The position numbers and the translations under genes were made by a program. A DNA stretch of 64,000 nucleotides from the NCBI RefSeq assembly GCF_003340475.1, contig NZ_QBKA01000002.1, positions 2,489,501-2,553,500 of the forward strand, read 5' to 3'. Each line of letters starts with the position of its first letter. The first letter of the stretch is position 1. Below are positions 1 to 64,000 of the stretch, piece by piece. Origin of the DNA: Alteripontixanthobacter maritimus (GTDB taxonomy: Bacteria; Pseudomonadota; Alphaproteobacteria; Sphingomonadales; Sphingomonadaceae). The notes below the pieces were generated by a model. The model had not been told where the DNA came from. It ran no database searches and worked only from the letters and a program-made list of their open reading frames with translations.

Positions 1-928
1 TGCCGAGCGTAAACACCACTAGAAGGATGTCGCCGATCAACAGCTTGAACCAGTCCATCGTCGATGCGTTGAAATGGAATTGCAGCTTGTGCCAGCGGGT
101 CGATCCCACGACTTCCCGGAAGTATTTGGCGTAGAACGCCATCGCGATCAGGCCCAGCGCGAGGTAGGCGAAGATAACGCCTAGGAAAATTCCGAAAAAG
201 GTTCCGCCAAGGCCGCCATCCTGTCCGCCAACCCCGAAACCCGCCAGCGCGCCCGTAGCGCCAAACAGGATCGCGAGAATGACGAATACGAACGGCGCGA
301 GGTAGAACAGTAGATACCGCGCGAAGATATTGCCGTATTCGGCGTTGGCTTCGAATTTGTGCGGCCCGAAGCTCATTGTGTTCCAGCGCTCGTTCCACAG
401 GCTGGTCATGGACCACGGCACAGCCAGACCAAGCGGAATGTAGCCGGCAACTGTCTTCCACATGTAGGAAAATCCGTAGCCGAAGCCGGCATCATCGCTA
501 CCGCCGCGAATACCGCGCCAGCGTGTGCGGGACAGGCGGTAACGAAGACCGCGAAACACCGCCACGCCGACAAGGTAGAACACAGCCACCAGGACGGCGA
601 TCTGCAACAGGACCGCGGCAGCTTCGTAGCCCCGCATCGCCAGAGCCTGGGTAGCGAAGGATGACAGGAAGAACGGCAGGCCGATCAGCCCCAGCACCAG
701 CAAGGCACCGATGAACAGTTCCATCCCGGTCCCCGCCCATTCCAGCGGTTCATCCACGAACCGGCTGCGCGACCATAAATACCGCCGGGTGCGCGCCGTT
801 GCCCAAAAACGGTAGATGCCCAGTGTGACGATCGTCAGCAGCAAATTGGTAAAGGCAATCGGGGCATATTCTTGCCACGCCCCCTCGAAGCCGAATGCAC
901 TTTCGGCGTCCTGCCGCTGTTCGTCCAT
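1..928 (-). CDS. DUF898 (YjgN-like) membrane protein, partial
   Basis: The frame is open for about 309 codons from an ATG at 926-928 and runs off the left edge of the window, so the C-terminus is missing. The N-terminal stretch FTNLLLTIVTLGIYRFW, followed by an Arg-rich segment (ATARTRRYLW) and several hydrophobic segments, is typical of the DUF898/YjgN family of multi-pass inner-membrane proteins. A second family-like block, GIYRFW-type helices then RYRLSRTRWRGIRGG, lies around residues 125-150. The family's function is unknown. Start choice rests on a strong ribosome-binding site, GGGGAGG, 7 nt before the ATG. The gene reads away from the Xre/membrane unit on the same strand, about 95 bp downstream of it. 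Confidence 0.8.
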   Translation of the reverse strand, partial: MDEQRQDAESAFGFEGAWQEYAPIAFTNLLLTIVTLGIYRFWATARTRRYLWSRSRFVDEPLEWAGTGMELFIGALLVLGLIGLPFFLSSFATQALAMRGYEAAAVLLQIAVLVAVFYLVGVAVFRGLRYRLSRTRWRGIRGGSDDAGFGYGFSYMWKTVAGYIPLGLAVPWSMTSLWNERWNTMSFGPHKFEANAEYGNIFARYLLFYLAPFVFVILAILFGATGALAGFGVGGQDGGLGGTFFGIFLGVIFAYLALGLIAMAFYAKYFREVVGSTRWHKLQFHFNASTMDWFKLLIGDILLVVFTLG

Positions 929-935
929 AACCCCA

Positions 936-958
936 CCTCCCCTTTAATTAGTAAGGGG
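936..958 (-). promoter_or_regulatory. Hairpin overlapping the Shine-Dalgarno of the DUF898 gene
   Basis: Read on the minus strand, CCCCTT (958-953), an 8-nt AT-rich loop and AAGGGG (944-939) form a 6 bp stem. Its 3' arm runs directly into the ribosome-binding site (AAGGGGAGG, 944-936) of the DUF898 gene. When folded, half of the Shine-Dalgarno sequence would be paired. A regulatory role is inferred only. Confidence 0.35.
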
Positions 959-1023
959 ATGCCCACTATCATTCGGGTTATCAAGGACAAGTCGGGCGAA
1001 GCGCCGGATTGGGCCGCTAACGG

Positions 1024-1215
1024 TCAGCTGCGCAGGAATATCTCTTCGATGGGAAGATTGAACAGATCGGCGATCCTGAATGCCAGGGGAAGGGAGGGAT
1101 CGTATTTGCCGGTTTCGATGGCGTTTACGCTTTGGCGCGATACTTCCAATCGGTCGGCCAGCGCCTGCTGGCTCCAATCGCGTTCAGCCCGCAGGACCTT
1201 GAGGCGATTTTTCAT
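1024..1215 (-). CDS. Xre-family helix-turn-helix regulator (63 aa)
   Basis: A compact one-domain DNA-binding protein. Residues 5-58 read as a complete Cro/CI-type HTH (LKVLRAERDWSQQALADRLE, then VSRQSVNAIETGKYDPSL), ending with the LFNLPIEEIF motif usual in the small YgzD/Cro-like regulators that are nearly all HTH. It probably acts as a dimeric repressor. Its ATG overlaps the last 4 bases of the upstream membrane-protein gene (1212-1841), so the two are translationally coupled. Such regulators commonly control the operon that encodes them; the paired inverted repeats at 1863-1913 before the operon are the obvious candidate operators. Family call is sure; target is inferred. Confidence 0.88.
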   Translation of the reverse strand: MKNRLKVLRAERDWSQQALADRLEVSRQSVNAIETGKYDPSLPLAFRIADLFNLPIEEIFLRS

Positions 1216-1841
1216 GCCTCACCCGCCATATCGTCACCAGCGCTATCATCGCTGCGTGCCCGCAGGCTCATCCAGCATTGTGCAATCCCCATGCCGCCCG
1301 CCCATATCGGAAAGGCGAGCCAGCCAGGTGCGTGCGGAGCGACGTCGAACGTTTTCAGAAAGCCCCAGAATGACGCCAGCCCCAGCAATACCGCAAGCCC
1401 GGCAAGCGAAGCGTTGACCGCGCGGTACCGTAGGTATTCGTCTGTTTCCTCCAGTAGATAGCGCGCCATCGCCCAGATCATGCCGCAAATGGGGATCACG
1501 GGTAGCATGGCGATGGCGAACAATGCACTCGCGCTCAGTTCGAACTTGTTGTGCAAGGTAACGGCTATGCCAAGCCCGAGCATGTAGCCCAATGCGGCGA
1601 GCAGGAAGCGCTGATTGTAGCGACGGACCGCCGCGCTGGACGTGCCGGTTTTGCGGTGCAGCGCCGACGCGGACCGATATAGCGGCCACAGAAGGGCGAT
1701 CGGCAGGAAATACAGCAGAGTTGCGGCCGGGCCTTCGACAGCGTTTGTCAGTTGTAGCGCGACGATAACCCCGTACGCCGCGAACATCATCCCGGCCCAG
1801 AAACCGGGAGATCTTTCCAAAGTGCTTTTCCGTTTTTCCAT
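1212..1841 (-). CDS. Multi-pass membrane protein paired with an Xre regulator
   Basis: A 209-residue integral membrane protein of no family I recognise. About six hydrophobic segments can be seen (roughly residues 14-32, 41-56, 79-97, 103-124, 142-162 and 172-190). A charged linker, SALHRKTGTSSAAVRRYNQR, follows the second and an acidic motif, LLEETDEYLRYR, follows the fourth. A ribosome-binding site, GGAGC, lies 8 nt before the ATG. The stop overlaps the start of the Xre regulator, so it is the first gene of a two-gene unit. Membrane protein/small Xre pairs are frequent in bacteria, but the cargo or signal is usually unknown, as here. The unit is transcribed from the region carrying two inverted repeats. 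Confidence 0.75.
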   Translation of the reverse strand: MEKRKSTLERSPGFWAGMMFAAYGVIVALQLTNAVEGPAATLLYFLPIALLWPLYRSASALHRKTGTSSAAVRRYNQRFLLAALGYMLGLGIAVTLHNKFELSASALFAIAMLPVIPICGMIWAMARYLLEETDEYLRYRAVNASLAGLAVLLGLASFWGFLKTFDVAPHAPGWLAFPIWAGGMGIAQCWMSLRARSDDSAGDDMAGEA

Positions 1842-1862
1842 GTGACAAGCTCCATTGAATTT

Positions 1863-1913
1863 ATGTCAAGGAAACTAGACAAAGAAAAGTTGCTTGTCAA
1901 GTGAGATTGACAA
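1863..1913 (-). promoter_or_regulatory. Tandem operator-like inverted repeats over a promoter
   Basis: There are two copies of the 20 bp pattern TTGTCAA-N6-TTGACAA. The copy at 1894-1913 is perfect; the copy at 1863-1882 (ATGTCAA-N6-TAGACAA) is imperfect. They lie 31 bp apart, about three helical turns, so both face the same side of the DNA. On the minus strand a -35 TTGACA (1900-1895) and, 17 bp on, a weak -10 TAGTTT (1877-1872) fall inside the two repeats. A bound repressor would block this promoter. The co-transcribed Xre regulator is the likely ligand (inference). A further half-site-like TTGTCAC lies just before the membrane-protein ATG. Confidence 0.6.
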
Positions 1914-1961
1914 AATGTTTGCGAGCCTTGACGCGAAACGGCGATTGTTCTGCTGCGAACG

Positions 1962-3626
1962 ATGTTTATTGTCCGCCAAATGAACCAACATCCCCAGCCC
2001 GCTTTCGACCGCCGCACACTTCTCAAGTCGGGGGCGCTAATGTCCGGGCTCGCGGCCGCAGCGCCGCTCGCCGCAACCTCTGGCGGGCGCGGCTTTACTC
2101 ATGGTGTGGCCAGTGGCGAGCCGACGTCGGGCTCGGTGCTTTTGTGGACGCGCTTTGCAGGCGCGCAGGATACGCAGCTCACCTATGTCGTGCGCGAGAT
2201 GGACGCGAACCGGCGCGTGGTTGCGGAAGGGACGGCGCTTGCCTCGTCCGATACCGACTGGTGCGCGAAAGCCGTCGCGAGCGGGCTGGAGCCGGGGCGC
2301 TGGTACACATATCAGTTCACAGCGCCGGACGGCTCCACCAGCGCGGACGGCCGCACGCGAACGCTTCCGGTTGGCGATGTGTCGCGTTTCCGGATGGCGG
2401 TGTTCAGCTGTTCCAACAAGGGGTTCGGCTGGTTCAACGCCTATGCCCATGCAGCGGAGGCGAACGAGTTTGATCTCGTGCTCCATCTGGGCGACTATTT
2501 CTACGAATATGGCGCAGGCACCTATCCCGATGCGGAAAGCACGATTGCAGACCGCGAGATTTCACCGGCGAGCGAAACCCTGAAGCTGGCCGATTACCGC
2601 GCGCGTTTCGCCAGTTACCGCGCCGATCCGGACCTCCAGCGCCTGCACCAGATCTACCCCATGGTGCTGGGCTGGGATGATCATGAAACCGCCAATGACA
2701 GCTGGAGTGGCGGGGCGGAAAACCACGATGTTGCAACCGAAGGAACATGGCGCGCGCGGACCGATGCCGCGACGCGCGCCTATCGCGAATGGTTGCCGGT
2801 ATCGGATGAACCCTGGGCGGCGTATGAAATTGGGCAGCTGGCCACGTTGTACCGACTGGAAACGCGCCTGACCAACCGGTCCGAGCAATTCGATATCGGC
2901 ACGGTGTTGCGAGGCGGGAAATCGCCGGACGAGATGATGGCGGCGCTCGCCGCGTTTCGGGAAGGCGCCTATCGCGATTCCTCTCGCGAGATGCTGGGGC
3001 AGGCGCAGCAGGACTGGCTGGCGAACGGTCTGAAACGCTCGCGGTCGGACGGCAAGACCTGGCAGGTGTTGGCGCAGCAGGTGCTGATGGGCCAGGTGTC
3101 CAGCAATGCCGATCTGCTCGATGCGATCGTCGACCGCGCGCCTGCTGCCGTACAGGGGCGGCTGCGCGCCGCCTCGCTTGCCAGCCGAGCGGGACTGCCG
3201 CTCAATATGGATGCCTGGGACGGGTACCCCGCCGCGCGCGAACGGTTGCTGGTGTCCGCGCTGAATGCGGATGCGAACCTCATTTCGCTGGCGGGTGACA
3301 CGCACAACGCCTGGGCGTTCGACCTGACCCACGACGGCATGGCGGCGGGGGTCGAATTCGGCGGGCAAAGCGTAACCTCGCCCGGCTTCGAAACCTATCT
3401 ACCCGGCCTGCCGCCCGAAATGCTGGCGGCTTCGACCATGCAGTCCAGCCCGCAGCTTACATGGACCGACACTTCGCAACGCGGCTATATGGCGGTGGAG
3501 CTGACGCCCGCGTCGGCGGTTTGCGACTGGCGATTTACGCAACGCGTGCGGAAACGCTCCGCCCGGCTGGCGGGTAGCCACAGGATGACCACGGCGGCCG
3601 GGACGAACAAACTGGCGCAGGGCTAG
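1962..3626 (+). CDS. phoD: Alkaline phosphatase D family protein, Tat-exported
   Basis: A secreted metallophosphoesterase of the PhoD family, which cleaves phosphomonoesters and/or phosphodiesters to scavenge phosphate. The N-terminus carries a twin-arginine signal (FDRRTLLKSG, then a hydrophobic Ala-rich stretch), implying folded export. Family landmarks are the PhoD N-terminal motif FTHGVASGEPTSGSVLLWTR, HLGDYFYEYG, the metal-binding DDHETANDSW and LAGDTHNAW. Length (554 aa) fits the family. Neither the ATG at 1962 nor the one at 1980 has a good ribosome-binding site; the 1980 start gives a more usual Tat n-region. The gene diverges from the Xre/membrane unit. No Pho box was identified. Substrate is not predictable from sequence. 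Confidence 0.88.
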   Translation: MFIVRQMNQHPQPAFDRRTLLKSGALMSGLAAAAPLAATSGGRGFTHGVASGEPTSGSVLLWTRFAGAQDTQLTYVVREMDANRRVVAEGTALASSDTDWCAKAVASGLEPGRWYTYQFTAPDGSTSADGRTRTLPVGDVSRFRMAVFSCSNKGFGWFNAYAHAAEANEFDLVLHLGDYFYEYGAGTYPDAESTIADREISPASETLKLADYRARFASYRADPDLQRLHQIYPMVLGWDDHETANDSWSGGAENHDVATEGTWRARTDAATRAYREWLPVSDEPWAAYEIGQLATLYRLETRLTNRSEQFDIGTVLRGGKSPDEMMAALAAFREGAYRDSSREMLGQAQQDWLANGLKRSRSDGKTWQVLAQQVLMGQVSSNADLLDAIVDRAPAAVQGRLRAASLASRAGLPLNMDAWDGYPAARERLLVSALNADANLISLAGDTHNAWAFDLTHDGMAAGVEFGGQSVTSPGFETYLPGLPPEMLAASTMQSSPQLTWTDTSQRGYMAVELTPASAVCDWRFTQRVRKRSARLAGSHRMTTAAGTNKLAQG

Positions 3627-3689
3627 TCCCCTCTTCCGGTTCGCGCCCGGTTCTGCCATTGCGCCGTCAAACGAAAGAGACGAGCGACA

Positions 3690-5729
3690 ATGACCGAACT
3701 TCTGAAAATCAGCCTGCCCGATGGATCGGTGCGCGAGGTCGAGCCAGGCTCCACCCCCGCCGATGTGGCGGCGGCCATCGGTCCCGGCCTCGCGAAAGCG
3801 GCGCTGGCTGCGCGGATCGATCATGGCGAGGGGGGCGAAGTGCGCGATATCATGCGCCCCTTCGAAGGCGACGCCTCGATGGAACTGATCACCAGCCGCG
3901 ACGAGGCGGACGCGCTGGAACTGGTGCGGCACGATTACGCGCATGTGCTGGCCGAGGCCGTGCAGGCGCTATGGCCAGACACACAGATTACTTTCGGCCC
4001 GGCGACCGATGATGGCTTCTATTACGATTTCAGCACGGGCGACAGCCGCGGGCCGTTTACCGAAGAAGACCTGCCGGTTATCGAAGACAAGATGCGCGAG
4101 ATCATCGCTGCGGACAAACCCCTCATCCGGGAAGAGTGGACGCGTGACGACCTGATCGCTTGGTTCAAGGACAAGGGCGAAAGCTTCAAGGCGGAATGGG
4201 CGCAGGAATTGCCCGAAGGCGAACCGTTGACGGTCTATCATTCGGGCGATGTCGGGGCCGACGGCACGTGGCTCGACCTATGCCGCGGGCCGCATCTCGC
4301 CAGCACCGGCAAGCTCGATCCCAAGGCGTTCAAGCTGATGCGGGTGTCGGGCGCATACTGGCGCGGCGACCAGCGCAATCCGCAGCTGTCGCGCATTTAC
4401 GGTACCGGCTGGCTCGATCGCAAACAGCTGAAACAGCACCTCATCCGGCTGGAAGAAGCCGCCAAGCGCGACCACCGCAAGCTGGGCCGCGAGATGGACC
4501 TGTTCCACCTCCAGGAAGAGGCGCATGGCAGCGTGTTCTGGCATCCCAAGGGCTACATGATCTGGCGCGAGCTGGAAGCCTATATGCGCCGCGCGATGGA
4601 TGGCGGCGGCTACCGCGAAATCAAGACGCCACAATTGATGGATGTGCGGCAGTGGGAAAGCAGCGGCCACTGGGGCAAATACAGCGCCAACATGTTCGCC
4701 GTGCCCGACATTGTGCCCGATGTGGACAGCGAAGGCGAAGCGGCCGGACCCAAGGTGGCGGACGATGCCGACTGGATGGCGATCAAGCCGATGAATTGCC
4801 CGGCCCATGTGCTGGTGTTCAAGCAAGGCATCACGTCCTACCGCGACCTGCCGATCCGGCTGGGCGAGATGGGCTGCTGCCACCGCAACGAACCCCACGG
4901 CGCGCTGCACGGACTGATGCGGGTACGCCAGTTCACGCAGGACGACGCGCATATCTTTTGTACGGAAGATCAGGTGGTGGAGGAAGTGAACCGCTTCTGC
5001 CGCCTCGCCAGCCGCGTGTACAAGGAATTGGGCTTTGAAAAATTTGCCATCAAGCTGGCCACTCGGCCCGACGAGCGCTTCGGCAGCGATGCGGATTGGG
5101 ACAAGGCCGAACAGGAACTGCGCGACGCCGTGGCGGCCGCCGGCATGGCGTCGGAGGAATTCGGCTGGGAGGAACTGCCAGGCGAAGGCGCGTTCTATGC
5201 GCCCAAGCTGGAATGGCATCTGACCGACGCGATCGGGCGCACCTGGCAGGTGGGCACCATCCAGTCCGACCGCGTGCTCCCCGAAAGGCTCGATGCGACG
5301 TATATTGGCGAAGATGGCGGCAAACACCGTCCTGTCATGCTACACCGCGCGATCTACGGATCGTATGAACGCTTCATCGGCATCCTGATCGAGAACTACG
5401 CGGGCAAGCTGCCGCTCTGGCTTGCACCGGTGCAGGCAGTCGTCACCACCATCGTGTCCGATGCGGACGCCTATGCCGGCGAGGCGCTGGCGAAACTGCA
5501 AGCAGCGGGCATTCGCGTGGAAAGCGACCTTCGCAACGAGAAGATCAATTACAAGGTGCGCGAACACAGCCTGGCAAAAGTGCCGTATCTGCTGGTCGTG
5601 GGCCAGAGGGAGGCGGAGGAGGGCACCGTCGCGCTGCGCACGCTTGGCGGTAAGGACCAGCGCGTCATGCCGCTGGACGAGGCGATTGCAATGCTGCGCG
5701 GGGAGGCGACTGCGCCAGACCTCAAATAA
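3690..5729 (+). CDS. thrS: Threonine--tRNA ligase
   Basis: Charges tRNA-Thr with threonine in the cytoplasm. The 679 residues give the full bacterial layout. An N-terminal TGS domain (about 1-63) is followed by an editing domain with HDYAH (81-85) and CRGPH (about residue 198), which remove mis-attached serine. The class II catalytic core has MNCPAH (zinc cysteine), motif 2 [20 protein letters not shown] and the DAHIFC block. A C-terminal anticodon-binding domain contains [20 protein letters not shown]. The purine-rich stretch AAAGAGACGAG precedes the ATG. The last base of the stop TAA is the first base of the next gene's ATG, so the TSUP transporter gene is coupled to it. No T-box or long leader is present; only 63 bp separate it from phoD. 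Confidence 0.98.
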
Positions 5730-6478
5730 TGGAACTGATTGCGGGCTTCAGCCTGCTGCAGATCGCGGTGGCGCTGACGGCGACCTTCGCCGCCGCGTTC
5801 GTGCGCGGGCTGGCAGGGTTCGGCATGGCGATCCTGATGGTACCGGTGCTGGCACTGGCCCTGACGCCGGTCGAGGCAGTGCTGGTCACCAATTTCGTGG
5901 CGCTGTTTCTGGGCCTGAGCGAAATGCGCTGGATACTGAAGCAAGCCGAACGGTCCGCCTGGACACTTGGTGCGCTGGTGCTGCTGTCGACCGCTCCAGG
6001 ACTGATCCTGCTGGCGGCTACTCCGGCGGCGCTGGCCCGGTTGTTGATTGCGCTGGTGGCGCTGTCCGCGTTTGCCGCCGTATTGCTGCCGCAACGGGGA
6101 GCGGCCGTGCCGGGACGGCTGACGACCGGGCTGACCGGTGTTGCCACAGGGCTCCTAACAGGGTTTGCCGGAATGCCCGGCCCGCCGGTGGTGCCTTACT
6201 ACGTCGGGCGCGACATTCCGCGCCATACGGCCAAGGCGTCGATGCTGCTGATCTTCACGATTGCTGCCTTTGCCGGGCTGGGATCGGGATTGGCTATCAG
6301 CGCGCTGGAATGGCGGCTGTTGGGGTTGGCGCTGCTGCTGTTTCCCGTTGTCATCATCGGCAATTGGCTGGGCGCGAAGGCGTTCGGCAAGGTGAGCGAT
6401 ACCGTATGGCGAAGCTTCACCGGCCTTGTTTTGTTTGCAGCTGCGGCTGCGGCGCTAATCAAGCTCGCCGGCGGCTGA
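5729..6478 (+). CDS. TSUP/TauE-SafE family membrane transporter
   Basis: A 249-residue multi-pass protein of the sulfite exporter TauE/SafE (TSUP) type, which moves small organic or sulfur-containing anions across the inner membrane. The repeat hallmark is visible twice: FVRGLAGFGMAILMVPVLAL in the first half and TGFAGMPGPPVVPYYVGR in the second, each followed by hydrophobic helices (about eight in total). It starts on the last base of the thrS stop codon and must depend on the thrS transcript. There is no obvious functional link to threonyl-tRNA synthesis. Substrate is unknown. Confidence 0.85.
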   Translation: MELIAGFSLLQIAVALTATFAAAFVRGLAGFGMAILMVPVLALALTPVEAVLVTNFVALFLGLSEMRWILKQAERSAWTLGALVLLSTAPGLILLAATPAALARLLIALVALSAFAAVLLPQRGAAVPGRLTTGLTGVATGLLTGFAGMPGPPVVPYYVGRDIPRHTAKASMLLIFTIAAFAGLGSGLAISALEWRLLGLALLLFPVVIIGNWLGAKAFGKVSDTVWRSFTGLVLFAAAAAALIKLAGG

Positions 6479-6484
6479 AGCCTA

Positions 6485-6619
6485 TCAGAGCGGGAGCGCG
6501 GTTCCGGCCATTACCAGTGCCATGCCGCATCCGCTGACAATTACGATACGCAACGCCTCCGCCAGCGCTGCGTGGTGTGCGGCAGCGTAATCGCAGGCTT
6601 GGTTGGCGGCTTTGGTCAT
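6485..6619 (-). CDS. Possible 44-aa single-span protein
   Basis: A short reading frame (MTKAANQACDYAAAHHAALA... ending MAGTALPL) with a single hydrophobic segment near the C-terminus (residues about 24-41). It lies between the convergent TSUP and agmatine deiminase genes. No clear Shine-Dalgarno sequence precedes the ATG. Its composition resembles a real protein more than a random antisense frame, but nothing else supports it. Confidence 0.25.
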   Translation of the reverse strand: MTKAANQACDYAAAHHAALAEALRIVIVSGCGMALVMAGTALPL

Positions 6620-6672
6620 GGAACTTAGTTTCGCAGCCACCGCCTAAGAATACCTTAATACGACCCGCCGGA

Positions 6673-7653
6673 TTAAGCGGCGGACGGCATCTGCTGGCTC
6701 GCGCAATGGAAACCGCCACCGCCTGCCAATACGGCATCGGCAGGCAGGCCGATGGTTGTCCGGTCCGGAAACAGGTCGGCGATTGCCGCCACGCCGTCTG
6801 CATCATGCACCGATCCGAATGTCGGCACCACGACCAGATGGGTCGTTATGGCGAAATTGGCGTAGCTTGCCGGTTCCACCAGATCGCCGCGCATGATGCG
6901 CCCGGGCGAAGGGATGGTTTGGACGCGGACACCGAAATTCAGCGCGCGCTTTTTTGCATCGGCGTAGATCGCGGCGTTTGGATCATCGGCGCCGGTCGCT
7001 TTGGGAAGCGCCAGCTTATTGGGCGCGACGAAGCGTGCGAGGTTGTCTACGTGGCCGTCCGTGTGGTCGTTCAGCAATCCGTCGCCGAGCCACAACACCC
7101 GGTCAAACCCTAGATCGCGCGCCAGCCGCGCTTCGATATCGGATCGCGAAAGGTCGGGATTGCGATTGGGGTTTAGCAGGCATTGCTCGGTGGTCACGGC
7201 CAGCCCCGTGCCGTCGCTATCCACCGCGCCGCCTTCCAGGATCCAGTCCGCGGTTTCGAGCGGCAGGTCGGCATCGCGTACCAGTTCCGCACCGATAGTC
7301 TCGTCGCCCGGCATGCGGTATTTCCCGCCCCAGCCGTTGAAGCCGAACCGGCGTGCCGCGCGCTCGCGATCATCCAGCACCACCAGCGGCCCGGTGTCGC
7401 GCAGCCAGATATCGCCATATTCGCGGCGCTCCAGCGCAATCGATGCGCTACATAGTGAGGCCGCGCGCGCTTCGTTTGCGGCGTCGCGCACCAGCAGGCG
7501 CACGGGTTGTCCGCTATCGGCAACGGCGTCGGCGAAGGCGGCGATCTGTTCCTGTGCGCGCGGCAGGATGCCCGGCCACTCCGTCGCATCGTGAGGGAAG
7601 CCGATCCACAACCAGTCCTGCGGCGCCCATTCAGGCGGCATTACCAACGACAT
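6673..7653 (-). CDS. aguA: Agmatine deiminase family protein
   Basis: A member of the guanidine-modifying peptidylarginine-deiminase-type fold. Agmatine deiminase converts agmatine to N-carbamoylputrescine and ammonia. Visible landmarks are MPPEWAPQDWLWIGFPHDATEWPG at the start (quoted here in two parts: MPPEWAPQDWLWIG, FPHDATEWPG), ILEGGAVDSDG, the catalytic HTDGHVDNLARFV and the C-terminal catalytic cysteine in GGGFHCASQQ. About 326 aa, near the family's usual 340-370. The frame is open further upstream, but those codons would overlap the M28 peptidase gene, so the ATG at 7651-7653 is preferred. It sits 25 bp downstream of the M28 gene on the same strand. N-carbamoylputrescine amidase, the usual partner, is not in this window. 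Confidence 0.85.
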   Translation of the reverse strand: MSLVMPPEWAPQDWLWIGFPHDATEWPGILPRAQEQIAAFADAVADSGQPVRLLVRDAANEARAASLCSASIALERREYGDIWLRDTGPLVVLDDRERAARRFGFNGWGGKYRMPGDETIGAELVRDADLPLETADWILEGGAVDSDGTGLAVTTEQCLLNPNRNPDLSRSDIEARLARDLGFDRVLWLGDGLLNDHTDGHVDNLARFVAPNKLALPKATGADDPNAAIYADAKKRALNFGVRVQTIPSPGRIMRGDLVEPASYANFAITTHLVVVPTFGSVHDADGVAAIADLFPDRTTIGLPADAVLAGGGGFHCASQQMPSAA

Positions 7654-7678
7654 GGACCAAGCCCGGCTAAGGTGCGGG

Positions 7679-9397
7679 CTAAGACCCGCAGCCCTCGCCA
7701 TCCGCCGCCGCGCAGCTTTCGTCGCGCGTCTGGCGAAATTCATCGCCCGGGTTCCAGTTGGGCCAGCTGGTGCTCATGGCGAGGCTGCGGCCGATGCGGT
7801 AGAACAGCTGCAAATCGGCCATCACGCCGGACCAGTCCCAGTTCTCGTTGAACTCGTCCTTCGGCCCATGATAGCGATTTTCGGTGTAATCGCGCGCCAC
7901 TTCCGCGCCGGCCATCACGCCGCCCGCGACCAGATCTTCCCCGCCATCGATATACAGCATCGGCACGCCGCGCTTGGCGAAGGCGAAGTGATCGCTGCGG
8001 TAGTAATAGCCCGCTTCCGGCTTAGGATTGGGCGTCGCCACGCGGCCATCGGTCACCAGCGCGGCGTTGAGGAATTGGTCGAGCTGCGATTTGTTCGGAC
8101 CGACCACGGTGACGTCCTTGGCCACACCGGCCACCTGGAACGCGTCCATGTTGATGCCGCCAACCGTCTGGGCGAGCGGCAGGACGGGGTTGGCAGCGTA
8201 ATAATCCGCGCCGAGCAGGCCCTGTTCTTCCGCCGTCACCGCCAGAAATGCCAGGCTGCGATCGGGCGCGCCCGCCTTGGCGTGGGCTTCGGCCAGAGCC
8301 ACCAGCGCCGCCGTGCCGGTCGCGTTATCGACCGCGCCGTTACAGATATCATCGCCGTCCGGCGCGGGCGTACAACGGCCGAGGTGATCCCAATGCGCCG
8401 TGTGCATGACATATTCGTCAGGCCGCCTGCTACCCGGCAGAATCGCAATTACGTTCTGCGATTCGTAGGTCTTGATGTCGTTTGAAAAGCTGGTCGAGGC
8501 CGTCAGCCCGAGCGGTACGGCGCGGAAGCCTTTGCGCTTCGCTGCAGCGGACAGTGCATTCAGGTCCTTGCCCGCCGCCGCCATGATTTTCGCCGCTGCA
8601 TCCTTCTGCACCCAGCCGTTCATCTGCGTCAGCGCCGGAGCGTTGGCGCCGCGCTGGGCATAGGCCTGCGGGCCGGACCATGAGGATTCCACGACGTTCC
8701 AGCCATAGGAGGCCGGCGCAGTGTCATGGATGATGATGGCGCCCGCCGCGCCCTTTTCGGCGGCTTCTTCGTATTTGTAGGTCCAGCGGCCATAATAAGT
8801 CATCGCCTTGCCGTTGAAGTCCCCTTCCAGCGTTTCCGCGCCGAAATCGGGATCGTTTACCAGGATGACGGCGGTCTTGCCGGTCATGTCGATACCGGCA
8901 TAATCGTTCCAGCCCTTCTCGGGCGCGTCGATGCCGTAACCGACGAAGACCAGCTCGCTATCGTCCAGCACGGTGCGGGCATCCTCACGATAGCTGACGC
9001 CGACCCAGTCCTTGGCGAAGTCCAGCTTCATGTCGCCCGTGCTGCCGCCGCTGCCACCGCGAATCGTCAGCGGAGCGAAATCGCGCCCGGTGATTTCTAC
9101 GAGCGGCACGTTCTGCACCCAGCTATTGCCGTTGCCGGGCTGCAATCCGGCGGCCTTGAACCGTTCGATCAGCAGCGCGACGGTCTTTTCCTCGCCAATG
9201 GTCCCGGGCATCCGGCCTTCGAACTCGTCCGACGAAAGCGTGCGGGTGATATTCTTCATCGTGGCTTCGGAAATGGTGCCTGCGGCAACCGCCGGAATGT
9301 CGAGCGATGCGGTGTCGTTCATGCCGGTGGTAGTGGCGCAGGCGGACAATGCCAGCGCGGCCGCGAATGCGGGAACTGTCGATATGATGCGTTTCAT
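7679..9397 (-). CDS. M28 family metallopeptidase, lipoprotein
   Basis: A 572-residue exported di-zinc aminopeptidase-type enzyme. The N-terminus (MKRIISTVPAFAAALALSAC) is a lipoprotein signal with the lipobox LSAC. A protease-associated (PA) insert spans about residues 120-290. The M28 core follows, with zinc ligands in HTAHWDHLG, NGAVDNATGT, TAEEQGLLG, INMDAF and the late NRYHGPKDEF. It probably digests peptides at the cell surface or in the periplasm. The C-terminus ends in a short Cys-containing tail (DESCAAADGEGCGS). It is followed after 25 bp by the agmatine deiminase gene and diverges from glnE, 132 bp away. Confidence 0.92.
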   Translation of the reverse strand: MKRIISTVPAFAAALALSACATTTGMNDTASLDIPAVAAGTISEATMKNITRTLSSDEFEGRMPGTIGEEKTVALLIERFKAAGLQPGNGNSWVQNVPLVEITGRDFAPLTIRGGSGGSTGDMKLDFAKDWVGVSYREDARTVLDDSELVFVGYGIDAPEKGWNDYAGIDMTGKTAVILVNDPDFGAETLEGDFNGKAMTYYGRWTYKYEEAAEKGAAGAIIIHDTAPASYGWNVVESSWSGPQAYAQRGANAPALTQMNGWVQKDAAAKIMAAAGKDLNALSAAAKRKGFRAVPLGLTASTSFSNDIKTYESQNVIAILPGSRRPDEYVMHTAHWDHLGRCTPAPDGDDICNGAVDNATGTAALVALAEAHAKAGAPDRSLAFLAVTAEEQGLLGADYYAANPVLPLAQTVGGINMDAFQVAGVAKDVTVVGPNKSQLDQFLNAALVTDGRVATPNPKPEAGYYYRSDHFAFAKRGVPMLYIDGGEDLVAGGVMAGAEVARDYTENRYHGPKDEFNENWDWSGVMADLQLFYRIGRSLAMSTSWPNWNPGDEFRQTRDESCAAADGEGCGS

Positions 9398-9529
9398 GGC
9401 GGTTTGATCCTCATACGGGCGCGTTCGCGCTCTATCTTTGTGTTGCCGCCCTTGTCGCAAGTCCTGGCGCGCTAGGCAAGGTAGCGTGCATGCTTGCCAC
9501 AAGTGTGCCGCCGCGTCAGGACGCGCGAT

Positions 9530-12232
9530 ATGGAACCGGACTGGACATCGGCGCTCGAACGCGCCCGCGCCGAGGCACCGTTTCTCGCGCGCGGCTTGGA
9601 CCGCTTGCCGGACCTGGCGACCATGTTGGCGGCGGGGGACGGCGAGGCGGCGCTGGCTCATGCCCGCGCGGCCGGCGAAGGGATCGCGGAAGTCGGTGTC
9701 GCCCTGCGGCGCGAACGTACGGCTCTCGCCATCGCGTTGGCCATTGGCGATCTGGCAGGGGCATTCTCGCTCGACCGGGTCATGGCGGAGTTGTCGGCAT
9801 TGGCGGACAGGGCGCTGGATGCGGCGATGGCGGCGGCCGTGATGCGCCGCCTGCCCGATCTGGCGCGCGACGACGCGACCAGAGGCTTCATCGCGCTGGC
9901 GCTGGGCAAGCATGGCGCGGGCGAATTGAACTACTCCTCCGACATCGATCCCATCCTGCTCTACGATCCCGACAACTTGCCGCGCCGTCCGCGCGACGAG
10001 CCGGGCGAAGCGGCGCAGCGTTATGCCCGCGACGTAGTGCAGCTGTTGTCCGACGTGACGGCGGAAGGATATGTGTTCCGCGTCGATCTGCGGCTGCGCC
10101 CGCAATCCGAAGTCAGCCCGCTGGCCATCCCGCTGGGCGGCGCGCTGTCGCATTACGAAAGCTCCGCTTTGGCGTGGGAACGCGCGGCGTTCATTCGCGC
10201 GCGCGCAGCATCGGGCGATATCGCCGCTGGCGCGCAATTTCTCGACGCGATCCAGTCTTTCGTCTGGCGCCGCAGCCTCGATTTCGGGGCAGCGCGCGAA
10301 ATCGCCAAGCTGACCGCCCGCATACGCAGCGCCAATGGCGGCCCGCCGCATCCGCAGCCCGGCTTCGACCTCAAGCAAGGGCGCGGCGGTATCCGCGAGA
10401 TTGAATTCTTCACCCAGACCCACCAGCTGATCCATGGCGGACGCGATCCGTCGCTGCGGGTGCGCGGTACGAAGCCCGCACTGGCAGCGTTGGTGGCGAG
10501 CGAGCGGATCGGCACGCGGGAAGCGGAGATACTAGGCACCGCATACGACCGACTGCGCACGGCGGAGCACCGCATCCAGATGGTGCGCGACCAGCAGACG
10601 CACAGTCTGCCGGCCGGCGATGCGCTCGATCCGCTGGCCCGGCTCGACGGCTTTGCGGATGGGGCGGCGCTGCTGGACGATCTGCGCAAAACAACCGCCG
10701 ACGTCGCGCGTATTTTCGATACGCTGATCGAGACAGACGACACCTCACCCGCCCCGCGCCCGAACGAGCGCAAGCTTGCAAGGCAGCTAGGCGCCATGGG
10801 CTTTGGTGAAGGCGAACGGCTGGCCGCGCGCATCACTGGCTGGCGCGATGGCCGGTTTCGCGCACTGCGTTCCGACGGCGCGCGTGAGGCGTTCGATGCG
10901 TTGCTGCCAGCGCTGCTGGAGGCGTTCGCTGCTGCACCCGAACCGGCGCGCGCACTGATGCGGTTCGAGACTTTGCTGGAAAAGTTGCCCAGCGCCATCA
11001 ACTTGTTCCGCCTGCTGGAAGCGCGGCCCGCTCTGCTCGATCAGCTGGTCGACATCATCACCCTCGCTCCGCCGCTGGCGGATAGGCTGGCGCGGCGGCC
11101 GGAATTGCTGGACGCGCTGATTGACCGCAGTGCGCTTGATCTGCCCGGCCCGGTGGACACCATCGCCGCGAGTATGCGGCGCGGGGTAGAGGATTACGAA
11201 CGCCAGCTCGACCGCATTCGCATCGTGACGGGCGAGAAACGCTTTGCGCTGGGTGTGCAACTGATCGAGGCGGCGCAGGACCCGCTCGACATTGCGGAAG
11301 GGCTGGCGCGCGTGGCGGAAGCGGCGCTGACGGTGGCGCAACATGCGGCGGAGGAGGAGTTCGCCATCGCCCATGGCCGCGTGCCAGGCGCGGAGCCGGT
11401 GGTGCTGGGGCTGGGGCGGCTGGGCGGCGGGGCGCTGACCCATGCTTCCGATCTCGATATCGTGCATCTGTTCACGGGCGACCATGCGGCCCAATCCGAT
11501 GGGGATCGACCGCTTGGTGCGACGCTGTATTTCAACCGGCTGGCGCAGCGGATTGGCGGGGCGCTCAGCGTGCCGACAGCGCAGGGCGCTTTGTATGAGG
11601 TTGATACAAGGCTTCGGCCGCAAGGCGCGCAGGGGCCGCTGGCTGTCAGCCTCGACAGCTTTGCGCGCTATCAGCGGCAGGATGCGTGGACGTGGGAGCA
11701 TATGGCGCTGTGCCGCGCGCGTGCGCTGACGGGATCGTTGGAAGCCCGGGCGGAAGTTGCCGCAGTCATCGAAAGCGTACTCATGACGGAGCGCGATCCT
11801 GGCAAGTTGCGCGCCGACGTGATGGCCATGCGTGCTGAAATGGCCGCGCATAAGGCACCTCAAGGCGAACTTGACGCCAAGTTGCGGCGTGGCGGGCTCG
11901 TCGATTGCGAGTTCTTGGTTCACTATCTGCAATTGCGTCATCGCACCGGCCTTTCACCTGACGTTACGGCAGCCATCGCTACGCTGGAGACGGCAGGTCA
12001 TTTGCCAGACGGTATCGGCAAGGCGCATCGTTTGATGACACGGCTGCTGGTGGCCGGGCGCCTGTTCGCCCCTGACGGAACCAAGCCCCCCGCGCGCCCG
12101 GCGAATGTTTTGGCGAAAAGCTGCCGGTTGAAAGACATGATGGAGGTCGAGAGTGCGTTCACCTCCGCGCGCGATACGGTAAAGAATGCATGGGCCGACA
12201 TTTTCGGCGAAAGATTTAAGGACGAGATATGA
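9530..12232 (+). CDS. glnE: Bifunctional glutamine synthetase adenylyltransferase/deadenylylase
   Basis: Adds AMP to, or removes it from, glutamine synthetase, tuning nitrogen assimilation to the PII/glutamine signal. The 900 residues contain two nucleotidyltransferase halves. The N-terminal one has GKHGAGELNYSSDIDPILLY (deadenylylase) and the C-terminal one GLGRLGGGALTHASDLDIVH (adenylyltransferase), each with the G...DxD metal motif. Linker and C-terminal regions carry GRGGIREIEFFTQ and RRGGLVDCEFLVHYLQ. The start at 9530 is preferred (AGGACG upstream); the frame is open 12 codons earlier. Its TGA overlaps the bcp ATG by 4 bases, a pairing common in Sphingomonadales. Confidence 0.95.
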   Translation: MEPDWTSALERARAEAPFLARGLDRLPDLATMLAAGDGEAALAHARAAGEGIAEVGVALRRERTALAIALAIGDLAGAFSLDRVMAELSALADRALDAAMAAAVMRRLPDLARDDATRGFIALALGKHGAGELNYSSDIDPILLYDPDNLPRRPRDEPGEAAQRYARDVVQLLSDVTAEGYVFRVDLRLRPQSEVSPLAIPLGGALSHYESSALAWERAAFIRARAASGDIAAGAQFLDAIQSFVWRRSLDFGAAREIAKLTARIRSANGGPPHPQPGFDLKQGRGGIREIEFFTQTHQLIHGGRDPSLRVRGTKPALAALVASERIGTREAEILGTAYDRLRTAEHRIQMVRDQQTHSLPAGDALDPLARLDGFADGAALLDDLRKTTADVARIFDTLIETDDTSPAPRPNERKLARQLGAMGFGEGERLAARITGWRDGRFRALRSDGAREAFDALLPALLEAFAAAPEPARALMRFETLLEKLPSAINLFRLLEARPALLDQLVDIITLAPPLADRLARRPELLDALIDRSALDLPGPVDTIAASMRRGVEDYERQLDRIRIVTGEKRFALGVQLIEAAQDPLDIAEGLARVAEAALTVAQHAAEEEFAIAHGRVPGAEPVVLGLGRLGGGALTHASDLDIVHLFTGDHAAQSDGDRPLGATLYFNRLAQRIGGALSVPTAQGALYEVDTRLRPQGAQGPLAVSLDSFARYQRQDAWTWEHMALCRARALTGSLEARAEVAAVIESVLMTERDPGKLRADVMAMRAEMAAHKAPQGELDAKLRRGGLVDCEFLVHYLQLRHRTGLSPDVTAAIATLETAGHLPDGIGKAHRLMTRLLVAGRLFAPDGTKPPARPANVLAKSCRLKDMMEVESAFTSARDTVKNAWADIFGERFKDEI

Positions 12233-12711
12233 CCCTGGATAATAAAATTCTGCAACACGGCCAGCCGATCCCGGACATTGCTATGGAAACACCTGCTGGC
12301 GGCTCCGTGAGCCCAACGGAATTCAAGGGCCGCAAGCTGGTGCTGTTCTTTTATCCCAAGGACAATACGCCGGGCTGTACGACGGAAGCCAAGGATTTCA
12401 CAGCTTTGGCGAAGGACTTCGCTGCGGCGGACACGGCCCTGCTGGGTGTCAGCAAGGATTCGCCGACGAAGCACCGGAACTTCATTGCCAAGCATGATCT
12501 CGAAACCCCGCTGGCCACCGACGCGGCTGACGGTGGTTTGTCGGACGCGCTCGGCATCTGGACCGAGAAACAGATGTACGGGAAAACTTATATGGGAATG
12601 GTCCGCACCACGATCCTGATTGCGGCGGACGGCGCCATCGCGCAGGTCTGGAACAAGGTGCGCGTGAAAGGTCATGCTGCTGAAGTTCTGGCTGCGGCGC
12701 AGGCTCTGTGA
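12229..12711 (+). CDS. bcp: Thioredoxin-dependent peroxiredoxin, Bcp/PrxQ type
   Basis: Reduces hydrogen peroxide and organic hydroperoxides with thiol electrons. The peroxidatic cysteine is residue 50 in the classic FYPKDNTPGCTTEAKDF. The position five residues later, a cysteine in E. coli Bcp, is lysine here, so no resolving cysteine is seen in that helix and the enzyme is probably of the 1-Cys or atypical type. Length (160 aa) is normal. The gene is translationally coupled to glnE by an ATGA overlap. Confidence 0.94.
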   Translation: MTLDNKILQHGQPIPDIAMETPAGGSVSPTEFKGRKLVLFFYPKDNTPGCTTEAKDFTALAKDFAAADTALLGVSKDSPTKHRNFIAKHDLETPLATDAADGGLSDALGIWTEKQMYGKTYMGMVRTTILIAADGAIAQVWNKVRVKGHAAEVLAAAQAL

Positions 12712-13104
12712 CGATACGGTCCTGATCAGCCCACGTTGGAATTGACGACCGGAACGCAATCGCTGCGAATCAGCGCAAGAGTGCAGTCTGTGATTTCCAC
12801 AGGATAGCGCGTTCAGGTACGAAAATCGCACAGACGGTGCGCTTCCTGTTTGAAAAAATGGCAGTTTTAAGCGCATTTCAACGGTTCAACCCGCGTTGAA
12901 TGCATCCTGTCGTGACCAGCGATAAACGCACTTGTCCCGTTAAGGATTGTCCGATTAACCCACAAATGCACGAAGCGGGATGGGGTTCCGGATTGCTTCA
13001 AAATATTTTTTGAAACGCATTATCTGCGAGGGGTCGCAGGTTTGCATGACAGCCGGGAAACCGGGGTCGCAACGGTGTCAGAGGCACCGGAAAGAAGGTT
13101 CGGG
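12712..13104 (+). promoter_or_regulatory. Intergenic region with two palindromes before the M23 gene
   Basis: A gap of 393 bp without a convincing gene. It holds a hairpin TTCAAC-CCGC-GTTGAA (12885-12900) and an AT-rich perfect palindrome TTCAAAA-TATT-TTTTGAA (12997-13014), the latter about 90 bp before the peptidase ATG. Either could be an operator; neither has the layout of a terminator for bcp. The promoter of the M23 gene should lie here. The reading frame of the M23 gene is open from a TTG at 13042. Confidence 0.4.
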
Positions 13105-13797
13105 ATGGGTTTTGCAGGCAACTTTACCAAGCGTTTTGCCATGGGCTTCGCGGCTCTGGCCGGGGCAACCCTCACAATGGGTGCGGCACCAGCCGCCGCC
13201 GAAACAGCCGCAGTAAGTGTTACCAGCGAAATGTCCGCAATATCCTCGCCCTTCGACAAGGGTGATGCCAAATTCGCAAAGATGTTCGCGCAATGGCGTG
13301 ATCTGGATGGCGGCGATGTCACATCGGAAACCGCTGCGCCGGCAGTATCGGTTCCATCGCGCATGCCGCTCAGCAATGCTGCGCTGACCAGCGATTACGG
13401 AATGCGGACCCACCCTGTTCTCGGCAAGCGCAAGCGTCACAAAGGTGTCGACCTCGCTGCACCGACCGGCACGCCGGTTTACGCCACGGCTGACGGTATC
13501 GTGGAGCGGGCCAACTGGTTCTCCAGCTACGGCCTTTATGTCAGCCTGGGCCATGGCGCGAACTTGCAGACACGCTACGCCCACATGTCGCGCCTCGCCG
13601 TGAGCGGTGGAGACCGTGTGAAGAAAGGCCAGATCATCGGCTATGTAGGCTCCACGGGTCGCTCCACCGGACCACACCTGCACTATGAAGTGCGGATCGC
13701 TGGTAAGGCTGTGAACCCCGTACCTTACATGGTCGAAAGCCAGGCACAGCAGGCGTTCGCGCTGGCCATGGCCGAAGGCGGCCGCGGCGGTCAGTAA
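13105..13797 (+). CDS. M23 family metallopeptidase (LytM-type endopeptidase)
   Basis: An exported zinc endopeptidase-like protein that likely cuts peptidoglycan cross-links or activates amidases. The N-terminal signal peptide (MGFAGNFTKRFAMGFAALAG then MGAAPAAAETA) is followed by a linker and the M23 domain: SDYGMRTHPVLGKRKRHKGVD (quoted as SDYGMRTHPVLG, KRHKGVD), the loop YGLYVSLGHG, YAHMSRL and the final HLHYEVRI. The LytM zinc ligands (H in the HKGVD region, D, and HxH) are all present, so it should be catalytically active. The start at 13105 is chosen for the good AAGAAGG site; upstream TTG/GTG starts remain possible. A terminator follows at 13833. Confidence 0.9.
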   Translation: MGFAGNFTKRFAMGFAALAGATLTMGAAPAAAETAAVSVTSEMSAISSPFDKGDAKFAKMFAQWRDLDGGDVTSETAAPAVSVPSRMPLSNAALTSDYGMRTHPVLGKRKRHKGVDLAAPTGTPVYATADGIVERANWFSSYGLYVSLGHGANLQTRYAHMSRLAVSGGDRVKKGQIIGYVGSTGRSTGPHLHYEVRIAGKAVNPVPYMVESQAQQAFALAMAEGGRGGQ

Positions 13798-13832
13798 GCC
13801 AGTATCAATTTAACCCTTGGACGGGATTTGAG

Positions 13833-13868
13833 GCGGCGAACCCGATAAGGGTTCGTCGCTTTTCTTTT
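13833..13868 (+). terminator. Rho-independent terminator after the M23 gene
   Basis: An 11 bp stem GCGGCGAACCC/GGGTTCGTCGC (one G-T pair) with the loop GATAA is followed by TTTTCTTTT. It ends the M23 peptidase transcript 36 bp after its stop codon. Confidence 0.85.
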
Positions 13869-14024
13869 GACGTATCACCACGCCCGATGAACGCCGTGTC
13901 GGCAGGTGCTTTCAATCCGATATCGCTGGAACGGGTGCTTTGCCTCTGATAGCTTGCCGCCAAGCAGATAAGGGGTGAGGCACGTGGGCAGTCCATTGTA
14001 TCGGCACATAAAAGGCAGGGCGGC

Positions 14025-14660
14025 TTGACCCTGTTGGCCGACTACAACCTGCCCTTCAGCTTGGCGCTGGCAGTAATGCTGGCGCTGCTCCTGCTGCAGA
14101 TGGTCGGTATCGGCGATTTGCTCGATGGGACCGATGCCGAAATGGACCCCGGCTTCGACGCGGACGGTGCGACCGGCGGCGGTCCGATCGACGGGTTGAT
14201 GAGCGTTGCGGGCCTTGGCCGTGTGCCCTTCATGATCTGGCTCTCATTGCTTTTGCTGAGCTTCGCGCTGATCGGAATAAGCGGGCAGATGCTGGCGGTG
14301 GCCGTGCTGGGCGCGCCGGTGCTTCCCTGGCTGGCGGCGCTGGGCGCCGGGGCTGCAGCGGTGCCGGTCACCGGCGCGCTTGCCCGTCCGCTCGGCCGTA
14401 TCCTGCCGCAGGACGAAACCACCGCTGTCACCGTGGACAGCCTGCTCGGCCGCCGTGCGCATATCCAAACCGGTACCGCACGGCGCGCCTCATCCGCCCG
14501 TGCCAAGGTAATTGACCTCCATGGCCATCCGCATTTCGTGATGGTCGAACCGCATGACGATACGGAGACTTTGCAGGAGGGCGAGCAGGTCCTGCTCGTC
14601 CGCCGCGAAGGCGACATATTTTTCGCCCAGTCGATGGAGCAACGCAATCTTTCGCCCTGA
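14025..14660 (+). CDS. yqiJ: YqiJ family inner-membrane protein (OB-fold)
   Basis: The small partner of the YqiK flotillin. The start TTG (MTLLADYNLPFSLALAVMLA) is chosen because this aligns by memory with the E. coli YqiJ N-terminus (MILFADYN) and is preceded by AGGCAGGG. Hydrophobic helices lie at about residues 9-27, 70-90 and 95-125. The C-terminal 80 residues are soluble and match the OB-fold/NfeD-like region (LLGRRAHIQTGTARRASSA... QVLLVRREGDIFFA). It is followed after 60 bp by yqiK, which matches the conserved yqiJK operon associated with flotillin microdomains and membrane stress. Confidence 0.85.
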   Translation: MTLLADYNLPFSLALAVMLALLLLQMVGIGDLLDGTDAEMDPGFDADGATGGGPIDGLMSVAGLGRVPFMIWLSLLLLSFALIGISGQMLAVAVLGAPVLPWLAALGAGAAAVPVTGALARPLGRILPQDETTAVTVDSLLGRRAHIQTGTARRASSARAKVIDLHGHPHFVMVEPHDDTETLQEGEQVLLVRREGDIFFAQSMEQRNLSP

Positions 14661-14720
14661 CCGGCGTGTCATTCCGCCGGCGACCTGCCAACACCCAAAC
14701 AATCCTACTGAGGGGAACTC

Positions 14721-16580
14721 ATGGAAAACCTGATCGAACTCGCCGTTATGGCCGGCTCCGTACTGGCTGTACTGCTGATTATAGCGTTCGTAATCACGCG
14801 CCTTTATCGCCGCGCGACCAAGGAAGTCGCATTCGTAAGGACAGGGTTCCGGGGCGAGCAGGTGGTGATGAATGGCGGCGCACTGGTGCTGCCGGTCCTG
14901 CATGAAACGATGCCGGTCAACATGAACACCGTGCGGCTTGCAGTGGAGCGTAAGAATGCCGACGCGCTCATCACGCTCGACCGGTTGCGGATCGACGTAA
15001 AGGCGGAATTCTACGTTCGCGTGCGGCCCGATGCAGGCGCTATTGCCATGGCCGCGCAGACGCTGGGCCTACGCACGATGGAACCCGAAGCGCTGAAGGA
15101 TCTGGTCGAAGGCAAATTCGTCGATGCGCTGCGGTCGGTCGCGGCGGGCATGACCATGAACCAACTACACGAACAGCGGGCAGATTTCGTGCAGAAGGTG
15201 CAGCAGGTGTCCTCCAGCGATCTCGCCATGAACGGGCTGGAACTGGAATCGGTCTCACTGACCGGGCTCGATCAGACCAGCATCGAACATTTCAATGCCA
15301 ACAACGCTTTCGATGCGGAAGGTCTGACCAAGCTGACCGAGCAGATCGAGCTGCGTAAGAAAGCGCGCAACGACATCGAACAGGACACGCGCGTCCAGAT
15401 GGAAACAAAGAATCTGGAGGCGGATCAGAAAAGCTTCGAAATCGGGCGCGACCAGGAATATGCGCGGCTGGAACAGGAACGCGAGGTCGAGGTTCGCCGC
15501 GCTGGACAGACCGCCGAAATTGCGCGCGAACAGGCCGAACGCAACCGCGAGGCGGATGCCGCCCGGATCGAAGCGAAGAAGCAGGTCGACGCCCAGCAAA
15601 TCGAGGCCGACCGGCTGGTGGAGGAGGCGCGCATCGACCAGACCCGCGCGCTGGAAATCGCCCGTCAGGAACAACAGATCGCGGTGCAGAACAAAAGTCG
15701 CGAGGAAAGCCAGGCCAAGGCGCAGGCCGACGAAGCTCGCGCAAGCGCGGTTGCAGCGGAAGAGGGCGTGAAGACCGCCCGCGAAACCGAAGTGGCCGAT
15801 CGCGACAAGCGCATCGAGCTGATCGAGGCGGCCAAGGCGGCGGAACGCGATGCCATCCACGTGCGGGTGGAAGCCGAAGCGGAAAAGGATGCCGCTTCCA
15901 ACCGCGCCGAGGCCCAGCGTCTTGAAGCGCAGGGTGAAGCGGAAGCGGAAAAACTGCGCGCCGATGCGGCCCGCGTCCGTTTCGAAGTGGAAGCCGCAGG
16001 CCAGAAGGCAGTCAACGAAGCGGCCAATATCCTGTCCAATGATCAAATCTCGCTCAAGACAAAGCTGGCGCTGCTCGAGGTGATGCCGGACCTGGTGCGT
16101 GAAAGCGCCAAGCCGATGGAAGCGATCGATTCGATCAAGATCGTACAGGTCGACGGGCTGACCCAGAATGGCGGTTCGGGCCGTGGTTCGGGGGACGGGT
16201 CGAATGGCTCCGGAAGCGGATCGGGCAATCTGGCCGGTGACGCCGTGTCGGCCGCGCTTGCCTATCGTGCACAGGCACCAGTGCTCGACGGGTTGATGAA
16301 GGAGCTGGGGCTGGACGGCTCCTCGCTTTCCAAGCTGGTCGAGGGCGCGAGCGAAGCGGAAGCGCAAGCCACTCCTGCCGCATCACGGCCCGCCCTTACC
16401 CAGCCAGCATCGAAGTCGGCGTCGCAGTCAGGGTCGCAACCGGAACATAAGACCGATAGCGAGCAGCAAGACCGCGGGTCGCAAGGTAAGCAGCGCCAGG
16501 ATTCGCAACCACAGGACAGCGGTTCGAAACGCCGGTTGCCCAAAGCTTCGCCAGACGACACATCATCTTCGCACAGCTAA
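14721..16580 (+). CDS. yqiK: Flotillin family protein YqiK
   Basis: A membrane-anchored SPFH/flotillin scaffold protein thought to organise membrane microdomains. One N-terminal span (about residues 7-29) is followed by the SPFH domain (VAFVRTGFRGEQVVMNGGAL ... ELESVSLTGLDQT) to about residue 200. A long charged coiled coil rich in E/A/R/K runs to about residue 450 (RIEAKKQVDAQQIEADRLVE and similar). The tail of about 120 residues is unusual: a Gly/Ser run (GSGRGSGDGSNGSGSGSG), then a Ser/Gln-rich disordered end. It forms an operon with yqiJ. A small inverted repeat (CCGGCG-N8-CGCCGG, 14661-14680) lies between the two genes. Confidence 0.93.
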   Translation: MENLIELAVMAGSVLAVLLIIAFVITRLYRRATKEVAFVRTGFRGEQVVMNGGALVLPVLHETMPVNMNTVRLAVERKNADALITLDRLRIDVKAEFYVRVRPDAGAIAMAAQTLGLRTMEPEALKDLVEGKFVDALRSVAAGMTMNQLHEQRADFVQKVQQVSSSDLAMNGLELESVSLTGLDQTSIEHFNANNAFDAEGLTKLTEQIELRKKARNDIEQDTRVQMETKNLEADQKSFEIGRDQEYARLEQEREVEVRRAGQTAEIAREQAERNREADAARIEAKKQVDAQQIEADRLVEEARIDQTRALEIARQEQQIAVQNKSREESQAKAQADEARASAVAAEEGVKTARETEVADRDKRIELIEAAKAAERDAIHVRVEAEAEKDAASNRAEAQRLEAQGEAEAEKLRADAARVRFEVEAAGQKAVNEAANILSNDQISLKTKLALLEVMPDLVRESAKPMEAIDSIKIVQVDGLTQNGGSGRGSGDGSNGSGSGSGNLAGDAVSAALAYRAQAPVLDGLMKELGLDGSSLSKLVEGASEAEAQATPAASRPALTQPASKSASQSGSQPEHKTDSEQQDRGSQGKQRQDSQPQDSGSKRRLPKASPDDTSSSHS

Positions 16581-16632
16581 TTCCGATCGACACCAACCGA
16601 CGCGGCGGCGTGTTGCCGCAGGAGAACCGACC

Positions 16633-17385
16633 ATGACCGATACCGCCCCGAACCTAGCCGGCAACCCATTCGACTTTTCCGGCAAGACCGCGCTGGTGGT
16701 GGGCGGGTCGAGCGGGATCGGCAACACGACCGCGCAGGCGTTCCGCCGTGCCGGGGCAACGGTCCATGTGTGGGGCACCCAAGCAGCAGCGTCGGATTAC
16801 GGCGATTCCGATATGGAAGGGCTGCATTACGCGCAGGTCAACGTGGCGGACCGCGCTTCGCTCGATGCGGCAAGCCTGCCCGAGACGCTCGATATCGCGA
16901 TGCTCAGCCAAGGCGTGGTCAAATACGACCTTGCGGAATATCGCCGCGATGCGTGGGACGAGGTGGTGGATGTAAACCTCACTTCGCTGATGGATTGCGC
17001 GCGGCTGATGCATCCGCTGCTGGCCGCCACGAAGGGCTCGCTCATCACCGTCAGTTCCATCGCCGGATACAAGGCCACCGCGACCAATCCTGCCTATGGC
17101 GCTTCGAAAGCGGCCGCCATCGCGCTCACCCGGGCGCTGGCGCTGGCATGGGCGCGCGACGGCATTCGCGTAAACGGTATCGCACCGGGTTTCGTCCGCA
17201 CCAAAATGACCGCGCAACAGTTCGAAGACGAGAAGCGCGAGGCCCAGACATTGCGGACCATCCCCCTGCGCCGCACTGGCGAACAGGACGAGATAGCCGA
17301 CGCCGCCATGTTCCTCGCCTCGTCCATGGCCAGCTATATGATCGGACAGACCCTGACGGTGGATGGCGGGCTAACGCTGATGTGA
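16633..17385 (+). CDS. SDR family oxidoreductase
   Basis: A classical short-chain dehydrogenase/reductase of 250 residues that binds NAD(P) and oxidises or reduces a hydroxyl/keto group; the substrate is unknown. Seen are the cofactor motif GGSSGIG, the catalytic Ser (VSSIAGYKA), the YxxxK pair in AYGASKAAA, the APGFVRTKM loop and the C-terminal GQTLTVDGG. The usual NNAG motif after strand 4 is replaced by LSQGVV, a modest deviation near the active site. It has an AGGAGAA ribosome-binding site and is followed after 12 bp by the nuclease-like gene. Confidence 0.92.
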   Translation: MTDTAPNLAGNPFDFSGKTALVVGGSSGIGNTTAQAFRRAGATVHVWGTQAAASDYGDSDMEGLHYAQVNVADRASLDAASLPETLDIAMLSQGVVKYDLAEYRRDAWDEVVDVNLTSLMDCARLMHPLLAATKGSLITVSSIAGYKATATNPAYGASKAAAIALTRALALAWARDGIRVNGIAPGFVRTKMTAQQFEDEKREAQTLRTIPLRRTGEQDEIADAAMFLASSMASYMIGQTLTVDGGLTLM

Positions 17386-17397
17386 GGACGGCTTGAG

Positions 17398-17994
17398 ATG
17401 GCGACCAAAGAAGATATTTTAGAACAGGTCGTCGAGGAGTTCCTGATCCATCGCGGCTATTTCGTGCAACACAATGTAAAATTTTTACCCCGCCGCGATC
17501 ATCCTGAGCACGACAGCCGAATGGACTCAAACCATAGCGACATCGATATAATCGGGTTTCATCCGAAGAAAGTTGGACCCGAGCGCGTCGTCGCGGTGAG
17601 TTGTAAGAGTTGGCAAAACGGCTTCAGACCTTCATCCGAACTAAGCGCTATAATGAATGACAAAACGATACGTGGCAGGAAAGCGTGGCAGGGATTTCGC
17701 GAACTGACGAAGCCCAAATGGTCCGAAGCTTTTGTTGACGCAATTGAGGTCGCAACAGGGAGCCGTGAGTTCACATATTTTACTGCAGTTTCCAAAATTC
17801 GCGGAGATAGAGGGATGTGGGAGAACCATAAACCATTCCAAGAGGCTCTTGGTGGAAATCCTGTTCGGCTTATCGGCTTCAAGGAGATGTTGATAGAAAT
17901 CAACGATAGCCTCACCACTACCATGGCAGGCACAGAAGTCGGGCGATTGTTACAGATGTTTAATGCCGCAGGGATCGACCTTAGCGACCCCTAA
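17398..17994 (+). CDS. Restriction-endonuclease-like protein (PD-(D/E)XK fold candidate)
   Basis: A 198-residue protein without signal or membrane segments. Residues about 45-75 read HSDIDIIGFHPKK ... RVVAVSCKSW, which fits the PD-(D/E)XK nuclease core: an Asp in a hydrophobic strand, then a second strand ending in (S)xK in place of the usual ExK or QxK. An N-terminal helix EQVVEEFLIHRGYFVQ resembles the opening helix of Mrr-like folds. The base composition is more AT-rich than its neighbours and codon use includes ATA, TTA and ATTTTT runs, which suggests later acquisition. It lies 12 bp after the SDR gene, with GAGGACGG before its ATG, and converges on galU. No methyltransferase is nearby. 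Nuclease activity is inferred, not shown. Confidence 0.55.
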   Translation: MATKEDILEQVVEEFLIHRGYFVQHNVKFLPRRDHPEHDSRMDSNHSDIDIIGFHPKKVGPERVVAVSCKSWQNGFRPSSELSAIMNDKTIRGRKAWQGFRELTKPKWSEAFVDAIEVATGSREFTYFTAVSKIRGDRGMWENHKPFQEALGGNPVRLIGFKEMLIEINDSLTTTMAGTEVGRLLQMFNAAGIDLSDP

Positions 17995-17996
17995 AC

Positions 17997-18893
17997 CTAC
18001 CCCAGCAAACGCCGGGCGATGGCGCGCACCTCCTCGCCCATGTCCTCGCGTTCCATCGCCAGAGCCAGCGTTGCTTCGACGAAGCCGGTTTTGCTGCCGC
18101 AATCGAAGCGCCTGCCGGCGAAAGTCACGGCATGGAATGGCTGGCCGCCGATCATCCTGGCCATGGCGTCGGTCAGCTGGATCTCGCCGCCTGCGCCGGC
18201 GCTTTGGGTTTCCAGCGTGCGCATCACTTCGGGTTGCAGGATGTAGCGGCCCGATACGATCTTGTTCGATGGAGCCTCGTCCAAAGGCGGTTTCTCCACC
18301 AGCCCGCGCACTTCCGTCAGCGCGCCGTTCGCTCCCAGACCTGACGCGCCCGGATCGATCACGCCATAGCTCGATACCTCGTCATGCGGCACTTCCAGTA
18401 CGGAGATGAGATTGCCGCCGACCTCCTCATAGGCTTCCACCATTTGCTTCATGCAACCGGTGCCGCCGCCCTTTTGCGCTACCATCAATTCGTCCGGCAG
18501 CATGATGGCGAAGGGTTCGTCGCCCACGATGGCGCGCGCGCACCAGATTGCATGGCCCAGCCCCATGGGCACTTGCTGGCGCACAGTAATGATATCGCCC
18601 GGCGTGGCGCGCGCTGCGTCGAGCACGGACATGTCCTTGCCGCGCTCGGTCATCGTGGCTTCCAGTTCGAACGCTACGTCGAAATGTTCGACGATCGCGG
18701 TCTTGCCGCGTCCGGTCACGAAAATCAGCTGTTCGATCCCCGCCTCGCGCGCCTCGTCCACCGCATATTGGATCAACGGCCGATCGACGATAGGCAGCAT
18801 TTCCTTCGGTATGGCCTTGGTCGCGGGGAGAAAACGCGTGCCCAGCCCGGCCACGGGAAAGACGGCTTTCTTGATCGGTTTGCGGATGGTCAT
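17997..18893 (-). CDS. galU: UTP--glucose-1-phosphate uridylyltransferase
   Basis: Makes UDP-glucose from UTP and glucose-1-phosphate, feeding exopolysaccharide and LPS synthesis. The 298 residues show the nucleotidyltransferase signature VFPVAGLGTRFLPATKAIPK, MLPIVDRPLIQYAVDEA, VRQQVPMGLGHAIWCAR, LPDELM, LVEKPP and the C-terminal GRRFDCGSKTGFVEA, all as in bacterial GalU. It is divergent from murA (154 bp apart) and ends 3 bp from the stop of the convergent nuclease-like gene, with no terminator seen between them. Confidence 0.97.
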   Translation of the reverse strand: MTIRKPIKKAVFPVAGLGTRFLPATKAIPKEMLPIVDRPLIQYAVDEAREAGIEQLIFVTGRGKTAIVEHFDVAFELEATMTERGKDMSVLDAARATPGDIITVRQQVPMGLGHAIWCARAIVGDEPFAIMLPDELMVAQKGGGTGCMKQMVEAYEEVGGNLISVLEVPHDEVSSYGVIDPGASGLGANGALTEVRGLVEKPPLDEAPSNKIVSGRYILQPEVMRTLETQSAGAGGEIQLTDAMARMIGGQPFHAVTFAGRRFDCGSKTGFVEATLALAMEREDMGEEVRAIARRLLG

Positions 18894-19047
18894 GCCGTGG
18901 GGGATAGGGAGCGGGGCAAGCCGGCGTCAAGCGCATCAAATGCTTCGCCCTGTCCCGCCAGAAGCGCCCGCCGCAAGTTCGGGGGCACGGCATCTCGAAC
19001 GGGGCGCATCTTGCCGTGTGGGGCGAAACCGCTAAAGCCTCTGCCCC

Positions 19048-20331
19048 ATGGACAAGATACTCGTACGCGGCGGCAAGACGCTTTCCGGCACCATTCCGAT
19101 TTCCGGCGCGAAGAACGCCGCGCTGACGCTGATACCGTGCGCGCTGCTGACCGAAGAGCCGCTCACGCTGCGCAACTTGCCGCGTCTCGCCGATATTGAC
19201 GGTTTCCAGCATCTGATGACGCAGTTCGGCGTGTCGACCGGCATTCAGGGCAAGCGTCCCGAAGATTTCGGCCGGGTTATCACGTTCGAGGCGACGCGCC
19301 TGACCGGCACCGTTGCGCCATACGATCTGGTGCGCAAGATGCGCGCTTCCATCCTCGTGCTCGGCCCGATGGTGGCCCGCGCGGGCGAGGCCACGGTGTC
19401 GCTGCCGGGCGGCTGTGCGATCGGCAATCGCCCCATCGACCTTCACCTCAAATCGCTGGAAGCGCTGGGCGCGGAAATCGAGCTGGCGCAGGGTTACGTG
19501 AAAGCGGTGGCCAAGGGCGGCCGGCTGTCAGGCGGCGATTACGCCTTCCCCGTGGTTTCCGTCGGCGCAACCGAAAACGCGGTTATGGCGGCGTCATTGG
19601 CGAAAGGCACCAGCCGGTTGTCGAACGCGGCGCGTGAACCGGAAATCGTCGATCTGTGCAATTTGCTGGTGGCGATGGGCGCGGAGATCGAGGGTATAGG
19701 CACATCCGAATTGATCATACACGGGCAGGAACGGTTGAACGGTGCGACCTACAAGGTCATGCCCGACCGGATCGAAGCCGGCTCCTACGCCTGTGCCGCC
19801 GCGATCACCGGCGGCAATGTCCGGTTGGAAGGCGCGGACGGAACCGACATGGCCAGCACGCTGCACGCGTTGAGGAACATCGGCGTCGTATGTGAAGCCG
19901 ACAAGAAAGGCGTCACCATTTCTGCTAACGGCCCCTTGCGCGGGGTGAATCTGTCTACCGCCCCCTATCCCGGCCTTGCTACCGATATGCAGGCGCAGCT
20001 GATGGCGCTGCTGACGATGGCGGAAGGCGCTAGCGTCCTTCAAGAAACGATCTTTGAAAACCGCTACATGCACGTTCCCGAACTGATCCGGATGGGTGCC
20101 GATATCGACACGCAGGGCCGTACGGCTATCGTAAAAGGCGTCAAAAGCCTGACCGGTGCCGAGGTCATGGCCACCGATCTGCGCGCCTCGATGAGCCTTG
20201 TTATCGCTGGGCTGGCGGCAAAGGGCGAAACGCAGGTCAGGCGCCTCTACCACCTCGATCGCGGCTACGAACGGCTGGAGGAAAAGCTGCAGCTGGTCGG
20301 CGCCGATATCGAGCGTGTGGGCGACGACTGA
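19048..20331 (+). CDS. murA: UDP-N-acetylglucosamine 1-carboxyvinyltransferase
   Basis: The first committed step of peptidoglycan synthesis: transfer of enolpyruvate from PEP to UDP-GlcNAc. At 427 residues it is full length. The KN pair ([10 protein letters not shown], residues 22-23) and the catalytic loop with Cys 123 ([11 protein letters not shown]), the residue that fosfomycin alkylates, are present, as are [17 protein letters not shown] and [19 protein letters not shown] at the end. No operon partner upstream; a small-protein gene follows after about 107 bp. Confidence 0.97.
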
Positions 20332-20438
20332 CCAGACTTCTCCTAATCCAGAGTTCGGGCCAACGTGATATGTAGCAAGACCGGACCCATTGATACGATT
20401 GCCCGTTGATAGGGCATGACGCATTATGGAGACGGATT

Positions 20439-20663
20439 ATGGGTTTGATAAGAATGGCCATATTGGGCGGCCTCGGCTATTTCGGGTACAAGAAATATCA
20501 GGAAAGCCAGAACACTTCACCAGCGGCATTCGACGAGGACCAGACCGGTACTGTCCGGAATGCTGGCGCAGACCAGATGCGGGACAAGCCGAAGAATTGG
20601 ACGAAGACCGATGAGGAACTCGACGAAAGCTTCCCCGCCAGCGATCCGCCCGCCAATTACTGA
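20439..20663 (+). CDS. Small conserved-type protein with an ESFPASDPP tail
   Basis: A 74-residue protein of unknown function. It starts with a short hydrophobic segment (MGLIRMAILGGLGYFGYKKY), probably a membrane anchor, and continues as a soluble acidic tail ending TDEELDESFPASDPPANY. From memory, the ESFPASDPP-type ending recurs in small proteins of alphaproteobacteria. GGAGACGG before the ATG at 20439 supports this start over the upstream one. It has its own strong terminator at 20695, so it is probably a single-gene transcript. Confidence 0.7.
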   Translation: MGLIRMAILGGLGYFGYKKYQESQNTSPAAFDEDQTGTVRNAGADQMRDKPKNWTKTDEELDESFPASDPPANY

Positions 20664-20694
20664 CAAGATTGGTGTAGGTCCGGGTATGAAACAG

Positions 20695-20726
20695 CGCCGC
20701 CATGCAATCGTCATGGCGGCGTTTTT
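20695..20726 (+). terminator. Rho-independent terminator
   Basis: A perfect 10 bp stem CGCCGCCATG/CATGGCGGCG with a 7-nt loop, followed by TTTTT. It lies 32 bp after the small-protein gene. Confidence 0.9.
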
Positions 20727-20792
20727 CTGTGTAGGCTGCGCTTAGAAATGCGTTTGCTTGGTTCTAACATCGAACTTGGTTCGTCGGTCAGA

Positions 20793-20809
20793 AAGACCGT
20801 GGCGGTCTT
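20793..20809 (-). terminator. Possible weak terminator of the RHH gene
   Basis: On the minus strand AAGACCG-CCA-CGGTCTT forms a 7 bp stem with a 3-nt loop, 33 bp after the ribbon-helix-helix stop codon. Only a short T-rich stretch follows, so the terminator call is weak. Confidence 0.3.
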
Positions 20810-20841
20810 CACAGGGACCCGCGATGCGCCGACCAGCTAAA

Positions 20842-21069
20842 TCAAGGCCGGGTGGCCAGCCAGATACGGATTGCGCCGGCTAGGCCCGGCACCGTGTCCG
20901 CTTCCAGACGCTCCGCATCGATCCGGGCCACCAGCGCGTTAATCGGCAAGCCCTCGGCTTCAGCAACGGCGCGCAGCATGTCCCAGAAAACCGGCTCCAG
21001 ACTGATGGAGGTCTTGTGTCCCGCGATCTCGACCGATCGTTTTACCGGCGGGTGATAGGGCGTGCCCAC
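20842..21069 (-). CDS. Ribbon-helix-helix domain protein (75 aa)
   Basis: A small protein whose core VKRSVEIAGHKTSISLEPVF followed by WDMLRAVAEAEGLPINALVARID fits the alphaproteobacterial ribbon-helix-helix family (RHH_4-like): a beta strand that would enter the DNA major groove and two helices for dimerisation. Its targets are unknown. It starts 3 bp after the stop codon of the YihY/BrkB gene, so the two form an operon on the minus strand. Confidence 0.8.
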   Translation of the reverse strand: MGTPYHPPVKRSVEIAGHKTSISLEPVFWDMLRAVAEAEGLPINALVARIDAERLEADTVPGLAGAIRIWLATRP

Positions 21070-21072
21070 GGA

Positions 21073-22221
21073 TTAACTCCCGCCCGCTCGCTGCCCGGCA
21101 TCCTCCCGCGCGGCCTTTTGCGCGAGATGCCGCGCATGCCGGCGCCTTTTCTTCTCCGCCATCGCTTCGCTATGTCCGCCCAGCATGTCGCTATCGGCCA
21201 GCACCGCGCCGCGCTGCCCCATCGGGCGATCCGGCCCGATAGTGGAATCCTTGAATGTCTGCCGTTCCGCTTCGGCATTGACGAGCGCGCCGATCAGGAT
21301 GCCGTAAGCCGCCAGGAACAGCCACATCAGGAAGACCACCACCGCCGACAGCGAGCCATAGGTTGCGTTGTAGTCCGATACGTAAGCGACGTAGAGCGAA
21401 AAGCCGAACGACACGATCAGGAACAACAGCGTCGATAACAGGGCTCCGGGCATCAACCAGCGCCATTGCGCGCGCGTCCGGTCAGGCGCGAACCGCATGA
21501 TGACGGCAAAGCCTATGCTGCCAAGGGTCAGCGCCACGATCCAGGTCAGCACCTCGACCACGCGTTCGGCAATCGGTCCCAGTAGCGGTGTGGAGGACAC
21601 TTGCAGCCAGGCAAACACACTGGCGCTGACGACGCCGGTAATGGCGATGGCCACGCCCGCTAGCGTAAGCAAGGCGGCACGCATGGTGACGCGCAGGAAC
21701 CCGCGCGTTTCATGTTCCTCGTTGATGACATTGAGCGCCGCCACCAATCCGTTCGCCGCGCGCATCCCGCCGAATACCGCGAAGAACAATGCGATAGCCA
21801 ATGCGAAGCCCGTCACCCCGGCATTGGCCGTCACCACGCCGAGCAGCTGGTTTTTTACAACCGATGCGACATCGCTCGGCACGAATTCGGTTACCGCCTG
21901 CATTTGCCGTTCCACCGTCTCGACATTGCCGATCAGGCCGTACGTCATGACCGTGGCGGCGATGAGCGGTGTGATGGCCAGGAAGGTAAAGAACGCCACG
22001 CCCGCCGCCAGCAGGTTCAGGTTGTGGAAACCCGCCATGATGAAGGCCCGCTTCACAATCTGCCACCAGGCGGATGCGGGCAGTTGCCAAGGGGACTTGG
22101 CGGCAGCGCCCGGTATCGTTACCGCCTCGGTTTGGTTGTGGATGGGAACGGAAGCTGAGTCGGGATCCCCATCGGTTCCCTCGGCAGGGATGTTGCTGCC
22201 GGATTGATCGAGTGATTGCAT
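21073..22221 (-). CDS. YihY/virulence factor BrkB family membrane protein
   Basis: A 382-residue inner-membrane protein of the YihY/BrkB family, whose transport role is unsettled. After a hydrophilic N-terminus of about 50 residues comes the family block FHNLNLLAAGVAFFTFLAIT, then about six helices including VFGGMRAANGLVAALN, RWLMPGALLSTLLFL and YNATYGSLSAVVVFLMWLFL. The end is strongly basic (KKRRRHARHLAQK). The ATG at 22219-22221 has no good Shine-Dalgarno sequence and lies only 34 bp from the start of the divergent tamA gene, so the true start may be further inside. The RHH gene follows 3 bp after its stop. Confidence 0.9.
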   Translation of the reverse strand: MQSLDQSGSNIPAEGTDGDPDSASVPIHNQTEAVTIPGAAAKSPWQLPASAWWQIVKRAFIMAGFHNLNLLAAGVAFFTFLAITPLIAATVMTYGLIGNVETVERQMQAVTEFVPSDVASVVKNQLLGVVTANAGVTGFALAIALFFAVFGGMRAANGLVAALNVINEEHETRGFLRVTMRAALLTLAGVAIAITGVVSASVFAWLQVSSTPLLGPIAERVVEVLTWIVALTLGSIGFAVIMRFAPDRTRAQWRWLMPGALLSTLLFLIVSFGFSLYVAYVSDYNATYGSLSAVVVFLMWLFLAAYGILIGALVNAEAERQTFKDSTIGPDRPMGQRGAVLADSDMLGGHSEAMAEKKRRRHARHLAQKAAREDAGQRAGGS

Positions 22222-22255
22222 GGGGCCCAACTGGCACGTGCCGGGGTTGAAAACA

Positions 22256-24664
22256 ATGGACGCGAGCGGGACCAGATCGGGCAATCGTGCCCTCACCTGC
22301 GCGTTTCGCGCCGGTACCGGGCTGTGCGCCCTGTCCGTGGCTTTGCTGGCTGCACCGACATCTGCGCAAGATGGTAGCCAGACTACGCCGCCGGAAGATA
22401 GTGCGGAGCAGCGCCCGGACGGCGATGTCGTGCAGATGGAGCTGGACGTACCGGCCCCGCCGCTCAATGCGCAACTGCCGGAAATAGAACCGATCGTCAC
22501 CGACGAGGAATTCGCGGAGGATATTCCCGAGCTTTCGGCCGAGGATGATATCGAACTCGACCGGCCGATGGAATCCATCGCCGAATTCGAGGCGCGCCTG
22601 GCCGAGGAACAGGCTCTGGCCGACGCCGGTGCTGAAACCAGCGGTGCTGAAACTGGTATTGAAGGTAGCGTGGGGCCGCCAGACGACGAGATAGCGCCGA
22701 TCCCGGCGCTGGTGGATGGCGATCCAGTGGAGGAAATCGGCGATGCGCCGGTGCGCGACGCAGAACTGACGGTGCCGCTGCCTGCACTCGATGCGTTCGA
22801 TGTGGAACCGGTCGAGTTTGCCGAAACCGAAGCCGATGCCGAAATTCTGGAAGTGGAATATGGCACCGTCGTCAACGGGCTGGAACTGGCCGAGGCCGAT
22901 ACGGAAATCTCCCTGCGCGATCAGTTCGAAGATCTTTCGGCGCTGGAAGATGGCGATGGAGAGGCTTCCAACGTCGCGCAAGTGGCTGCGCGGCTGGAGG
23001 AAGACAGCCGGCTCATTGAAACGCTGCTGGCGGCGCAGGGTTATTACAGTCCGACAATCACAAGCCGCATCGACCGCTCTCCCGAAGTTAACGGCCAGCC
23101 GCTGGCAGCGGTGATCGACGTGGTGCCGGGGCCGCGATACACTTTTGCCGAAATCAACGTGCTGGCAGACCGGACTGTGCCGGACGCCCTGATCGCCGAT
23201 AACATGGCGCTGAAAGTGGGCGATCCGATTATCGCCGCCCGTGTACAGGGTGTCGAAGCGCAGATTGCCGTCACTTTGCCACAGCAGGGTTATCCGTTTG
23301 CCGAAGTCGGCCAGCGGGACATTCTGCTCGACCCCGACACCGATGACGGCGTCTATACGCTGCCGGTAGAAACCGGCCCGCGTGCCCGGTTTGGCGGGTT
23401 TACCACAGGTCCGGCGGATGGCGGCGAGATTGCCTTCGATGCGGAGCATGTCGGCCTGCTGGCGCGCTTCGAACGCGGCGAACTGTATGACAGCCGCATG
23501 GTCGACGATTTGCGGCAGGCACTGATCGCAACCGGGCTCCTCAGCACCGCCTCGGTCGTGCCCGAACTGACCGGCGAAGTGGCGGGCGACGGCACGGAAT
23601 ATGTGAATATCGCGGTCGAGCAGGTCGCCTCCCCGCCGCGCACATTGGCGGCGAGTGCGGGCTTCGGCACCGGACAGGGTCTGCGAGTTTCGGGCAGCTG
23701 GGCGCACCGCAACCTGTTCCCGCCCGAAGGCGCGCTGATCGCGCAGGCCGTGCTTGGTACGCAGGAACAGGGCGCAGGCGTGACCTTCCGCCGTTCCAAC
23801 GCTGGCCGCCGCGATCGCAGCTTCACCGCCGTGGCCGAAGCACTTCGCAGCGATTACGAAGCGTTCGAGGCTTTGACCGGCCGGTTGGCAGCCCGTGTCA
23901 GCTACGATAGCACGCCGTTGTGGCAGAAGCCGTTCACCTATGCATATGGCGTGCAATTGCTGGGCACGATCGAAGATGACTTCAACGTCGAAACGCAGGA
24001 GCGTGAGGACCGCACCTTCTTTATCGGCGGCCTGACGGGCCAGATCGGCATCGACCGTTCGGACAGCCTGCTTAATCCGACCAAGGGCTTCCGTGCCACC
24101 GCGCTGATCGAGCCGGAGGGGTCGCTGAACAGTGGATTTTCGCCCTATGTCCGGGCGCGGGTGGATGGATCGGGATATTTCCCCTTCGGCGATTCCATCG
24201 TGCTTGCGGCCCGGGCCAGTGCCGGGACCATTCAGGGCATCGACCGCTTCGACCTCGCACCCTCACGCCGCTTCTATGCCGGCGGCGGGGGATCGGTGCG
24301 CGGTTTCGCTTACCAGCAGCTCGGCCCCAAATCGATCGAGCCCAACCCCGATTTCGATCCGACCGATCCGGACGAGGAGGACAACCCGTTCATCTCGCGC
24401 CCGATCGGAGGCCGCAGCTTCAACGAAGCATCCTTCGAAGTCCGCTACCGGTTCGGCGATTACGGTGTGGTTGGCTTCATCGATGCCGGACAAGTGTATG
24501 ACAGCACCACACCGGGCTTTTCGGACCTGCGTTTCGGGGCCGGTATCGGCGGGCGGTTCTACACTAATTTCGGCCCCTTCCGTGTCGATCTGGCAACCCC
24601 GCTCGATCGGCGTGAAGGCGAATCGCGGATCAATGTTTATGTTTCCATCGGGCAGGCATTCTGA
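22256..24664 (+). CDS. tamA: BamA/TamA family outer-membrane assembly protein
   Basis: An Omp85-family beta-barrel that works with TamB in outer-membrane assembly and phospholipid transport. From the ATG at 22256 the protein has a signal peptide (GLCALSVALLAAPTSAQ). Then comes an unusually long acidic, Pro-rich region of about 150 residues (for example DEEFAEDIPELSAEDDIELD), POTRA-like repeats and the C-terminal 16-stranded barrel domain (SAGFGTGQGLRVSGSWAHRN ... GRSFNEASFEVRYRF) ending in YVSIGQAF with a terminal Phe. Length 802 aa against about 577 in E. coli; most of the excess is the acidic segment. Its stop shares one base with the tamB start. Confidence 0.88.
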   Translation: MDASGTRSGNRALTCAFRAGTGLCALSVALLAAPTSAQDGSQTTPPEDSAEQRPDGDVVQMELDVPAPPLNAQLPEIEPIVTDEEFAEDIPELSAEDDIELDRPMESIAEFEARLAEEQALADAGAETSGAETGIEGSVGPPDDEIAPIPALVDGDPVEEIGDAPVRDAELTVPLPALDAFDVEPVEFAETEADAEILEVEYGTVVNGLELAEADTEISLRDQFEDLSALEDGDGEASNVAQVAARLEEDSRLIETLLAAQGYYSPTITSRIDRSPEVNGQPLAAVIDVVPGPRYTFAEINVLADRTVPDALIADNMALKVGDPIIAARVQGVEAQIAVTLPQQGYPFAEVGQRDILLDPDTDDGVYTLPVETGPRARFGGFTTGPADGGEIAFDAEHVGLLARFERGELYDSRMVDDLRQALIATGLLSTASVVPELTGEVAGDGTEYVNIAVEQVASPPRTLAASAGFGTGQGLRVSGSWAHRNLFPPEGALIAQAVLGTQEQGAGVTFRRSNAGRRDRSFTAVAEALRSDYEAFEALTGRLAARVSYDSTPLWQKPFTYAYGVQLLGTIEDDFNVETQEREDRTFFIGGLTGQIGIDRSDSLLNPTKGFRATALIEPEGSLNSGFSPYVRARVDGSGYFPFGDSIVLAARASAGTIQGIDRFDLAPSRRFYAGGGGSVRGFAYQQLGPKSIEPNPDFDPTDPDEEDNPFISRPIGGRSFNEASFEVRYRFGDYGVVGFIDAGQVYDSTTPGFSDLRFGAGIGGRFYTNFGPFRVDLATPLDRREGESRINVYVSIGQAF

Positions 24665-27600
24665 TGACAGACCCGACCGTCATCGATGCTGGAACCGAAC
24701 CTGACGCGGTGGATCGTGTGGAGGAGCGCGAGCGGCATCCCGAGCGGGCGAGCGGACAGAGGCACAACTGGCCCAAAACCATCGCCAAATGGGTCGGCAT
24801 TGTTCTGCTCGGCCTGGTTGCTCTGGCCGCATTGGTGCTGTTCGGCCTCAACACCGGCCCCGGCAAGCGGTTCATTGCGAACCAGATCGAAGGGCTGGAA
24901 TTCGAGAACGGCATGGAAGTGCGCGTGGGGCGCATCGAGGGGTCGATCTATGGCGAAATGACGCTGCACGATCTGGAAATTGCCGATCCCAAGGGCGTGT
25001 TCCTGACCGTGCCGCAGGTCGCGCTGGATTACAGCCCGTTCAAGGCGCTCCGCAGTCATATCGACATCACTTCGGCCGTGGCGGAGCGCGTAATCCTGGC
25101 GAGGCTTCCCGAATTCGCCGACACACCGCCATCCGATGATCCGCTATTGCCCGATCTCGACATCGATATCGGCAGGTTGGAAATCGATCAGTTCATTGCC
25201 GAAGCGCCGGTTTCGGGCGAGCGGCGTGTGCTTTCGCTCTTGGGCGAGGCGCATATTTCCGATGGCCGTGCTCAGGTGCAGGCGTCCGGCGGCACGGTAG
25301 CTGGCAGGGGTCGCGCGGGCGGTGACAGGTTCGTGCTCGACCTCGATGCGGTACCGGAGGACAACCGGCTGGCGCTCGATCTCGACCTGAACGCGCCGGC
25401 GGACGGAGTGATTGCCGCGCTGTCCGGGCTGACCGATCCGCTGACGGTCAAGCTTTCGGGCAAGGGTAGCTGGGAAAGCTGGAACGGCAGGCTGGTTTCC
25501 GACCTTGCCGGTAGCGCGTTCGCCCGGCTCGACCTGACTGCGCGCGACGGGGTATTCACCGTAAAGGGCCCCACCCGTATCGCGCGATTGCTGCAGGGGC
25601 AGGCGCAGGCGCAGGCGCTGCTCGGTCCAATCACCAATGTCGATCTGACCGCCACGCCGGAAGATCGCCGCGTCGATCTGGCGGGCAATATTTCCAGCGA
25701 CGCATTCCGCCTCAACACCAACGGCATCATCGATCTTGCGACCAACGGCTTCGACGGGTTCAAGGCCTCGTTCGTGCTTCTCAAACCGTCGGTTCTGGCG
25801 GAGAACCTGCGCGGCAGCGGCCTGCGCGGCATAGTGACACTGGATGGGGCATTCGCCACGCCGGTGGTGGATTACACAATCAACGCAAACCGGATCGTGA
25901 TGAACGACATGGGGCTGCAAAACCTGACCGCTTCGGGTGAGGCACGCATCGATGCCGACCGCATCATGATCCCGATTTCTGCGCGTATCGGGCGGATCAC
26001 AGGCCTCGACACGGTGGCGGGCGGCTCGCTTGCGAATGTACGGCTCGACGGCGATCTCGCCATCGAAGGGCCGCGCATCCTGTCCGACAATATGCGCCTG
26101 CGGTCGGACCGGATCGATGCGGGATTGATCCTGGTCGCAGATATGTCCACCGGGCTTTATACCGGCGCGGTCGATGGCCGGATCGACAATTACCGCGTTG
26201 AAAGCGTGGGTATTTTCGATATCGAAACCGATATCGACCTGCAGACCGAAGGCGACGGCTTTGCCCTTGCCGGCCGCGTCAATCTGCGCTCGCGGCAAAT
26301 CGCCAATGAAGGCGTACGCGATTTTCTCGGCGGGAATGCCGTGGCGGCGGCGGATGTTCGGTATGGCTCCGATGGGGTGGCGCGCTTTTCCAATCTGACC
26401 GTGCGCGCGCCGCTGGTTCGCATAACGGGCGGCAGCGGCAGCTATTCCCCGGACGGCCGGATCGCGTTCAACGGCACCGCCTTTACCGACGCCTATGGCA
26501 AGGTCGGGGTGCGGGTGGCGGGCACGATTACCAACCCCGAAGCCACGATCCTGGCCGACAATCCGGATTTCGGTATCGGCCTCGCCAATCTGGATGCCAA
26601 GATCACAGGCGCCGATGGCGGTTACCGGCTGAACGCACGGGGCGATACCGATTACGGATTGCTAACCGCGGACGTCATCCTGAAACAGGGCGCCAATCTC
26701 GCCATCGATGTTCGCAGCGCCAATCTGGGCGGCGTGGATTTCAATGGGGCGCTGGTGCAGACCGCATCCGGACCGTTTGCAGGCCGGCTAAATGCTACCG
26801 GCAATGGCTTCGACGGGGTGGTCCGGTTGGGTGCGGAGGGCCAGTACCAGGAGGCGCTGGTCAATCTGCGCGCGCGCAACGCGACCATGCCCGGGCCGAT
26901 GGCGCTGAGCATCGGCAGAGCAATCGTCGATGCGCGCGTGGTGCTGTACGACACGCCCTATGTCGTGGCCGACGCGCAGCTCGCCGATACGCAGCTGGGC
27001 GCTGCGTTCATCTCCACGGCGCGGGCCAAGATCGACTATCGCGGCGGGCGTGGCACTGCGCGGTTGCTGGCAACCGGCGAAAGCGGCGTGCCTTTCCGCG
27101 TGGCCGCCAATGCCGACCTCCAGCCCGATCTCTGGCGTGCCGCAATCAAGGGCAAGGCACGCGGCATCAGCTTTGCAACGACCAGTCCTGCGCGCATCGT
27201 GCCGGGCGACGGCAACTACCGGCTGCTTCCGACGCGGATCGATTTCGGCCGCGGCAATTTGCGGCTGGCCGGTAATTATGGCGAGGGTGCGCTAAAGGTG
27301 CAGAGCAGGCTCGATAAAATCGATCTTGACATCGTGAACGCTTTCATGCCCGGGCTCGGGATCAACGGGAACGCGACCGGCAGCCTCGATTTCGCGCAAG
27401 CTGACAATGCTTTCCCGCGCGCCGATGCGCGTCTGTCGATCCGCAATTTCACCCGTACCACGGCGGTTTCGGTCAGTCAGCCGGTCAATGTGAACTTCGT
27501 AGGCAAGCTGCTGGCCGATGGCGGCGATGCGCGCGCGGTAATCCGGCGGCGCGGCAGCGTGATCGGGCGGCTCAATCTTTCACTGACGCCGCTTCCGCCG

Positions 27601-28944
27601 GGGACCGGCCCCTGGACCACACGCCTGCTGGAAGCGCCCTTAGGTGGCGGTGTGCGGTATAACGGCCCGGCCGACACGCTGTTCTCGCTCGCCGGGCAGC
27701 CCGACCAGCGCCTGTCCGGTCCAATCGGCATTGCAGCTGATTTCTCCTGCCGCGTGTCCGACCCGTGCCTCAACGGCATCATCCGGGCGAAGAACCTCAC
27801 TTACGAGAACCAGACTTACGGCACGCGCCTCGCCAATATGGCGATCGAGGGCAAGTTCAACGGAAGCCGGCTGGAAATTACCCGGCTGCAGGCGGCTGCC
27901 GGCAACGGCACGGTCTCTGCCAGCGGGTTCGTCGGTCTGGCATCCGACAGCGGCTACCCCATGAATGTAGTCATCAAGCTCGACGATGCGCGACTTGCTG
28001 AAAGCGATGCACTGTCCGCGAGCGCCAATGGCGATTTGCGTCTGACCAAGGCTGCCGGGCAGACAGCGCTGCTCGCAGGCACCTTGCGCCTACCGGAAAC
28101 GCGATATGAGGTGGTTAGACAGGGTGCTGCCGAAATACCGGTCCTGTCAGGGGTGCGCTTTAAGCCGCCCAAGGGTCCGGTGCGCATCACCGGTGACGAG
28201 CCTGCCAATGTAGCGACCGGAGCGTTCTCGCTGCTACGGCTCGATATCGGCCTGCGCGCACCTGAAAAGCTGTATGTTTCGGGCATGGGCCTGGAATCGG
28301 AATGGAGCGCGGACTTCAAACTCACAGGCACCAGCGCTGCCCCGGTAATGGCCGGCCAGGTGAATTTGATCCGCGGTACGCTGGGCTTCGCCGGTCGTTC
28401 GTTCGAACTAAAAGAAGGCCGCATAGGCTTTACCGGTGGGCGCACGATCAACCCGACCATCCGTCTGGTGGCGAGCGACGATATCGAAGATGTAACGGTC
28501 AACGTGAACGTGACCGGCCGCGCCTACGACCCGCAAGTCGCCTTCTCCAGTTCGCCCGGCTTGCCGCAGGACGAGATTGTTTCGCGCATTCTGTTCGGAA
28601 ATTCGGTCGGCAATCTGTCCGCCATTCAGGCGGTGCAGCTGGCTGCCTCGCTCAATTCGCTGCGGAGTACCGGCGGCGGGCTCAATCCATTGGGCAAGCT
28701 GCGCTCTGCCACGGGTGTCGACCGGCTGCGGATCGTCGGACCGGACGACACCACCGGCCAGGGCACCGCTCTTGCGGCCGGACAGTACATTACCGATGAT
28801 ATCTATATCGAGCTGGTCACCGATGCGCGCGGGTTTACCGCAACGCAGCTGGAAATCAGCCTGACGCCGGCGTTGTCGATCCTGAGCCGTGCCGGTGGAT
28901 CGGGCGGCACGGATGTGAACGTGCGATACCGCAAGAATTATTGA
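24664..28944 (+). CDS. tamB: Translocation/assembly module protein TamB
   Basis: A 1426-residue AsmA-like protein with a single N-terminal membrane span (WVGIVLLGLVALAALVLFGL, about residues 40-60) followed by a very long beta-helical periplasmic region. The family's lipid-groove architecture is suggested by repeats of alternating hydrophobic residues throughout. The C-terminal DUF490/TamB domain is clear (GQVNLIRGTLGFAGRSFELK, GRTINPTIRLVASDDIEDV, LPQDEIVSRILFG), ending in RYRKNY. It spans the periplasm and partners with TamA, whose gene overlaps it by one base; the next gene also overlaps by one base. Confidence 0.93.
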   Translation: MTDPTVIDAGTEPDAVDRVEERERHPERASGQRHNWPKTIAKWVGIVLLGLVALAALVLFGLNTGPGKRFIANQIEGLEFENGMEVRVGRIEGSIYGEMTLHDLEIADPKGVFLTVPQVALDYSPFKALRSHIDITSAVAERVILARLPEFADTPPSDDPLLPDLDIDIGRLEIDQFIAEAPVSGERRVLSLLGEAHISDGRAQVQASGGTVAGRGRAGGDRFVLDLDAVPEDNRLALDLDLNAPADGVIAALSGLTDPLTVKLSGKGSWESWNGRLVSDLAGSAFARLDLTARDGVFTVKGPTRIARLLQGQAQAQALLGPITNVDLTATPEDRRVDLAGNISSDAFRLNTNGIIDLATNGFDGFKASFVLLKPSVLAENLRGSGLRGIVTLDGAFATPVVDYTINANRIVMNDMGLQNLTASGEARIDADRIMIPISARIGRITGLDTVAGGSLANVRLDGDLAIEGPRILSDNMRLRSDRIDAGLILVADMSTGLYTGAVDGRIDNYRVESVGIFDIETDIDLQTEGDGFALAGRVNLRSRQIANEGVRDFLGGNAVAAADVRYGSDGVARFSNLTVRAPLVRITGGSGSYSPDGRIAFNGTAFTDAYGKVGVRVAGTITNPEATILADNPDFGIGLANLDAKITGADGGYRLNARGDTDYGLLTADVILKQGANLAIDVRSANLGGVDFNGALVQTASGPFAGRLNATGNGFDGVVRLGAEGQYQEALVNLRARNATMPGPMALSIGRAIVDARVVLYDTPYVVADAQLADTQLGAAFISTARAKIDYRGGRGTARLLATGESGVPFRVAANADLQPDLWRAAIKGKARGISFATTSPARIVPGDGNYRLLPTRIDFGRGNLRLAGNYGEGALKVQSRLDKIDLDIVNAFMPGLGINGNATGSLDFAQADNAFPRADARLSIRNFTRTTAVSVSQPVNVNFVGKLLADGGDARAVIRRRGSVIGRLNLSLTPLPPGTGPWTTRLLEAPLGGGVRYNGPADTLFSLAGQPDQRLSGPIGIAADFSCRVSDPCLNGIIRAKNLTYENQTYGTRLANMAIEGKFNGSRLEITRLQAAAGNGTVSASGFVGLASDSGYPMNVVIKLDDARLAESDALSASANGDLRLTKAAGQTALLAGTLRLPETRYEVVRQGAAEIPVLSGVRFKPPKGPVRITGDEPANVATGAFSLLRLDIGLRAPEKLYVSGMGLESEWSADFKLTGTSAAPVMAGQVNLIRGTLGFAGRSFELKEGRIGFTGGRTINPTIRLVASDDIEDVTVNVNVTGRAYDPQVAFSSSPGLPQDEIVSRILFGNSVGNLSAIQAVQLAASLNSLRSTGGGLNPLGKLRSATGVDRLRIVGPDDTTGQGTALAAGQYITDDIYIELVTDARGFTATQLEISLTPALSILSRAGGSGGTDVNVRYRKNY

Positions 28945-29168
28945 TGCGGCAGGTGGCTGTCTTGCTGGGTTTTGCGCTCGTACTATCAGGCTGCGACAGC
29001 GAGCCCGATTTCGACGAACGGTTCGAGGCGGCGCAGGCTGAAATCGAGGAAAAGGCTGAAAGCATCGAAAACGATCTCGAAGCTGCAGATGCCCGGTCCG
29101 CCGATAAAGCAGACAAGTCTGGCCCCGATAAGGCGAACGGCGAGGTTGTCCCAGACCCCGTATCCTGA
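28944..29168 (+). CDS. Small lipoprotein coupled to tamAB
   Basis: A 74-residue protein beginning on the last base of the tamB stop codon. MRQVAVLLGFALVLSGCDSE is a textbook lipoprotein signal (lipobox LSGC; Asp at +2, which in E. coli would favour inner-membrane retention). The mature part is a short, highly charged helix (RFEAAQAEIEEKAESIENDL) likely to form a coiled coil, with a disordered tail. I do not recognise a family. Its tight coupling suggests it acts with TamA/TamB in the periplasm (inference). Confidence 0.7.
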   Translation: MRQVAVLLGFALVLSGCDSEPDFDERFEAAQAEIEEKAESIENDLEAADARSADKADKSGPDKANGEVVPDPVS

Positions 29169-29205
29169 CTAGCAAGTTACGCCCGCACCCAAACGCCCGC
29201 GCAGA

Positions 29206-29955
29206 TCAGTACATGTGCTGGCCGCCATTGATGCTCATCGTGGAGCCGGTGACGAAGCCGCCATCCTCGCTCGCCAGGAACGCTACGCCGCGCGCGATTT
29301 CCTCCGCATGGCCCAATCGGCCCACGGGGATCTGGGCGACGATCTTTTCCAGCACGGCTTCGGGCACAGCGGCGACCATGTCGGTGTCGATATAGCCCGG
29401 TGCGATGGCGTTTACGGTCACGCCCGACCGTGCCCCTTCCTGCGCCAGTGCCTTGGTAAAGCCGTGGATGCCCGATTTGGCGGCGGCGTAATTGACTTGC
29501 CCGTACTGGCCCGCCTGCCCGTTGATCGAGCCGATATTAACGATCCGGCCCCACTTGCGCGTCCGCATTCCGGGGAAGCAAGCCTTGGCCATGTTGAAGC
29601 ACCCGCCCAGATTGACGCGCATCACATCGTGCCAGTCGTCATATGTCATCCGGTGCAGCACCCCGTCGCGCGTTATGCCGGCGTTGTTGACCACGATATC
29701 GATCGGGCCGACATCCGCCTCGACCTTGGCGCAGCCGTCGATGCAGGCCTCATGATCGCCCACATCCCATTTGTACGTTACGATGCCGGTTTCGTCCGTA
29801 AAGGCGCGGGCCGCGTCGTCATTGCCGCCGTAATTGGCGATGACGGTACGCCCTTCGCTCGCCAGCATTTCGCAAATGGCCCGGCCGATGCCGCGCGTAC
29901 CGCCGGTGACGATTGCTATTCGTGAAGTGGAATTCGCCTTACCTTCATTCGCCAT
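29206..29955 (-). CDS. phaB: Acetoacetyl-CoA reductase
   Basis: Reduces acetoacetyl-CoA to (R)-3-hydroxybutyryl-CoA with NADPH, supplying the monomer for polyhydroxybutyrate. The 249 residues are typical PhaB: TGGTRGIGRAICEMLASEG, VNNAGITRDGVLHRM, the Ser/Tyr/Lys triad in GSINGQAGQYGQVNYAAAKSG (quoted as GSINGQAGQYG, VNYAAAKSG), AIAPGYIDTDMV and the terminal GSTMSINGGQHMY. AGGGAGA lies before the ATG. It converges with the tamAB unit (37 bp apart) and stands alone. PHA synthase is not in this window; phaZ is 32 kb away. Confidence 0.95.
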   Translation of the reverse strand: MANEGKANSTSRIAIVTGGTRGIGRAICEMLASEGRTVIANYGGNDDAARAFTDETGIVTYKWDVGDHEACIDGCAKVEADVGPIDIVVNNAGITRDGVLHRMTYDDWHDVMRVNLGGCFNMAKACFPGMRTRKWGRIVNIGSINGQAGQYGQVNYAAAKSGIHGFTKALAQEGARSGVTVNAIAPGYIDTDMVAAVPEAVLEKIVAQIPVGRLGHAEEIARGVAFLASEDGGFVTGSTMSINGGQHMY

Positions 29956-30041
29956 CTCATCATTCTCCCTGTCGATCGGCGCGCCGCTTGTTGCGGCTGC
30001 GCGTTGGAGGGAATGATAATGAATGGCGAATGCCGCGCCAA

Positions 30042-30067
30042 CAAAAACCCCGCCAAAGGTGGCGGGG
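30042..30067 (-). terminator. Rho-independent terminator of the exported-protein gene
   Basis: On the minus strand CCCCGCC-ACCTTT-GGCGGGG is followed by TTTTTGT. It lies about 40 bp after the stop codon of the gene at 30108-30923. Confidence 0.88.
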
Positions 30068-30107
30068 TGTAATCCTGTTCAGACTAAATGGGTGGGCGGG
30101 CAGGCGC

Positions 30108-30923
30108 TCAGAACCGGAATTGCGTACCCACATAGACCGCTTGATCGTCCGACGCAGTGTCTGTCAGCGGGGCGAGGCGCGCGCGATCCTGCGACACCCG
30201 GACACCGGCCGTCACATCGAGATTGCGGGTAATCGAATAGGCACCGCCAACATCGACCGACTGTTCACCGAGACCCTGCAGCGTGCTCGGCGTGCGTCCG
30301 GTGCGGGCTTGCTGTTCCAGTGCGATGCGCGGCTGGAACCGGCTCGGCTTGTCATTGCCACCGACGCTGGACTTGTAACTGCTGAGATCGGGCATCGAAA
30401 TGTCGCGAACTTTGCCTGACAGCGACTTGGGACCGGCCAAAGATGCGGGCAGATCGACCGGAGAAACCGCGCTCGGCTTGGCGAAGCTCTGATACCCGCG
30501 CGAGACACCGAGATTATAGCGAGTAGGCGCAACCGCGACCGTCGCCGGCAGGCGATTGTCCCTGCCCGCTTCCGCGTCGATTACCGAATTGATGGCCGTG
30601 CGGATCGAAATCGCCTTGGCAGTTTTGTCGTCCACCCGAACGGCCACTGTAACCGGGCGTTCGTTGCGTGCGGCGGAGCTTGCCGGCGTGAAGCGCAGAG
30701 CCAGACCCTTCGCCTCGATCCGTTGCGCAACGCGCAGCGCCAATGCCGGATCGACATTGGCGGGTGTGAATGTCTGGGTAGTATTGTCGGAAGCGGCTGC
30801 ATCGCCCAATCCAGCGAGCGCCCAACCGGCGGTAGGGACCAGTGCCGATGCCGCAGCAACACACAGCAACACAGGCGCTGCGCGCTGCCATACTGCCTTC
30901 GTGTTGCTAAGCCGACTCGACAT
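30108..30923 (-). CDS. Exported protein of unknown function, possibly outer-membrane
   Basis: A 271-residue protein with a clear signal peptide (APVLLCVAAASALVPTAGWA). A domain of about 100 residues (LALRVAQRIEAKGLALRFTP ... DKTAKAISIRTAINSVIDAE) follows. The C-terminal half is polar and ends GAYSITRNLDVTAGVRVSQD ... AVYVGTQFRF. The last 40 residues alternate polar and hydrophobic residues and finish with Phe, as in outer-membrane strands, but there are too few strands visible for a full barrel. AAGGGGCGAAGG precedes the ATG. It is a single-gene transcript with its own terminator. No family recognised. Confidence 0.7.
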   Translation of the reverse strand: MSSRLSNTKAVWQRAAPVLLCVAAASALVPTAGWALAGLGDAAASDNTTQTFTPANVDPALALRVAQRIEAKGLALRFTPASSAARNERPVTVAVRVDDKTAKAISIRTAINSVIDAEAGRDNRLPATVAVAPTRYNLGVSRGYQSFAKPSAVSPVDLPASLAGPKSLSGKVRDISMPDLSSYKSSVGGNDKPSRFQPRIALEQQARTGRTPSTLQGLGEQSVDVGGAYSITRNLDVTAGVRVSQDRARLAPLTDTASDDQAVYVGTQFRF

Positions 30924-31349
30924 CCTTCGCCCCTTGTTTGAACGTTCATGTTCGGGTCCGGTTCTAATCAGACCCTAAACCCGCTGAACGGTTCCTGACC
31001 CCTTATCGACCGCAAGATATTGGCCTTGCGCGTCAAAACGACTCGGGAACATCTGTAATGCTACGATATGCCGACCGGGCTTACCAGACATTCCCCGGCT
31101 GTCGGATGCTGCGTGCGGAGTATTCCAAGTAAGGTGTTGCTCCGCGCCCACACCTTGGTGTGCTACGGCTCTCGCTACGGTCCCAGTGCCAATTAAGCCG
31201 CTATTCAGCGCAGAAGTTCGCAACAGCGCCTATGCAAAAAGTTCGTGCCTGTATGGCGGGCGCGATCATTCAGCCATGCAGCTTGCCGCCGGCGCCCGCA
31301 AAGGTATAGAGGCGCAGACAACCAACGCCCAAGGACGTATCGCCCGATC
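30924..31349 (+). promoter_or_regulatory. Intergenic region with alternative hairpins
   Basis: A gap of 426 bp with no gene I can support. Around 31131-31162 the segments AAGGTGT (31131), ACACCTT (31150) and GGTGTG just after can pair in two mutually exclusive ways (first with second, or second with third). No poly-T tract follows, so this is not an ordinary terminator. The region should contain the promoters of the divergent exported-protein gene and the DUF3576-leuS run. Confidence 0.35.
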
Positions 31350-31796
31350 ATGACCGCGCACAACCCGACCAAAGCCGTTCGCCTAATCATCGCCGGAACC
31401 GCGCTTGCCGCGCTGGCCGCATGCGGCGGCGGCGACCGGCCCCGCGCCGACCTTGCCGCGGCGCAGGTGACCACCATCGGGGTGAATTCCTATCTCTGGC
31501 GCGCCAGCCTTGAAACACTAAGCTTCGCGCCATTGCTCCAGACAGACAGCGCTGGCGGCGTTATCGTGACCGATTGGTATACCAATCCGCAAAATCCGGG
31601 TGAGCGAGTGAAGATGACGGTCACCATTCTCGATCAGGATCTGCGCGCCGATGCGGTGCGCGTGGCTGCCAGCCGTCAGGTAGCGCAGGCAGGATCCTGG
31701 GTCGATGCACCAGTACAGGCCGCCACCGTGCAGAAGCTGGAGGATATCATTCTCACCCGCGCCCGCACGCTGCGCCGCCAGGCCGTGTCCGGCTAA
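31350..31796 (+). CDS. DUF3576 domain lipoprotein
   Basis: A 148-residue lipoprotein (signal KAVRLIIAGTALAALAACGG, lipobox LAAC) with the DUF3576 core GVNSYLWRASLETLSFAPL and IVTDWYTNP, then RVKMTVTILDQDLRADAVRV and a C-terminal helix. The family is restricted largely to alphaproteobacteria and regularly precedes leuS, as here (30 bp). Its role is unknown; the context of lptE and leuS suggests an envelope role. The start at 31350 puts the signal peptide at the N-terminus; the frame is open further upstream. Confidence 0.88.
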   Translation: MTAHNPTKAVRLIIAGTALAALAACGGGDRPRADLAAAQVTTIGVNSYLWRASLETLSFAPLLQTDSAGGVIVTDWYTNPQNPGERVKMTVTILDQDLRADAVRVAASRQVAQAGSWVDAPVQAATVQKLEDIILTRARTLRRQAVSG

Positions 31797-31826
31797 ACCC
31801 ACCACGCAGACATACCGGGGCATTAC

Positions 31827-34406
31827 ATGAGCGACGATAGCGGCGCACAGCAAACGGCGCGCTTCGACCCGTCGCAGGCCGACGCCAAGTGGCAACGGGC
31901 CTGGGACGAGGCGCAATGCTTCGCCGCCGATTCGAACAGTCCGAAGCCCAAAAGCTACGTGCTGGAGATGTTCCCCTATCCCAGCGGGCGCATCCATATC
32001 GGGCACGTGCGCAATTACACGATGGGCGACGTACTGGCGCGCTACAAGGCGATGCGCGGGTTCGAAGTGCTCCATCCGATGGGTTGGGATGCCTTTGGCA
32101 TGCCGGCGGAAAACGCGGCGATGGAAAAAGGCGTGCATCCCGGCGGCTGGACGCGCGACAATATCGCCAACATGAAAGCGCAGCTGAAGCGCATCGGCTT
32201 CGCGCTCGACTGGACGCGCGAATTCGCCACCTGCGATCCGGAATATTACGGCCACGAACAGGCGCTATTTCTCGACCTGTATGCCGGCGGGCTGGTCACG
32301 CGCAAGCAGGCGACGGTGAACTGGGATCCGGTCGACATGACCGTGCTTGCCAACGAACAGGTGATCGACGGCAAGGGCTGGCGGTCCGGCGCGGAAGTCG
32401 AAAAGCGCAAGCTGAACCAGTGGTTCCTTAAGATCACCGATTTTGCCGATGAGTTGCTGGAAGGTCTGGGCAAACTGGAAAGCTGGCCCGACAAAGTGCG
32501 GCTGATGCAGGAAAACTGGATCGGCAAGTCGCAGGGCATGGAATTGCGCTTCGCCCTGAAGGGTGACGGCGTTGTCGGTGGCGAGCAGATCGACCTTTAT
32601 ACCACGCGCCCTGATACGATTTTTGGCGCGACATTCGTGGCGGTCGCGCCCGACCATCCGCTGGCGCAGCGCGCGGCGGACGGCAATCCGGCCGCGCAGG
32701 ACTTTATTGCGACATGCAAGCGCGGCGGGACCACGGCGGCGGAAATCGAAACGGCAGAGAAGCTGGGCTTTGACACCGGGATCGTTGCGATCCATCCGCT
32801 GGCAGGCGGCGACCTGCCGGTCTATATCGCGAATTTCGTGCTCATGGATTACGGCACCGGCGCGATCATGGCGGTACCGGGCCATGACCAGCGCGACTTC
32901 GACTTCGCCACCAAATACGGCCTCCCGATCGTGCGCGTAGTGGCGGAAGACGGCGCAGATGCTGCCACTCCTTTGGCTGAGGCGCAGACCGGCGAAGGCC
33001 GCATCGTCAATTCAGACTTTCTCGACGGTAAAAGTGTCGACGACGCCAAGGCTGCAGTCATCGCGCGCGCCGAGGATGCGGGCTGGGGCGAAGGCAAAAC
33101 CGTCTGGCGGCTGCGCGATTGGGGTGTGTCGCGCCAGCGTTACTGGGGCACGCCGATCCCGTTTATTCATTGCGGCAATGCCGTTAGCGACGGGGAGGGG
33201 TCAGGCTGCGGCGTGGTGCCGGTGCCCAAAGACCAGTTGCCGGTCACTCTGCCCGAAGATGTGGAATTCGATACGCCGGGCAATCCGCTGGAACGACACC
33301 CGAGCTGGAAGCACGTGGCCTGCCCGAAATGCGGACGCGATGCGGTGCGGGAAACCGACACGCTGGATACGTTCGTCGATTCCAGCTGGTATTTCCTGCG
33401 CTTCGCCAGCCAGCCCGCGGACAAGCCGTTCGACCGGGAGGAACTGGCGAAATGGCTGCCGATCGAACAATATATCGGTGGTGTCGAACACGCGATCCTG
33501 CATCTGCTCTATGCGCGGTTCTGGACGCGGGCGCTTAAAGCTATCGGCTTGATCGATCTGGAAGAGCCGTTCGCCTCGCTATTCACGCAGGGGATGGTGA
33601 CGCACGAAACGTACAGCCGCAACCAGGATGGCCGCCCGGTTTATTACGCCCCCACCGAGATCAGTCGCGAGGCGCGGGCCGCCCGGCTGACGGCTGATGG
33701 CGGCGAAGTCGAAATCGGCCGCGTGGTCAAAATGTCGAAATCCAAGAAGAACGTGGTCGATCCAGACGCGATCATTGCGGATTACGGGGCCGATGCGGTG
33801 CGCTGGTTCATGCTGTCGGACTCGCCGCCCGAGCGCGACCTGCCATGGTCGGAAGCCGGCATCGAGGGCTGCGGGCGGTTCGTCCAGCGGCTCTGGCGGC
33901 TGTTCGGGCAGTATAATGCGAGCGCGGCTGGCGAGGACATAACGCTCGAACGCAAGACGCACCAGACCATCGCTGCTGTGGCAGAGGATATCGAGGCTTT
34001 ATCCTTCAACAAGGCTGTGGCGCGGCTGTACGAATTGACCGGCCTGGCCGAGAAAGCCGCGCCGTCCGCAACGCGCAGCGAGACGATCCGCACGCTGATG
34101 CTGCTTTCCAGTCCGATGATGCCGCACCTGGCTGAAGAGGCCTGGTCCAGGATCGGCGGAGAGGGGCTGATCGCGCAGGCTGCGTGGCCGGAGGTCATCG
34201 AAAGCCTGCTGGTCGAGGACGAAGTGACGATTGCGATCCAGCACAAGGGCAAGCTGCGCGACACGCTGACCGTGACCAAGGGCCTGCCGAAGGACGAGAT
34301 GGAGACGCTTGCGCTCGCGAGCGAGAAGGTCCAGCGTTCGCTCGATGGCGCGGCGGTCCGCAAGGTGATCGTGGTGCCCGACAGGCTGGTGAACATCGTT
34401 ACATGA
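31827..34406 (+). CDS. leuS: Leucine--tRNA ligase
   Basis: Charges tRNA-Leu. The 859 residues cover the class I core with the HIGH-type motif ([16 protein letters not shown]), the CP1 editing domain that hydrolyses mischarged tRNA ([20 protein letters not shown]; the [19 protein letters not shown] loop with its conserved Asp), a zinc-type insert with CPKCGRDAV, the KMSKS loop ([12 protein letters not shown]) and an anticodon-binding C-terminus. The ATGA overlap couples it to lptE. Confidence 0.98.
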
Positions 34407-34927
34407 TCCGCGTAATCCTTTTTGCCCCGATGGCCTTACTGCTCGCATCCTGCGGGCTGACGCCGATGTATGCCGGCGGATCGAGCGGAGCAGTGGCGCA
34501 GGGGCTTGGCCAGATTACGGTGTCCGACATTCCGTATCGCAGCGGCTGGCTGCTGCAGGGCGAATTGAACCAGCGGCTGGGCAATAGCGGTAGCACCGGC
34601 GGGGCCATCTACCGGCTAGACGTGCGGCTGGATGACGAGCTGGAAGGGCTGGGCGTTCTCAACGATGATACGGTCAGCCGCGAACGCCGGACCCTGCGTG
34701 CGCGCTACCAGCTGGTCGATATCGCTGCCGACACCATCCTGATTGACGCCACCGCGGGATCGGACGCCGGCATCGATGTCGTGTCGAGCGAATATGCGAC
34801 CATTGCCGCCGAACAGCGCGCGCTGGAAAATCTCGCCAAGGAAGTGGCCGACCAGATCGTGACCCGGGTGGCGCTGGAATTGCGGACACGCGGCGAGGCC
34901 ACGAAACCAGCTTCCGCGCCTGAATGA
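34403..34927 (+). CDS. lptE: LPS assembly lipoprotein LptE
   Basis: The outer-membrane lipoprotein that plugs the LptD barrel in LPS export. Its signal [20 protein letters not shown] has the lipobox LASC. The LptE pattern is seen in the start [10 protein letters not shown], the strand [20 protein letters not shown] and the C-terminal helix [20 protein letters not shown]. 174 aa is normal. It begins within the leuS stop codon and is followed by holA after 7 bp, the usual alphaproteobacterial order. Confidence 0.9.
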
Positions 34928-34934
34928 GGCCGCG

Positions 34935-35981
34935 ATGAAGACCTCCCAGAAGGATTTCGCAGGCGCGGCCCCGCGTGCGGCAAAAGAGGCGAACATCTTC
35001 TTCTTTTGCGGTCCCGATGAAGCGGGGGCGTCGGCGGCGGCGGCGCGCATCCACGAACTCCTGCCCGACCCCGGCGAGCGGGTGGATATGAGCGGTGGGG
35101 ATCTCAGGAAAGATCCGGTCAGGCTGGGCGACGAGGCGCGATCCTCGTCCTTGTTCGGCGACACCCGCCACATCTATGTCCGCGCCAATGGCGAGGAGGC
35201 GCATGATGCGGTGAAGCTGTTGGTCGATGGCGTGGACCAGGGGTTGGGTGCGGCCTGTCCGGTGCTGATCGTGGCGACGTCCGCCACCGACAAATCCCGC
35301 ACGGCCAAGCTGTTGCTGAAGCGCAAGGATGCGCTGGTGGGCATGTTCTACCCGCCCGAACTGCCTGCCGTAGCCGCGCAAATCCGGCAAATGGGCGATG
35401 CCGCCGGAGTGCGCCTTAATGGCGATCTGGGGGAGCGCATTGCGCGCGGCGCGGGCCTCGACGTGCGACTGGCGCAGTCGGAAGTAACCAAGCTCGCGCT
35501 ATATCTCGATGCCAGTGTGGAATCGCCAAAGCCCGCCGATGCCGCAGATCTGGAAGCGATCGGCGCGGCGACGGAAGAGGACGGCTTCATGCCGCTCGTC
35601 AATGCGGTGCTGTCGGGCGAAACGGCCAAGCTACCCGGTGAATTGCGGCGGATGCGGGAAGTTTCGTTGAACCCCGTCGGGCTGCTGCTGGCGTTCGAAC
35701 GGCGTACGGCACAGTTGGCGCAGATCGCGGGTAAAATCCGCAGCGAGCGAGATATCTCCGGCGTGCTGCAAAACGAACAGCAGGCGCGCCGGGTGTTCTG
35801 GAAGGACCGCCGCGATCTCGACAACCAGCTGCGCTGCTGGAATTCCGAAGCCAAGCTTTCGCGGCTGGTGGAACGGCTGATGCAATTGCACCGCGCGCTC
35901 CTGTCCAACAACCAGTCGGCAGAAGTGCTGCTGTCGCAGGGTCTGGCGGAAATCGCCCGCGCTGCCCGCGTCAGGCGCTAG
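34935..35981 (+). CDS. holA: DNA polymerase III subunit delta
   Basis: Part of the clamp loader that opens the sliding clamp during replication. The 348 residues match HolA: an N-terminal ATPase-like domain without a usable Walker A (FFFCGPDEAGASAAAARIHE), LLIVATSATDKSRTAKLLLK-type second block (VLIVATSATDKSRTAKLLLK), the middle domain with EDGFMPLVNAVLSGE, and a C-terminal collar domain with RVFWKDRRDLDNQLRCW and LVERLMQLHRALLSN. It is the last gene of the leuS run and converges with lptA 8 bp away; no terminator was seen between them. Confidence 0.93.
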   Translation: MKTSQKDFAGAAPRAAKEANIFFFCGPDEAGASAAAARIHELLPDPGERVDMSGGDLRKDPVRLGDEARSSSLFGDTRHIYVRANGEEAHDAVKLLVDGVDQGLGAACPVLIVATSATDKSRTAKLLLKRKDALVGMFYPPELPAVAAQIRQMGDAAGVRLNGDLGERIARGAGLDVRLAQSEVTKLALYLDASVESPKPADAADLEAIGAATEEDGFMPLVNAVLSGETAKLPGELRRMREVSLNPVGLLLAFERRTAQLAQIAGKIRSERDISGVLQNEQQARRVFWKDRRDLDNQLRCWNSEAKLSRLVERLMQLHRALLSNNQSAEVLLSQGLAEIARAARVRR

Positions 35982-35989
35982 CCCAAGGC

Positions 35990-36568
35990 CTAGTTCCGGT
36001 CGGGAACGGAGAACGTGCCGGTGACGCGTCCGCTGCCATTGTCCCGCACCGTCCCGTCTTCACCGGTCACGCTGCTGGAACCGCCCGCACGCCCGTCGAC
36101 GCTGGAAATACCGGTCCTGAGATCAATGGTGAGGCGTCCGCCATTCAGCGTGTCGCCACCACGGCGCAGGCGCACATTGCCCGCCATGGTGATGATGCGG
36201 CGGTTGAAATCATACACGGCCACGTTCCCGCTCGCCGCCTCGCTGCCGCGCGTAACCGTCACCCCGCCGGTGGCAAGGATGCGCTGGATCGAAAGACCGC
36301 CCGCATCGGAATAGTTCACCACCGTGCGCGGTGCGCGCAGCCGCAATCCGGCCTGGGTAATGTCCACCCCGCCCGACAGCACGACGCGGTTCTGCCGGTC
36401 CTGCAATTCGATCCGGTCGGCGGCGTAGGAAACGGGCGCGTTGGAGTTATGCCCGCCGATCGCCTGCGCGCTCAACTGGATACCGCCCAGCATGATCGCC
36501 GTTGCGACGAAGCCGATGGCGGCGTTCCGACAGGCCGTGCGCGAAGGCGGGAAAGACACAGGTTTCAT
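35990..36568 (-). CDS. lptA: LptA/OstA family LPS transport periplasmic protein
   Basis: The periplasmic bridge protein in LPS export. The 192 residues have an N-terminal signal (AIGFVATAIMLGGIQLSAQA) followed by the OstA beta-jellyroll: SYAADRIELQDRQNRVVLSG, VDITQAGLRLRAPRTVV, MAGNVRLRRGGDTLNGGRLT and a Gly/Ser-rich tail. Its ATG shares one base with the lptC stop. LptB, which usually follows, is not here; holA converges instead. Confidence 0.9.
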   Translation of the reverse strand: MKPVSFPPSRTACRNAAIGFVATAIMLGGIQLSAQAIGGHNSNAPVSYAADRIELQDRQNRVVLSGGVDITQAGLRLRAPRTVVNYSDAGGLSIQRILATGGVTVTRGSEAASGNVAVYDFNRRIITMAGNVRLRRGGDTLNGGRLTIDLRTGISSVDGRAGGSSSVTGEDGTVRDNGSGRVTGTFSVPDRN

Positions 36569-37284
36569 CAGGGCATCCTCAACTTACCGGGCACCATGCG
36601 CAACCGCGCATTCCCGTCGAGCAATATGGTTCGCGCGTTCAGATCGGCGCGGATGGCGTCGGCGGAAAATGTGCCTGCGGGAATCGCACCCTCCACGCCT
36701 CGGCTGCCGACCATACGCTTGTCTGCCAGATCGACAGACACGCCGCGCGCGACCATCGAATAACCGTCGGCAGCGGTCAGCCGGACAGGACCGACGGCGG
36801 CCACCGTATCCTCGTCGATATCGAACGAACCGCCTTGCGCGGTCAGGCGGGCGGGACCTTCGGGCAGGATGATCCGCGCCACCAGTTCGCGCATCCGCAC
36901 GATCCCTTCGGCGGAAGATTTCTGCACCGCTTCCCCCGCCATCAGGGAGAACGGCTGACCCTTGGTATCGGAACCGCGATAGGTGGCGTTGTCCACCCGT
37001 AGGCGCTCGTCGATGATGGCAACCTTGTTGCGGTCTAGCAGGAAGCTGACTTCTCCGCGCGGAGTGAGCGGAGTGACCACCATTAACGCCGCCACCACAC
37101 CCACGCCCATCGGCAGCGCTGCACCCAGGAACCGCACTACCTTATCGTGAAAGCCGCCGGGCGTGGCGAAATGCTGGCGCGCATTGCGCAGTTCTGCCGC
37201 CGCGCGCGTTTCATGCGCTTCCAGCTCGGTAGCTGTGAACTCGGCGCTGGGCATCTCGGCCGTGGCGGTGGAGAGATCGTTCAT
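36568..37284 (-). CDS. lptC: LPS export ABC transporter periplasmic protein LptC
   Basis: Connects the LptBFG transporter to LptA. One N-terminal transmembrane span (FLGAALPMGVGVVAALMVVT, about residues 50-70) is preceded by a rather long cytoplasmic stretch of about 45 residues. The periplasmic beta-jellyroll (LDRNKVAIIDERLRVDNATY, AARITLPEGP-like ARIILPEGPARLTAQGGSFD, GMNAIRADLNARTILLDG-like region) ends GNARLRMVPGK. At 238 aa it is somewhat long for the family because of the N-terminal extension. It is coupled to lptA and lies 25 bp after the RNase D-like gene. Confidence 0.88.
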   Translation of the reverse strand: MNDLSTATAEMPSAEFTATELEAHETRAAAELRNARQHFATPGGFHDKVVRFLGAALPMGVGVVAALMVVTPLTPRGEVSFLLDRNKVAIIDERLRVDNATYRGSDTKGQPFSLMAGEAVQKSSAEGIVRMRELVARIILPEGPARLTAQGGSFDIDEDTVAAVGPVRLTAADGYSMVARGVSVDLADKRMVGSRGVEGAIPAGTFSADAIRADLNARTILLDGNARLRMVPGKLRMP

Positions 37285-37309
37285 CGCGATGGCTGTGCGC
37301 TTGCCCGCA

Positions 37310-37927
37310 TTACATATGGCTGAAGATGTCGTGCTCGGCCCAACCGGCGATATCCAGCCGGGCGCGTGCAGGGAGGAAGTCGAAACAGGCCTGCGCCATT
37401 TCGGTGCGGCCTTCGCGTTCCAGCCGCACTTCCAGGATGTCCCGCATCCGGTGGAGGAAACGCACGTCCGATGCGGCGTAATCCTGCTGTGCCGGGGTCA
37501 GCGTATCTGCGCCCCAATCGCTCGATTGCTGCGCCTTGGACATATCCTCGCCCAGCAATTCCTGCACCAGGTTCTTCAGGCCGTGGCGGTCGGTATAGGT
37601 GCGCGTCAGCTTGCTGGCGATCTTGGTGCAGAATACCGGCGCGGCCATCACGCCTAGATAGTGTTCGATCGCGGCGAGATCGAACCGGGCGAAGTGATAC
37701 AGCTTCACCCGGTCAGGATCGGCCAGCACCGCCTTCAGATTGGGCGCATCGTAAGCGCTGTCGTTCTTGAACCGCACGAGGTGTTCATCGCCCCCGCCAT
37801 CCGAAATCTGCACCACGCAGAGCCGGTCGCGCGTGGTGACGAGGCCCATGGTTTCGGTATCGACGGCGACAGGACCATCGGCGAGCGCGCCTGCGGGCAG
37901 GTCTTCTTCATGAAAGTATACGGTCAT
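37310..37927 (-). CDS. Ribonuclease D-like 3'-5' exonuclease
   Basis: A short (205 aa) DEDD-type exonuclease consisting of only the catalytic domain; E. coli RNase D (about 375 aa) has added HRDC domains that are absent here. Exonuclease motifs: VAVDTETMGL (DE), LYHFARFDLAAIEHYLG (D), and the terminal QQDYAASDVRFLH (YxxxD). The start MTVYFHEED at 37925-37927 is standard for this alphaproteobacterial subfamily; the frame is open further upstream. It heads the rnd-lptC-lptA unit. It is divergent from ung by about 110 bp. Confidence 0.9.
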   Translation of the reverse strand: MTVYFHEEDLPAGALADGPVAVDTETMGLVTTRDRLCVVQISDGGGDEHLVRFKNDSAYDAPNLKAVLADPDRVKLYHFARFDLAAIEHYLGVMAAPVFCTKIASKLTRTYTDRHGLKNLVQELLGEDMSKAQQSSDWGADTLTPAQQDYAASDVRFLHRMRDILEVRLEREGRTEMAQACFDFLPARARLDIAGWAEHDIFSHM

Positions 37928-38037
37928 AGGCGGCGGTGTGTAGGCGTATTGCAGGCAAACGGGAAGGGCGCGCGGCGCGGGTTTTTTTCGTGACGGCCCT
38001 CTCGACTTCGCGCGGCGCAGGCGACACATGGCGGTGT

Positions 38038-38733
38038 ATGCTGGACACCGTTCCCGAATGCTGGCGCGACGCGCTTGCCCCTTCGTTTGAAAGCCCCCAC
38101 GCGGCTGCGCTAGAACAACGCCTGCAAGCCGATAGCGATCGGGGGAAGACGATATACCCCCCGCCGCATCAGCGATTCCGCGCGCTCGAATTGACACCGC
38201 CTGATGCGGTGAAGGCGGTGATCCTGGGGCAGGACCCCTATCATGGCGAGGGGCAGGCTCATGGTCTCGCCTTCTCGGTCCCCGCCGGGGTGAAGCTACC
38301 GCCGTCGCTGCGCAACATTTACCGCGAACTGGCGGACGATATCAGCGTGGTGCGATCCGATGGCAATCTGGACGGCTGGGCAAGGGAAGGCGTGCTGTTG
38401 CTTAACACGGCGCTGACGGTCGAGGCAGGACGAGCCGGAAGCCACGCAAAGGCAGGCTGGTCCGCAATTACCGATGCCATTGTGGCGAGCGTAGCCAAAC
38501 GCGCGGACCCCGCCGTCTTCATTCTATGGGGCAGCCAAGCGCAGGCCAAGGCGCAGCATATCGATGGTCTGCGATCCGAACCGGGCGATGGAACGCCGCA
38601 TCTGGTCCTCACCGCGCCGCACCCCAGCCCGCTTTCGGCCTATCGCGGGTTTTTCGGCTCGCAGCCGTTCAGTAGGACGAATGTGTTTCTGGAAGCCAGC
38701 GGTCGCGGGGCGATCGATTGGGCGGCGGCTTGA
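38038..38733 (+). CDS. ung: Uracil-DNA glycosylase, family 1
   Basis: Excises uracil from DNA after cytosine deamination or dUTP incorporation. The 231 residues carry the water-activating motif GQDPYHGEGQAHGLAFSVP (catalytic Asp), the GWAREGVLLLNTALTVE block, FILWGSQAQAK and the minor-groove loop HPSPLSAYRGFFG. The start is placed at MLDTVPECW; the frame is open further upstream but without recognisable homology. It is divergent from the RNase D-like gene. Confidence 0.95.
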   Translation: MLDTVPECWRDALAPSFESPHAAALEQRLQADSDRGKTIYPPPHQRFRALELTPPDAVKAVILGQDPYHGEGQAHGLAFSVPAGVKLPPSLRNIYRELADDISVVRSDGNLDGWAREGVLLLNTALTVEAGRAGSHAKAGWSAITDAIVASVAKRADPAVFILWGSQAQAKAQHIDGLRSEPGDGTPHLVLTAPHPSPLSAYRGFFGSQPFSRTNVFLEASGRGAIDWAAA

Positions 38734-38802
38734 TCCCCGAGTCATCCGCGCTGCCAACCCGACCAACGGCGTAGATGAACCGATAAAAGCCGGTTCCGCC
38801 TC

Positions 38803-38830
38803 TTGGCTTGGCAAAAGCTGCTGCTATAGT
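38803..38830 (+). promoter_or_regulatory. Predicted sigma70-type promoter of the efflux operon
   Basis: TTGGCT (38803-38808) and TATAGT (38825-38830) are separated by 16 bp, about 100 bp before the outer-membrane-factor ATG. A small inverted repeat, GAACCG-N8-CGGTTC (38777-38796), lies just upstream and could bind a regulator. No regulator gene is adjacent. Confidence 0.4.
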
Positions 38831-38932
38831 CGAGTAAGACACTGCTTCGCGGCCGGGTCTCGATACGGGCCTTACCGGTTTGTTTCGACAAGACTATCAG
38901 GGGCGGCAGTGCAATAAGGGGGATGGGACCAA

Positions 38933-40465
38933 ATGCTGGGGCGAATTACCGGCACTTCTATACAACAGGCTCCGCGCCGGTTCCGGGTGACTGGCACATT
39001 GGCGCTTGCTTCGTCCCTTTCCGTCCTTTCCGCGTGTACTGCGCCGCTGGCGCTGGAAGCACCGCGGCCCGCAGTATCGGTGCCGGCAGCCTGGCAGCAG
39101 GCCGATCCGGCACCGCTTACAATCGATCTGGTCGATTACTGGCGTTTGCTGGACGATCCGCTGATCGACCGTTTCGTGGCGCAATCGATTACCGCCAACC
39201 GCGAACTTGCCGCTGCTGCGGCGCGCGTGGCGCAATCGCGCAGCGCGGTGCGTCAGGCGCGTGCGAGCTATCTGCCGCAGGTCGATGCGTCGGGCGGCGT
39301 GCGGCGCGACTTCGGTGATTTCGCTTCCGACGAACTCAACTTTTCGCTCGGCGGGGATGTCAGTTGGGAAGCAGACATCTTCGGCCGCGTTGATTACGCC
39401 GTTGCAGCTTCGGAAGCGGAGCTGGCGGGGTCCGGCTTTGCATTGGCTGACCTGCAACGGTTGATCGTGGGGCAGGTCGCGCAGACTACCATTTCCGCGC
39501 GCGCTTCGGCGATCCGGCTGGCGATTGCGCGCGACACGCTGGCGATCCAGGACGAGAACCTGCAGATCGCGCGCTGGCGGCGCGAAGCCGGGCTCGTATC
39601 CAGCCTGGATGTGGAACAGGCGCGCAGCCAGCGCGCCCAGACGGCCGCTACCATCCCGGCCATCGAAAGCGATCTGGCCAGCAGCGCGAATGCGATTTCC
39701 ACGCTGATCGGTGAGGCACCCGGCCCGGTGCTCGCGTTGCTTGAGGATGCCGCGACAATTCCCCTGCCGCCTGCCGGGTTCGGCTTCGACGCACCTGCCG
39801 AAATCCTGCGCCGTCGTCCCGATGTACGCCGTGCGGAAACCGCCTTGCTGGCGGACACGGCACGGCTGGGTCTGGCGCGCACACAATTGCTGCCGCTGGT
39901 ACAACTGACCGGCAATATCGGCGCTGCCTTCACTAATCCGTCCAACCTGTTCGACATCATAACCGGCGGGCTGTTCGCAGGCGTCCGGCAGCTGGTGTTC
40001 GATGGTGGGCGCACCCGCGCACAGATCGACGGCGCGGAGGCGGCCGCCGGGGCTTCGCTGGCCGGGTGGGAGCAATCCATTCTCGGTGCGCTGGAAGATG
40101 TCGAAAGCGCCGCTGTGGCATTGCGCGCCGCGCGCGAACGCGTTGTCATTTTTAATGAGGCACTGGACGCGGGCCGAAACGCCGCTCTGCTTGCGCGCAG
40201 CCAGTATCAGGCCGGGCTGATCGATTTCCAGACCCTGCTTACAGCGGAAAATCAGTTGCTGGGCGCGCGCAACGCATTGGTAGCGAGCGAAGCGGACCGC
40301 GCGGCTGCATTCGTCCGGCTGACGCAGGCGCTGGGCGGCGGCTGGACTCCTGCCGATTTGCAAAGGGCCGATTTACAGGACGCCGGGGTTCCGGATGCCG
40401 ACCTGTCCGATGCACCGCTGATAGCTGACGACGTGACGCCCATGGGCGAAAGGATCGAAGAATGA
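38933..40465 (+). CDS. Efflux outer-membrane factor, NodT/TolC-type lipoprotein
   Basis: The outer-membrane channel of a tripartite efflux pump. It has a lipoprotein signal ending LSVLSACTAP, then two OEP repeats: PLIDRFVAQSITANRELAAA starts the first, and FDAPAEILRRRPDVRRAETA, the NodT hallmark, the second. Long periplasmic helices contain AQSRSAVRQARASYLPQVDA and DAGRNAALLARSQYQAGLID. A C-terminal tail of about 40 residues with short acidic repeats (ADLQRADLQDAGVPDADLSD) resembles pentapeptide-like spacing. GGGGGATGGG precedes the ATG. Its end overlaps the next gene by 4 bases; the four genes form one operon. Confidence 0.93.
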   Translation: MLGRITGTSIQQAPRRFRVTGTLALASSLSVLSACTAPLALEAPRPAVSVPAAWQQADPAPLTIDLVDYWRLLDDPLIDRFVAQSITANRELAAAAARVAQSRSAVRQARASYLPQVDASGGVRRDFGDFASDELNFSLGGDVSWEADIFGRVDYAVAASEAELAGSGFALADLQRLIVGQVAQTTISARASAIRLAIARDTLAIQDENLQIARWRREAGLVSSLDVEQARSQRAQTAATIPAIESDLASSANAISTLIGEAPGPVLALLEDAATIPLPPAGFGFDAPAEILRRRPDVRRAETALLADTARLGLARTQLLPLVQLTGNIGAAFTNPSNLFDIITGGLFAGVRQLVFDGGRTRAQIDGAEAAAGASLAGWEQSILGALEDVESAAVALRAARERVVIFNEALDAGRNAALLARSQYQAGLIDFQTLLTAENQLLGARNALVASEADRAAAFVRLTQALGGGWTPADLQRADLQDAGVPDADLSDAPLIADDVTPMGERIEE

Positions 40466-41811
40466 CCGAGGCAAATGTTTCCGGCACGGCCAGCAGTACC
40501 GGGGCAACACCCCGGACCGGCAATCCGGATCCCGCCCAGATCGACGAGTTCCTGGGTGCGAAACCGCGTCCGTGGTGGCGCCGGTGGATGAAGGTGTGGC
40601 TGCCGGTCTTGGTGCTCGTCATTCTGGCACTGTCGGTTTCCCAATGCATGGGCGGTGACGAGCAGCCTGAATACATTACCGATGATGTGGTGGCTCGCAG
40701 TCTCGACCTTACCGTCAGCGCGACCGGCAATCTGCGCCCGACCAACCAGGTCGATATCGGGTCCGAAGTTTCCGGCCGGGTCGACCGCGTGCTGGTGGAT
40801 GTGAACGACCGTGTGGCACGCGGTCAGGTGCTGGCCCAGATCAACACCGATGTCATCGGCGATCAGGTGACGCAAGGCCGGGCGAACGTGAACGCCGCTC
40901 GTGCCCAGCTCAACCAGGCAGGGGCCACGCTGGATGTGGAACGTGCGCAATTGGCGCGCCTGCGCAACGTGTACGAGGCATCGGGCGGCAAGGTTCCGTC
41001 CCAGACCGAGCTCGAACAGGCAGAGGCCGCAGTGAAACGCAGCGCCGCCGCAGTCGCTTCTGCGCGGGCCAACATCACTTCCGCCGAGGCGCAACTGTCG
41101 TCCTCTGTCACCAGCCGCAACCGGGCGGTAATCCGTTCGCCGGTATCGGGTGTTGTGCTGGCGCGGCAGGTCGAACCTGGTCAGACTGTGGTTGCCAGCT
41201 TCAACACGCCCAACCTGTTCATTATCGCCGAAGACCTCGCAGCCATGCAGCTGCGGGTGGAAATCGACGAGGCGGATGTCGGTCAGGTCGAGGAGGGCCA
41301 GAAGGCGACTTTCACTGTCGATGCGTATCCCGGCCGCCGTTTTCCTGCGGTGGTCGAGCGGGTCGATCAGGCCAGCAGCAACACCGGCTCCCAAACCGGG
41401 CAGGCGACACCGGGTGCCAATTCGGTGGTCAGTTACGAAGCGCGGCTGGCGGTGACCAATTCCGAAGGGCTACTGCGCCCCGGCATGACGGCCACGGCCA
41501 CTATCGCCACGCAGAGCACCGGCAAGAAGATGCTGGTGCCCAACGGCGCGCTGCGGTTCGATCCGGACGAGGAAGTCGATACGGGCGGCGGTAGTGCGCT
41601 GAATGTCGAAGTGGGTCTGGAACAGCAGGAACAGCAGGCCTCCATCGGCGTCGGCAGCAAGCAGCGCGTCCATGTGCTGAAAGATGACGGCACACTGGAA
41701 GCGATCGACGTCATAACCGGGCAGACCGACGGACGGATGACCGTGGTGACGTCCAGCGCCCTGGAACCGGGCATGAAGGTCGTAACCGGCGTCGGGGCGA
41801 AAACCGAGTGA
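40462..41811 (+). CDS. MacA-like periplasmic adaptor subunit
   Basis: The membrane-fusion protein linking the permease to the outer-membrane channel. A cytoplasmic N-terminus of about 50 residues precedes a single span (VWLPVLVLVILALSVSQCMG). Next come the first half of the barrel-sandwich lipoyl domain (DIGSEVSGRVDRVLVDVNDR), an alpha-hairpin of alternating Ala/Gln-rich helices (VNAARAQLNQAGATLDVERA), the second lipoyl half (RSPVSGVVLARQVEPGQTV) and a beta-barrel (QLRVEIDEADVGQVEEGQKA). The C-terminal membrane-proximal domain includes a Gln-rich loop (EQQEQQAS). 449 aa, slightly longer than MacA. Overlaps at both ends show coupled translation. Confidence 0.92.
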   Translation: MTEANVSGTASSTGATPRTGNPDPAQIDEFLGAKPRPWWRRWMKVWLPVLVLVILALSVSQCMGGDEQPEYITDDVVARSLDLTVSATGNLRPTNQVDIGSEVSGRVDRVLVDVNDRVARGQVLAQINTDVIGDQVTQGRANVNAARAQLNQAGATLDVERAQLARLRNVYEASGGKVPSQTELEQAEAAVKRSAAAVASARANITSAEAQLSSSVTSRNRAVIRSPVSGVVLARQVEPGQTVVASFNTPNLFIIAEDLAAMQLRVEIDEADVGQVEEGQKATFTVDAYPGRRFPAVVERVDQASSNTGSQTGQATPGANSVVSYEARLAVTNSEGLLRPGMTATATIATQSTGKKMLVPNGALRFDPDEEVDTGGGSALNVEVGLEQQEQQASIGVGSKQRVHVLKDDGTLEAIDVITGQTDGRMTVVTSSALEPGMKVVTGVGAKTE

Positions 41812-42680
41812 GCCGCAAACCGTTTCCTTTTTCTCAAGGCGTACCGGGTTTCAAGCCGGACGAGATCGACGACCGGCGCGAGGACGCGCGCGAGAATGCT
41901 CCCGAAGCGGGAAGCGAAGGCGCTTCGCCCGGTTTTGCGCCTTGCGAAGACGCGCCGCTTATAGAAATGGAAGGGATTACCAAGACTTTCGGTGAAGGAG
42001 AGGCCGCGTTCCAGGCGCTTCGCGGGGTAGATCTCGAAATTCAGCGCGGCGATTTCGTGGCGGTCATGGGCCCATCCGGTTCCGGCAAATCCACCACGAT
42101 GAACATCCTCGGCTGCCTCGACGTACCGACCACAGGCATATTCAAGTTTCGCGGAGTGCAGGTGCAGGCGCTCAATCCGGATCAGCGATCCTTGTTGCGT
42201 CGGCGCTATCTCGGTTTCGTGTTTCAGGGCTTCAACCTGCTGTCGCGGACAAGTGCGCTGGAGAATGTGGAACTGCCACTGCTGTATCGCGGGGAAACCA
42301 AGGCGCAGCGGCGCGAAGCCGGGCTGCACGCTCTGGACCAGGTGGGACTCGTGCCATGGGCCGACCACACTCCGGCGGAACTTTCGGGCGGCCAGCAACA
42401 GCGTGTTGCCATCGCCCGCGCGCTCGTGACGCAGCCTGACGTACTGCTGGCAGACGAACCGACGGGGAACCTCGACACCGAACGCTCGATCGAAATCATG
42501 GAACTTCTCACCCGTCTCAATTCCGAAGGCATCACCGTGTTGATGGTGACGCACGAGGAGGAAATGGCCGAGTTTGCCCGCACCATCGTGCATTTCCGCG
42601 ACGGTATCGTGGAACGGATCGAGAGCGGTACGCGCGTGGCCGGTGCGCCACTTGCCCCCGCGGCAGGAGCGTCTGCCTGA
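41808..42680 (+). CDS. MacB-type ABC transporter ATP-binding protein
   Basis: The nucleotide-binding subunit. It starts with GTG inside the adaptor's stop codon. Residues 1-50 are a hydrophilic extension not usual in the family; the ATPase starts near MEGITKTFGEGEAAFQALRG. Walker A is GPSGSGKST (about 89-97), the Q-loop lies in GFVFQGFNLL, the signature is LSGGQQQR (about 192) and Walker B VLLADEPTGNLD. A conserved His switch follows (VTHEEE). It belongs to the LolD/MacB subfamily that drives periplasmic mechanotransmission rather than transmembrane passage. E. coli MacB fuses this to the permease; here they are separate genes. Confidence 0.93.
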   Translation: MSRKPFPFSQGVPGFKPDEIDDRREDARENAPEAGSEGASPGFAPCEDAPLIEMEGITKTFGEGEAAFQALRGVDLEIQRGDFVAVMGPSGSGKSTTMNILGCLDVPTTGIFKFRGVQVQALNPDQRSLLRRRYLGFVFQGFNLLSRTSALENVELPLLYRGETKAQRREAGLHALDQVGLVPWADHTPAELSGGQQQRVAIARALVTQPDVLLADEPTGNLDTERSIEIMELLTRLNSEGITVLMVTHEEEMAEFARTIVHFRDGIVERIESGTRVAGAPLAPAAGASA

Positions 42681-43885
42681 TGTTCGGCATGTTCGGCGCC
42701 ACCCTGCTATTGTCCCTGCGCGAGATACGCCGCCATCTTATGCGCTCGTTCCTGACGACGCTGGGGATCATAATCGGCGTCGCTTCGGTCATCACTATGG
42801 TCACGCTAGGCAACGGCGCGACCGCATCCATTCAGCAGCAGATCAGCTCGCTCGGCTCCAACGTATTCATTGTCTTCCCCGTACCATCCGAAAGCGGGGT
42901 GCGGCGTCCATTCGACCAAAGCGATGTCGATGCGGTCGCCAGCCAGATCGCGGGCGTGGTGGATGCCGCCGGCAGCACGTCTGCCCCGGCCACCGCGTTT
43001 CACAACGGGCAGGATTGGTCGACCAAGGTCGATGGCGCCGACACGGCATTCTTGCGGGCGCAATCGATCGAAGTCCTCGATGGGCGTCCGTTTACGACCG
43101 AAGAGGAAACCTCCGGCAAGAATGTCTGCTTGCTTGGCCCCAAGGTCGTCGAAGCAATTTTTGTTCCTGGCACCAGTCCGGTGGGCGAACGGATGCGCGT
43201 CAACAACGTGTCCTGCACGGTTGTCGGAACGCTGGAAGAACGCGGGCAGGGCGGCGGCGGTACGGATGACGACAATGTCGTCATGATGCCGCTGAAGACT
43301 GTGCAGCGACGTTTCGTCGGCAGTGACGATATCCAGTATTTCGTAATCAAGTATGACGATGCCTATGCCAGCAGCACCATCCAGGCGTCACTCGTGGAAC
43401 TGCTCCGCGAACGCCGGCTGTTGCAGGAAGGGATCGACAACGACTTCAACGTGATCGACACCGCGCAGGTCAATGACGCGCTAGGCGCGGCGACCGGAGT
43501 GTTGACGCTGATGGTCGCCATGATTGCCGGGATCAGCCTGCTGGTGGGCGGTATCGGGATCATGAACATCATGCTGGTTTCGGTCACGGAACGGACCCGC
43601 GAAATCGGCATCCGGCTGGCGATTGGCGCGTTGGCACGGGAGGTTCGGCTGCAATTTCTGACCGAAGCGGTGGTGTTGTGCTGTTTTGGCGGACTGGTGG
43701 GCATCGCGCTGGGGTTCGTTTTCTCGGTCGCTGCGTCGGCTGCGCTGGAATGGGACTTCATTTTCGATCCCGCGATCAACATCCTCAGCTTCGTGTTTTC
43801 GGCCTTCATGGGCATCGTGTTCGGCTACTATCCGGCACGAAGGGCATCGAAACTCGATCCGATCGATGCGCTGCGCCACGAATAG
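42680..43885 (+). CDS. MacB-type ABC transporter permease (FtsX fold)
   Basis: The membrane subunit, with the MacB/FtsX layout of four helices and a large periplasmic domain. TM1 lies at about residues 22-45 (SFLTTLGIIIGVASVITMVT). A MacB periplasmic core of about 200 residues follows (SSLGSNVFIVFPVPSESG, FVIKYDDAYASSTIQAS). Three C-terminal helices contain the conserved GGIGIMNIMLVSVTERTREI, AIGALAREVRLQFLTEA and FGYYPARRASKLDPIDALRH. It starts on the last base of the ATPase stop codon and closes the operon. Confidence 0.94.
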   Translation: MFGMFGATLLLSLREIRRHLMRSFLTTLGIIIGVASVITMVTLGNGATASIQQQISSLGSNVFIVFPVPSESGVRRPFDQSDVDAVASQIAGVVDAAGSTSAPATAFHNGQDWSTKVDGADTAFLRAQSIEVLDGRPFTTEEETSGKNVCLLGPKVVEAIFVPGTSPVGERMRVNNVSCTVVGTLEERGQGGGGTDDDNVVMMPLKTVQRRFVGSDDIQYFVIKYDDAYASSTIQASLVELLRERRLLQEGIDNDFNVIDTAQVNDALGAATGVLTLMVAMIAGISLLVGGIGIMNIMLVSVTERTREIGIRLAIGALAREVRLQFLTEAVVLCCFGGLVGIALGFVFSVAASAALEWDFIFDPAINILSFVFSAFMGIVFGYYPARRASKLDPIDALRHE

Positions 43886-43978
43886 GTGCATTAATTAACC
43901 AAGGCATATCAACGCCTGCGGGAAGTGCACCCGTCATACTTACCACATGTTAACTGTCTTTCTCCTATCGCAGCCTCG

Positions 43979-46339
43979 ATGGGGCTCAAACACAGCATCC
44001 GGCGTGCCAGAAGGCGATTTTCGACCCGGTGGTTGATAGGCAGCCGCTTAGGCCAATTCATTCTGGCCGCTCTTCTCAGCATCTGCGTCATTTTCCCGCT
44101 TCGGCTTGGGGAATTGGTCGATATGGGTGTCTGGATGGTGGAGGCCGCGGCATTCGACAGCGAGCCTTCGGGTGATATCGCGTTTGTCGGGCTGGACGAG
44201 GACTTCTCCGAACAACCGCTGGAACAACAGGCCGATCAGCTGGGAGCGCTGCTCCAGTCGCTGGACGCGGCCGCGGTAAAGGATGTCTACCTGGATATTC
44301 CGGAACTGGGCGAACAATTGTCGAAAAGTTCCGGCACGTACGACCAGGCCGAATTGCGCGAAGCATTCCGTACGTGGGACGGCGGCCTGCATATCGTGCG
44401 GCGCACCTCGATCGCCGAAGACGGAACCGTTACCCTGCAGCCGAACTGGGGCAAAGCCCTCGGTGAGCCACGGTCGGTAGCGTATGACGAGCAGTTCGAT
44501 GTGTGGGGATACACCTGGTATTCGAGGCGTCCGAGCGAGAACATCGATGTGGGGCTACCCTGGTATGTGCAATCCCTTTCCGGGCAGGACAAAAGGATCG
44601 AGAATACGATTTTCGTCGACTACACTCTAGATCGGTCAGCCATTCCGAATTGGAGCGCTCAAACCCTCGCAAACCAATCGTTCGACGTTGATAAGTTGGC
44701 AGGAAAGAAAATCGTCGTCGGCAGCACGTCGGGTGTGGTTGCTATCCCCTCCGAATTATCCGTGCCCGGCCCGTACGTAGCGATCTTGGCTGCAGAAAGC
44801 GTCACTTCTACGTGGTGGTCAGAGCCACTTACTTGGCCGCCGTTTATCGTTACACTTCTGTTGTTAGCCGTTGCGGTTTCTCTTTCCGGAACCAGTTGGC
44901 GTATTGCCGCTTATGGCGTAGCCGTCATTAGTCCAATCCTGTTCATTGTGTTCGATGGCCTAACCGCCGCAACTTTCAGCGCAGGCGTCGCTTTTGCACC
45001 TCTAGGGATCTTTGCGCTGCTGAGGGCGACGGCTAGGCTCGGTGCTGGTTTCGGCATCGACCAATCCACCGGATTGCAGACATTCGACGCGCTGGAAACG
45101 GACTTGGCCCGTAATATTGCCGGCGAGGCTCAACCTCTTATTATTGCGCGTATCCATCGGCATGAGGACATTGCCGCATTGTTAAGCGAAAGCCAACGCG
45201 TGGAGTTCGTTTGCGCGATTGCCGGGCGTATCCGCGCATTCGACAAAGATTTGGTTGTCTACACCAATGGTCGCGATCGGATGGCTTGGCGAATGCCCGG
45301 TTTGTCACGCGACGAGCTAGCAAACCACCTGCGCGGTTTGCGCGCGTTGTTGTCGCAACCTCTGTCGGTCGGCAACACTCTGATCGATGCTCTGGTCACA
45401 TTCGGTATAGATGATAGCCAAGAATTACGTCCGCGCGCGCGGATAGCGTCGGCAAATGGCGCCGCCGATAAAAGTGATGAAGCCTATCACCCGGTTGTAT
45501 TTTCAGCCGGAGACGAACGCGAAGAAGAGCGACTGTGGGGTATGGGCCTCCAGTCGAAAATCGATCAGGCGCTCGAGAACGGAGACATATACACGGTCTA
45601 CCAGCCGCAAATCTCTTTGGCCGATGGAAGTTTGTCGGGCGTAGAGGTTCTGGTTCGCTGGCATGATGCAGAACGCGGGAACATCACGCCGTCATTTTTT
45701 ATCGAACAATGTGAAAAGACTGGCCGGATGCTCAGCCTGACCGATACGGTCCTACGCCGGGCGCTTGATGAACTTTCACAGGTTTGGGCTAGCGCCGAAC
45801 CGTTTTCAATATCGATCAATGTGTCGGCGACTGTTCTCGACGATATGAGACTGGTCGATGTCGTCGAACGTGCGTTGATGCAAAGTACTATCGATCCGCG
45901 CTATATGGTGCTCGAAATTACCGAGACCTCTCGGATCGGCGATATGGACATGGCGCGGGCAATTTTCGCCCGGTTCAAGGGTATGGGCATCAAGATGTCG
46001 ATTGATGATTTCGGCATGGGTTGTGCAAATTTCGAAGTGCTGGACAACCTTCCATTCGACGAAATTAAGATCGACCGCACGTTCGTTGCGAAAATGAATC
46101 ACTCACCGCTTTGCCGCGGTATTGTCGCTGGCGTCATCCAGCTCGGCGCCGAAACCCGTGCACGGGTTGTTGCTGAGGGTGCGGAAGATGCCGCAGCCAT
46201 TGCTAACCTTCGGCGCATGCAGTGTCCGATCGTGCAAGGCTTCGGCATAGCGAAACCATTATCCACTGCTGACCTCATACAATTTGCGAAGAGAATACCG
46301 TTTCGCCAGGAGCGTTCCAAAGCGGGACAAACTTGGTAA
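43979..46339 (+). CDS. CHASE2-(degenerate GGDEF)-EAL membrane protein
   Basis: A cyclic-di-GMP signalling protein of about 786 residues. A basic N-terminus and one span (FILAALLSICVIFPLRLGEL) lead into a periplasmic CHASE2 sensor (AAFDSEPSGDIAFVGLDEDF) closed by about three helices. A GGDEF-like domain follows in which the signature is reduced to NGRDRM, so no cyclase activity is expected. The EAL domain keeps the Glu of EVLVRW, INVSA, EITETS, the double Asp of IDDFGMG, KIDRTF and VAEGAED, so phosphodiesterase activity is likely. The start is unsure: a GTG at 43925 is also in frame and neither start has a Shine-Dalgarno sequence. Its second half is more AT-rich than the surroundings. Confidence 0.85.
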   Translation: MGLKHSIRRARRRFSTRWLIGSRLGQFILAALLSICVIFPLRLGELVDMGVWMVEAAAFDSEPSGDIAFVGLDEDFSEQPLEQQADQLGALLQSLDAAAVKDVYLDIPELGEQLSKSSGTYDQAELREAFRTWDGGLHIVRRTSIAEDGTVTLQPNWGKALGEPRSVAYDEQFDVWGYTWYSRRPSENIDVGLPWYVQSLSGQDKRIENTIFVDYTLDRSAIPNWSAQTLANQSFDVDKLAGKKIVVGSTSGVVAIPSELSVPGPYVAILAAESVTSTWWSEPLTWPPFIVTLLLLAVAVSLSGTSWRIAAYGVAVISPILFIVFDGLTAATFSAGVAFAPLGIFALLRATARLGAGFGIDQSTGLQTFDALETDLARNIAGEAQPLIIARIHRHEDIAALLSESQRVEFVCAIAGRIRAFDKDLVVYTNGRDRMAWRMPGLSRDELANHLRGLRALLSQPLSVGNTLIDALVTFGIDDSQELRPRARIASANGAADKSDEAYHPVVFSAGDEREEERLWGMGLQSKIDQALENGDIYTVYQPQISLADGSLSGVEVLVRWHDAERGNITPSFFIEQCEKTGRMLSLTDTVLRRALDELSQVWASAEPFSISINVSATVLDDMRLVDVVERALMQSTIDPRYMVLEITETSRIGDMDMARAIFARFKGMGIKMSIDDFGMGCANFEVLDNLPFDEIKIDRTFVAKMNHSPLCRGIVAGVIQLGAETRARVVAEGAEDAAAIANLRRMQCPIVQGFGIAKPLSTADLIQFAKRIPFRQERSKAGQTW

Positions 46340-46343
46340 ATAT

Positions 46344-46372
46344 TTGACAAACTTCATTGGTTAATGCATTTT
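46344..46372 (+). promoter_or_regulatory. Possible promoter of the 13-codon unit
   Basis: A consensus -35 TTGACA (46344-46349) stands 17 bp before CATTTT (46367-46372), a weak -10. Transcription would begin near 46379, about 25 nt before the tiny reading frame. The -35 match is exact and the -10 is poor, so the call is tentative. Confidence 0.35.
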
Positions 46373-46403
46373 CATAGTGAACTCGTACTGAAAGGAGCTC
46401 GCT

Positions 46404-46445
46404 ATGTGGATCATTGAAGCACTGTTCGGCACAGGCCGCCGCTAG
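46404..46445 (+). CDS. Tiny peptide gene (13 aa) with strong ribosome-binding site
   Basis: The reading frame MWIIEALFGTGRR ends in TAG. It is preceded by AAAGGAG, close to a perfect Shine-Dalgarno sequence, 7 nt before the ATG. The peptide is a short amphipathic hydrophobic segment with a basic end. The stop codon sits inside a perfect small inverted repeat, GCTAG-AAA-CTAGC (46441-46453), and a strong terminator follows at 46470. The downstream gene (gltD) is on the other strand, so this is not a leader peptide for it. It may be a free microprotein or the coding part of a small RNA of about 120 nt. Function unknown; I recognise no family. Confidence 0.5.
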   Translation: MWIIEALFGTGRR

Positions 46446-46469
46446 AAACTAGCAGAACCAGATAAGTTT

Positions 46470-46500
46470 AAGGGCCCGAATTCCGGGCCCTTTTTCTTTT
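46470..46500 (+). terminator. Rho-independent terminator after the tiny gene
   Basis: A 9 bp stem AAGGGCCCG/CGGGCCCTT with the loop AATTC is followed by TTTCTTTT. It lies 25 nt after the TAG of the 13-codon frame. Confidence 0.92.
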
Positions 46501-46590
46501 GTATCTAATCTTCTCCAGCCAGCATCATTGGTGTTAACCCTAGGTTATCTAAAAAGAAAACACAGACCACCCATACAATCCGTCACCCGC

Positions 46591-48027
46591 TCAACGCGGA
46601 AGTTGGCTGGTTCCCATCAGCGCCTGATCGACCGACCGCGCGGCCTGCCGGCCTTCGCGAATCGCCCACACCACCAGGCTCTGGCCGCGGCGCATATCCC
46701 CGCAAGCAAACACATTTTCCCGAGTCGTTACGTAGTTTTGCGTATCTGCGTCGACATTGCCGCGATCCGATAGCGCAACGCCCGACTGTTGAAGCATTCC
46801 GGGCTTTTTTGGTCCGATGAAGCCCATCGCGAGCAGGATCAGGTCGGCCTGAATGGTAAATTCGCTGCCTTCCACTTCTTTCATCTCGCGGCCTTCCCAT
46901 TCGATGCGCACGCATTCGAGGCCGGTTACATCGCCGTCCTTGCCCGCCACGCGTTTGGTCAGCACCGCCCAATCGCGGTTCGCGCCTTCTTCATGGCTGG
47001 TAGTGGTGCGCATTTTTACCGGCCAGTCCGGCCAGGTGAGCGCCTTGTCTTCGCGTTCCGGCGGCTGCGGCATGATCTCCAGCTGCGTCACGCTTTTGGC
47101 GCCTTGCCTGTTGGATGTGCCCACGCAATCGCTCCCGGTATCGCCGCCGCCAATCACGATCACGTGCTTGTCTTTGGCAGTGAGCGTTCCGCGCGGCGCG
47201 GCGCGGGTTTCGTCGTCGCCCGCGTTCCTCTTGTTCTGCTGGGTAAGGAATTCCATCGCCAGCCGCACGCCGGACAGTTCCGCGCCCGGAATGGCGAGCG
47301 CGCGCGCATCTTCACTACCTCCTGCAAGCACCACTGCGTCGAAATTCTCTTCCAGCGTGGCAAACGCGATATCGACGCCCACTTCCTTGCTGGTGCGGAA
47401 CTCCACGCCTTCTGCCTCCATCTGCACCGCGCGGCGGTTGATGAGGTGTTTTTCCATTTTAAAGTCGGGAATACCGTAGCGAAGCAGGCCACCGATCCGA
47501 TCGCTCTTTTCGAACACGGTCACCGAATGCCCCGCGCGGGCCAGTTGCTGCGCGCAGGCGAGGCCCGCGGGCCCCGATCCGATTATCGCCACCGACTTGC
47601 CGGTCTTGGCCTTCGGTATCTGCGGCATGACCCAGCCTTCGTCCCATCCGCGATCGATAATGGCGGCTTCGATGCTCTTGATGGTCACCGGCTCGTCGGT
47701 GATGTTGAGCGTGCAGCTTGCCTCGCACGGGGCGGGACAGATGCGGCCGGTGAACTCTGGGAAGTTGTTGGTAGAATGCAGCACGGTGAGCGCGTTCTTC
47801 CAGTCGCCTTCATAGACCAGGTGGTTCCAGTCCGGGATGATGTTGTTCACCGGGCAGCCGTTATGACAATACGGAATGCCGCAATCCATGCATCGCGCTG
47901 CCTGCTGTTTCAACGCGTCCTCGGTGTGCGGAATGGCAAATTCGCGGTAATGCGCCAGCCGCTCTTCCGGCGCCGCATAGCTGCGATCCTGCCGCTCGAT
48001 TTCGAGAAAACCGGTGTCCTTGCCCAT
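46591..48027 (-). CDS. gltD: Glutamate synthase subunit beta
   Basis: The small NADPH-oxidising subunit of glutamate synthase, which passes electrons to GltB. The 478 residues show the N-terminal Cys-rich iron-sulfur part ([20 protein letters not shown]), the FAD-binding [20 protein letters not shown], the NAD(P)-binding [20 protein letters not shown]-type site ([20 protein letters not shown]) and a C-terminal [20 protein letters not shown]. The start [12 protein letters not shown] is 11 bp after the gltB stop; the frame is open further upstream within gltB. Confidence 0.96.
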
Positions 48028-48038
48028 CGCCCTGTTCC

Positions 48039-51000
48039 TTATTCCGCCGCGATTCCGGCGGCCTCTTCGCGTTCGGCCTCCAGCTGTTCCAGCGCGGCGC
48101 GGTAATCGGTTGGCATCACTTTCACGAACTGCGTGAGCGCGGTGTCCCAATCGCCAAGCAAAGCAGCGGCCCGCGCGCTGCCGGTATGCAGCTTGTGTCG
48201 TTCGATCAGGATTTTCAGCCGTTCCGCATCATGGCGCAACATGTCCCCCAACCCCAGATCATGAACCGAGCTGGCACGCTGTTGCGGTCGGCCCGTGCCT
48301 TCATCGGGGTCGGGCGCGGCGGAGATACTCTCCAGCTCGACCTGCGCGGTGTTGGCCAGTTTCGCGAAAGTGCCTTCGGGATCGTAGACATAGGCGATAC
48401 CGCCGGACATTCCGGCCGCAAAGTTCCGGCCGGTCTTGCCCAGCACGACGACCACACCGCCGGTCATGTATTCGCAGCCATGATCGCCGGTCCCCTCGAC
48501 CACGGCAATTGCGCCGGAGTTCCTCACGGCAAAGCGTTCGCCTGCCACTCCGGCAAAATACGCCTCGCCGGAAATCGCGCCATACAGCACCGTATTGCCG
48601 ACGATGATGTTTTCGGTCGGCTCACGCGATACGTATTCGGGCTGGCGCACCACGATGCGACCGCCGGACAGACCCTTGCCGACATAGTCGTTGGCATCGC
48701 CGGTCAGCGTCAATGTGACACCATGCGCGAGCCACGCGCCGAAGCTTTGCCCGGCGGTGCCGGTAAAGTTCACACGGATCGTATCGGGGGCGAGACCGGC
48801 ATGCCCGTATGCGCTGGCAATTGCGCCGGACAACATGGCCCCGGTCGTGCGGTTGAGGTTGCGGATCGGCATATCCAGCACCACCGGCTTGCCACCTTCG
48901 ATGGCAGGCTTGCACTGCGCGATCATTTCATTGTCGAGCGCCGCGCCCAAACCGTGATCTTGCGTTTCGGTGTTGTAAAGTTCGCGCCCCGCAGGCGGCT
49001 CGATCCGGTGGAGCAACCGGGCAAGGTCCACACCGTGCGCCTTCCAGTGGCGGTCCACGCGGCGGGTATCGATCCGGTCCACGCGCCCGACCATTTCCTG
49101 CACCGTGCGGAAGCCCATTTCGGCCATGATGCCGCGCAATTCCTCCGCCACGAAGAAGAAGTAATTGATGACGTGTTCGGGCGTACCGGTGAATCGCTTG
49201 CGCAGTTCCGGGTTCTGCGTCGCCACGCCAACCGGGCAGGTGTTGAGGTGGCATTTGCGCATCATGATGCAGCCAGCTGCAATCAGCGGGGCAGTGGCGA
49301 AGCCGAATTCGTCCGCGCCCAGCAACGCGCCGATGGCAACGTCGCGCCCGGTCCGCAATCCGCCATCGACCTGCACCGCGATGCGGCTGCGTAGATCGTT
49401 AAGGAGCAGCGTCTGCTGGGTCTCGGCGAGGCCTATTTCCCATGGGCTGCCGGCATGCGTCAGACTGGTCAGCGGCGACGCGCCGGTGCCGCCTTCATAG
49501 CCCGAGATGGTGACATGATCCGCGCGCGCCTTCGACACACCCGCCGCGACCGTACCCACGCCGACTTCGGACACGAGCTTGACCGAAATGCGTGCGGCTG
49601 GGTTCACATTTTTCAGATCGTGGATCAGCTGCGCCAGATCCTCGATGGAATAGATATCATGGTGCGGCGGAGGGGAGATCAGGCCCACGCCGGGTGTGGA
49701 ATGGCGCACGGCGGCAATCGCTTTGTCGACCTTGTGACCGGGTAGTTGGCCACCTTCGCCGGGCTTGGCCCCCTGCGCCATCTTGATCTGGATATCGTCG
49801 GCATTGGCAAGATATTCGGTGGTCACGCCGAAACGGCCAGAGGCAACCTGCTTGATCCGGCTGCGCATCGTGTCGCCATTATCCATCGGCAGGAAACGAT
49901 CCGCTTCCTCGCCGCCTTCGCCGGTGTTGGAGCGTGCGCCGATACGGTTCATCGCGATGGCCAGCGTCGTGTGCGCCTCGCGGCTGATGGACCCGTAACT
50001 CATCGCGCCGGTACTGAACCGCTTGACGATTTCGCTGGCAGGCTCGACCTCCTCCAGCGGAATGGCGCTGTCTGCGGGGGAGAGCTCCATCAAGCCACGA
50101 ATGGTCAGCAGACGTTCGGCCTGCTCGTTCACGGACCGCGCATATTCGTCATAGGTATCGGCCTGGTTGCCGCGCACCGCGTGCTGCAATTGCGCGACAT
50201 TGGCAGGGGTCCAGGCGTGTTCCTCGCCGCGCAGGCGGAACTGGTAGATACCGCCCGTTTCCAGCATGGTTTCGTATAGCGGATTGTCACCGTAAGCGAG
50301 CGTGTGGCGCTTGATGGTTTCGTCCGAAACCTCCGCCAGCCCGACCCCTTCGATGGTGGTGGCGGTTCCGGTGAAATAGGCTTCCACGAAGTTGGAGCTG
50401 AGCCCCACCGCATCGAAGATCTGCGCCCCGCAATAGGACTGGTAGGTCGAGATGCCCATCTTGGACATGACCTTCAGAATGCCCTTGCCAATGGCTTTCA
50501 CGTAATTGTCGCGTACTTCCTTGGCGGAGGCATGACCCAGCTTGTCGTCGCGCAAATCTTCCAGCGTTTCGAACGCAAGATATGGATTGACCGCTTCGGC
50601 GCCATAGCCGGCCAATGCACAGAAATGGTGCACCTCGCGCGCTTCGCCGGTTTCCACCACCAGGCCGGTCTGCATCCGCAGTCCCTGCCGCGTCAGGTGG
50701 TGATGGACGGCGGCGGTTGCCAGCAATGCGGGGATCGCGACCCGGTCCGGACCCTGCGCCCGGTCCGACAGGATGATGATCGTGTGGTCCTGCAGCACGG
50801 CTTCTGTAGCCGCCCAGCACATCTCGCGGATCGCCAGTTCGATGCCGTCGGTGCCGGTTTCCACCTCCCATGTCATATCGATGGTGGCTGTGCGGAAGGC
50901 GCCATCCAGCGCACCTTCGACCGACCGGATCTTGGCCATATCGTCATTGGTGAGGATCGGCTGCTTCACTTCAAGCCGTTTATGGGTGCCACCATCGCGG

Positions 51001-52679
51001 CCCAGCAGATTGGGGCGCGGGCCGATCATCGACAGTAGGCTCATCACCAGTTCTTCGCGGATCGGATCGATCGGCGGATTGGTAACCTGCGCGAAGTTCT
51101 GCTTGAAATAATCGTAGAGCAGCCGCGATTTCGCGCTCAGCACCGCAATCGGCGTGTCCGTTCCCATCGAGCCAATAGGGTCTGCGCCGGTTATTGCCAT
51201 CGGTTCGAGGAAGCGGGTGATATCCTCCTGCGTGTAACCAAAGGCCTGCTGCCGGTCCATCAGGCTGGTCGTGTGTTCGGGCACTTCGGACAGGTCGGGC
51301 TCAATCGCGTCCAGATCTTCCAGCTTGTACTGCGCCTGCTCCAGCCATTTGGCATAGGGCTGGGCCGCTGCAAGATCGGCCTTGAGTTCGGCGTCTTCGA
51401 TAATGCGGCCTTCTTCCAGGTCGATTACCAGCATCTTGCCGGGTTGCAGCCGCCATTTGCGGGTGATGTCTTCCTCGGCAAATGGCAGCACGCCACTTTC
51501 GGAAGCGAGGCAGACAAGATCGTCCTTCGTTACGCAGAACCGTGCCGGGCGCAGACCGTTGCGGTCCAGAGTCGCGGCGATCTGGCGGCCATCGGTGAAG
51601 GCGACCGCAGCCGGCCCGTCCCATGGTTCCATCAGCGCAGCATGATATTCGTAAAATGCGCGCCGAGCCGGGTCCATCAGCGCGTTGCCGGACCAGGCTT
51701 CCGGGATCAGCATCATCATGGCGTGGGCGAGCGGGTATCCGCCCAGCAGCAGCAATTCGAGCGCATTGTCGAGGCTGGCCGTGTCCGACTGGCCGTGCGG
51801 CACAATGGGCCACAACTTGTCGAGATCGGCCCCGATCAGTTCCGATTCCATCGTCCGGCGGCGGGCGTTCATCCAGTTCACGTTGCCGCGTACCGTGTTG
51901 ATCTCGCCATTATGCGCGATCAGGCGGAACGGCTGCGCCAGCCGCCAGCTGGGGAAGGTATTGGTGGAGAACCGCTGGTGAGCAAGCCCCAGCGCACTGA
52001 TGCACTCTGGATCGCGCAGATCGTCGTAGAAGCTGCCGACTTGGTTCGCCAGCAGCAGCCCCTTGTAAACGATGGTGCGGCTCGAAAAGCTGGGAATATA
52101 CAGCTTCGACAGGCCGGGCAGGTCGTGCTTGGCCTCCAGCTTCTTAAGCGGGTTCTGCGTCTGCTTGCGGATCACGATCAGCTTGCGTTCGAAGGCGTCC
52201 TGATCCGCGCAATTTTCGCCGCGCGCGATCACGCATTGGCGGATGACGGGCATGGAATCGATCACCGCCTTGCCCAGACCGTCCAGCGTGAAGGGCACAT
52301 CGCGCCAGCCGACCAGGCGCTGGCCTTCCTTGGCCACGAATTTTTCGAACTGCTCGGTGACGAATGTGCGGGCCGCTTCGCTTTGCGGCATGAAGCACAT
52401 GGCCACGGCATAATCGCCCGAAGGCGGCAGATCATGGCCCGCCTTGTCAGCCCAGCGGCGAAAGATCGCGTCGGGTATCTGGATCAACAGACCAGCGCCG
52501 TCGCCCAGTAAGGGATCGGCACCCACGGCACCGCGGTGATCCAGATTGGCGAGAATTTCCAGCGCCTGCGTAACGATGGCGTGGCTTTTTTCACCCTTGA
52601 TATGCGCGACAAAACCCAGCCCGCAGGCATCGTGTTCGTTACGCGGATCATAAAGACCCCGGGGTTCTGGGTAAGCCAT
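48039..52679 (-). CDS. gltB: Glutamate synthase large subunit
   Basis: Transfers the amide nitrogen of glutamine to 2-oxoglutarate. The 1546 residues include the Ntn-type glutaminase whose catalytic Cys 19 follows a short propeptide ([20 protein letters not shown]). A central domain, the FMN-binding synthase domain ([57 protein letters not shown]) with the 3Fe-4S cysteines in [20 protein letters not shown], and the C-terminal right-handed beta-helix with GXXGXG repeats ([20 protein letters not shown]) complete the protein. Normal length. CAGGATGG lies before the ATG. It heads the gltB-gltD operon. Confidence 0.98.
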
Positions 52680-52974
52680 GCCAATTCCATCCTGCAGTGG
52701 CCGGACGGCAAGCCTTCAGGCAGCGCTTCCGGCAACGAAGCGCGACTTACACCGCGCCAGGCGGATGTGAAAATGTCGCGAACGCCATCTTTGAAGACAG
52801 AATCGTTTTTTTGCAACTGCGAAGAGAACAGGAATGCTTGGGCTGGTTAAAGCTCGCGGATAGGGCGCTTTGCTGGATACGATTGCACAGGGGATGGTGC
52901 CTCGCATTCGATGCCGCACGCCAGGCGGTCTGACCCCACCCAGCCGTGAAGAGATCTACGAGCTGGCCGTGACG
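52680..52974 (-). other. Region upstream of gltB
   Basis: A 295 bp gap between two minus-strand genes. It should hold the gltB promoter, but I cannot pick a convincing -35/-10 pair, and no terminator follows the large acidic protein gene's stop at 52975. No gene supported. Confidence 0.5.
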
Positions 52975-54867
52975 TCAGGCTGCGCCGCTCATCCGCTGCA
53001 GTTTCTCCAAAGCTTCGCGCAGAGCCTGTTCATTGTCCGGAACGGGCGTCTCGGCCTTGGGTACGGCGTTGGATCGCGGCGAGGCTGCAGAGGGCGTTAC
53101 CAAAGGCGCGGATGTTTTAGGCCAGACACCGGACTTTGTATCCGTATCAGCTGGGTGCGGCGCTAGTTGGTCAGATATGTCGATTGCCGGGACTTCACGC
53201 GTCTGTCCGGCGGAGTTTTTCATAGCCAACAGGGAACTAAATGGGTCATGCTGGCTATCCGCTGCCGAAGCGCCACTTGCAAATACCCGGCCGCCATAGG
53301 CATCGTCCGCTTCGTACTGGTCTTCATCGTTTCCAAAAGCACTGTCGGTCCCGGATGAAAACTCGGTTGCGATGCATGCGGGCGAAGCATCCGCTTGCGG
53401 CGGGTTGAACGGTTTTCGCGCGGTGCCCAAGGCCAAAGAAAGATCGGGAAAGTCGCTTGCGTCCTCTTCGTCGGGCTCAGCATCTTCGTCGGACAATTCG
53501 AGAGAGACCGGGCGCAATGCAGCCGGAACCTGCGGATCGAACGAAGGGGCATCAGGCGTTGAAAATGCTGGCTGTGCCGGTTCGGCAGGCGCCGCGAAGG
53601 GATCGTGGCGGCCCACAGCAAAGGCCGACGTTTGGGCCGATGTGGCAGTGCCTTGCGCGTTGGCTTGTTCGCGCGCCTGGAGAGCGCGGGCAAAGCGGTC
53701 GACCAACTGGCCCAGGCTGGGTTCGGAATGCGTTTGCGAAGCGGCGTCAGGGGTGCGCTCCGCTTCGAGCGGCATTTCATCGGCTATGTCACTGGCAACG
53801 TCACCGGCAATCTCACCGCCGGTTTCAGTGTCAGCGAAACTTTCGGTCCGTGCGGGGTTTTCGAACGCTGCGCCAGCTTGCGCAGGCTGGCCGGTAAGGA
53901 ATACTGTCTCAGGCTCGCGGCTTTCTTTTGGAAACTCGGTGGTGTCATCGAAAGCGTGCGGGATCTCAGGTCCTGCATCCGCTATTGCTTTCTCCTCGCT
54001 GATATCCTGGGATCCCGGTGGTCCAAATGCTCCGTTCTCGCTTGGTGAGATTTCCGGTGCGGTATAATCGGCCAGGTCCAGCGCTTCCGCCCCGGGTTGG
54101 GGCGTGGTTTCTGCGGCAGCGGTGGCAGGATCGAAAACCCCATTATTCCAGGGCGAAGGTGCCGCCGAAGGGTCCGCCGAACCGCTGCCGTAGTGCTGCG
54201 GATCGTCGTTTGCCTGCGATGGCCAGTCCTTGTCCAGATCACCATAATCGCCGATGGCAAAGCTTTGCCCGCCGATTTTCTGGTCGCCAGTTTCGCCGTC
54301 ACCGGTTTCCACGTCACGTATTTCGTCGGTCACCGAAAGCGCGCGCCGCCGGCCGGGTAACACTTGCGAACCGGGCAGATCGCTATCGTCGACCGGATCA
54401 TCCAGAGTCATGGTACCAAGTTCCTCGCGAGCTGAAATCGGGCGTTTTGCAGGCAGATCGACTGCCGGATCGCCCGGCTCGCTACGAATTTCGTTGCGAC
54501 TTTCGTTACGGTGCAAGTCGGATACTCGGTCATCCCTTAATGCAGCCCCGGCCTGCGCAGCGGCCTTGCGGGCGATCAGAAAACCGAGCGCTCCACCGAA
54601 GGCCGCAGCGATCAGCGCCAGCAATATGCGGGCGGTCATGCCCAGCGGCGGATTGGCGGCAGGCAGGATCGATGCGAGACCCGAGGCGGTTGCGGCGCGC
54701 TCGATCAGCGCGGTGGGAAGCACCATCGATCCGATTCCGAGGAGGGCCGCAAACCAGATAGCCACCAATAGCGGAAACCCGGGATGGGCCGTGATTGGCG
54801 CATCGGTGCGCTTCGCGCTCGGTGGCTGGGCTTTGGTGCCGAATGCTGTGTTGTCGTTTCGTGTCAC
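52975..54867 (-). CDS. Large acidic, low-complexity membrane protein
   Basis: About 630 residues. Two hydrophobic segments lie near the N-terminus (FPLLVAIWFAALLGIGSMVL, about 31-51; ARILLALIAAAFGGALGFLI, about 79-98). The remaining 500 residues are disordered-looking, rich in Asp, Glu, Ser, Pro and Ala. Semi-regular short blocks such as RHDPFAAPAEPAQPAF and QHDPFSSLLAMK share an HDPF core. The C-terminus is a short predicted helix (EQALREALEKLQRMSGAA). The GTG at 54867 is preferred because an earlier ATG at 54942 would overlap the glycosyltransferase gene; AAGGGTCG lies upstream. I recognise no family. Its place 50 bp after the exosortase-associated glycosyltransferase suggests co-transcription. 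Confidence 0.65.
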   Translation of the reverse strand: MTRNDNTAFGTKAQPPSAKRTDAPITAHPGFPLLVAIWFAALLGIGSMVLPTALIERAATASGLASILPAANPPLGMTARILLALIAAAFGGALGFLIARKAAAQAGAALRDDRVSDLHRNESRNEIRSEPGDPAVDLPAKRPISAREELGTMTLDDPVDDSDLPGSQVLPGRRRALSVTDEIRDVETGDGETGDQKIGGQSFAIGDYGDLDKDWPSQANDDPQHYGSGSADPSAAPSPWNNGVFDPATAAAETTPQPGAEALDLADYTAPEISPSENGAFGPPGSQDISEEKAIADAGPEIPHAFDDTTEFPKESREPETVFLTGQPAQAGAAFENPARTESFADTETGGEIAGDVASDIADEMPLEAERTPDAASQTHSEPSLGQLVDRFARALQAREQANAQGTATSAQTSAFAVGRHDPFAAPAEPAQPAFSTPDAPSFDPQVPAALRPVSLELSDEDAEPDEEDASDFPDLSLALGTARKPFNPPQADASPACIATEFSSGTDSAFGNDEDQYEADDAYGGRVFASGASAADSQHDPFSSLLAMKNSAGQTREVPAIDISDQLAPHPADTDTKSGVWPKTSAPLVTPSAASPRSNAVPKAETPVPDNEQALREALEKLQRMSGAA

Positions 54868-54916
54868 GGTGTGGACGACCCTTGTTGCTAGCCGGGCCGG
54901 TACCGTCCGCCGCCGG

Positions 54917-56149
54917 TCAGGCAGCGGTGCGCAACGCCCCATTCGGCAAACGGTCTAACAGGTGATGGTAAACGTCTTGATAACGACGAATGTTTCGCGA
55001 CCAATCATGATGGGCGGCGACATGCGCGCGGGCGACAGTGCGCATCGCGTCCCAACCACTCCGGTCGGCGCTCATCGCGGCAAGTACGTCTGCACAGGCC
55101 GCAGGATCTCCGGGTGCAAACAGCACCCCCGTTTCACTGTGGCGGATCAATTCGCGGTGGCCGCCGACATCCGATGCCGCCACCAGCGTTCCCTGTGCCA
55201 TGGCTTCGAGCGGTTTCAGCGGCGTGACCAGATCGGTCAGGCGACTACGCGTGCGCGGCAAGGCAAGGATATCGATCAGCGAGTAATAGCGCTCCACTTC
55301 CCTGTGCGGAACGCGCCCTGCAAAATGGATCGCGTCACCGGCAGGCGAAACTTCAGCTGCGGCGCGCAATGCGGCATCCATCGGCCCCCCGCCGACCATC
55401 AGCAATTGAGCATCGGGTTCGCGTTCCAGCAATAGCGGCATTGCAGCGATAAGATCGTCCAACCCTTCATAATCGTAAAAACTGCCGACGAACCCGATGA
55501 CCGGGCCATTTGCGCCGATGCCGAGCCGGTCGGCCAGCGCGGCATCGCGCGAAGGCGGCTCGCCGAACAGCGACAGGTCCACGCCATTGGGCGCAATACC
55601 GATCTTGCCGCCATCGAAGCCCCGCTTGATCAGATCGTCGCGTAATCCGTGGCAGATCGTGAACACTGCATCGGCCCCTGCGACAGCGCGGTTTTCCAGC
55701 GCGCGGGTAAGCCGGTATTTGACCGACCCTTCGCGCCCCGTGCCGTTTTCTACGGCTGCATCCTCCCAGAACGCGCGAATTTCATACACCACGGGAATGC
55801 CCAGTCGCTTGCCTGCCCGCAGCGCAGCGTGGCCGCACAACGCGGGGGAATGCGCGTGCAGAATGTCAGGCCGCCAGGTGGCTGCCAGTGCCACGATCCG
55901 ATCCGCAAGCGCGCCGATTTCGCGCAACTCGCGCATACCGGAAGGGCCGGACGCTTCGCCCGGAGTGCGGTGGAATTGCAGCCCCTCTGCCAGTTCGATC
56001 ACTGGACCGTTTGCGGCGTGCCGCATCCCGGTAATCCCGCGCACGTCCAGCCCTGACGCCTGTTGCGCGGTCATGATGGCGCGCGTGCGAAAGGTGTAGC
56101 CGCTGTGAAGCGGCAACGAATGGTCGAGGACATGGAGCACGCGGGTCAT
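54917..56149 (-). CDS. Exosortase A-associated glycosyltransferase (GT4 family)
   Basis: A 410-residue glycosyltransferase with the two-domain GT-B fold. The opening RVLHVLDHSLPLHSGYTFRT, with GITGMRH and DILHAHSPALCGHAALR, matches the PEP-CTERM/exosortase A system-associated glycosyltransferase subfamily (Daro_2409 type). The C-terminal domain has GFVGSFYDYEGLDDLIAAMP, PRTRSRLTDLVTPLKPLEAM (E-x7-E-like nucleotide-sugar site) and GHRELIRHSETGVLF. It would add a sugar during exopolysaccharide synthesis linked to exosortase A. The start MTRVLHVLDH is chosen for this alignment. It is divergent from the O-glycosylation ligase unit; exosortase itself is not in the window. Confidence 0.88.
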   Translation of the reverse strand: MTRVLHVLDHSLPLHSGYTFRTRAIMTAQQASGLDVRGITGMRHAANGPVIELAEGLQFHRTPGEASGPSGMRELREIGALADRIVALAATWRPDILHAHSPALCGHAALRAGKRLGIPVVYEIRAFWEDAAVENGTGREGSVKYRLTRALENRAVAGADAVFTICHGLRDDLIKRGFDGGKIGIAPNGVDLSLFGEPPSRDAALADRLGIGANGPVIGFVGSFYDYEGLDDLIAAMPLLLEREPDAQLLMVGGGPMDAALRAAAEVSPAGDAIHFAGRVPHREVERYYSLIDILALPRTRSRLTDLVTPLKPLEAMAQGTLVAASDVGGHRELIRHSETGVLFAPGDPAACADVLAAMSADRSGWDAMRTVARAHVAAHHDWSRNIRRYQDVYHHLLDRLPNGALRTAA

Positions 56150-56213
56150 GACGATGGTGTGTGCCACAACACCCTTAACGCAAGCTCAACCGGTTGCCTG
56201 TAAGCGCGCACTT

Positions 56214-56444
56214 GTGATCGACCTGTTCTCCCTTGCACTGATACATGGCCTGCTGCTGGTGGTCGTATTCCGCCTGCTGGGACGTGAAGATCTGGATCGT
56301 GAATCACCCGGAGGCGGTCCGCCCCCATCGGACGCAGCGGTCCGTACTCGGCGCAAGCGCATGGCGGCCGGCCGCGCGTCGCCGCCTGAACCTGGCCAGC
56401 CCCCACGCGCCGGTCCGCCATCAAATACCGGCCCGACGCCATGA
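56214..56444 (+). CDS. Small membrane protein coupled to the O-glycosylation ligase gene
   Basis: A 76-residue frame from a GTG (MIDLFSLALIHGLLLVVVFR...) with a single N-terminal span, then a charged and Pro/Gly-rich cytoplasmic or periplasmic tail (PGGGPPPSDAAVRTRRKRMA). The frame is also open from an ATG at 56148, which would abut the divergent glycosyltransferase start. Its TGA overlaps the ATG of the ligase gene (ATGA), good evidence for translation. No family recognised. Confidence 0.6.
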   Translation: MIDLFSLALIHGLLLVVVFRLLGREDLDRESPGGGPPPSDAAVRTRRKRMAAGRASPPEPGQPPRAGPPSNTGPTP

Positions 56445-57859
56445 TCGATCTGGCGCTGTTCCTTTTTATCATGGCGTTGCTCGCGCTGGGCACCCGGCGG
56501 CCGTTCCTGTGGGTGCTGACCTATATCTATATCGACATCCTTACGCCGCAGCGGATCGGCTGGTCGATCACCCCGGCTCTGCCGCTGTCGCTGATCGCAT
56601 TTTGTGCCGCCTTTGCCGGATGGCTGGCGGTGGACAGCAAGCGCGATATGCGCGTCGGCGTGCGGCAGGGTCTGATGGTGCTGCTGCTGGCCTACGCTTT
56701 TCTCACTACCGGCTGGGCCGACTTTCCGGAAGACGCGGCGCATAAATGGGGCTGGGTTTGGAAGGCGCTGGTGTTCGCGATTTTCCTGCCGTTCACGCTG
56801 ACCACGCGCCTGCGGATCGAGGCTGCTGCGCTGGTCATGGTGCTGACGGCTGGTGCGATTATCATCAATGGCGGGCTGAAGACCGCGCTTGGCGGCGGCG
56901 GCTATGCCAGCCTGTATTTGTTCGTGAACGACAATAGCGGCATTTATGAAAGCAGCACATTGAGCACCGTGGCCATCGCCATAATTCCGCTGATCCTGTG
57001 GTTCACTCGCCATGGTACGGTGTTCCTGCCGGACTGGCGGGTGAAGCTGTTCGGTTATGCGTTGGTGTTCGCCTGCCTCCTGATACCTGTGGGTACGGAA
57101 GCGCGCACCGGTCTTGTATGCATAGCGGTTTTGGCACTGGTCATGCTGCGCGATGCGAAGCGGCGGCTGATGGTGCTGATGGCGGGCGGTGTGCTGGGTC
57201 TGGCGGCATTGCCATTCCTGCCGCAGACATTTTACGACCGGATGGAAACGATCACCGGGCACCAGCAGGATATGTCCGCATCGACCCGCGTGGCGGTGTG
57301 GAACTGGACGCTGGACTATGTGGAGGCAAACCCGTGGGGCGGGGGCTTCGACGCCTATCGCGGTAACAAGTTCACTTACGAACTGCCGGTGGAGGAAGAG
57401 GCTGGCGAAACCACAACGATCGTCACGCGCGAGGAAGTGACGGACGAGGCGCGTGCCTATCACTCGGCTTATTTCGAAGTGCTGGGCGAACAGGGCTGGT
57501 TCGGGCTGACGGTCTGGTTGCTGCTGCACGGCCTGGGGCTGGTGCAAATGGAAGTGCTGCGGCGGCGCTGGCGCATGAAGGCGGCGCTGGATACAGGCGA
57601 TGGCGATGCGGCTGCGGTAACCGATGGATGGCAGGCCCCGCTCGCCAGTGCGCTGCAATATGGGCAGATCGTCTATCTGGTCGGGTCGCTGTTCGTGGGT
57701 ATCGCGTATCAGCCATTCGTCCTGCTGTTTCTCGCGCTGCAGATAGGGCTATGGAATTACTGCAAGACACGCGAATCGGCGGCGCGGGAAACCGACCGGC
57801 GTGCCCGCCGCGCCCGGTTACGCACGAAGGTGGCACAAACCGCCGCTGCACCTAGCTGA
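56441..57859 (+). CDS. O-glycosylation ligase/Wzy-like, exosortase A-associated
   Basis: A 472-residue multi-pass membrane protein of the O-antigen ligase/polymerase superfamily. The opening MIDLALFLFIMALLALGTRR and PFLWVLTYIYIDILTPQRIG are typical of the exosortase A system-associated putative O-glycosylation ligase family. About ten hydrophobic segments follow. A large external loop between late helices contains WTLDYVEANPWGGGFDAYRG and the conserved AYHSAYFEVLGEQGWFGL motif of Wzy/WaaL proteins. It ends in a basic tail. It probably polymerises or transfers exopolysaccharide units made with the divergent glycosyltransferase. Confidence 0.88.
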   Translation: MIDLALFLFIMALLALGTRRPFLWVLTYIYIDILTPQRIGWSITPALPLSLIAFCAAFAGWLAVDSKRDMRVGVRQGLMVLLLAYAFLTTGWADFPEDAAHKWGWVWKALVFAIFLPFTLTTRLRIEAAALVMVLTAGAIIINGGLKTALGGGGYASLYLFVNDNSGIYESSTLSTVAIAIIPLILWFTRHGTVFLPDWRVKLFGYALVFACLLIPVGTEARTGLVCIAVLALVMLRDAKRRLMVLMAGGVLGLAALPFLPQTFYDRMETITGHQQDMSASTRVAVWNWTLDYVEANPWGGGFDAYRGNKFTYELPVEEEAGETTTIVTREEVTDEARAYHSAYFEVLGEQGWFGLTVWLLLHGLGLVQMEVLRRRWRMKAALDTGDGDAAAVTDGWQAPLASALQYGQIVYLVGSLFVGIAYQPFVLLFLALQIGLWNYCKTRESAARETDRRARRARLRTKVAQTAAAPS

Positions 57860-57985
57860 CGCGCAGCACCGTCCTGCCGTAGCGTCAGCTGCACGGTGCG
57901 CGTTTCCCCACATCCTGTGCGTTGCGCTGCCCCCTCCAATCCGCCATGAATGGCTGCAATCCTGTTATGTAAGAAGGAACGCGCC

Positions 57986-58435
57986 ATGACCCCGCAAGAT
58001 ATCGAAGCCAAAGTCGGCCAGAACGTCGCCACCAGCGAATGGGCCGAAATGTCCCAGGAACGCATCAACCAGTTCGCCGAGGCAACAGGCGATCACCAGT
58101 TCATCCATGTGAACGAGGAGATGGCGAAGCAGACGCCGTTCGGCGGCACCATCGCGCATGGTTTCCTGACCCTGTCGATGATCCCCTATTTGACGGCGGA
58201 AAGCGATTTTCCCCGCATGGACGGGATCAAGATGGCGGTGAATTACGGCGGCAACAAAACCCGCTTCATCTCGCCCGTTCGCAGTGGCAAGCGCATTCGC
58301 GGCCACTGGAAGCTTATTGAAATGACCGAAAAACGCCCCGGCCAGTGGCAGCAGACCTGCGAAATCACGATCGAGATCGAGGGCGAGGAAAAGCCCGCGC
58401 TGATCTGTGAATGGATGACGCAATACTTCGTCTGA
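57986..58435 (+). CDS. MaoC family dehydratase
   Basis: A 149-residue hot-dog-fold enzyme, probably an (R)-specific enoyl-CoA hydratase or relative. The hydratase-2 motif is seen with Asp 36 and His 41 in FAEATGDHQFIHVNEEMA, then PFGGTIAHGFLTLSMIP. Such enzymes can route beta-oxidation intermediates to PHA precursors. AGAAGGA precedes the ATG at 57986. It is followed 39 bp later by the thiolase gene, so both probably act on acyl-CoA substrates. Confidence 0.92.
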   Translation: MTPQDIEAKVGQNVATSEWAEMSQERINQFAEATGDHQFIHVNEEMAKQTPFGGTIAHGFLTLSMIPYLTAESDFPRMDGIKMAVNYGGNKTRFISPVRSGKRIRGHWKLIEMTEKRPGQWQQTCEITIEIEGEEKPALICEWMTQYFV

Positions 58436-58474
58436 TCGTTTCCGAATTTCAAACCATACAACAGGACAATTATC

Positions 58475-59656
58475 ATGCGTGACGCAGTCATCGTTTCCAC
58501 CGCCCGCACGGGCATGGGCAAGGCCTATAAGGGCGCTTTCAATTCCACACCGGGCGCCACGCTTGGCTCCTATTCGCTGACCGCCGCGCTGGAACGCGCC
58601 GGTGTTGCCGGATCGGACGACGTTGATGACGTGATCTGGGGCGCTGCGCTGCAACAAGGCGCGCAGGCAGGCAATCTGGCACGGCAGGTCGCGCTTCGTT
58701 CCGGACTGCCGATCTCGGTCAGCGGCATGACAATCGACCGCCAGTGTTCCAGCGGCCTGATGACCATCGCGACCGCAGCCAAGCAGGTAATCGTGGACAA
58801 TATGGATATCGTCGCTGCCGGCGGACAGGAATCCATCAGTCTGGTGCAGACGCCCGAAATGCGCGTGATGCCCGATCCCGAACTGATGAAAATGCACAAC
58901 GCAGTCTACATGCCGATGCTGCAGACGGCGGAAACCGTGGCCCAGCGTTACGGTGTATCGCGCGAGGCGCAGGACGAATACGCGCTGCAATCGCAGCAGC
59001 GCACGGCCGCCGCACAGGAAGCGGGCAAGTTCGACGACGAGATCATCTCCGTCACCACCACCCACAAGGTGAAGAACAAGGAAACGGGCGAAGTCTCCGA
59101 CGCCGAAGTTACCATCGCCAAGGATGAGGGCAACCGCCCCTCGACCACATTGGAGGGCTTGCAGTCGCTCCAGCCCGTCCTCGGCCCGGACACTACGATT
59201 ACGGCGGGTAACGCCAGCCAGCTTTCGGATGGATCGAGCGCCTGCGTCGTGATGGAAGCCGCTGTCGCCAAGGCGCGCGGGCTGGAACCGCTGGGCCGCT
59301 ATGTCGGCATGGCGGTCAAGGGCACGGAACCCGACGAAATGGGCATCGGCCCGATCTTCGCGATCCCCGTGTTGCTCGAGCGTTTTGGCCTGAAAGTCGA
59401 CGATATCGGTCTTTGGGAACTGAACGAAGCCTTCGCCGTGCAGGTCATCTATTGCCGCGACAAGCTGGGTATCGACAATGACAAACTCAACGTAAATGGC
59501 GGCTCGATCTCTATTGGCCACCCTTACGGCATGACCGGCGCGCGCTGCGTCGGCCACGCCTTGCTGGAAGGCAAGCGGCGCGGCGTGAAATACGTCGTTG
59601 TCACCATGTGCGTTGGCGGCGGCATGGGCGCAGCCGGCCTGTTCGAAGTCCTGTAA
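58475..59656 (+). CDS. Acetyl-CoA C-acyltransferase (thiolase)
   Basis: A 393-residue thiolase that cleaves or forms beta-ketoacyl-CoA. The acylated Cys 91 ([14 protein letters not shown]), [20 protein letters not shown] (catalytic His) and the second Cys in [18 protein letters not shown] are all present. The motif DRQCSSG, rather than NxxCxSG as in PhaA, and the long-chain-like sequence suggest a degradative (FadA-like) rather than biosynthetic enzyme, though this cannot be decided from sequence alone. It lies between the MaoC and DUF5996 genes on the same strand. Confidence 0.95.
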
Positions 59657-59669
59657 GGAGCCGACTGAT

Positions 59670-60644
59670 ATGAGCGAGGCCATCGGAACCAGCACCATGC
59701 CGGGCCGGTGGCCTGCGCTCGATTACGCCGCCGACAAGGCGGTGATCGAAACCCTGCACGCCTATCTGCAGGTCATCGGCAAACTGCCGATCCGCACGAT
59801 GCCCTGGCTCAATCATGGCTGGCATGTAGCCATGCGCGTAGTGCCCGGCGGCTTTCGCACCTATCCGCTGCCGGTCGGCGAACACGAAGTTGAGGTGTTC
59901 TTCGACATGGCGAGCGGCGTGGTGGACGCTGTAAGCTCCAGTGGACAGACCGGCAGCCTTGCGGTGCGAAACACCAATGTCGCAGCGTTCGCGGCCGATC
60001 TGGCATTCATGCTGGACGGCATGGGCGTCCCCATCGACACGAGCGGCGCACCGAACGAGGTCCAGAACCCCGTAGATTTCGCAAACGATACCGCCCCGCG
60101 CGTTTGGGACGACGCGGTTGCCAGCCGGATCCATGCCGCCTTCCGCAGCGTGGATCGTATATTCGAGGCTTTCCGCACCGGCTTCGTCGGAAAGTCCAGC
60201 CCATCGCATCTGTTTTTCGGAAGCATGGACCTCGCTATCACTCGCTTCTCCGGCCGCACAGCGCCGCTGCATCCCGGCGGCGTGCCCGCCTTGCCCGACC
60301 CGGTCACGCGGGAAGCCTATAGCCACGAAGTGGCCAGCGCCGGGTTCTGGCTGGGCGGGGGAGGGATCGAGGAAGCCGCGTTCTACGGTTATGGCTACCC
60401 TTCGCCGGAAGGATTATCCGACCGTGCGGTCGAGCCGAATACGGCATACTGGCACGGCGATCTTGGCGAATTCGTGCTGCCTTACGCAGCCGTGCGCGAG
60501 GCGAATGACCCGGACGCAGTGCTAATGGCATTCCTGCAAAGCAGCTACGACGCGGTAGCCGATTTGCAGAACTGGGACCGCGATGCGCTGGACATTCCTA
60601 TCGGTAAGATAGGCGAACCGCGCGGCTTGCCGAATGCGCGATAA
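59670..60644 (+). CDS. DUF5996 family protein
   Basis: A 324-residue soluble protein of a family without known function. Recognisable are the opening WPALDYAADKAVIETLHAYL, QVIGKLPIRTMPWLNHGWHV, the VFFDMASGVVDAV block and the C-terminal AGFWLGGGGIEEAAFYGYGY and LGEFVLPYAAVREANDPDAV. It starts 13 bp after the thiolase stop, with AAGGAGCC upstream, so it is the third gene of the MaoC-thiolase unit; a metabolic role is possible but unproven. Confidence 0.82.
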   Translation: MSEAIGTSTMPGRWPALDYAADKAVIETLHAYLQVIGKLPIRTMPWLNHGWHVAMRVVPGGFRTYPLPVGEHEVEVFFDMASGVVDAVSSSGQTGSLAVRNTNVAAFAADLAFMLDGMGVPIDTSGAPNEVQNPVDFANDTAPRVWDDAVASRIHAAFRSVDRIFEAFRTGFVGKSSPSHLFFGSMDLAITRFSGRTAPLHPGGVPALPDPVTREAYSHEVASAGFWLGGGGIEEAAFYGYGYPSPEGLSDRAVEPNTAYWHGDLGEFVLPYAAVREANDPDAVLMAFLQSSYDAVADLQNWDRDALDIPIGKIGEPRGLPNAR

Positions 60645-60836
60645 CAAGATGCGTTTGGTACGATGGCAGCGTAACACACGGGCCTAATTCGGCCTGACGA
60701 TTCAACCTAGGGGCGCGCCCGGTAGAGCCGATGGTGCTGGCTTGAAGTCCCGGTCGCGTAGGAAGCTTTTCGCGTCCGAACTCGGTCCGCTTGCGGACGA
60801 AAGCCAAAATGAGCACCAAATCTTCGACAAGCCAGC

Positions 60837-61253
60837 CTAGTCGTAATCCGGAATTGTAAAGATGGAGAACTTTTTGGTGCTGGTCCACGCGTTTTTGTCA
60901 GGCCAAGTACGCCTGCCATGCCAAGTAGCTTCGAATAGCTCGTTGTGCTCGACTGCTTCGCCATCCAGCAGAACCTCGATTTCGATCCCGCTGCGGGCAG
61001 ACCACATCTTTATCGCAAGCTCCCCATCTCCGGTCGGTGTAAGCCAAGGCTCTTTGAACGTTCTTCGGAAACCAAGCCACGCCCCAGATGATTGAACCAC
61101 CTCGTCATTTACGAGGAAGCGTTCTTGTGCCCAGCCAAACCAGCTAAAAGCATTGTCAACAAAGACTTCTGTGTTCGCCAATTGATAGCGCCAACGCTGA
61201 CCGTGCATGTTCATCATGCGAGAATTGCCAACCCTTATGGCAAAATCAACCAT
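60837..61253 (-). CDS. Orphan protein of unknown function
   Basis: A 138-residue protein with no signal or membrane segment. It has many Trp and Phe residues in short strands (VFVDNAFSWFGWAQERFLVN, AIKMWSARSGIEIEVLLDGE, ATWHGRRTWPDKN), suggesting a beta-rich fold. It is more AT-rich than the neighbouring genes and no good Shine-Dalgarno sequence precedes the ATG at 61253; starts at 61217-61208 are also possible. It lies after the broken zinc-ribbon gene on the same strand. Probably a real accessory gene; no family recognised. The gap 60645-60836 below it holds only a short palindrome (GTCCG-CTTG-CGGAC, 60785-60798). Confidence 0.5.
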   Translation of the reverse strand: MVDFAIRVGNSRMMNMHGQRWRYQLANTEVFVDNAFSWFGWAQERFLVNDEVVQSSGAWLGFRRTFKEPWLTPTGDGELAIKMWSARSGIEIEVLLDGEAVEHNELFEATWHGRRTWPDKNAWTSTKKFSIFTIPDYD

Positions 61254-61291
61254 TTTACATCAGGAAGTGGGCGAGAACGCGCTGATCTGCT

Positions 61292-61403
61292 TTAAGCCTC
61301 ATGGCCGCAACTTTGAGAGACAGGACATTTTACCGTCATCCGTTGCATCACCGCATGTCGTTCGGCGGTAAATGGTCAGGCCGAGTTTACAGGCCGGACA
61401 TAT
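61292..61403 (-). pseudogene. Frameshifted small zinc-ribbon protein
   Basis: Directly after the phaZ stop a frame reads (I)CPACKLGLTIYRRTT...DDGKMSCLSK and then breaks. If one T is removed from AAGTTGC, the reading continues CGHEA and stops at TAA (61294-61292). The restored protein would have the pattern CPAC...SCxxCGHEA, a four-cysteine zinc ribbon of about 36 residues. The first codon is ATA where ATG would be expected, with GGGTGAGGG before it. Two defects in so short a gene suggest decay, although a sequencing error, an ATA start or programmed frameshifting are alternatives. Confidence 0.4.
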
Positions 61404-61406
61404 CCC

Positions 61407-62639
61407 TCACCCATGCTTGGCCATGAACTCCTCGACAACCGGGGCGACCAGCGTGCGCCATTTGCTGCCGTTAAAGATGCCGTAATGACCGGCGCCCGGT
61501 GCCATGTAGTACCGCTTGCGGTCTTCGCTCAAACCCTTTGCCAGCGCCAACGCCGCTTTGGTCTGGCCAAGGCCGGAGATGTCGTCGCGCTCGCCTTCGA
61601 TGGCGAGTAGCGCGGTAGTGTCGATCTTTCCCAGATCCACAATCTTGCCGCGATGTTCGAAAGTGCCCTTGGGGATCGAGTGTTTCTGGAACACCTCCTC
61701 CACCGTCTGCAGATAGAATTCCGCCGTCATGTCGCACACGCTGCGGTATTCCTCGTAGAAATCCTTGGTCGCCTGCGCGCTTTCATCGTCGCCGGAACGC
61801 AGGTGTTTGAACATCTCGTAATGGCTTTGCATATGCGCGCCGAGATTCATGTTCATGAAGCCTGCCAGCTGTAGGAAACCGGGATAGACGCGGCGTCCCG
61901 CACCCGCATAGGCCATCGGCACGGTGGCAATTACAGTCTGTTTGAACCAGGCGAGCGGGCGATCCATGGCCAGATCGTTGACCGTGGTCGGGGACTGCCG
62001 CGTGTCGATCGGGCCGCCCATCATGGTGAGCGTTCTGGGTGCGGCGGGATTGTTGTCCGCATTCATCAGCGCGGTGGCCGCCAGCGCGGGAACGGAAGGC
62101 TGGCACACGGCGAGCATGTGCACGCCGTTGTCACTATCGGTATCGATATGCTCGCAGAACTCGATCAAATAATCGATATAGTCGTCCAGATCGAATGTGC
62201 CGTCCGACAGCGGCACGTCCCTTGCATCCTTCCAGTCGGTAATAAAGACCTCGGCGCTTTCGACCATGCGTTCCACCGTGCCGCGCAGGAGGGTGGCGTA
62301 ATGGCCGCTCATCGGGGCGACAATCAACAGTTTAGGGGCATCCGCCGGCAGGCCTTCGCGCACGAAATGCTTGAGGTCCCCGAACGGGCGATGCAACACC
62401 AGCGTTTCGCTCACGGCATGGTCCGTGCCGTTTATCGTAACGTGTTCGATATCGAAGGCCGGTTTACCGTAGGTTGCGGTCGCGTGGGCAAACACTTCCA
62501 TCGCCGAGGCAGCCATTGGGCCGAGGCCAAAATAAGACATCGGATTGGCCGGGTTGCCCAGCATTTCCGCCCCGATACTGGCGAACGCACTGGCGCTGTT
62601 CAGCCAGTTCTTCTGCAATTCATGAGCGTTATAGAGCAT
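61407..62639 (-). CDS. phaZ: Intracellular polyhydroxyalkanoate depolymerase
   Basis: Degrades intracellular PHA granules. From the ATG at 62637-62639 the protein has 410 residues and begins MLYNAHELQKNWLNSASAFA, as usual for this family. The alpha/beta-hydrolase core shows APMSGHYATLLRGTVERM, the nucleophile region AVCQPSVPALAATALM with Cys in place of the usual Ser (typical of this PhaZ type), GEYDDISG-like Asp region EGERDDISGLGQTKAALAL, and the C-terminal His block APGAGHYGIFNGSKWR. The frame is open upstream but overlaps the divergent ABC gene. It is the second PHA gene in the window. Confidence 0.95.
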   Translation of the reverse strand: MLYNAHELQKNWLNSASAFASIGAEMLGNPANPMSYFGLGPMAASAMEVFAHATATYGKPAFDIEHVTINGTDHAVSETLVLHRPFGDLKHFVREGLPADAPKLLIVAPMSGHYATLLRGTVERMVESAEVFITDWKDARDVPLSDGTFDLDDYIDYLIEFCEHIDTDSDNGVHMLAVCQPSVPALAATALMNADNNPAAPRTLTMMGGPIDTRQSPTTVNDLAMDRPLAWFKQTVIATVPMAYAGAGRRVYPGFLQLAGFMNMNLGAHMQSHYEMFKHLRSGDDESAQATKDFYEEYRSVCDMTAEFYLQTVEEVFQKHSIPKGTFEHRGKIVDLGKIDTTALLAIEGERDDISGLGQTKAALALAKGLSEDRKRYYMAPGAGHYGIFNGSKWRTLVAPVVEEFMAKHG

Positions 62640-62781
62640 TTGGCGCGGTCCCCCTGTGGCCCATCGGGCCAGTCTGCCCTTCCAGATGGGCGTGTTCGTT
62701 TCATGTTGCAACGCAACATAACAGGAAAGGGGTCCAGAACGGTGGATTTGTATGGCGCCTGCCCCTAGATGACAGCCGAAC

Positions 62782-64000
62782 ATGGCGCGCGCACCCGACA
62801 CAGGCCCGATAGCGGCAGCCGAGCCCCCGCCAAAGGCGCGCTCGCTGAAGCCTTTGCGCATGATCTTCCGCATCATGGGGAATTTCCCGTCGCGGGTCGG
62901 AATGGCTCTGCTGGCGCTGTTCATCACCGCAGGCGCAACTCTGGCGATCCCCGCAGGGCTGAAACTGGTGGTGGACGAAGGCTTCGCAGCCGGTAGCGAC
63001 CCGGACGATATCGCGATCTATTTCTATGCCCTGCTCGCCATCGTGGTGGTGCTGGGCATCGGTACCGCGATGCGGTTCTATTACGTCAGCCTTCTGGGCG
63101 AACGCGTGGTGGCGGATCTGCGCAACGAAGTGCACGCCAACCTCCTTCGCCTGGCGCCGGCGTTCTTCGAAGAGAACAGCCCCAAGGAAATCAGCAGCCG
63201 CATGACATCGGACACGACGATCATCGAAAACGTCGTCGGCACCACGCTGTCCATCGCGCTTCGCAACACCATCATGGCGATCGGCGGCACTGCCTATCTT
63301 TTCTGGCTAAGCCCGGAACTGACGGTGACACTCTTGATGGCGATCCCCGTTATCATCATCCCCATCGCGGTGCTGGGGCGGCGGTTGCAGAAGGTCAGCC
63401 GCACCAGCCAGGACCGGGTCGCCAATGTGGGTGCGAAAGTGGCCGAGGTGCTGGGCGCGATGAAGATCGTACAGGCATTCGGGCAGGAACGGCGCGAGGG
63501 CGAGGTGTTCGCCGCTTCCGTGGAAGATACGTTCGAAACCGCGCGCAAGCGGATCATCCTGCGCGCGGCGATGACGGCAGCGGTTATGCTGCTGATCTTC
63601 GGCGCCTTTACGCTGGTAATGTGGCGTGCGGCGCTGCTGGTGATCGATGGCGACCTGACCGGCGGGACAATCGTGGCGTTCCTGTTTGCCGGCGGGATCG
63701 TGGCAGGCAGCTTTGGCGCGCTGACGGAGGTGTATGGCGATCTTCTGCGCGGGGCCGGTGCGGCCAGCCGCCTCGCGGAATTGCTGGAAGAAGAACCCGC
63801 TATCGCGCCGCCGGAACGCCCGCAGGCATTGCCCAGCCCGCCACGTGGCAGCCTGTCGTTTCGCGGCGTCACATTCCATTACCCCACGCGGCCGGACATT
63901 TCGGCGCTGGAGGACTTCACGCTCGAGGTCGAGCCGGGCGAAACAGTCGCGCTGGTCGGCCCATCGGGCGCGGGCAAGACCACCGTGTTCCAGCTGGCCG
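62782..64000 (+). CDS. ABC exporter, fused permease-ATPase (partial)
   Basis: The first 406 residues of a type IV (MsbA/LipA-like) ABC exporter; the gene runs off the right edge. A Pro-rich N-terminus of about 20 residues is followed by the six-helix transmembrane domain (VGMALLALFITAGATLAIPA first helix; AFFEENSPKEISSRMTSDTT, the conserved coupling segment; VAEVLGAMKIVQAFGQERRE). The start of the ATPase domain follows (LSFRGVTFHYPTRPDISALE) with Walker A GPSGAGKTT just before the end. It probably exports a lipid, peptide or drug; substrate unknown. It is divergent from phaZ (about 140 bp). Confidence 0.9.
   Translation, partial: MARAPDTGPIAAAEPPPKARSLKPLRMIFRIMGNFPSRVGMALLALFITAGATLAIPAGLKLVVDEGFAAGSDPDDIAIYFYALLAIVVVLGIGTAMRFYYVSLLGERVVADLRNEVHANLLRLAPAFFEENSPKEISSRMTSDTTIIENVVGTTLSIALRNTIMAIGGTAYLFWLSPELTVTLLMAIPVIIIPIAVLGRRLQKVSRTSQDRVANVGAKVAEVLGAMKIVQAFGQERREGEVFAASVEDTFETARKRIILRAAMTAAVMLLIFGAFTLVMWRAALLVIDGDLTGGTIVAFLFAGGIVAGSFGALTEVYGDLLRGAGAASRLAELLEEEPAIAPPERPQALPSPPRGSLSFRGVTFHYPTRPDISALEDFTLEVEPGETVALVGPSGAGKTTVFQLA

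Follow-up and report, generated by a model that had tools for sequence, protein, structure and literature searches.

Several genes of phage T4, namely e, soc, 49 and I-TevI, are translated in a start-site-dependent manner through structures formed in their leaders (PMC3014915). The locus described here resembles them in that its ribosome-binding site and start codon would be masked in a long read-through RNA, and its predicted promoter within the 5' strand of the hairpin would, as in the T4 genes, give an RNA without that strand. It differs from the T4 genes in being a chromosomal bacterial gene with a tiny product and another type of promoter, and the case made here consists of prediction and covariation only. 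A second point of comparison is provided by CtrA, for which TTAACCAT-type half-sites have been reported and whose activating sites are reported to overlap the -35 element (PMC6180460). CtrA-activated promoters of Alphaproteobacteria and the promoters of this locus have TTAACCAT-type half-sites in common, overlapping the -35 element in one of the two promoter types found; in contrast, the sites here are predicted, there is a single box per genome, and in the promoter type of the window the half-site lies in the spacer. With regard to the product, a passage of PMC11955535 citing Aoyama 2022 describes SpfP, a 15-aa product of the small RNA Spot 42. In both cases a protein of about 15 residues would be encoded by a small transcript that has a promoter and a terminator to itself, whereas the present unit is not known to act by pairing, adjoins a phosphodiesterase gene and has a masked start, and no sequence relation between the two is expected. 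Compared with the genes of type I toxin-antitoxin peptides, and on copy number and location only, the gene reported here is single copy and fixed beside one chromosomal gene.

The window, a stretch of 64,000 nucleotides from the 2.68 Mb genome of Alteripontixanthobacter maritimus (contig NZ_QBKA01000002.1, positions 2,489,501 to 2,553,500), carries on its forward strand a gene for a CHASE2-type EAL c-di-GMP phosphodiesterase (43925-46339), which invariably lies just upstream of the microprotein gene. A preliminary description of this DNA had proposed a stand-alone transcription unit encoding 13 residues, and most of its parts were recovered in the sequence, on the same strand: an exact TTGACA (46344-46349), the frame MWIIEALFGTGRR followed by a stop (46404-46445, with codons at 46404-46442 and TAG at 46443-46445), an inverted repeat GCTAG-AAA-CTAGC spanning the stop (46441-46453), and an intrinsic terminator (46470-46500) whose stem of 9 bp, 7 of them GC, and 5-nt loop (46470-46492) are followed by TTTCTTTT. 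The Shine-Dalgarno AAAGGAG (46391-46397), a motif that all members possess, is present as well, but it stands 6 nt before the ATG at 46404 and not 7. The unit does lie by itself between the EAL gene and the convergent gltD, which ends at 46591, but it is not independent, since it and the EAL gene before it go together one-to-one; similarly, the repeat at the stop exists, but the important hairpin is the one that covers the Shine-Dalgarno and start codon (46373-46406, 5' arm 46373-46384, 3' arm 46395-46406). The RNA from 46373 to 46500 folds at -44.8 kcal/mol (z -3.6), better than 200 of 200 shuffles. The perfect repeat at 46441-46453 is stable within the fold of the whole RNA; no such repeat was seen at the stop among the relatives read. 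That the window unit is a microprotein gene, about 120 nt long and predicted to be transcribed separately, and a divergent member of a family, is well supported by sequence comparison. The reading favoured here, with a probability of roughly 0.66 for the whole, is that of a real microprotein gene belonging to a lineage-specific family of 10-41 aa that follows the CHASE2-EAL gene, with a start-site gate, a CtrA promoter and a peptide that would modulate the enzyme.

The 171-bp unit had no relative by blastn in 60 genomes, the peptide being too variable, and the exact window peptide had none by pattern in 299 genomes or in the genomic contig collection; the EAL protein scanned against that collection, and tblastn against plasmids, likewise gave no match. 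The upstream EAL gene was used as the search anchor. Homologues were obtained in 115 of 299 genomes of the bacterial family, defined as the GTDB family of the window, and the stretch 3' of 70 EAL matches, the window included, was read across about 35 GTDB genera. An ORF of 10-41 codons with a Shine-Dalgarno was found directly 3' of the CHASE2-EAL gene in 65 of the 70 regions, a tally made up of 62 by rule and three added afterwards. By the automatic rule without the hand-completed cases, the ORF was present in 84% of the regions, whereas the same rule was satisfied on the reverse strand in 0%, by 0.5% of shuffles and by 0.25% of random window segments, and it is these controls that carry the weight of the figure, because the rule was derived from the same data. 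The five regions lacking the ORF (L077, L079, L089, L093 and L101) belong to EAL matches whose alignment starts beyond query residue 200, one of them being the second EAL gene of its genome, and some of the five are probably non-orthologous. A pattern blind to both the peptide and the EAL gene, TTTAC-N10-GGTTAA-N12..42-AGGAG-N3..12-ATG, matched in 30 of the 299 genomes and once in reversed controls; where coordinates could be compared the matches lie at EAL 3' ends, and all of those retrieved open a family microprotein.

Most members share the core [FI]W[DEN]W[LIFV][FLM]G, as in MFRFWDWLFPGKSG, MGGFWDWLLGGRHSG, MWSFWDWLFPG, MFRSIWDWIFGN, MSNRKVMQAPNVRREVSVSRRANQQVRGFWDWLIGGHWRLG, MKKRPPVKGFWSWLFGGGWSNAGSGG and the 10-residue MWNFWRWMFG. 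Forty members, picked for possessing the core, were aligned; all of them have the first core Trp, and conservation is 90% or higher at the second Trp and at a Gly. In some genera (L009, L012, L014, L018 and L023) a basic-rich N-terminal extension, MSNRK-x-MQAP, precedes the aromatic core. At another locus (L084, genome G245) the EAL gene is followed by MLDLIVGFWWEPLKNLLFPYV, which fits the core loosely, with the box, the hairpin over the Shine-Dalgarno and the terminator present; this peptide may have been replaced or have strongly diverged. The nearest to the window peptide was returned by tblastn of the 13-mer on the EAL loci: MWNFWEWLLGTGRRQQ, about 60 nt past the EAL stop in L026, has 9 of 13 residues in common with MWIIEALFGTGRR at the same location. 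The preliminary description had suggested a search for the same peptide and terminator in related genomes, and homologous ORFs beside the EAL gene are found in about 35 genera. No Pfam or NCBIfam family was matched by five longer members even at E 5, and Rfam at its gathering score gave nothing for the window and 18 relatives other than tRNA genes nearby; weak Rfam matches to SNORA2, mir-128 and ctRNA were rejected as chance. In the open-licence literature no report of the family was found, nor did FWDWLFGG occur in the texts searched. Functional proteins of very small size are a known kind, SpfP being one; what appears new, as far as tested, is this family, together with the masking of its start and the phosphodiesterase gene with which it is paired.

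The EAL protein of the window matches EAL PF00563 at E 4e-55 (Pfam). Pfam does not find CHASE2 in this protein itself, but does so in the orthologues L013 and L027; since CHASE2 is present in these orthologues and the window enzyme retains, on inspection, the usual EAL motifs, the product is likely an active membrane-anchored phosphodiesterase. A profile of the 40 aligned members gave 18 matches at E < 0.005 in 149 genomes of the order, all within the family of the window, and at every one of these loci an EAL gene stands beside the match. The same search in 190 genomes of the class gave nothing convincing, and matches at E 0.005 or worse outside the family, both within the order and across the class, with no EAL gene nearby where checked, were treated as chance. 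No convincing copy away from the EAL gene was found in either set. The wider gene order is not conserved: the genes flanking the pair at 29 loci form 16 downstream and 15 upstream contexts, which group largely by genus. As the pair is constant while its other neighbours vary, a functional tie can be argued. That the peptide acts with the adjacent phosphodiesterase is proposed tentatively, at somewhat short of even chances, on the basis of linkage alone. The strongest contender is that peptide and enzyme are functionally unrelated and that the linkage reflects inherited gene order only. Such an explanation, less probable but to be taken seriously, draws on linkage being the sole evidence for the tie and on the unit having a promoter-like box and terminator of its own; it accounts less well for a pair that stays together amid shifting neighbours and has no convincing copy elsewhere.

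If the peptide does act with the phosphodiesterase, its composition offers a suggestion as to where. Most members consist of a short aromatic core (Trp-x-Trp), some with the basic N-terminal extension, and are too short to cross a membrane, which suggests an interfacial peptide. AlphaFold predicts one helix across the core at low confidence (pLDDT 64), too uncertain for a fold search. With lower confidence, the peptide may therefore be placed at the inner membrane surface, where it would modulate the neighbouring membrane-anchored phosphodiesterase.

The promoter of the window is recognisable by comparison only. A plain sigma-70 consensus scan leaves it unflagged, and with a 17-nt spacer the -10 element is only the weak CATTTT (46367-46372). 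Among 37 members of the same promoter type, however, the -35 element is conserved as TTTACA/TTGACA, position -11 being A in 86% and position -7 being T in 68%. This first type reads TTTACA-17-YATNNT with GGTTAA in the spacer (46359-46364 in the window); a second type reads TTGTTA(ACC)-17-TAATGT and carries the CtrA-like half-site on the -35 element. The predicted transcription start, about 46379 in the window, falls inside the masking strand in both types; in many cases a pyrimidine stands at this +1, which counts against the start-site reading. TTAACC or GGTTAA, a CtrA-type site, occurs 5' of 88% of members versus 4% in shuffles, and the promoter may, with lower confidence, be under CtrA. The box TTTACAAAC-N5-TGGTTAA is found in the window at 46344-46364 as TTGACAAAC... 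and, with up to 2 mismatches allowed, has a single occurrence in each of the 7 genomes searched, in every case before the microprotein gene. No further gene carries it in these 7 genomes, and hence no regulon can be read from it. A box occurring once per genome is unusual for the site of a global regulator.

The 50-nt leaders of the members fold with a mean z of -2.3. In an arm-swap test, which keeps the composition of the Shine-Dalgarno and anti-Shine-Dalgarno arms and breaks their co-inheritance, native arms pair at -12.4 kcal/mol versus -8.9 for swapped ones, a difference of 12 sd, and the window's own pair is stronger than 64 of 64 swaps with relatives; the masking hairpin is therefore an evolved RNA structure. 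By the same test the structure over the Shine-Dalgarno and start codon covaries, as would be expected of an arrangement like that of T4 gene e. Most of the masking strand lies 5' of the predicted transcription start, and truncation at the predicted +1 lowers the energy needed to open the ribosome site by 6.0 kcal/mol, compared with 1.1 for shuffled leaders (59 members, p 4e-11). In the window the opening energy falls from 13.9 to 7.8 kcal/mol: in the long RNA the AUG (46404-46406) is base-paired to 46373-46375, nucleotides that are missing from the short RNA, while mean pairing of the Shine-Dalgarno is unchanged (0.62 to 0.64), the change being confined to the start codon region. With moderate confidence, the hairpin may thus be regarded as a start-site-dependent translation gate. 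A transcript running on from the EAL gene would carry the masking strand and be poorly translated, one initiated at the unit's own promoter would begin within that strand, lose much of it and be translated, and the peptide would be made mainly when this promoter fires.

The same microprotein gene could instead carry a conventional switch, responding to temperature, an RNA-binding protein or a small RNA, in a transcript in which both arms are always present, whether made together with the EAL gene or begun at a more upstream site. Covariation of the arms indicates that an RNA containing both matters, inspection reveals no terminator between the EAL stop and the ORF, and transcription could begin at the A that is conserved at box position 24. 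Two different promoter types nevertheless place the predicted start within the masking strand, truncation there unmasks the start far beyond chance, and neither a ligand-like core nor a loop sequence was seen to be conserved, which makes a conventional switch unlikely and favours the start-site gate.

The window peptide lacks the Trp pair of the core; it aligns as MW-IIEALFGTGRR to MWNFWEWLLGTGRR, with Trp-x-Trp replaced. Another member that lacks Trp may be MIDLIAIALGSRRGS, which opens with GTG and is found about 61 nt past the EAL stop in G082 (L017), a locus with a long masking hairpin, GCAAGGTCT...AGACCTTGC. In both, the box, the hairpin and the terminator are retained and the aromatic core is gone, and the window peptide may be changed in, or losing, its function.

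Within genera, the core codons averaged per genus give pS 0.54 vs pN 0.24 (binomial p 6e-6), a result that describes the family core and not the window codons, no other genome of the window's genus being among the relatives. These within-genus pairs are the test relied on, an earlier choice of pairs by peptide similarity having been biased. By this comparison of homologous ORFs, the core codons are under purifying selection, and the amino-acid core is far better conserved than the DNA beneath it. An intrinsic terminator lies no more than 110 nt past the stop in 63 of 65 members versus 6% of shuffles. The microprotein gene put forward in the preliminary description is thereby borne out, with same-place homologues spread over about 35 genera, selection on core codons, a conserved promoter box, the hairpin at the Shine-Dalgarno and the terminator; the lack of codon-level conservation that it had named as fatal to the proposal does not apply to the family. 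Selection on the codons, together with a core kept far better than its DNA, leaders whose sequence is unconserved outside the box and the missing Rfam match, also makes it quite improbable that the locus encodes a dual-function or purely regulatory small RNA, in which a base-pairing RNA of 120 nt would be primary and the ORF secondary. The size of the unit, its promoter-like box and its terminator are compatible with such an RNA, as are the strong conservation of the leader hairpin structure and the persistence of hairpin and terminator in both Trp-less members, and a pairing role may exist besides coding. A chance ORF between two genes, to which the absence of relatives of the exact peptide and its DNA might have pointed, is very improbable and, for the family, already contradicted by the same-place homologues, codon selection, terminators and controls, and by the residues shared with MWNFWEWLLGTGRRQQ at the same position.

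Taken together, these data describe a protein family reaching down to 10 residues, of a kind that size-limited annotation is expected to miss, with relatives numerous enough for selection to show by sequence alone. In its boldest form, in which proteins of 10-13 residues would be the dedicated partner of one membrane c-di-GMP phosphodiesterase, with their synthesis licensed by the choice of start site at a CtrA-type promoter, the proposal is rather unlikely; if true, these members would rank with the shortest unprocessed proteins on record. Strictly paired as it is with a gene for a c-di-GMP phosphodiesterase, the peptide is a directly testable candidate regulator of this messenger. For the search for very small genes, the locus recommends looking beside a conserved gene for a promoter, a masked start and a terminator instead of for peptide similarity, and the covarying, start-masking hairpin that overlaps the promoter suggests that a trick of phage T4 operates in a chromosomal gene throughout a bacterial family.
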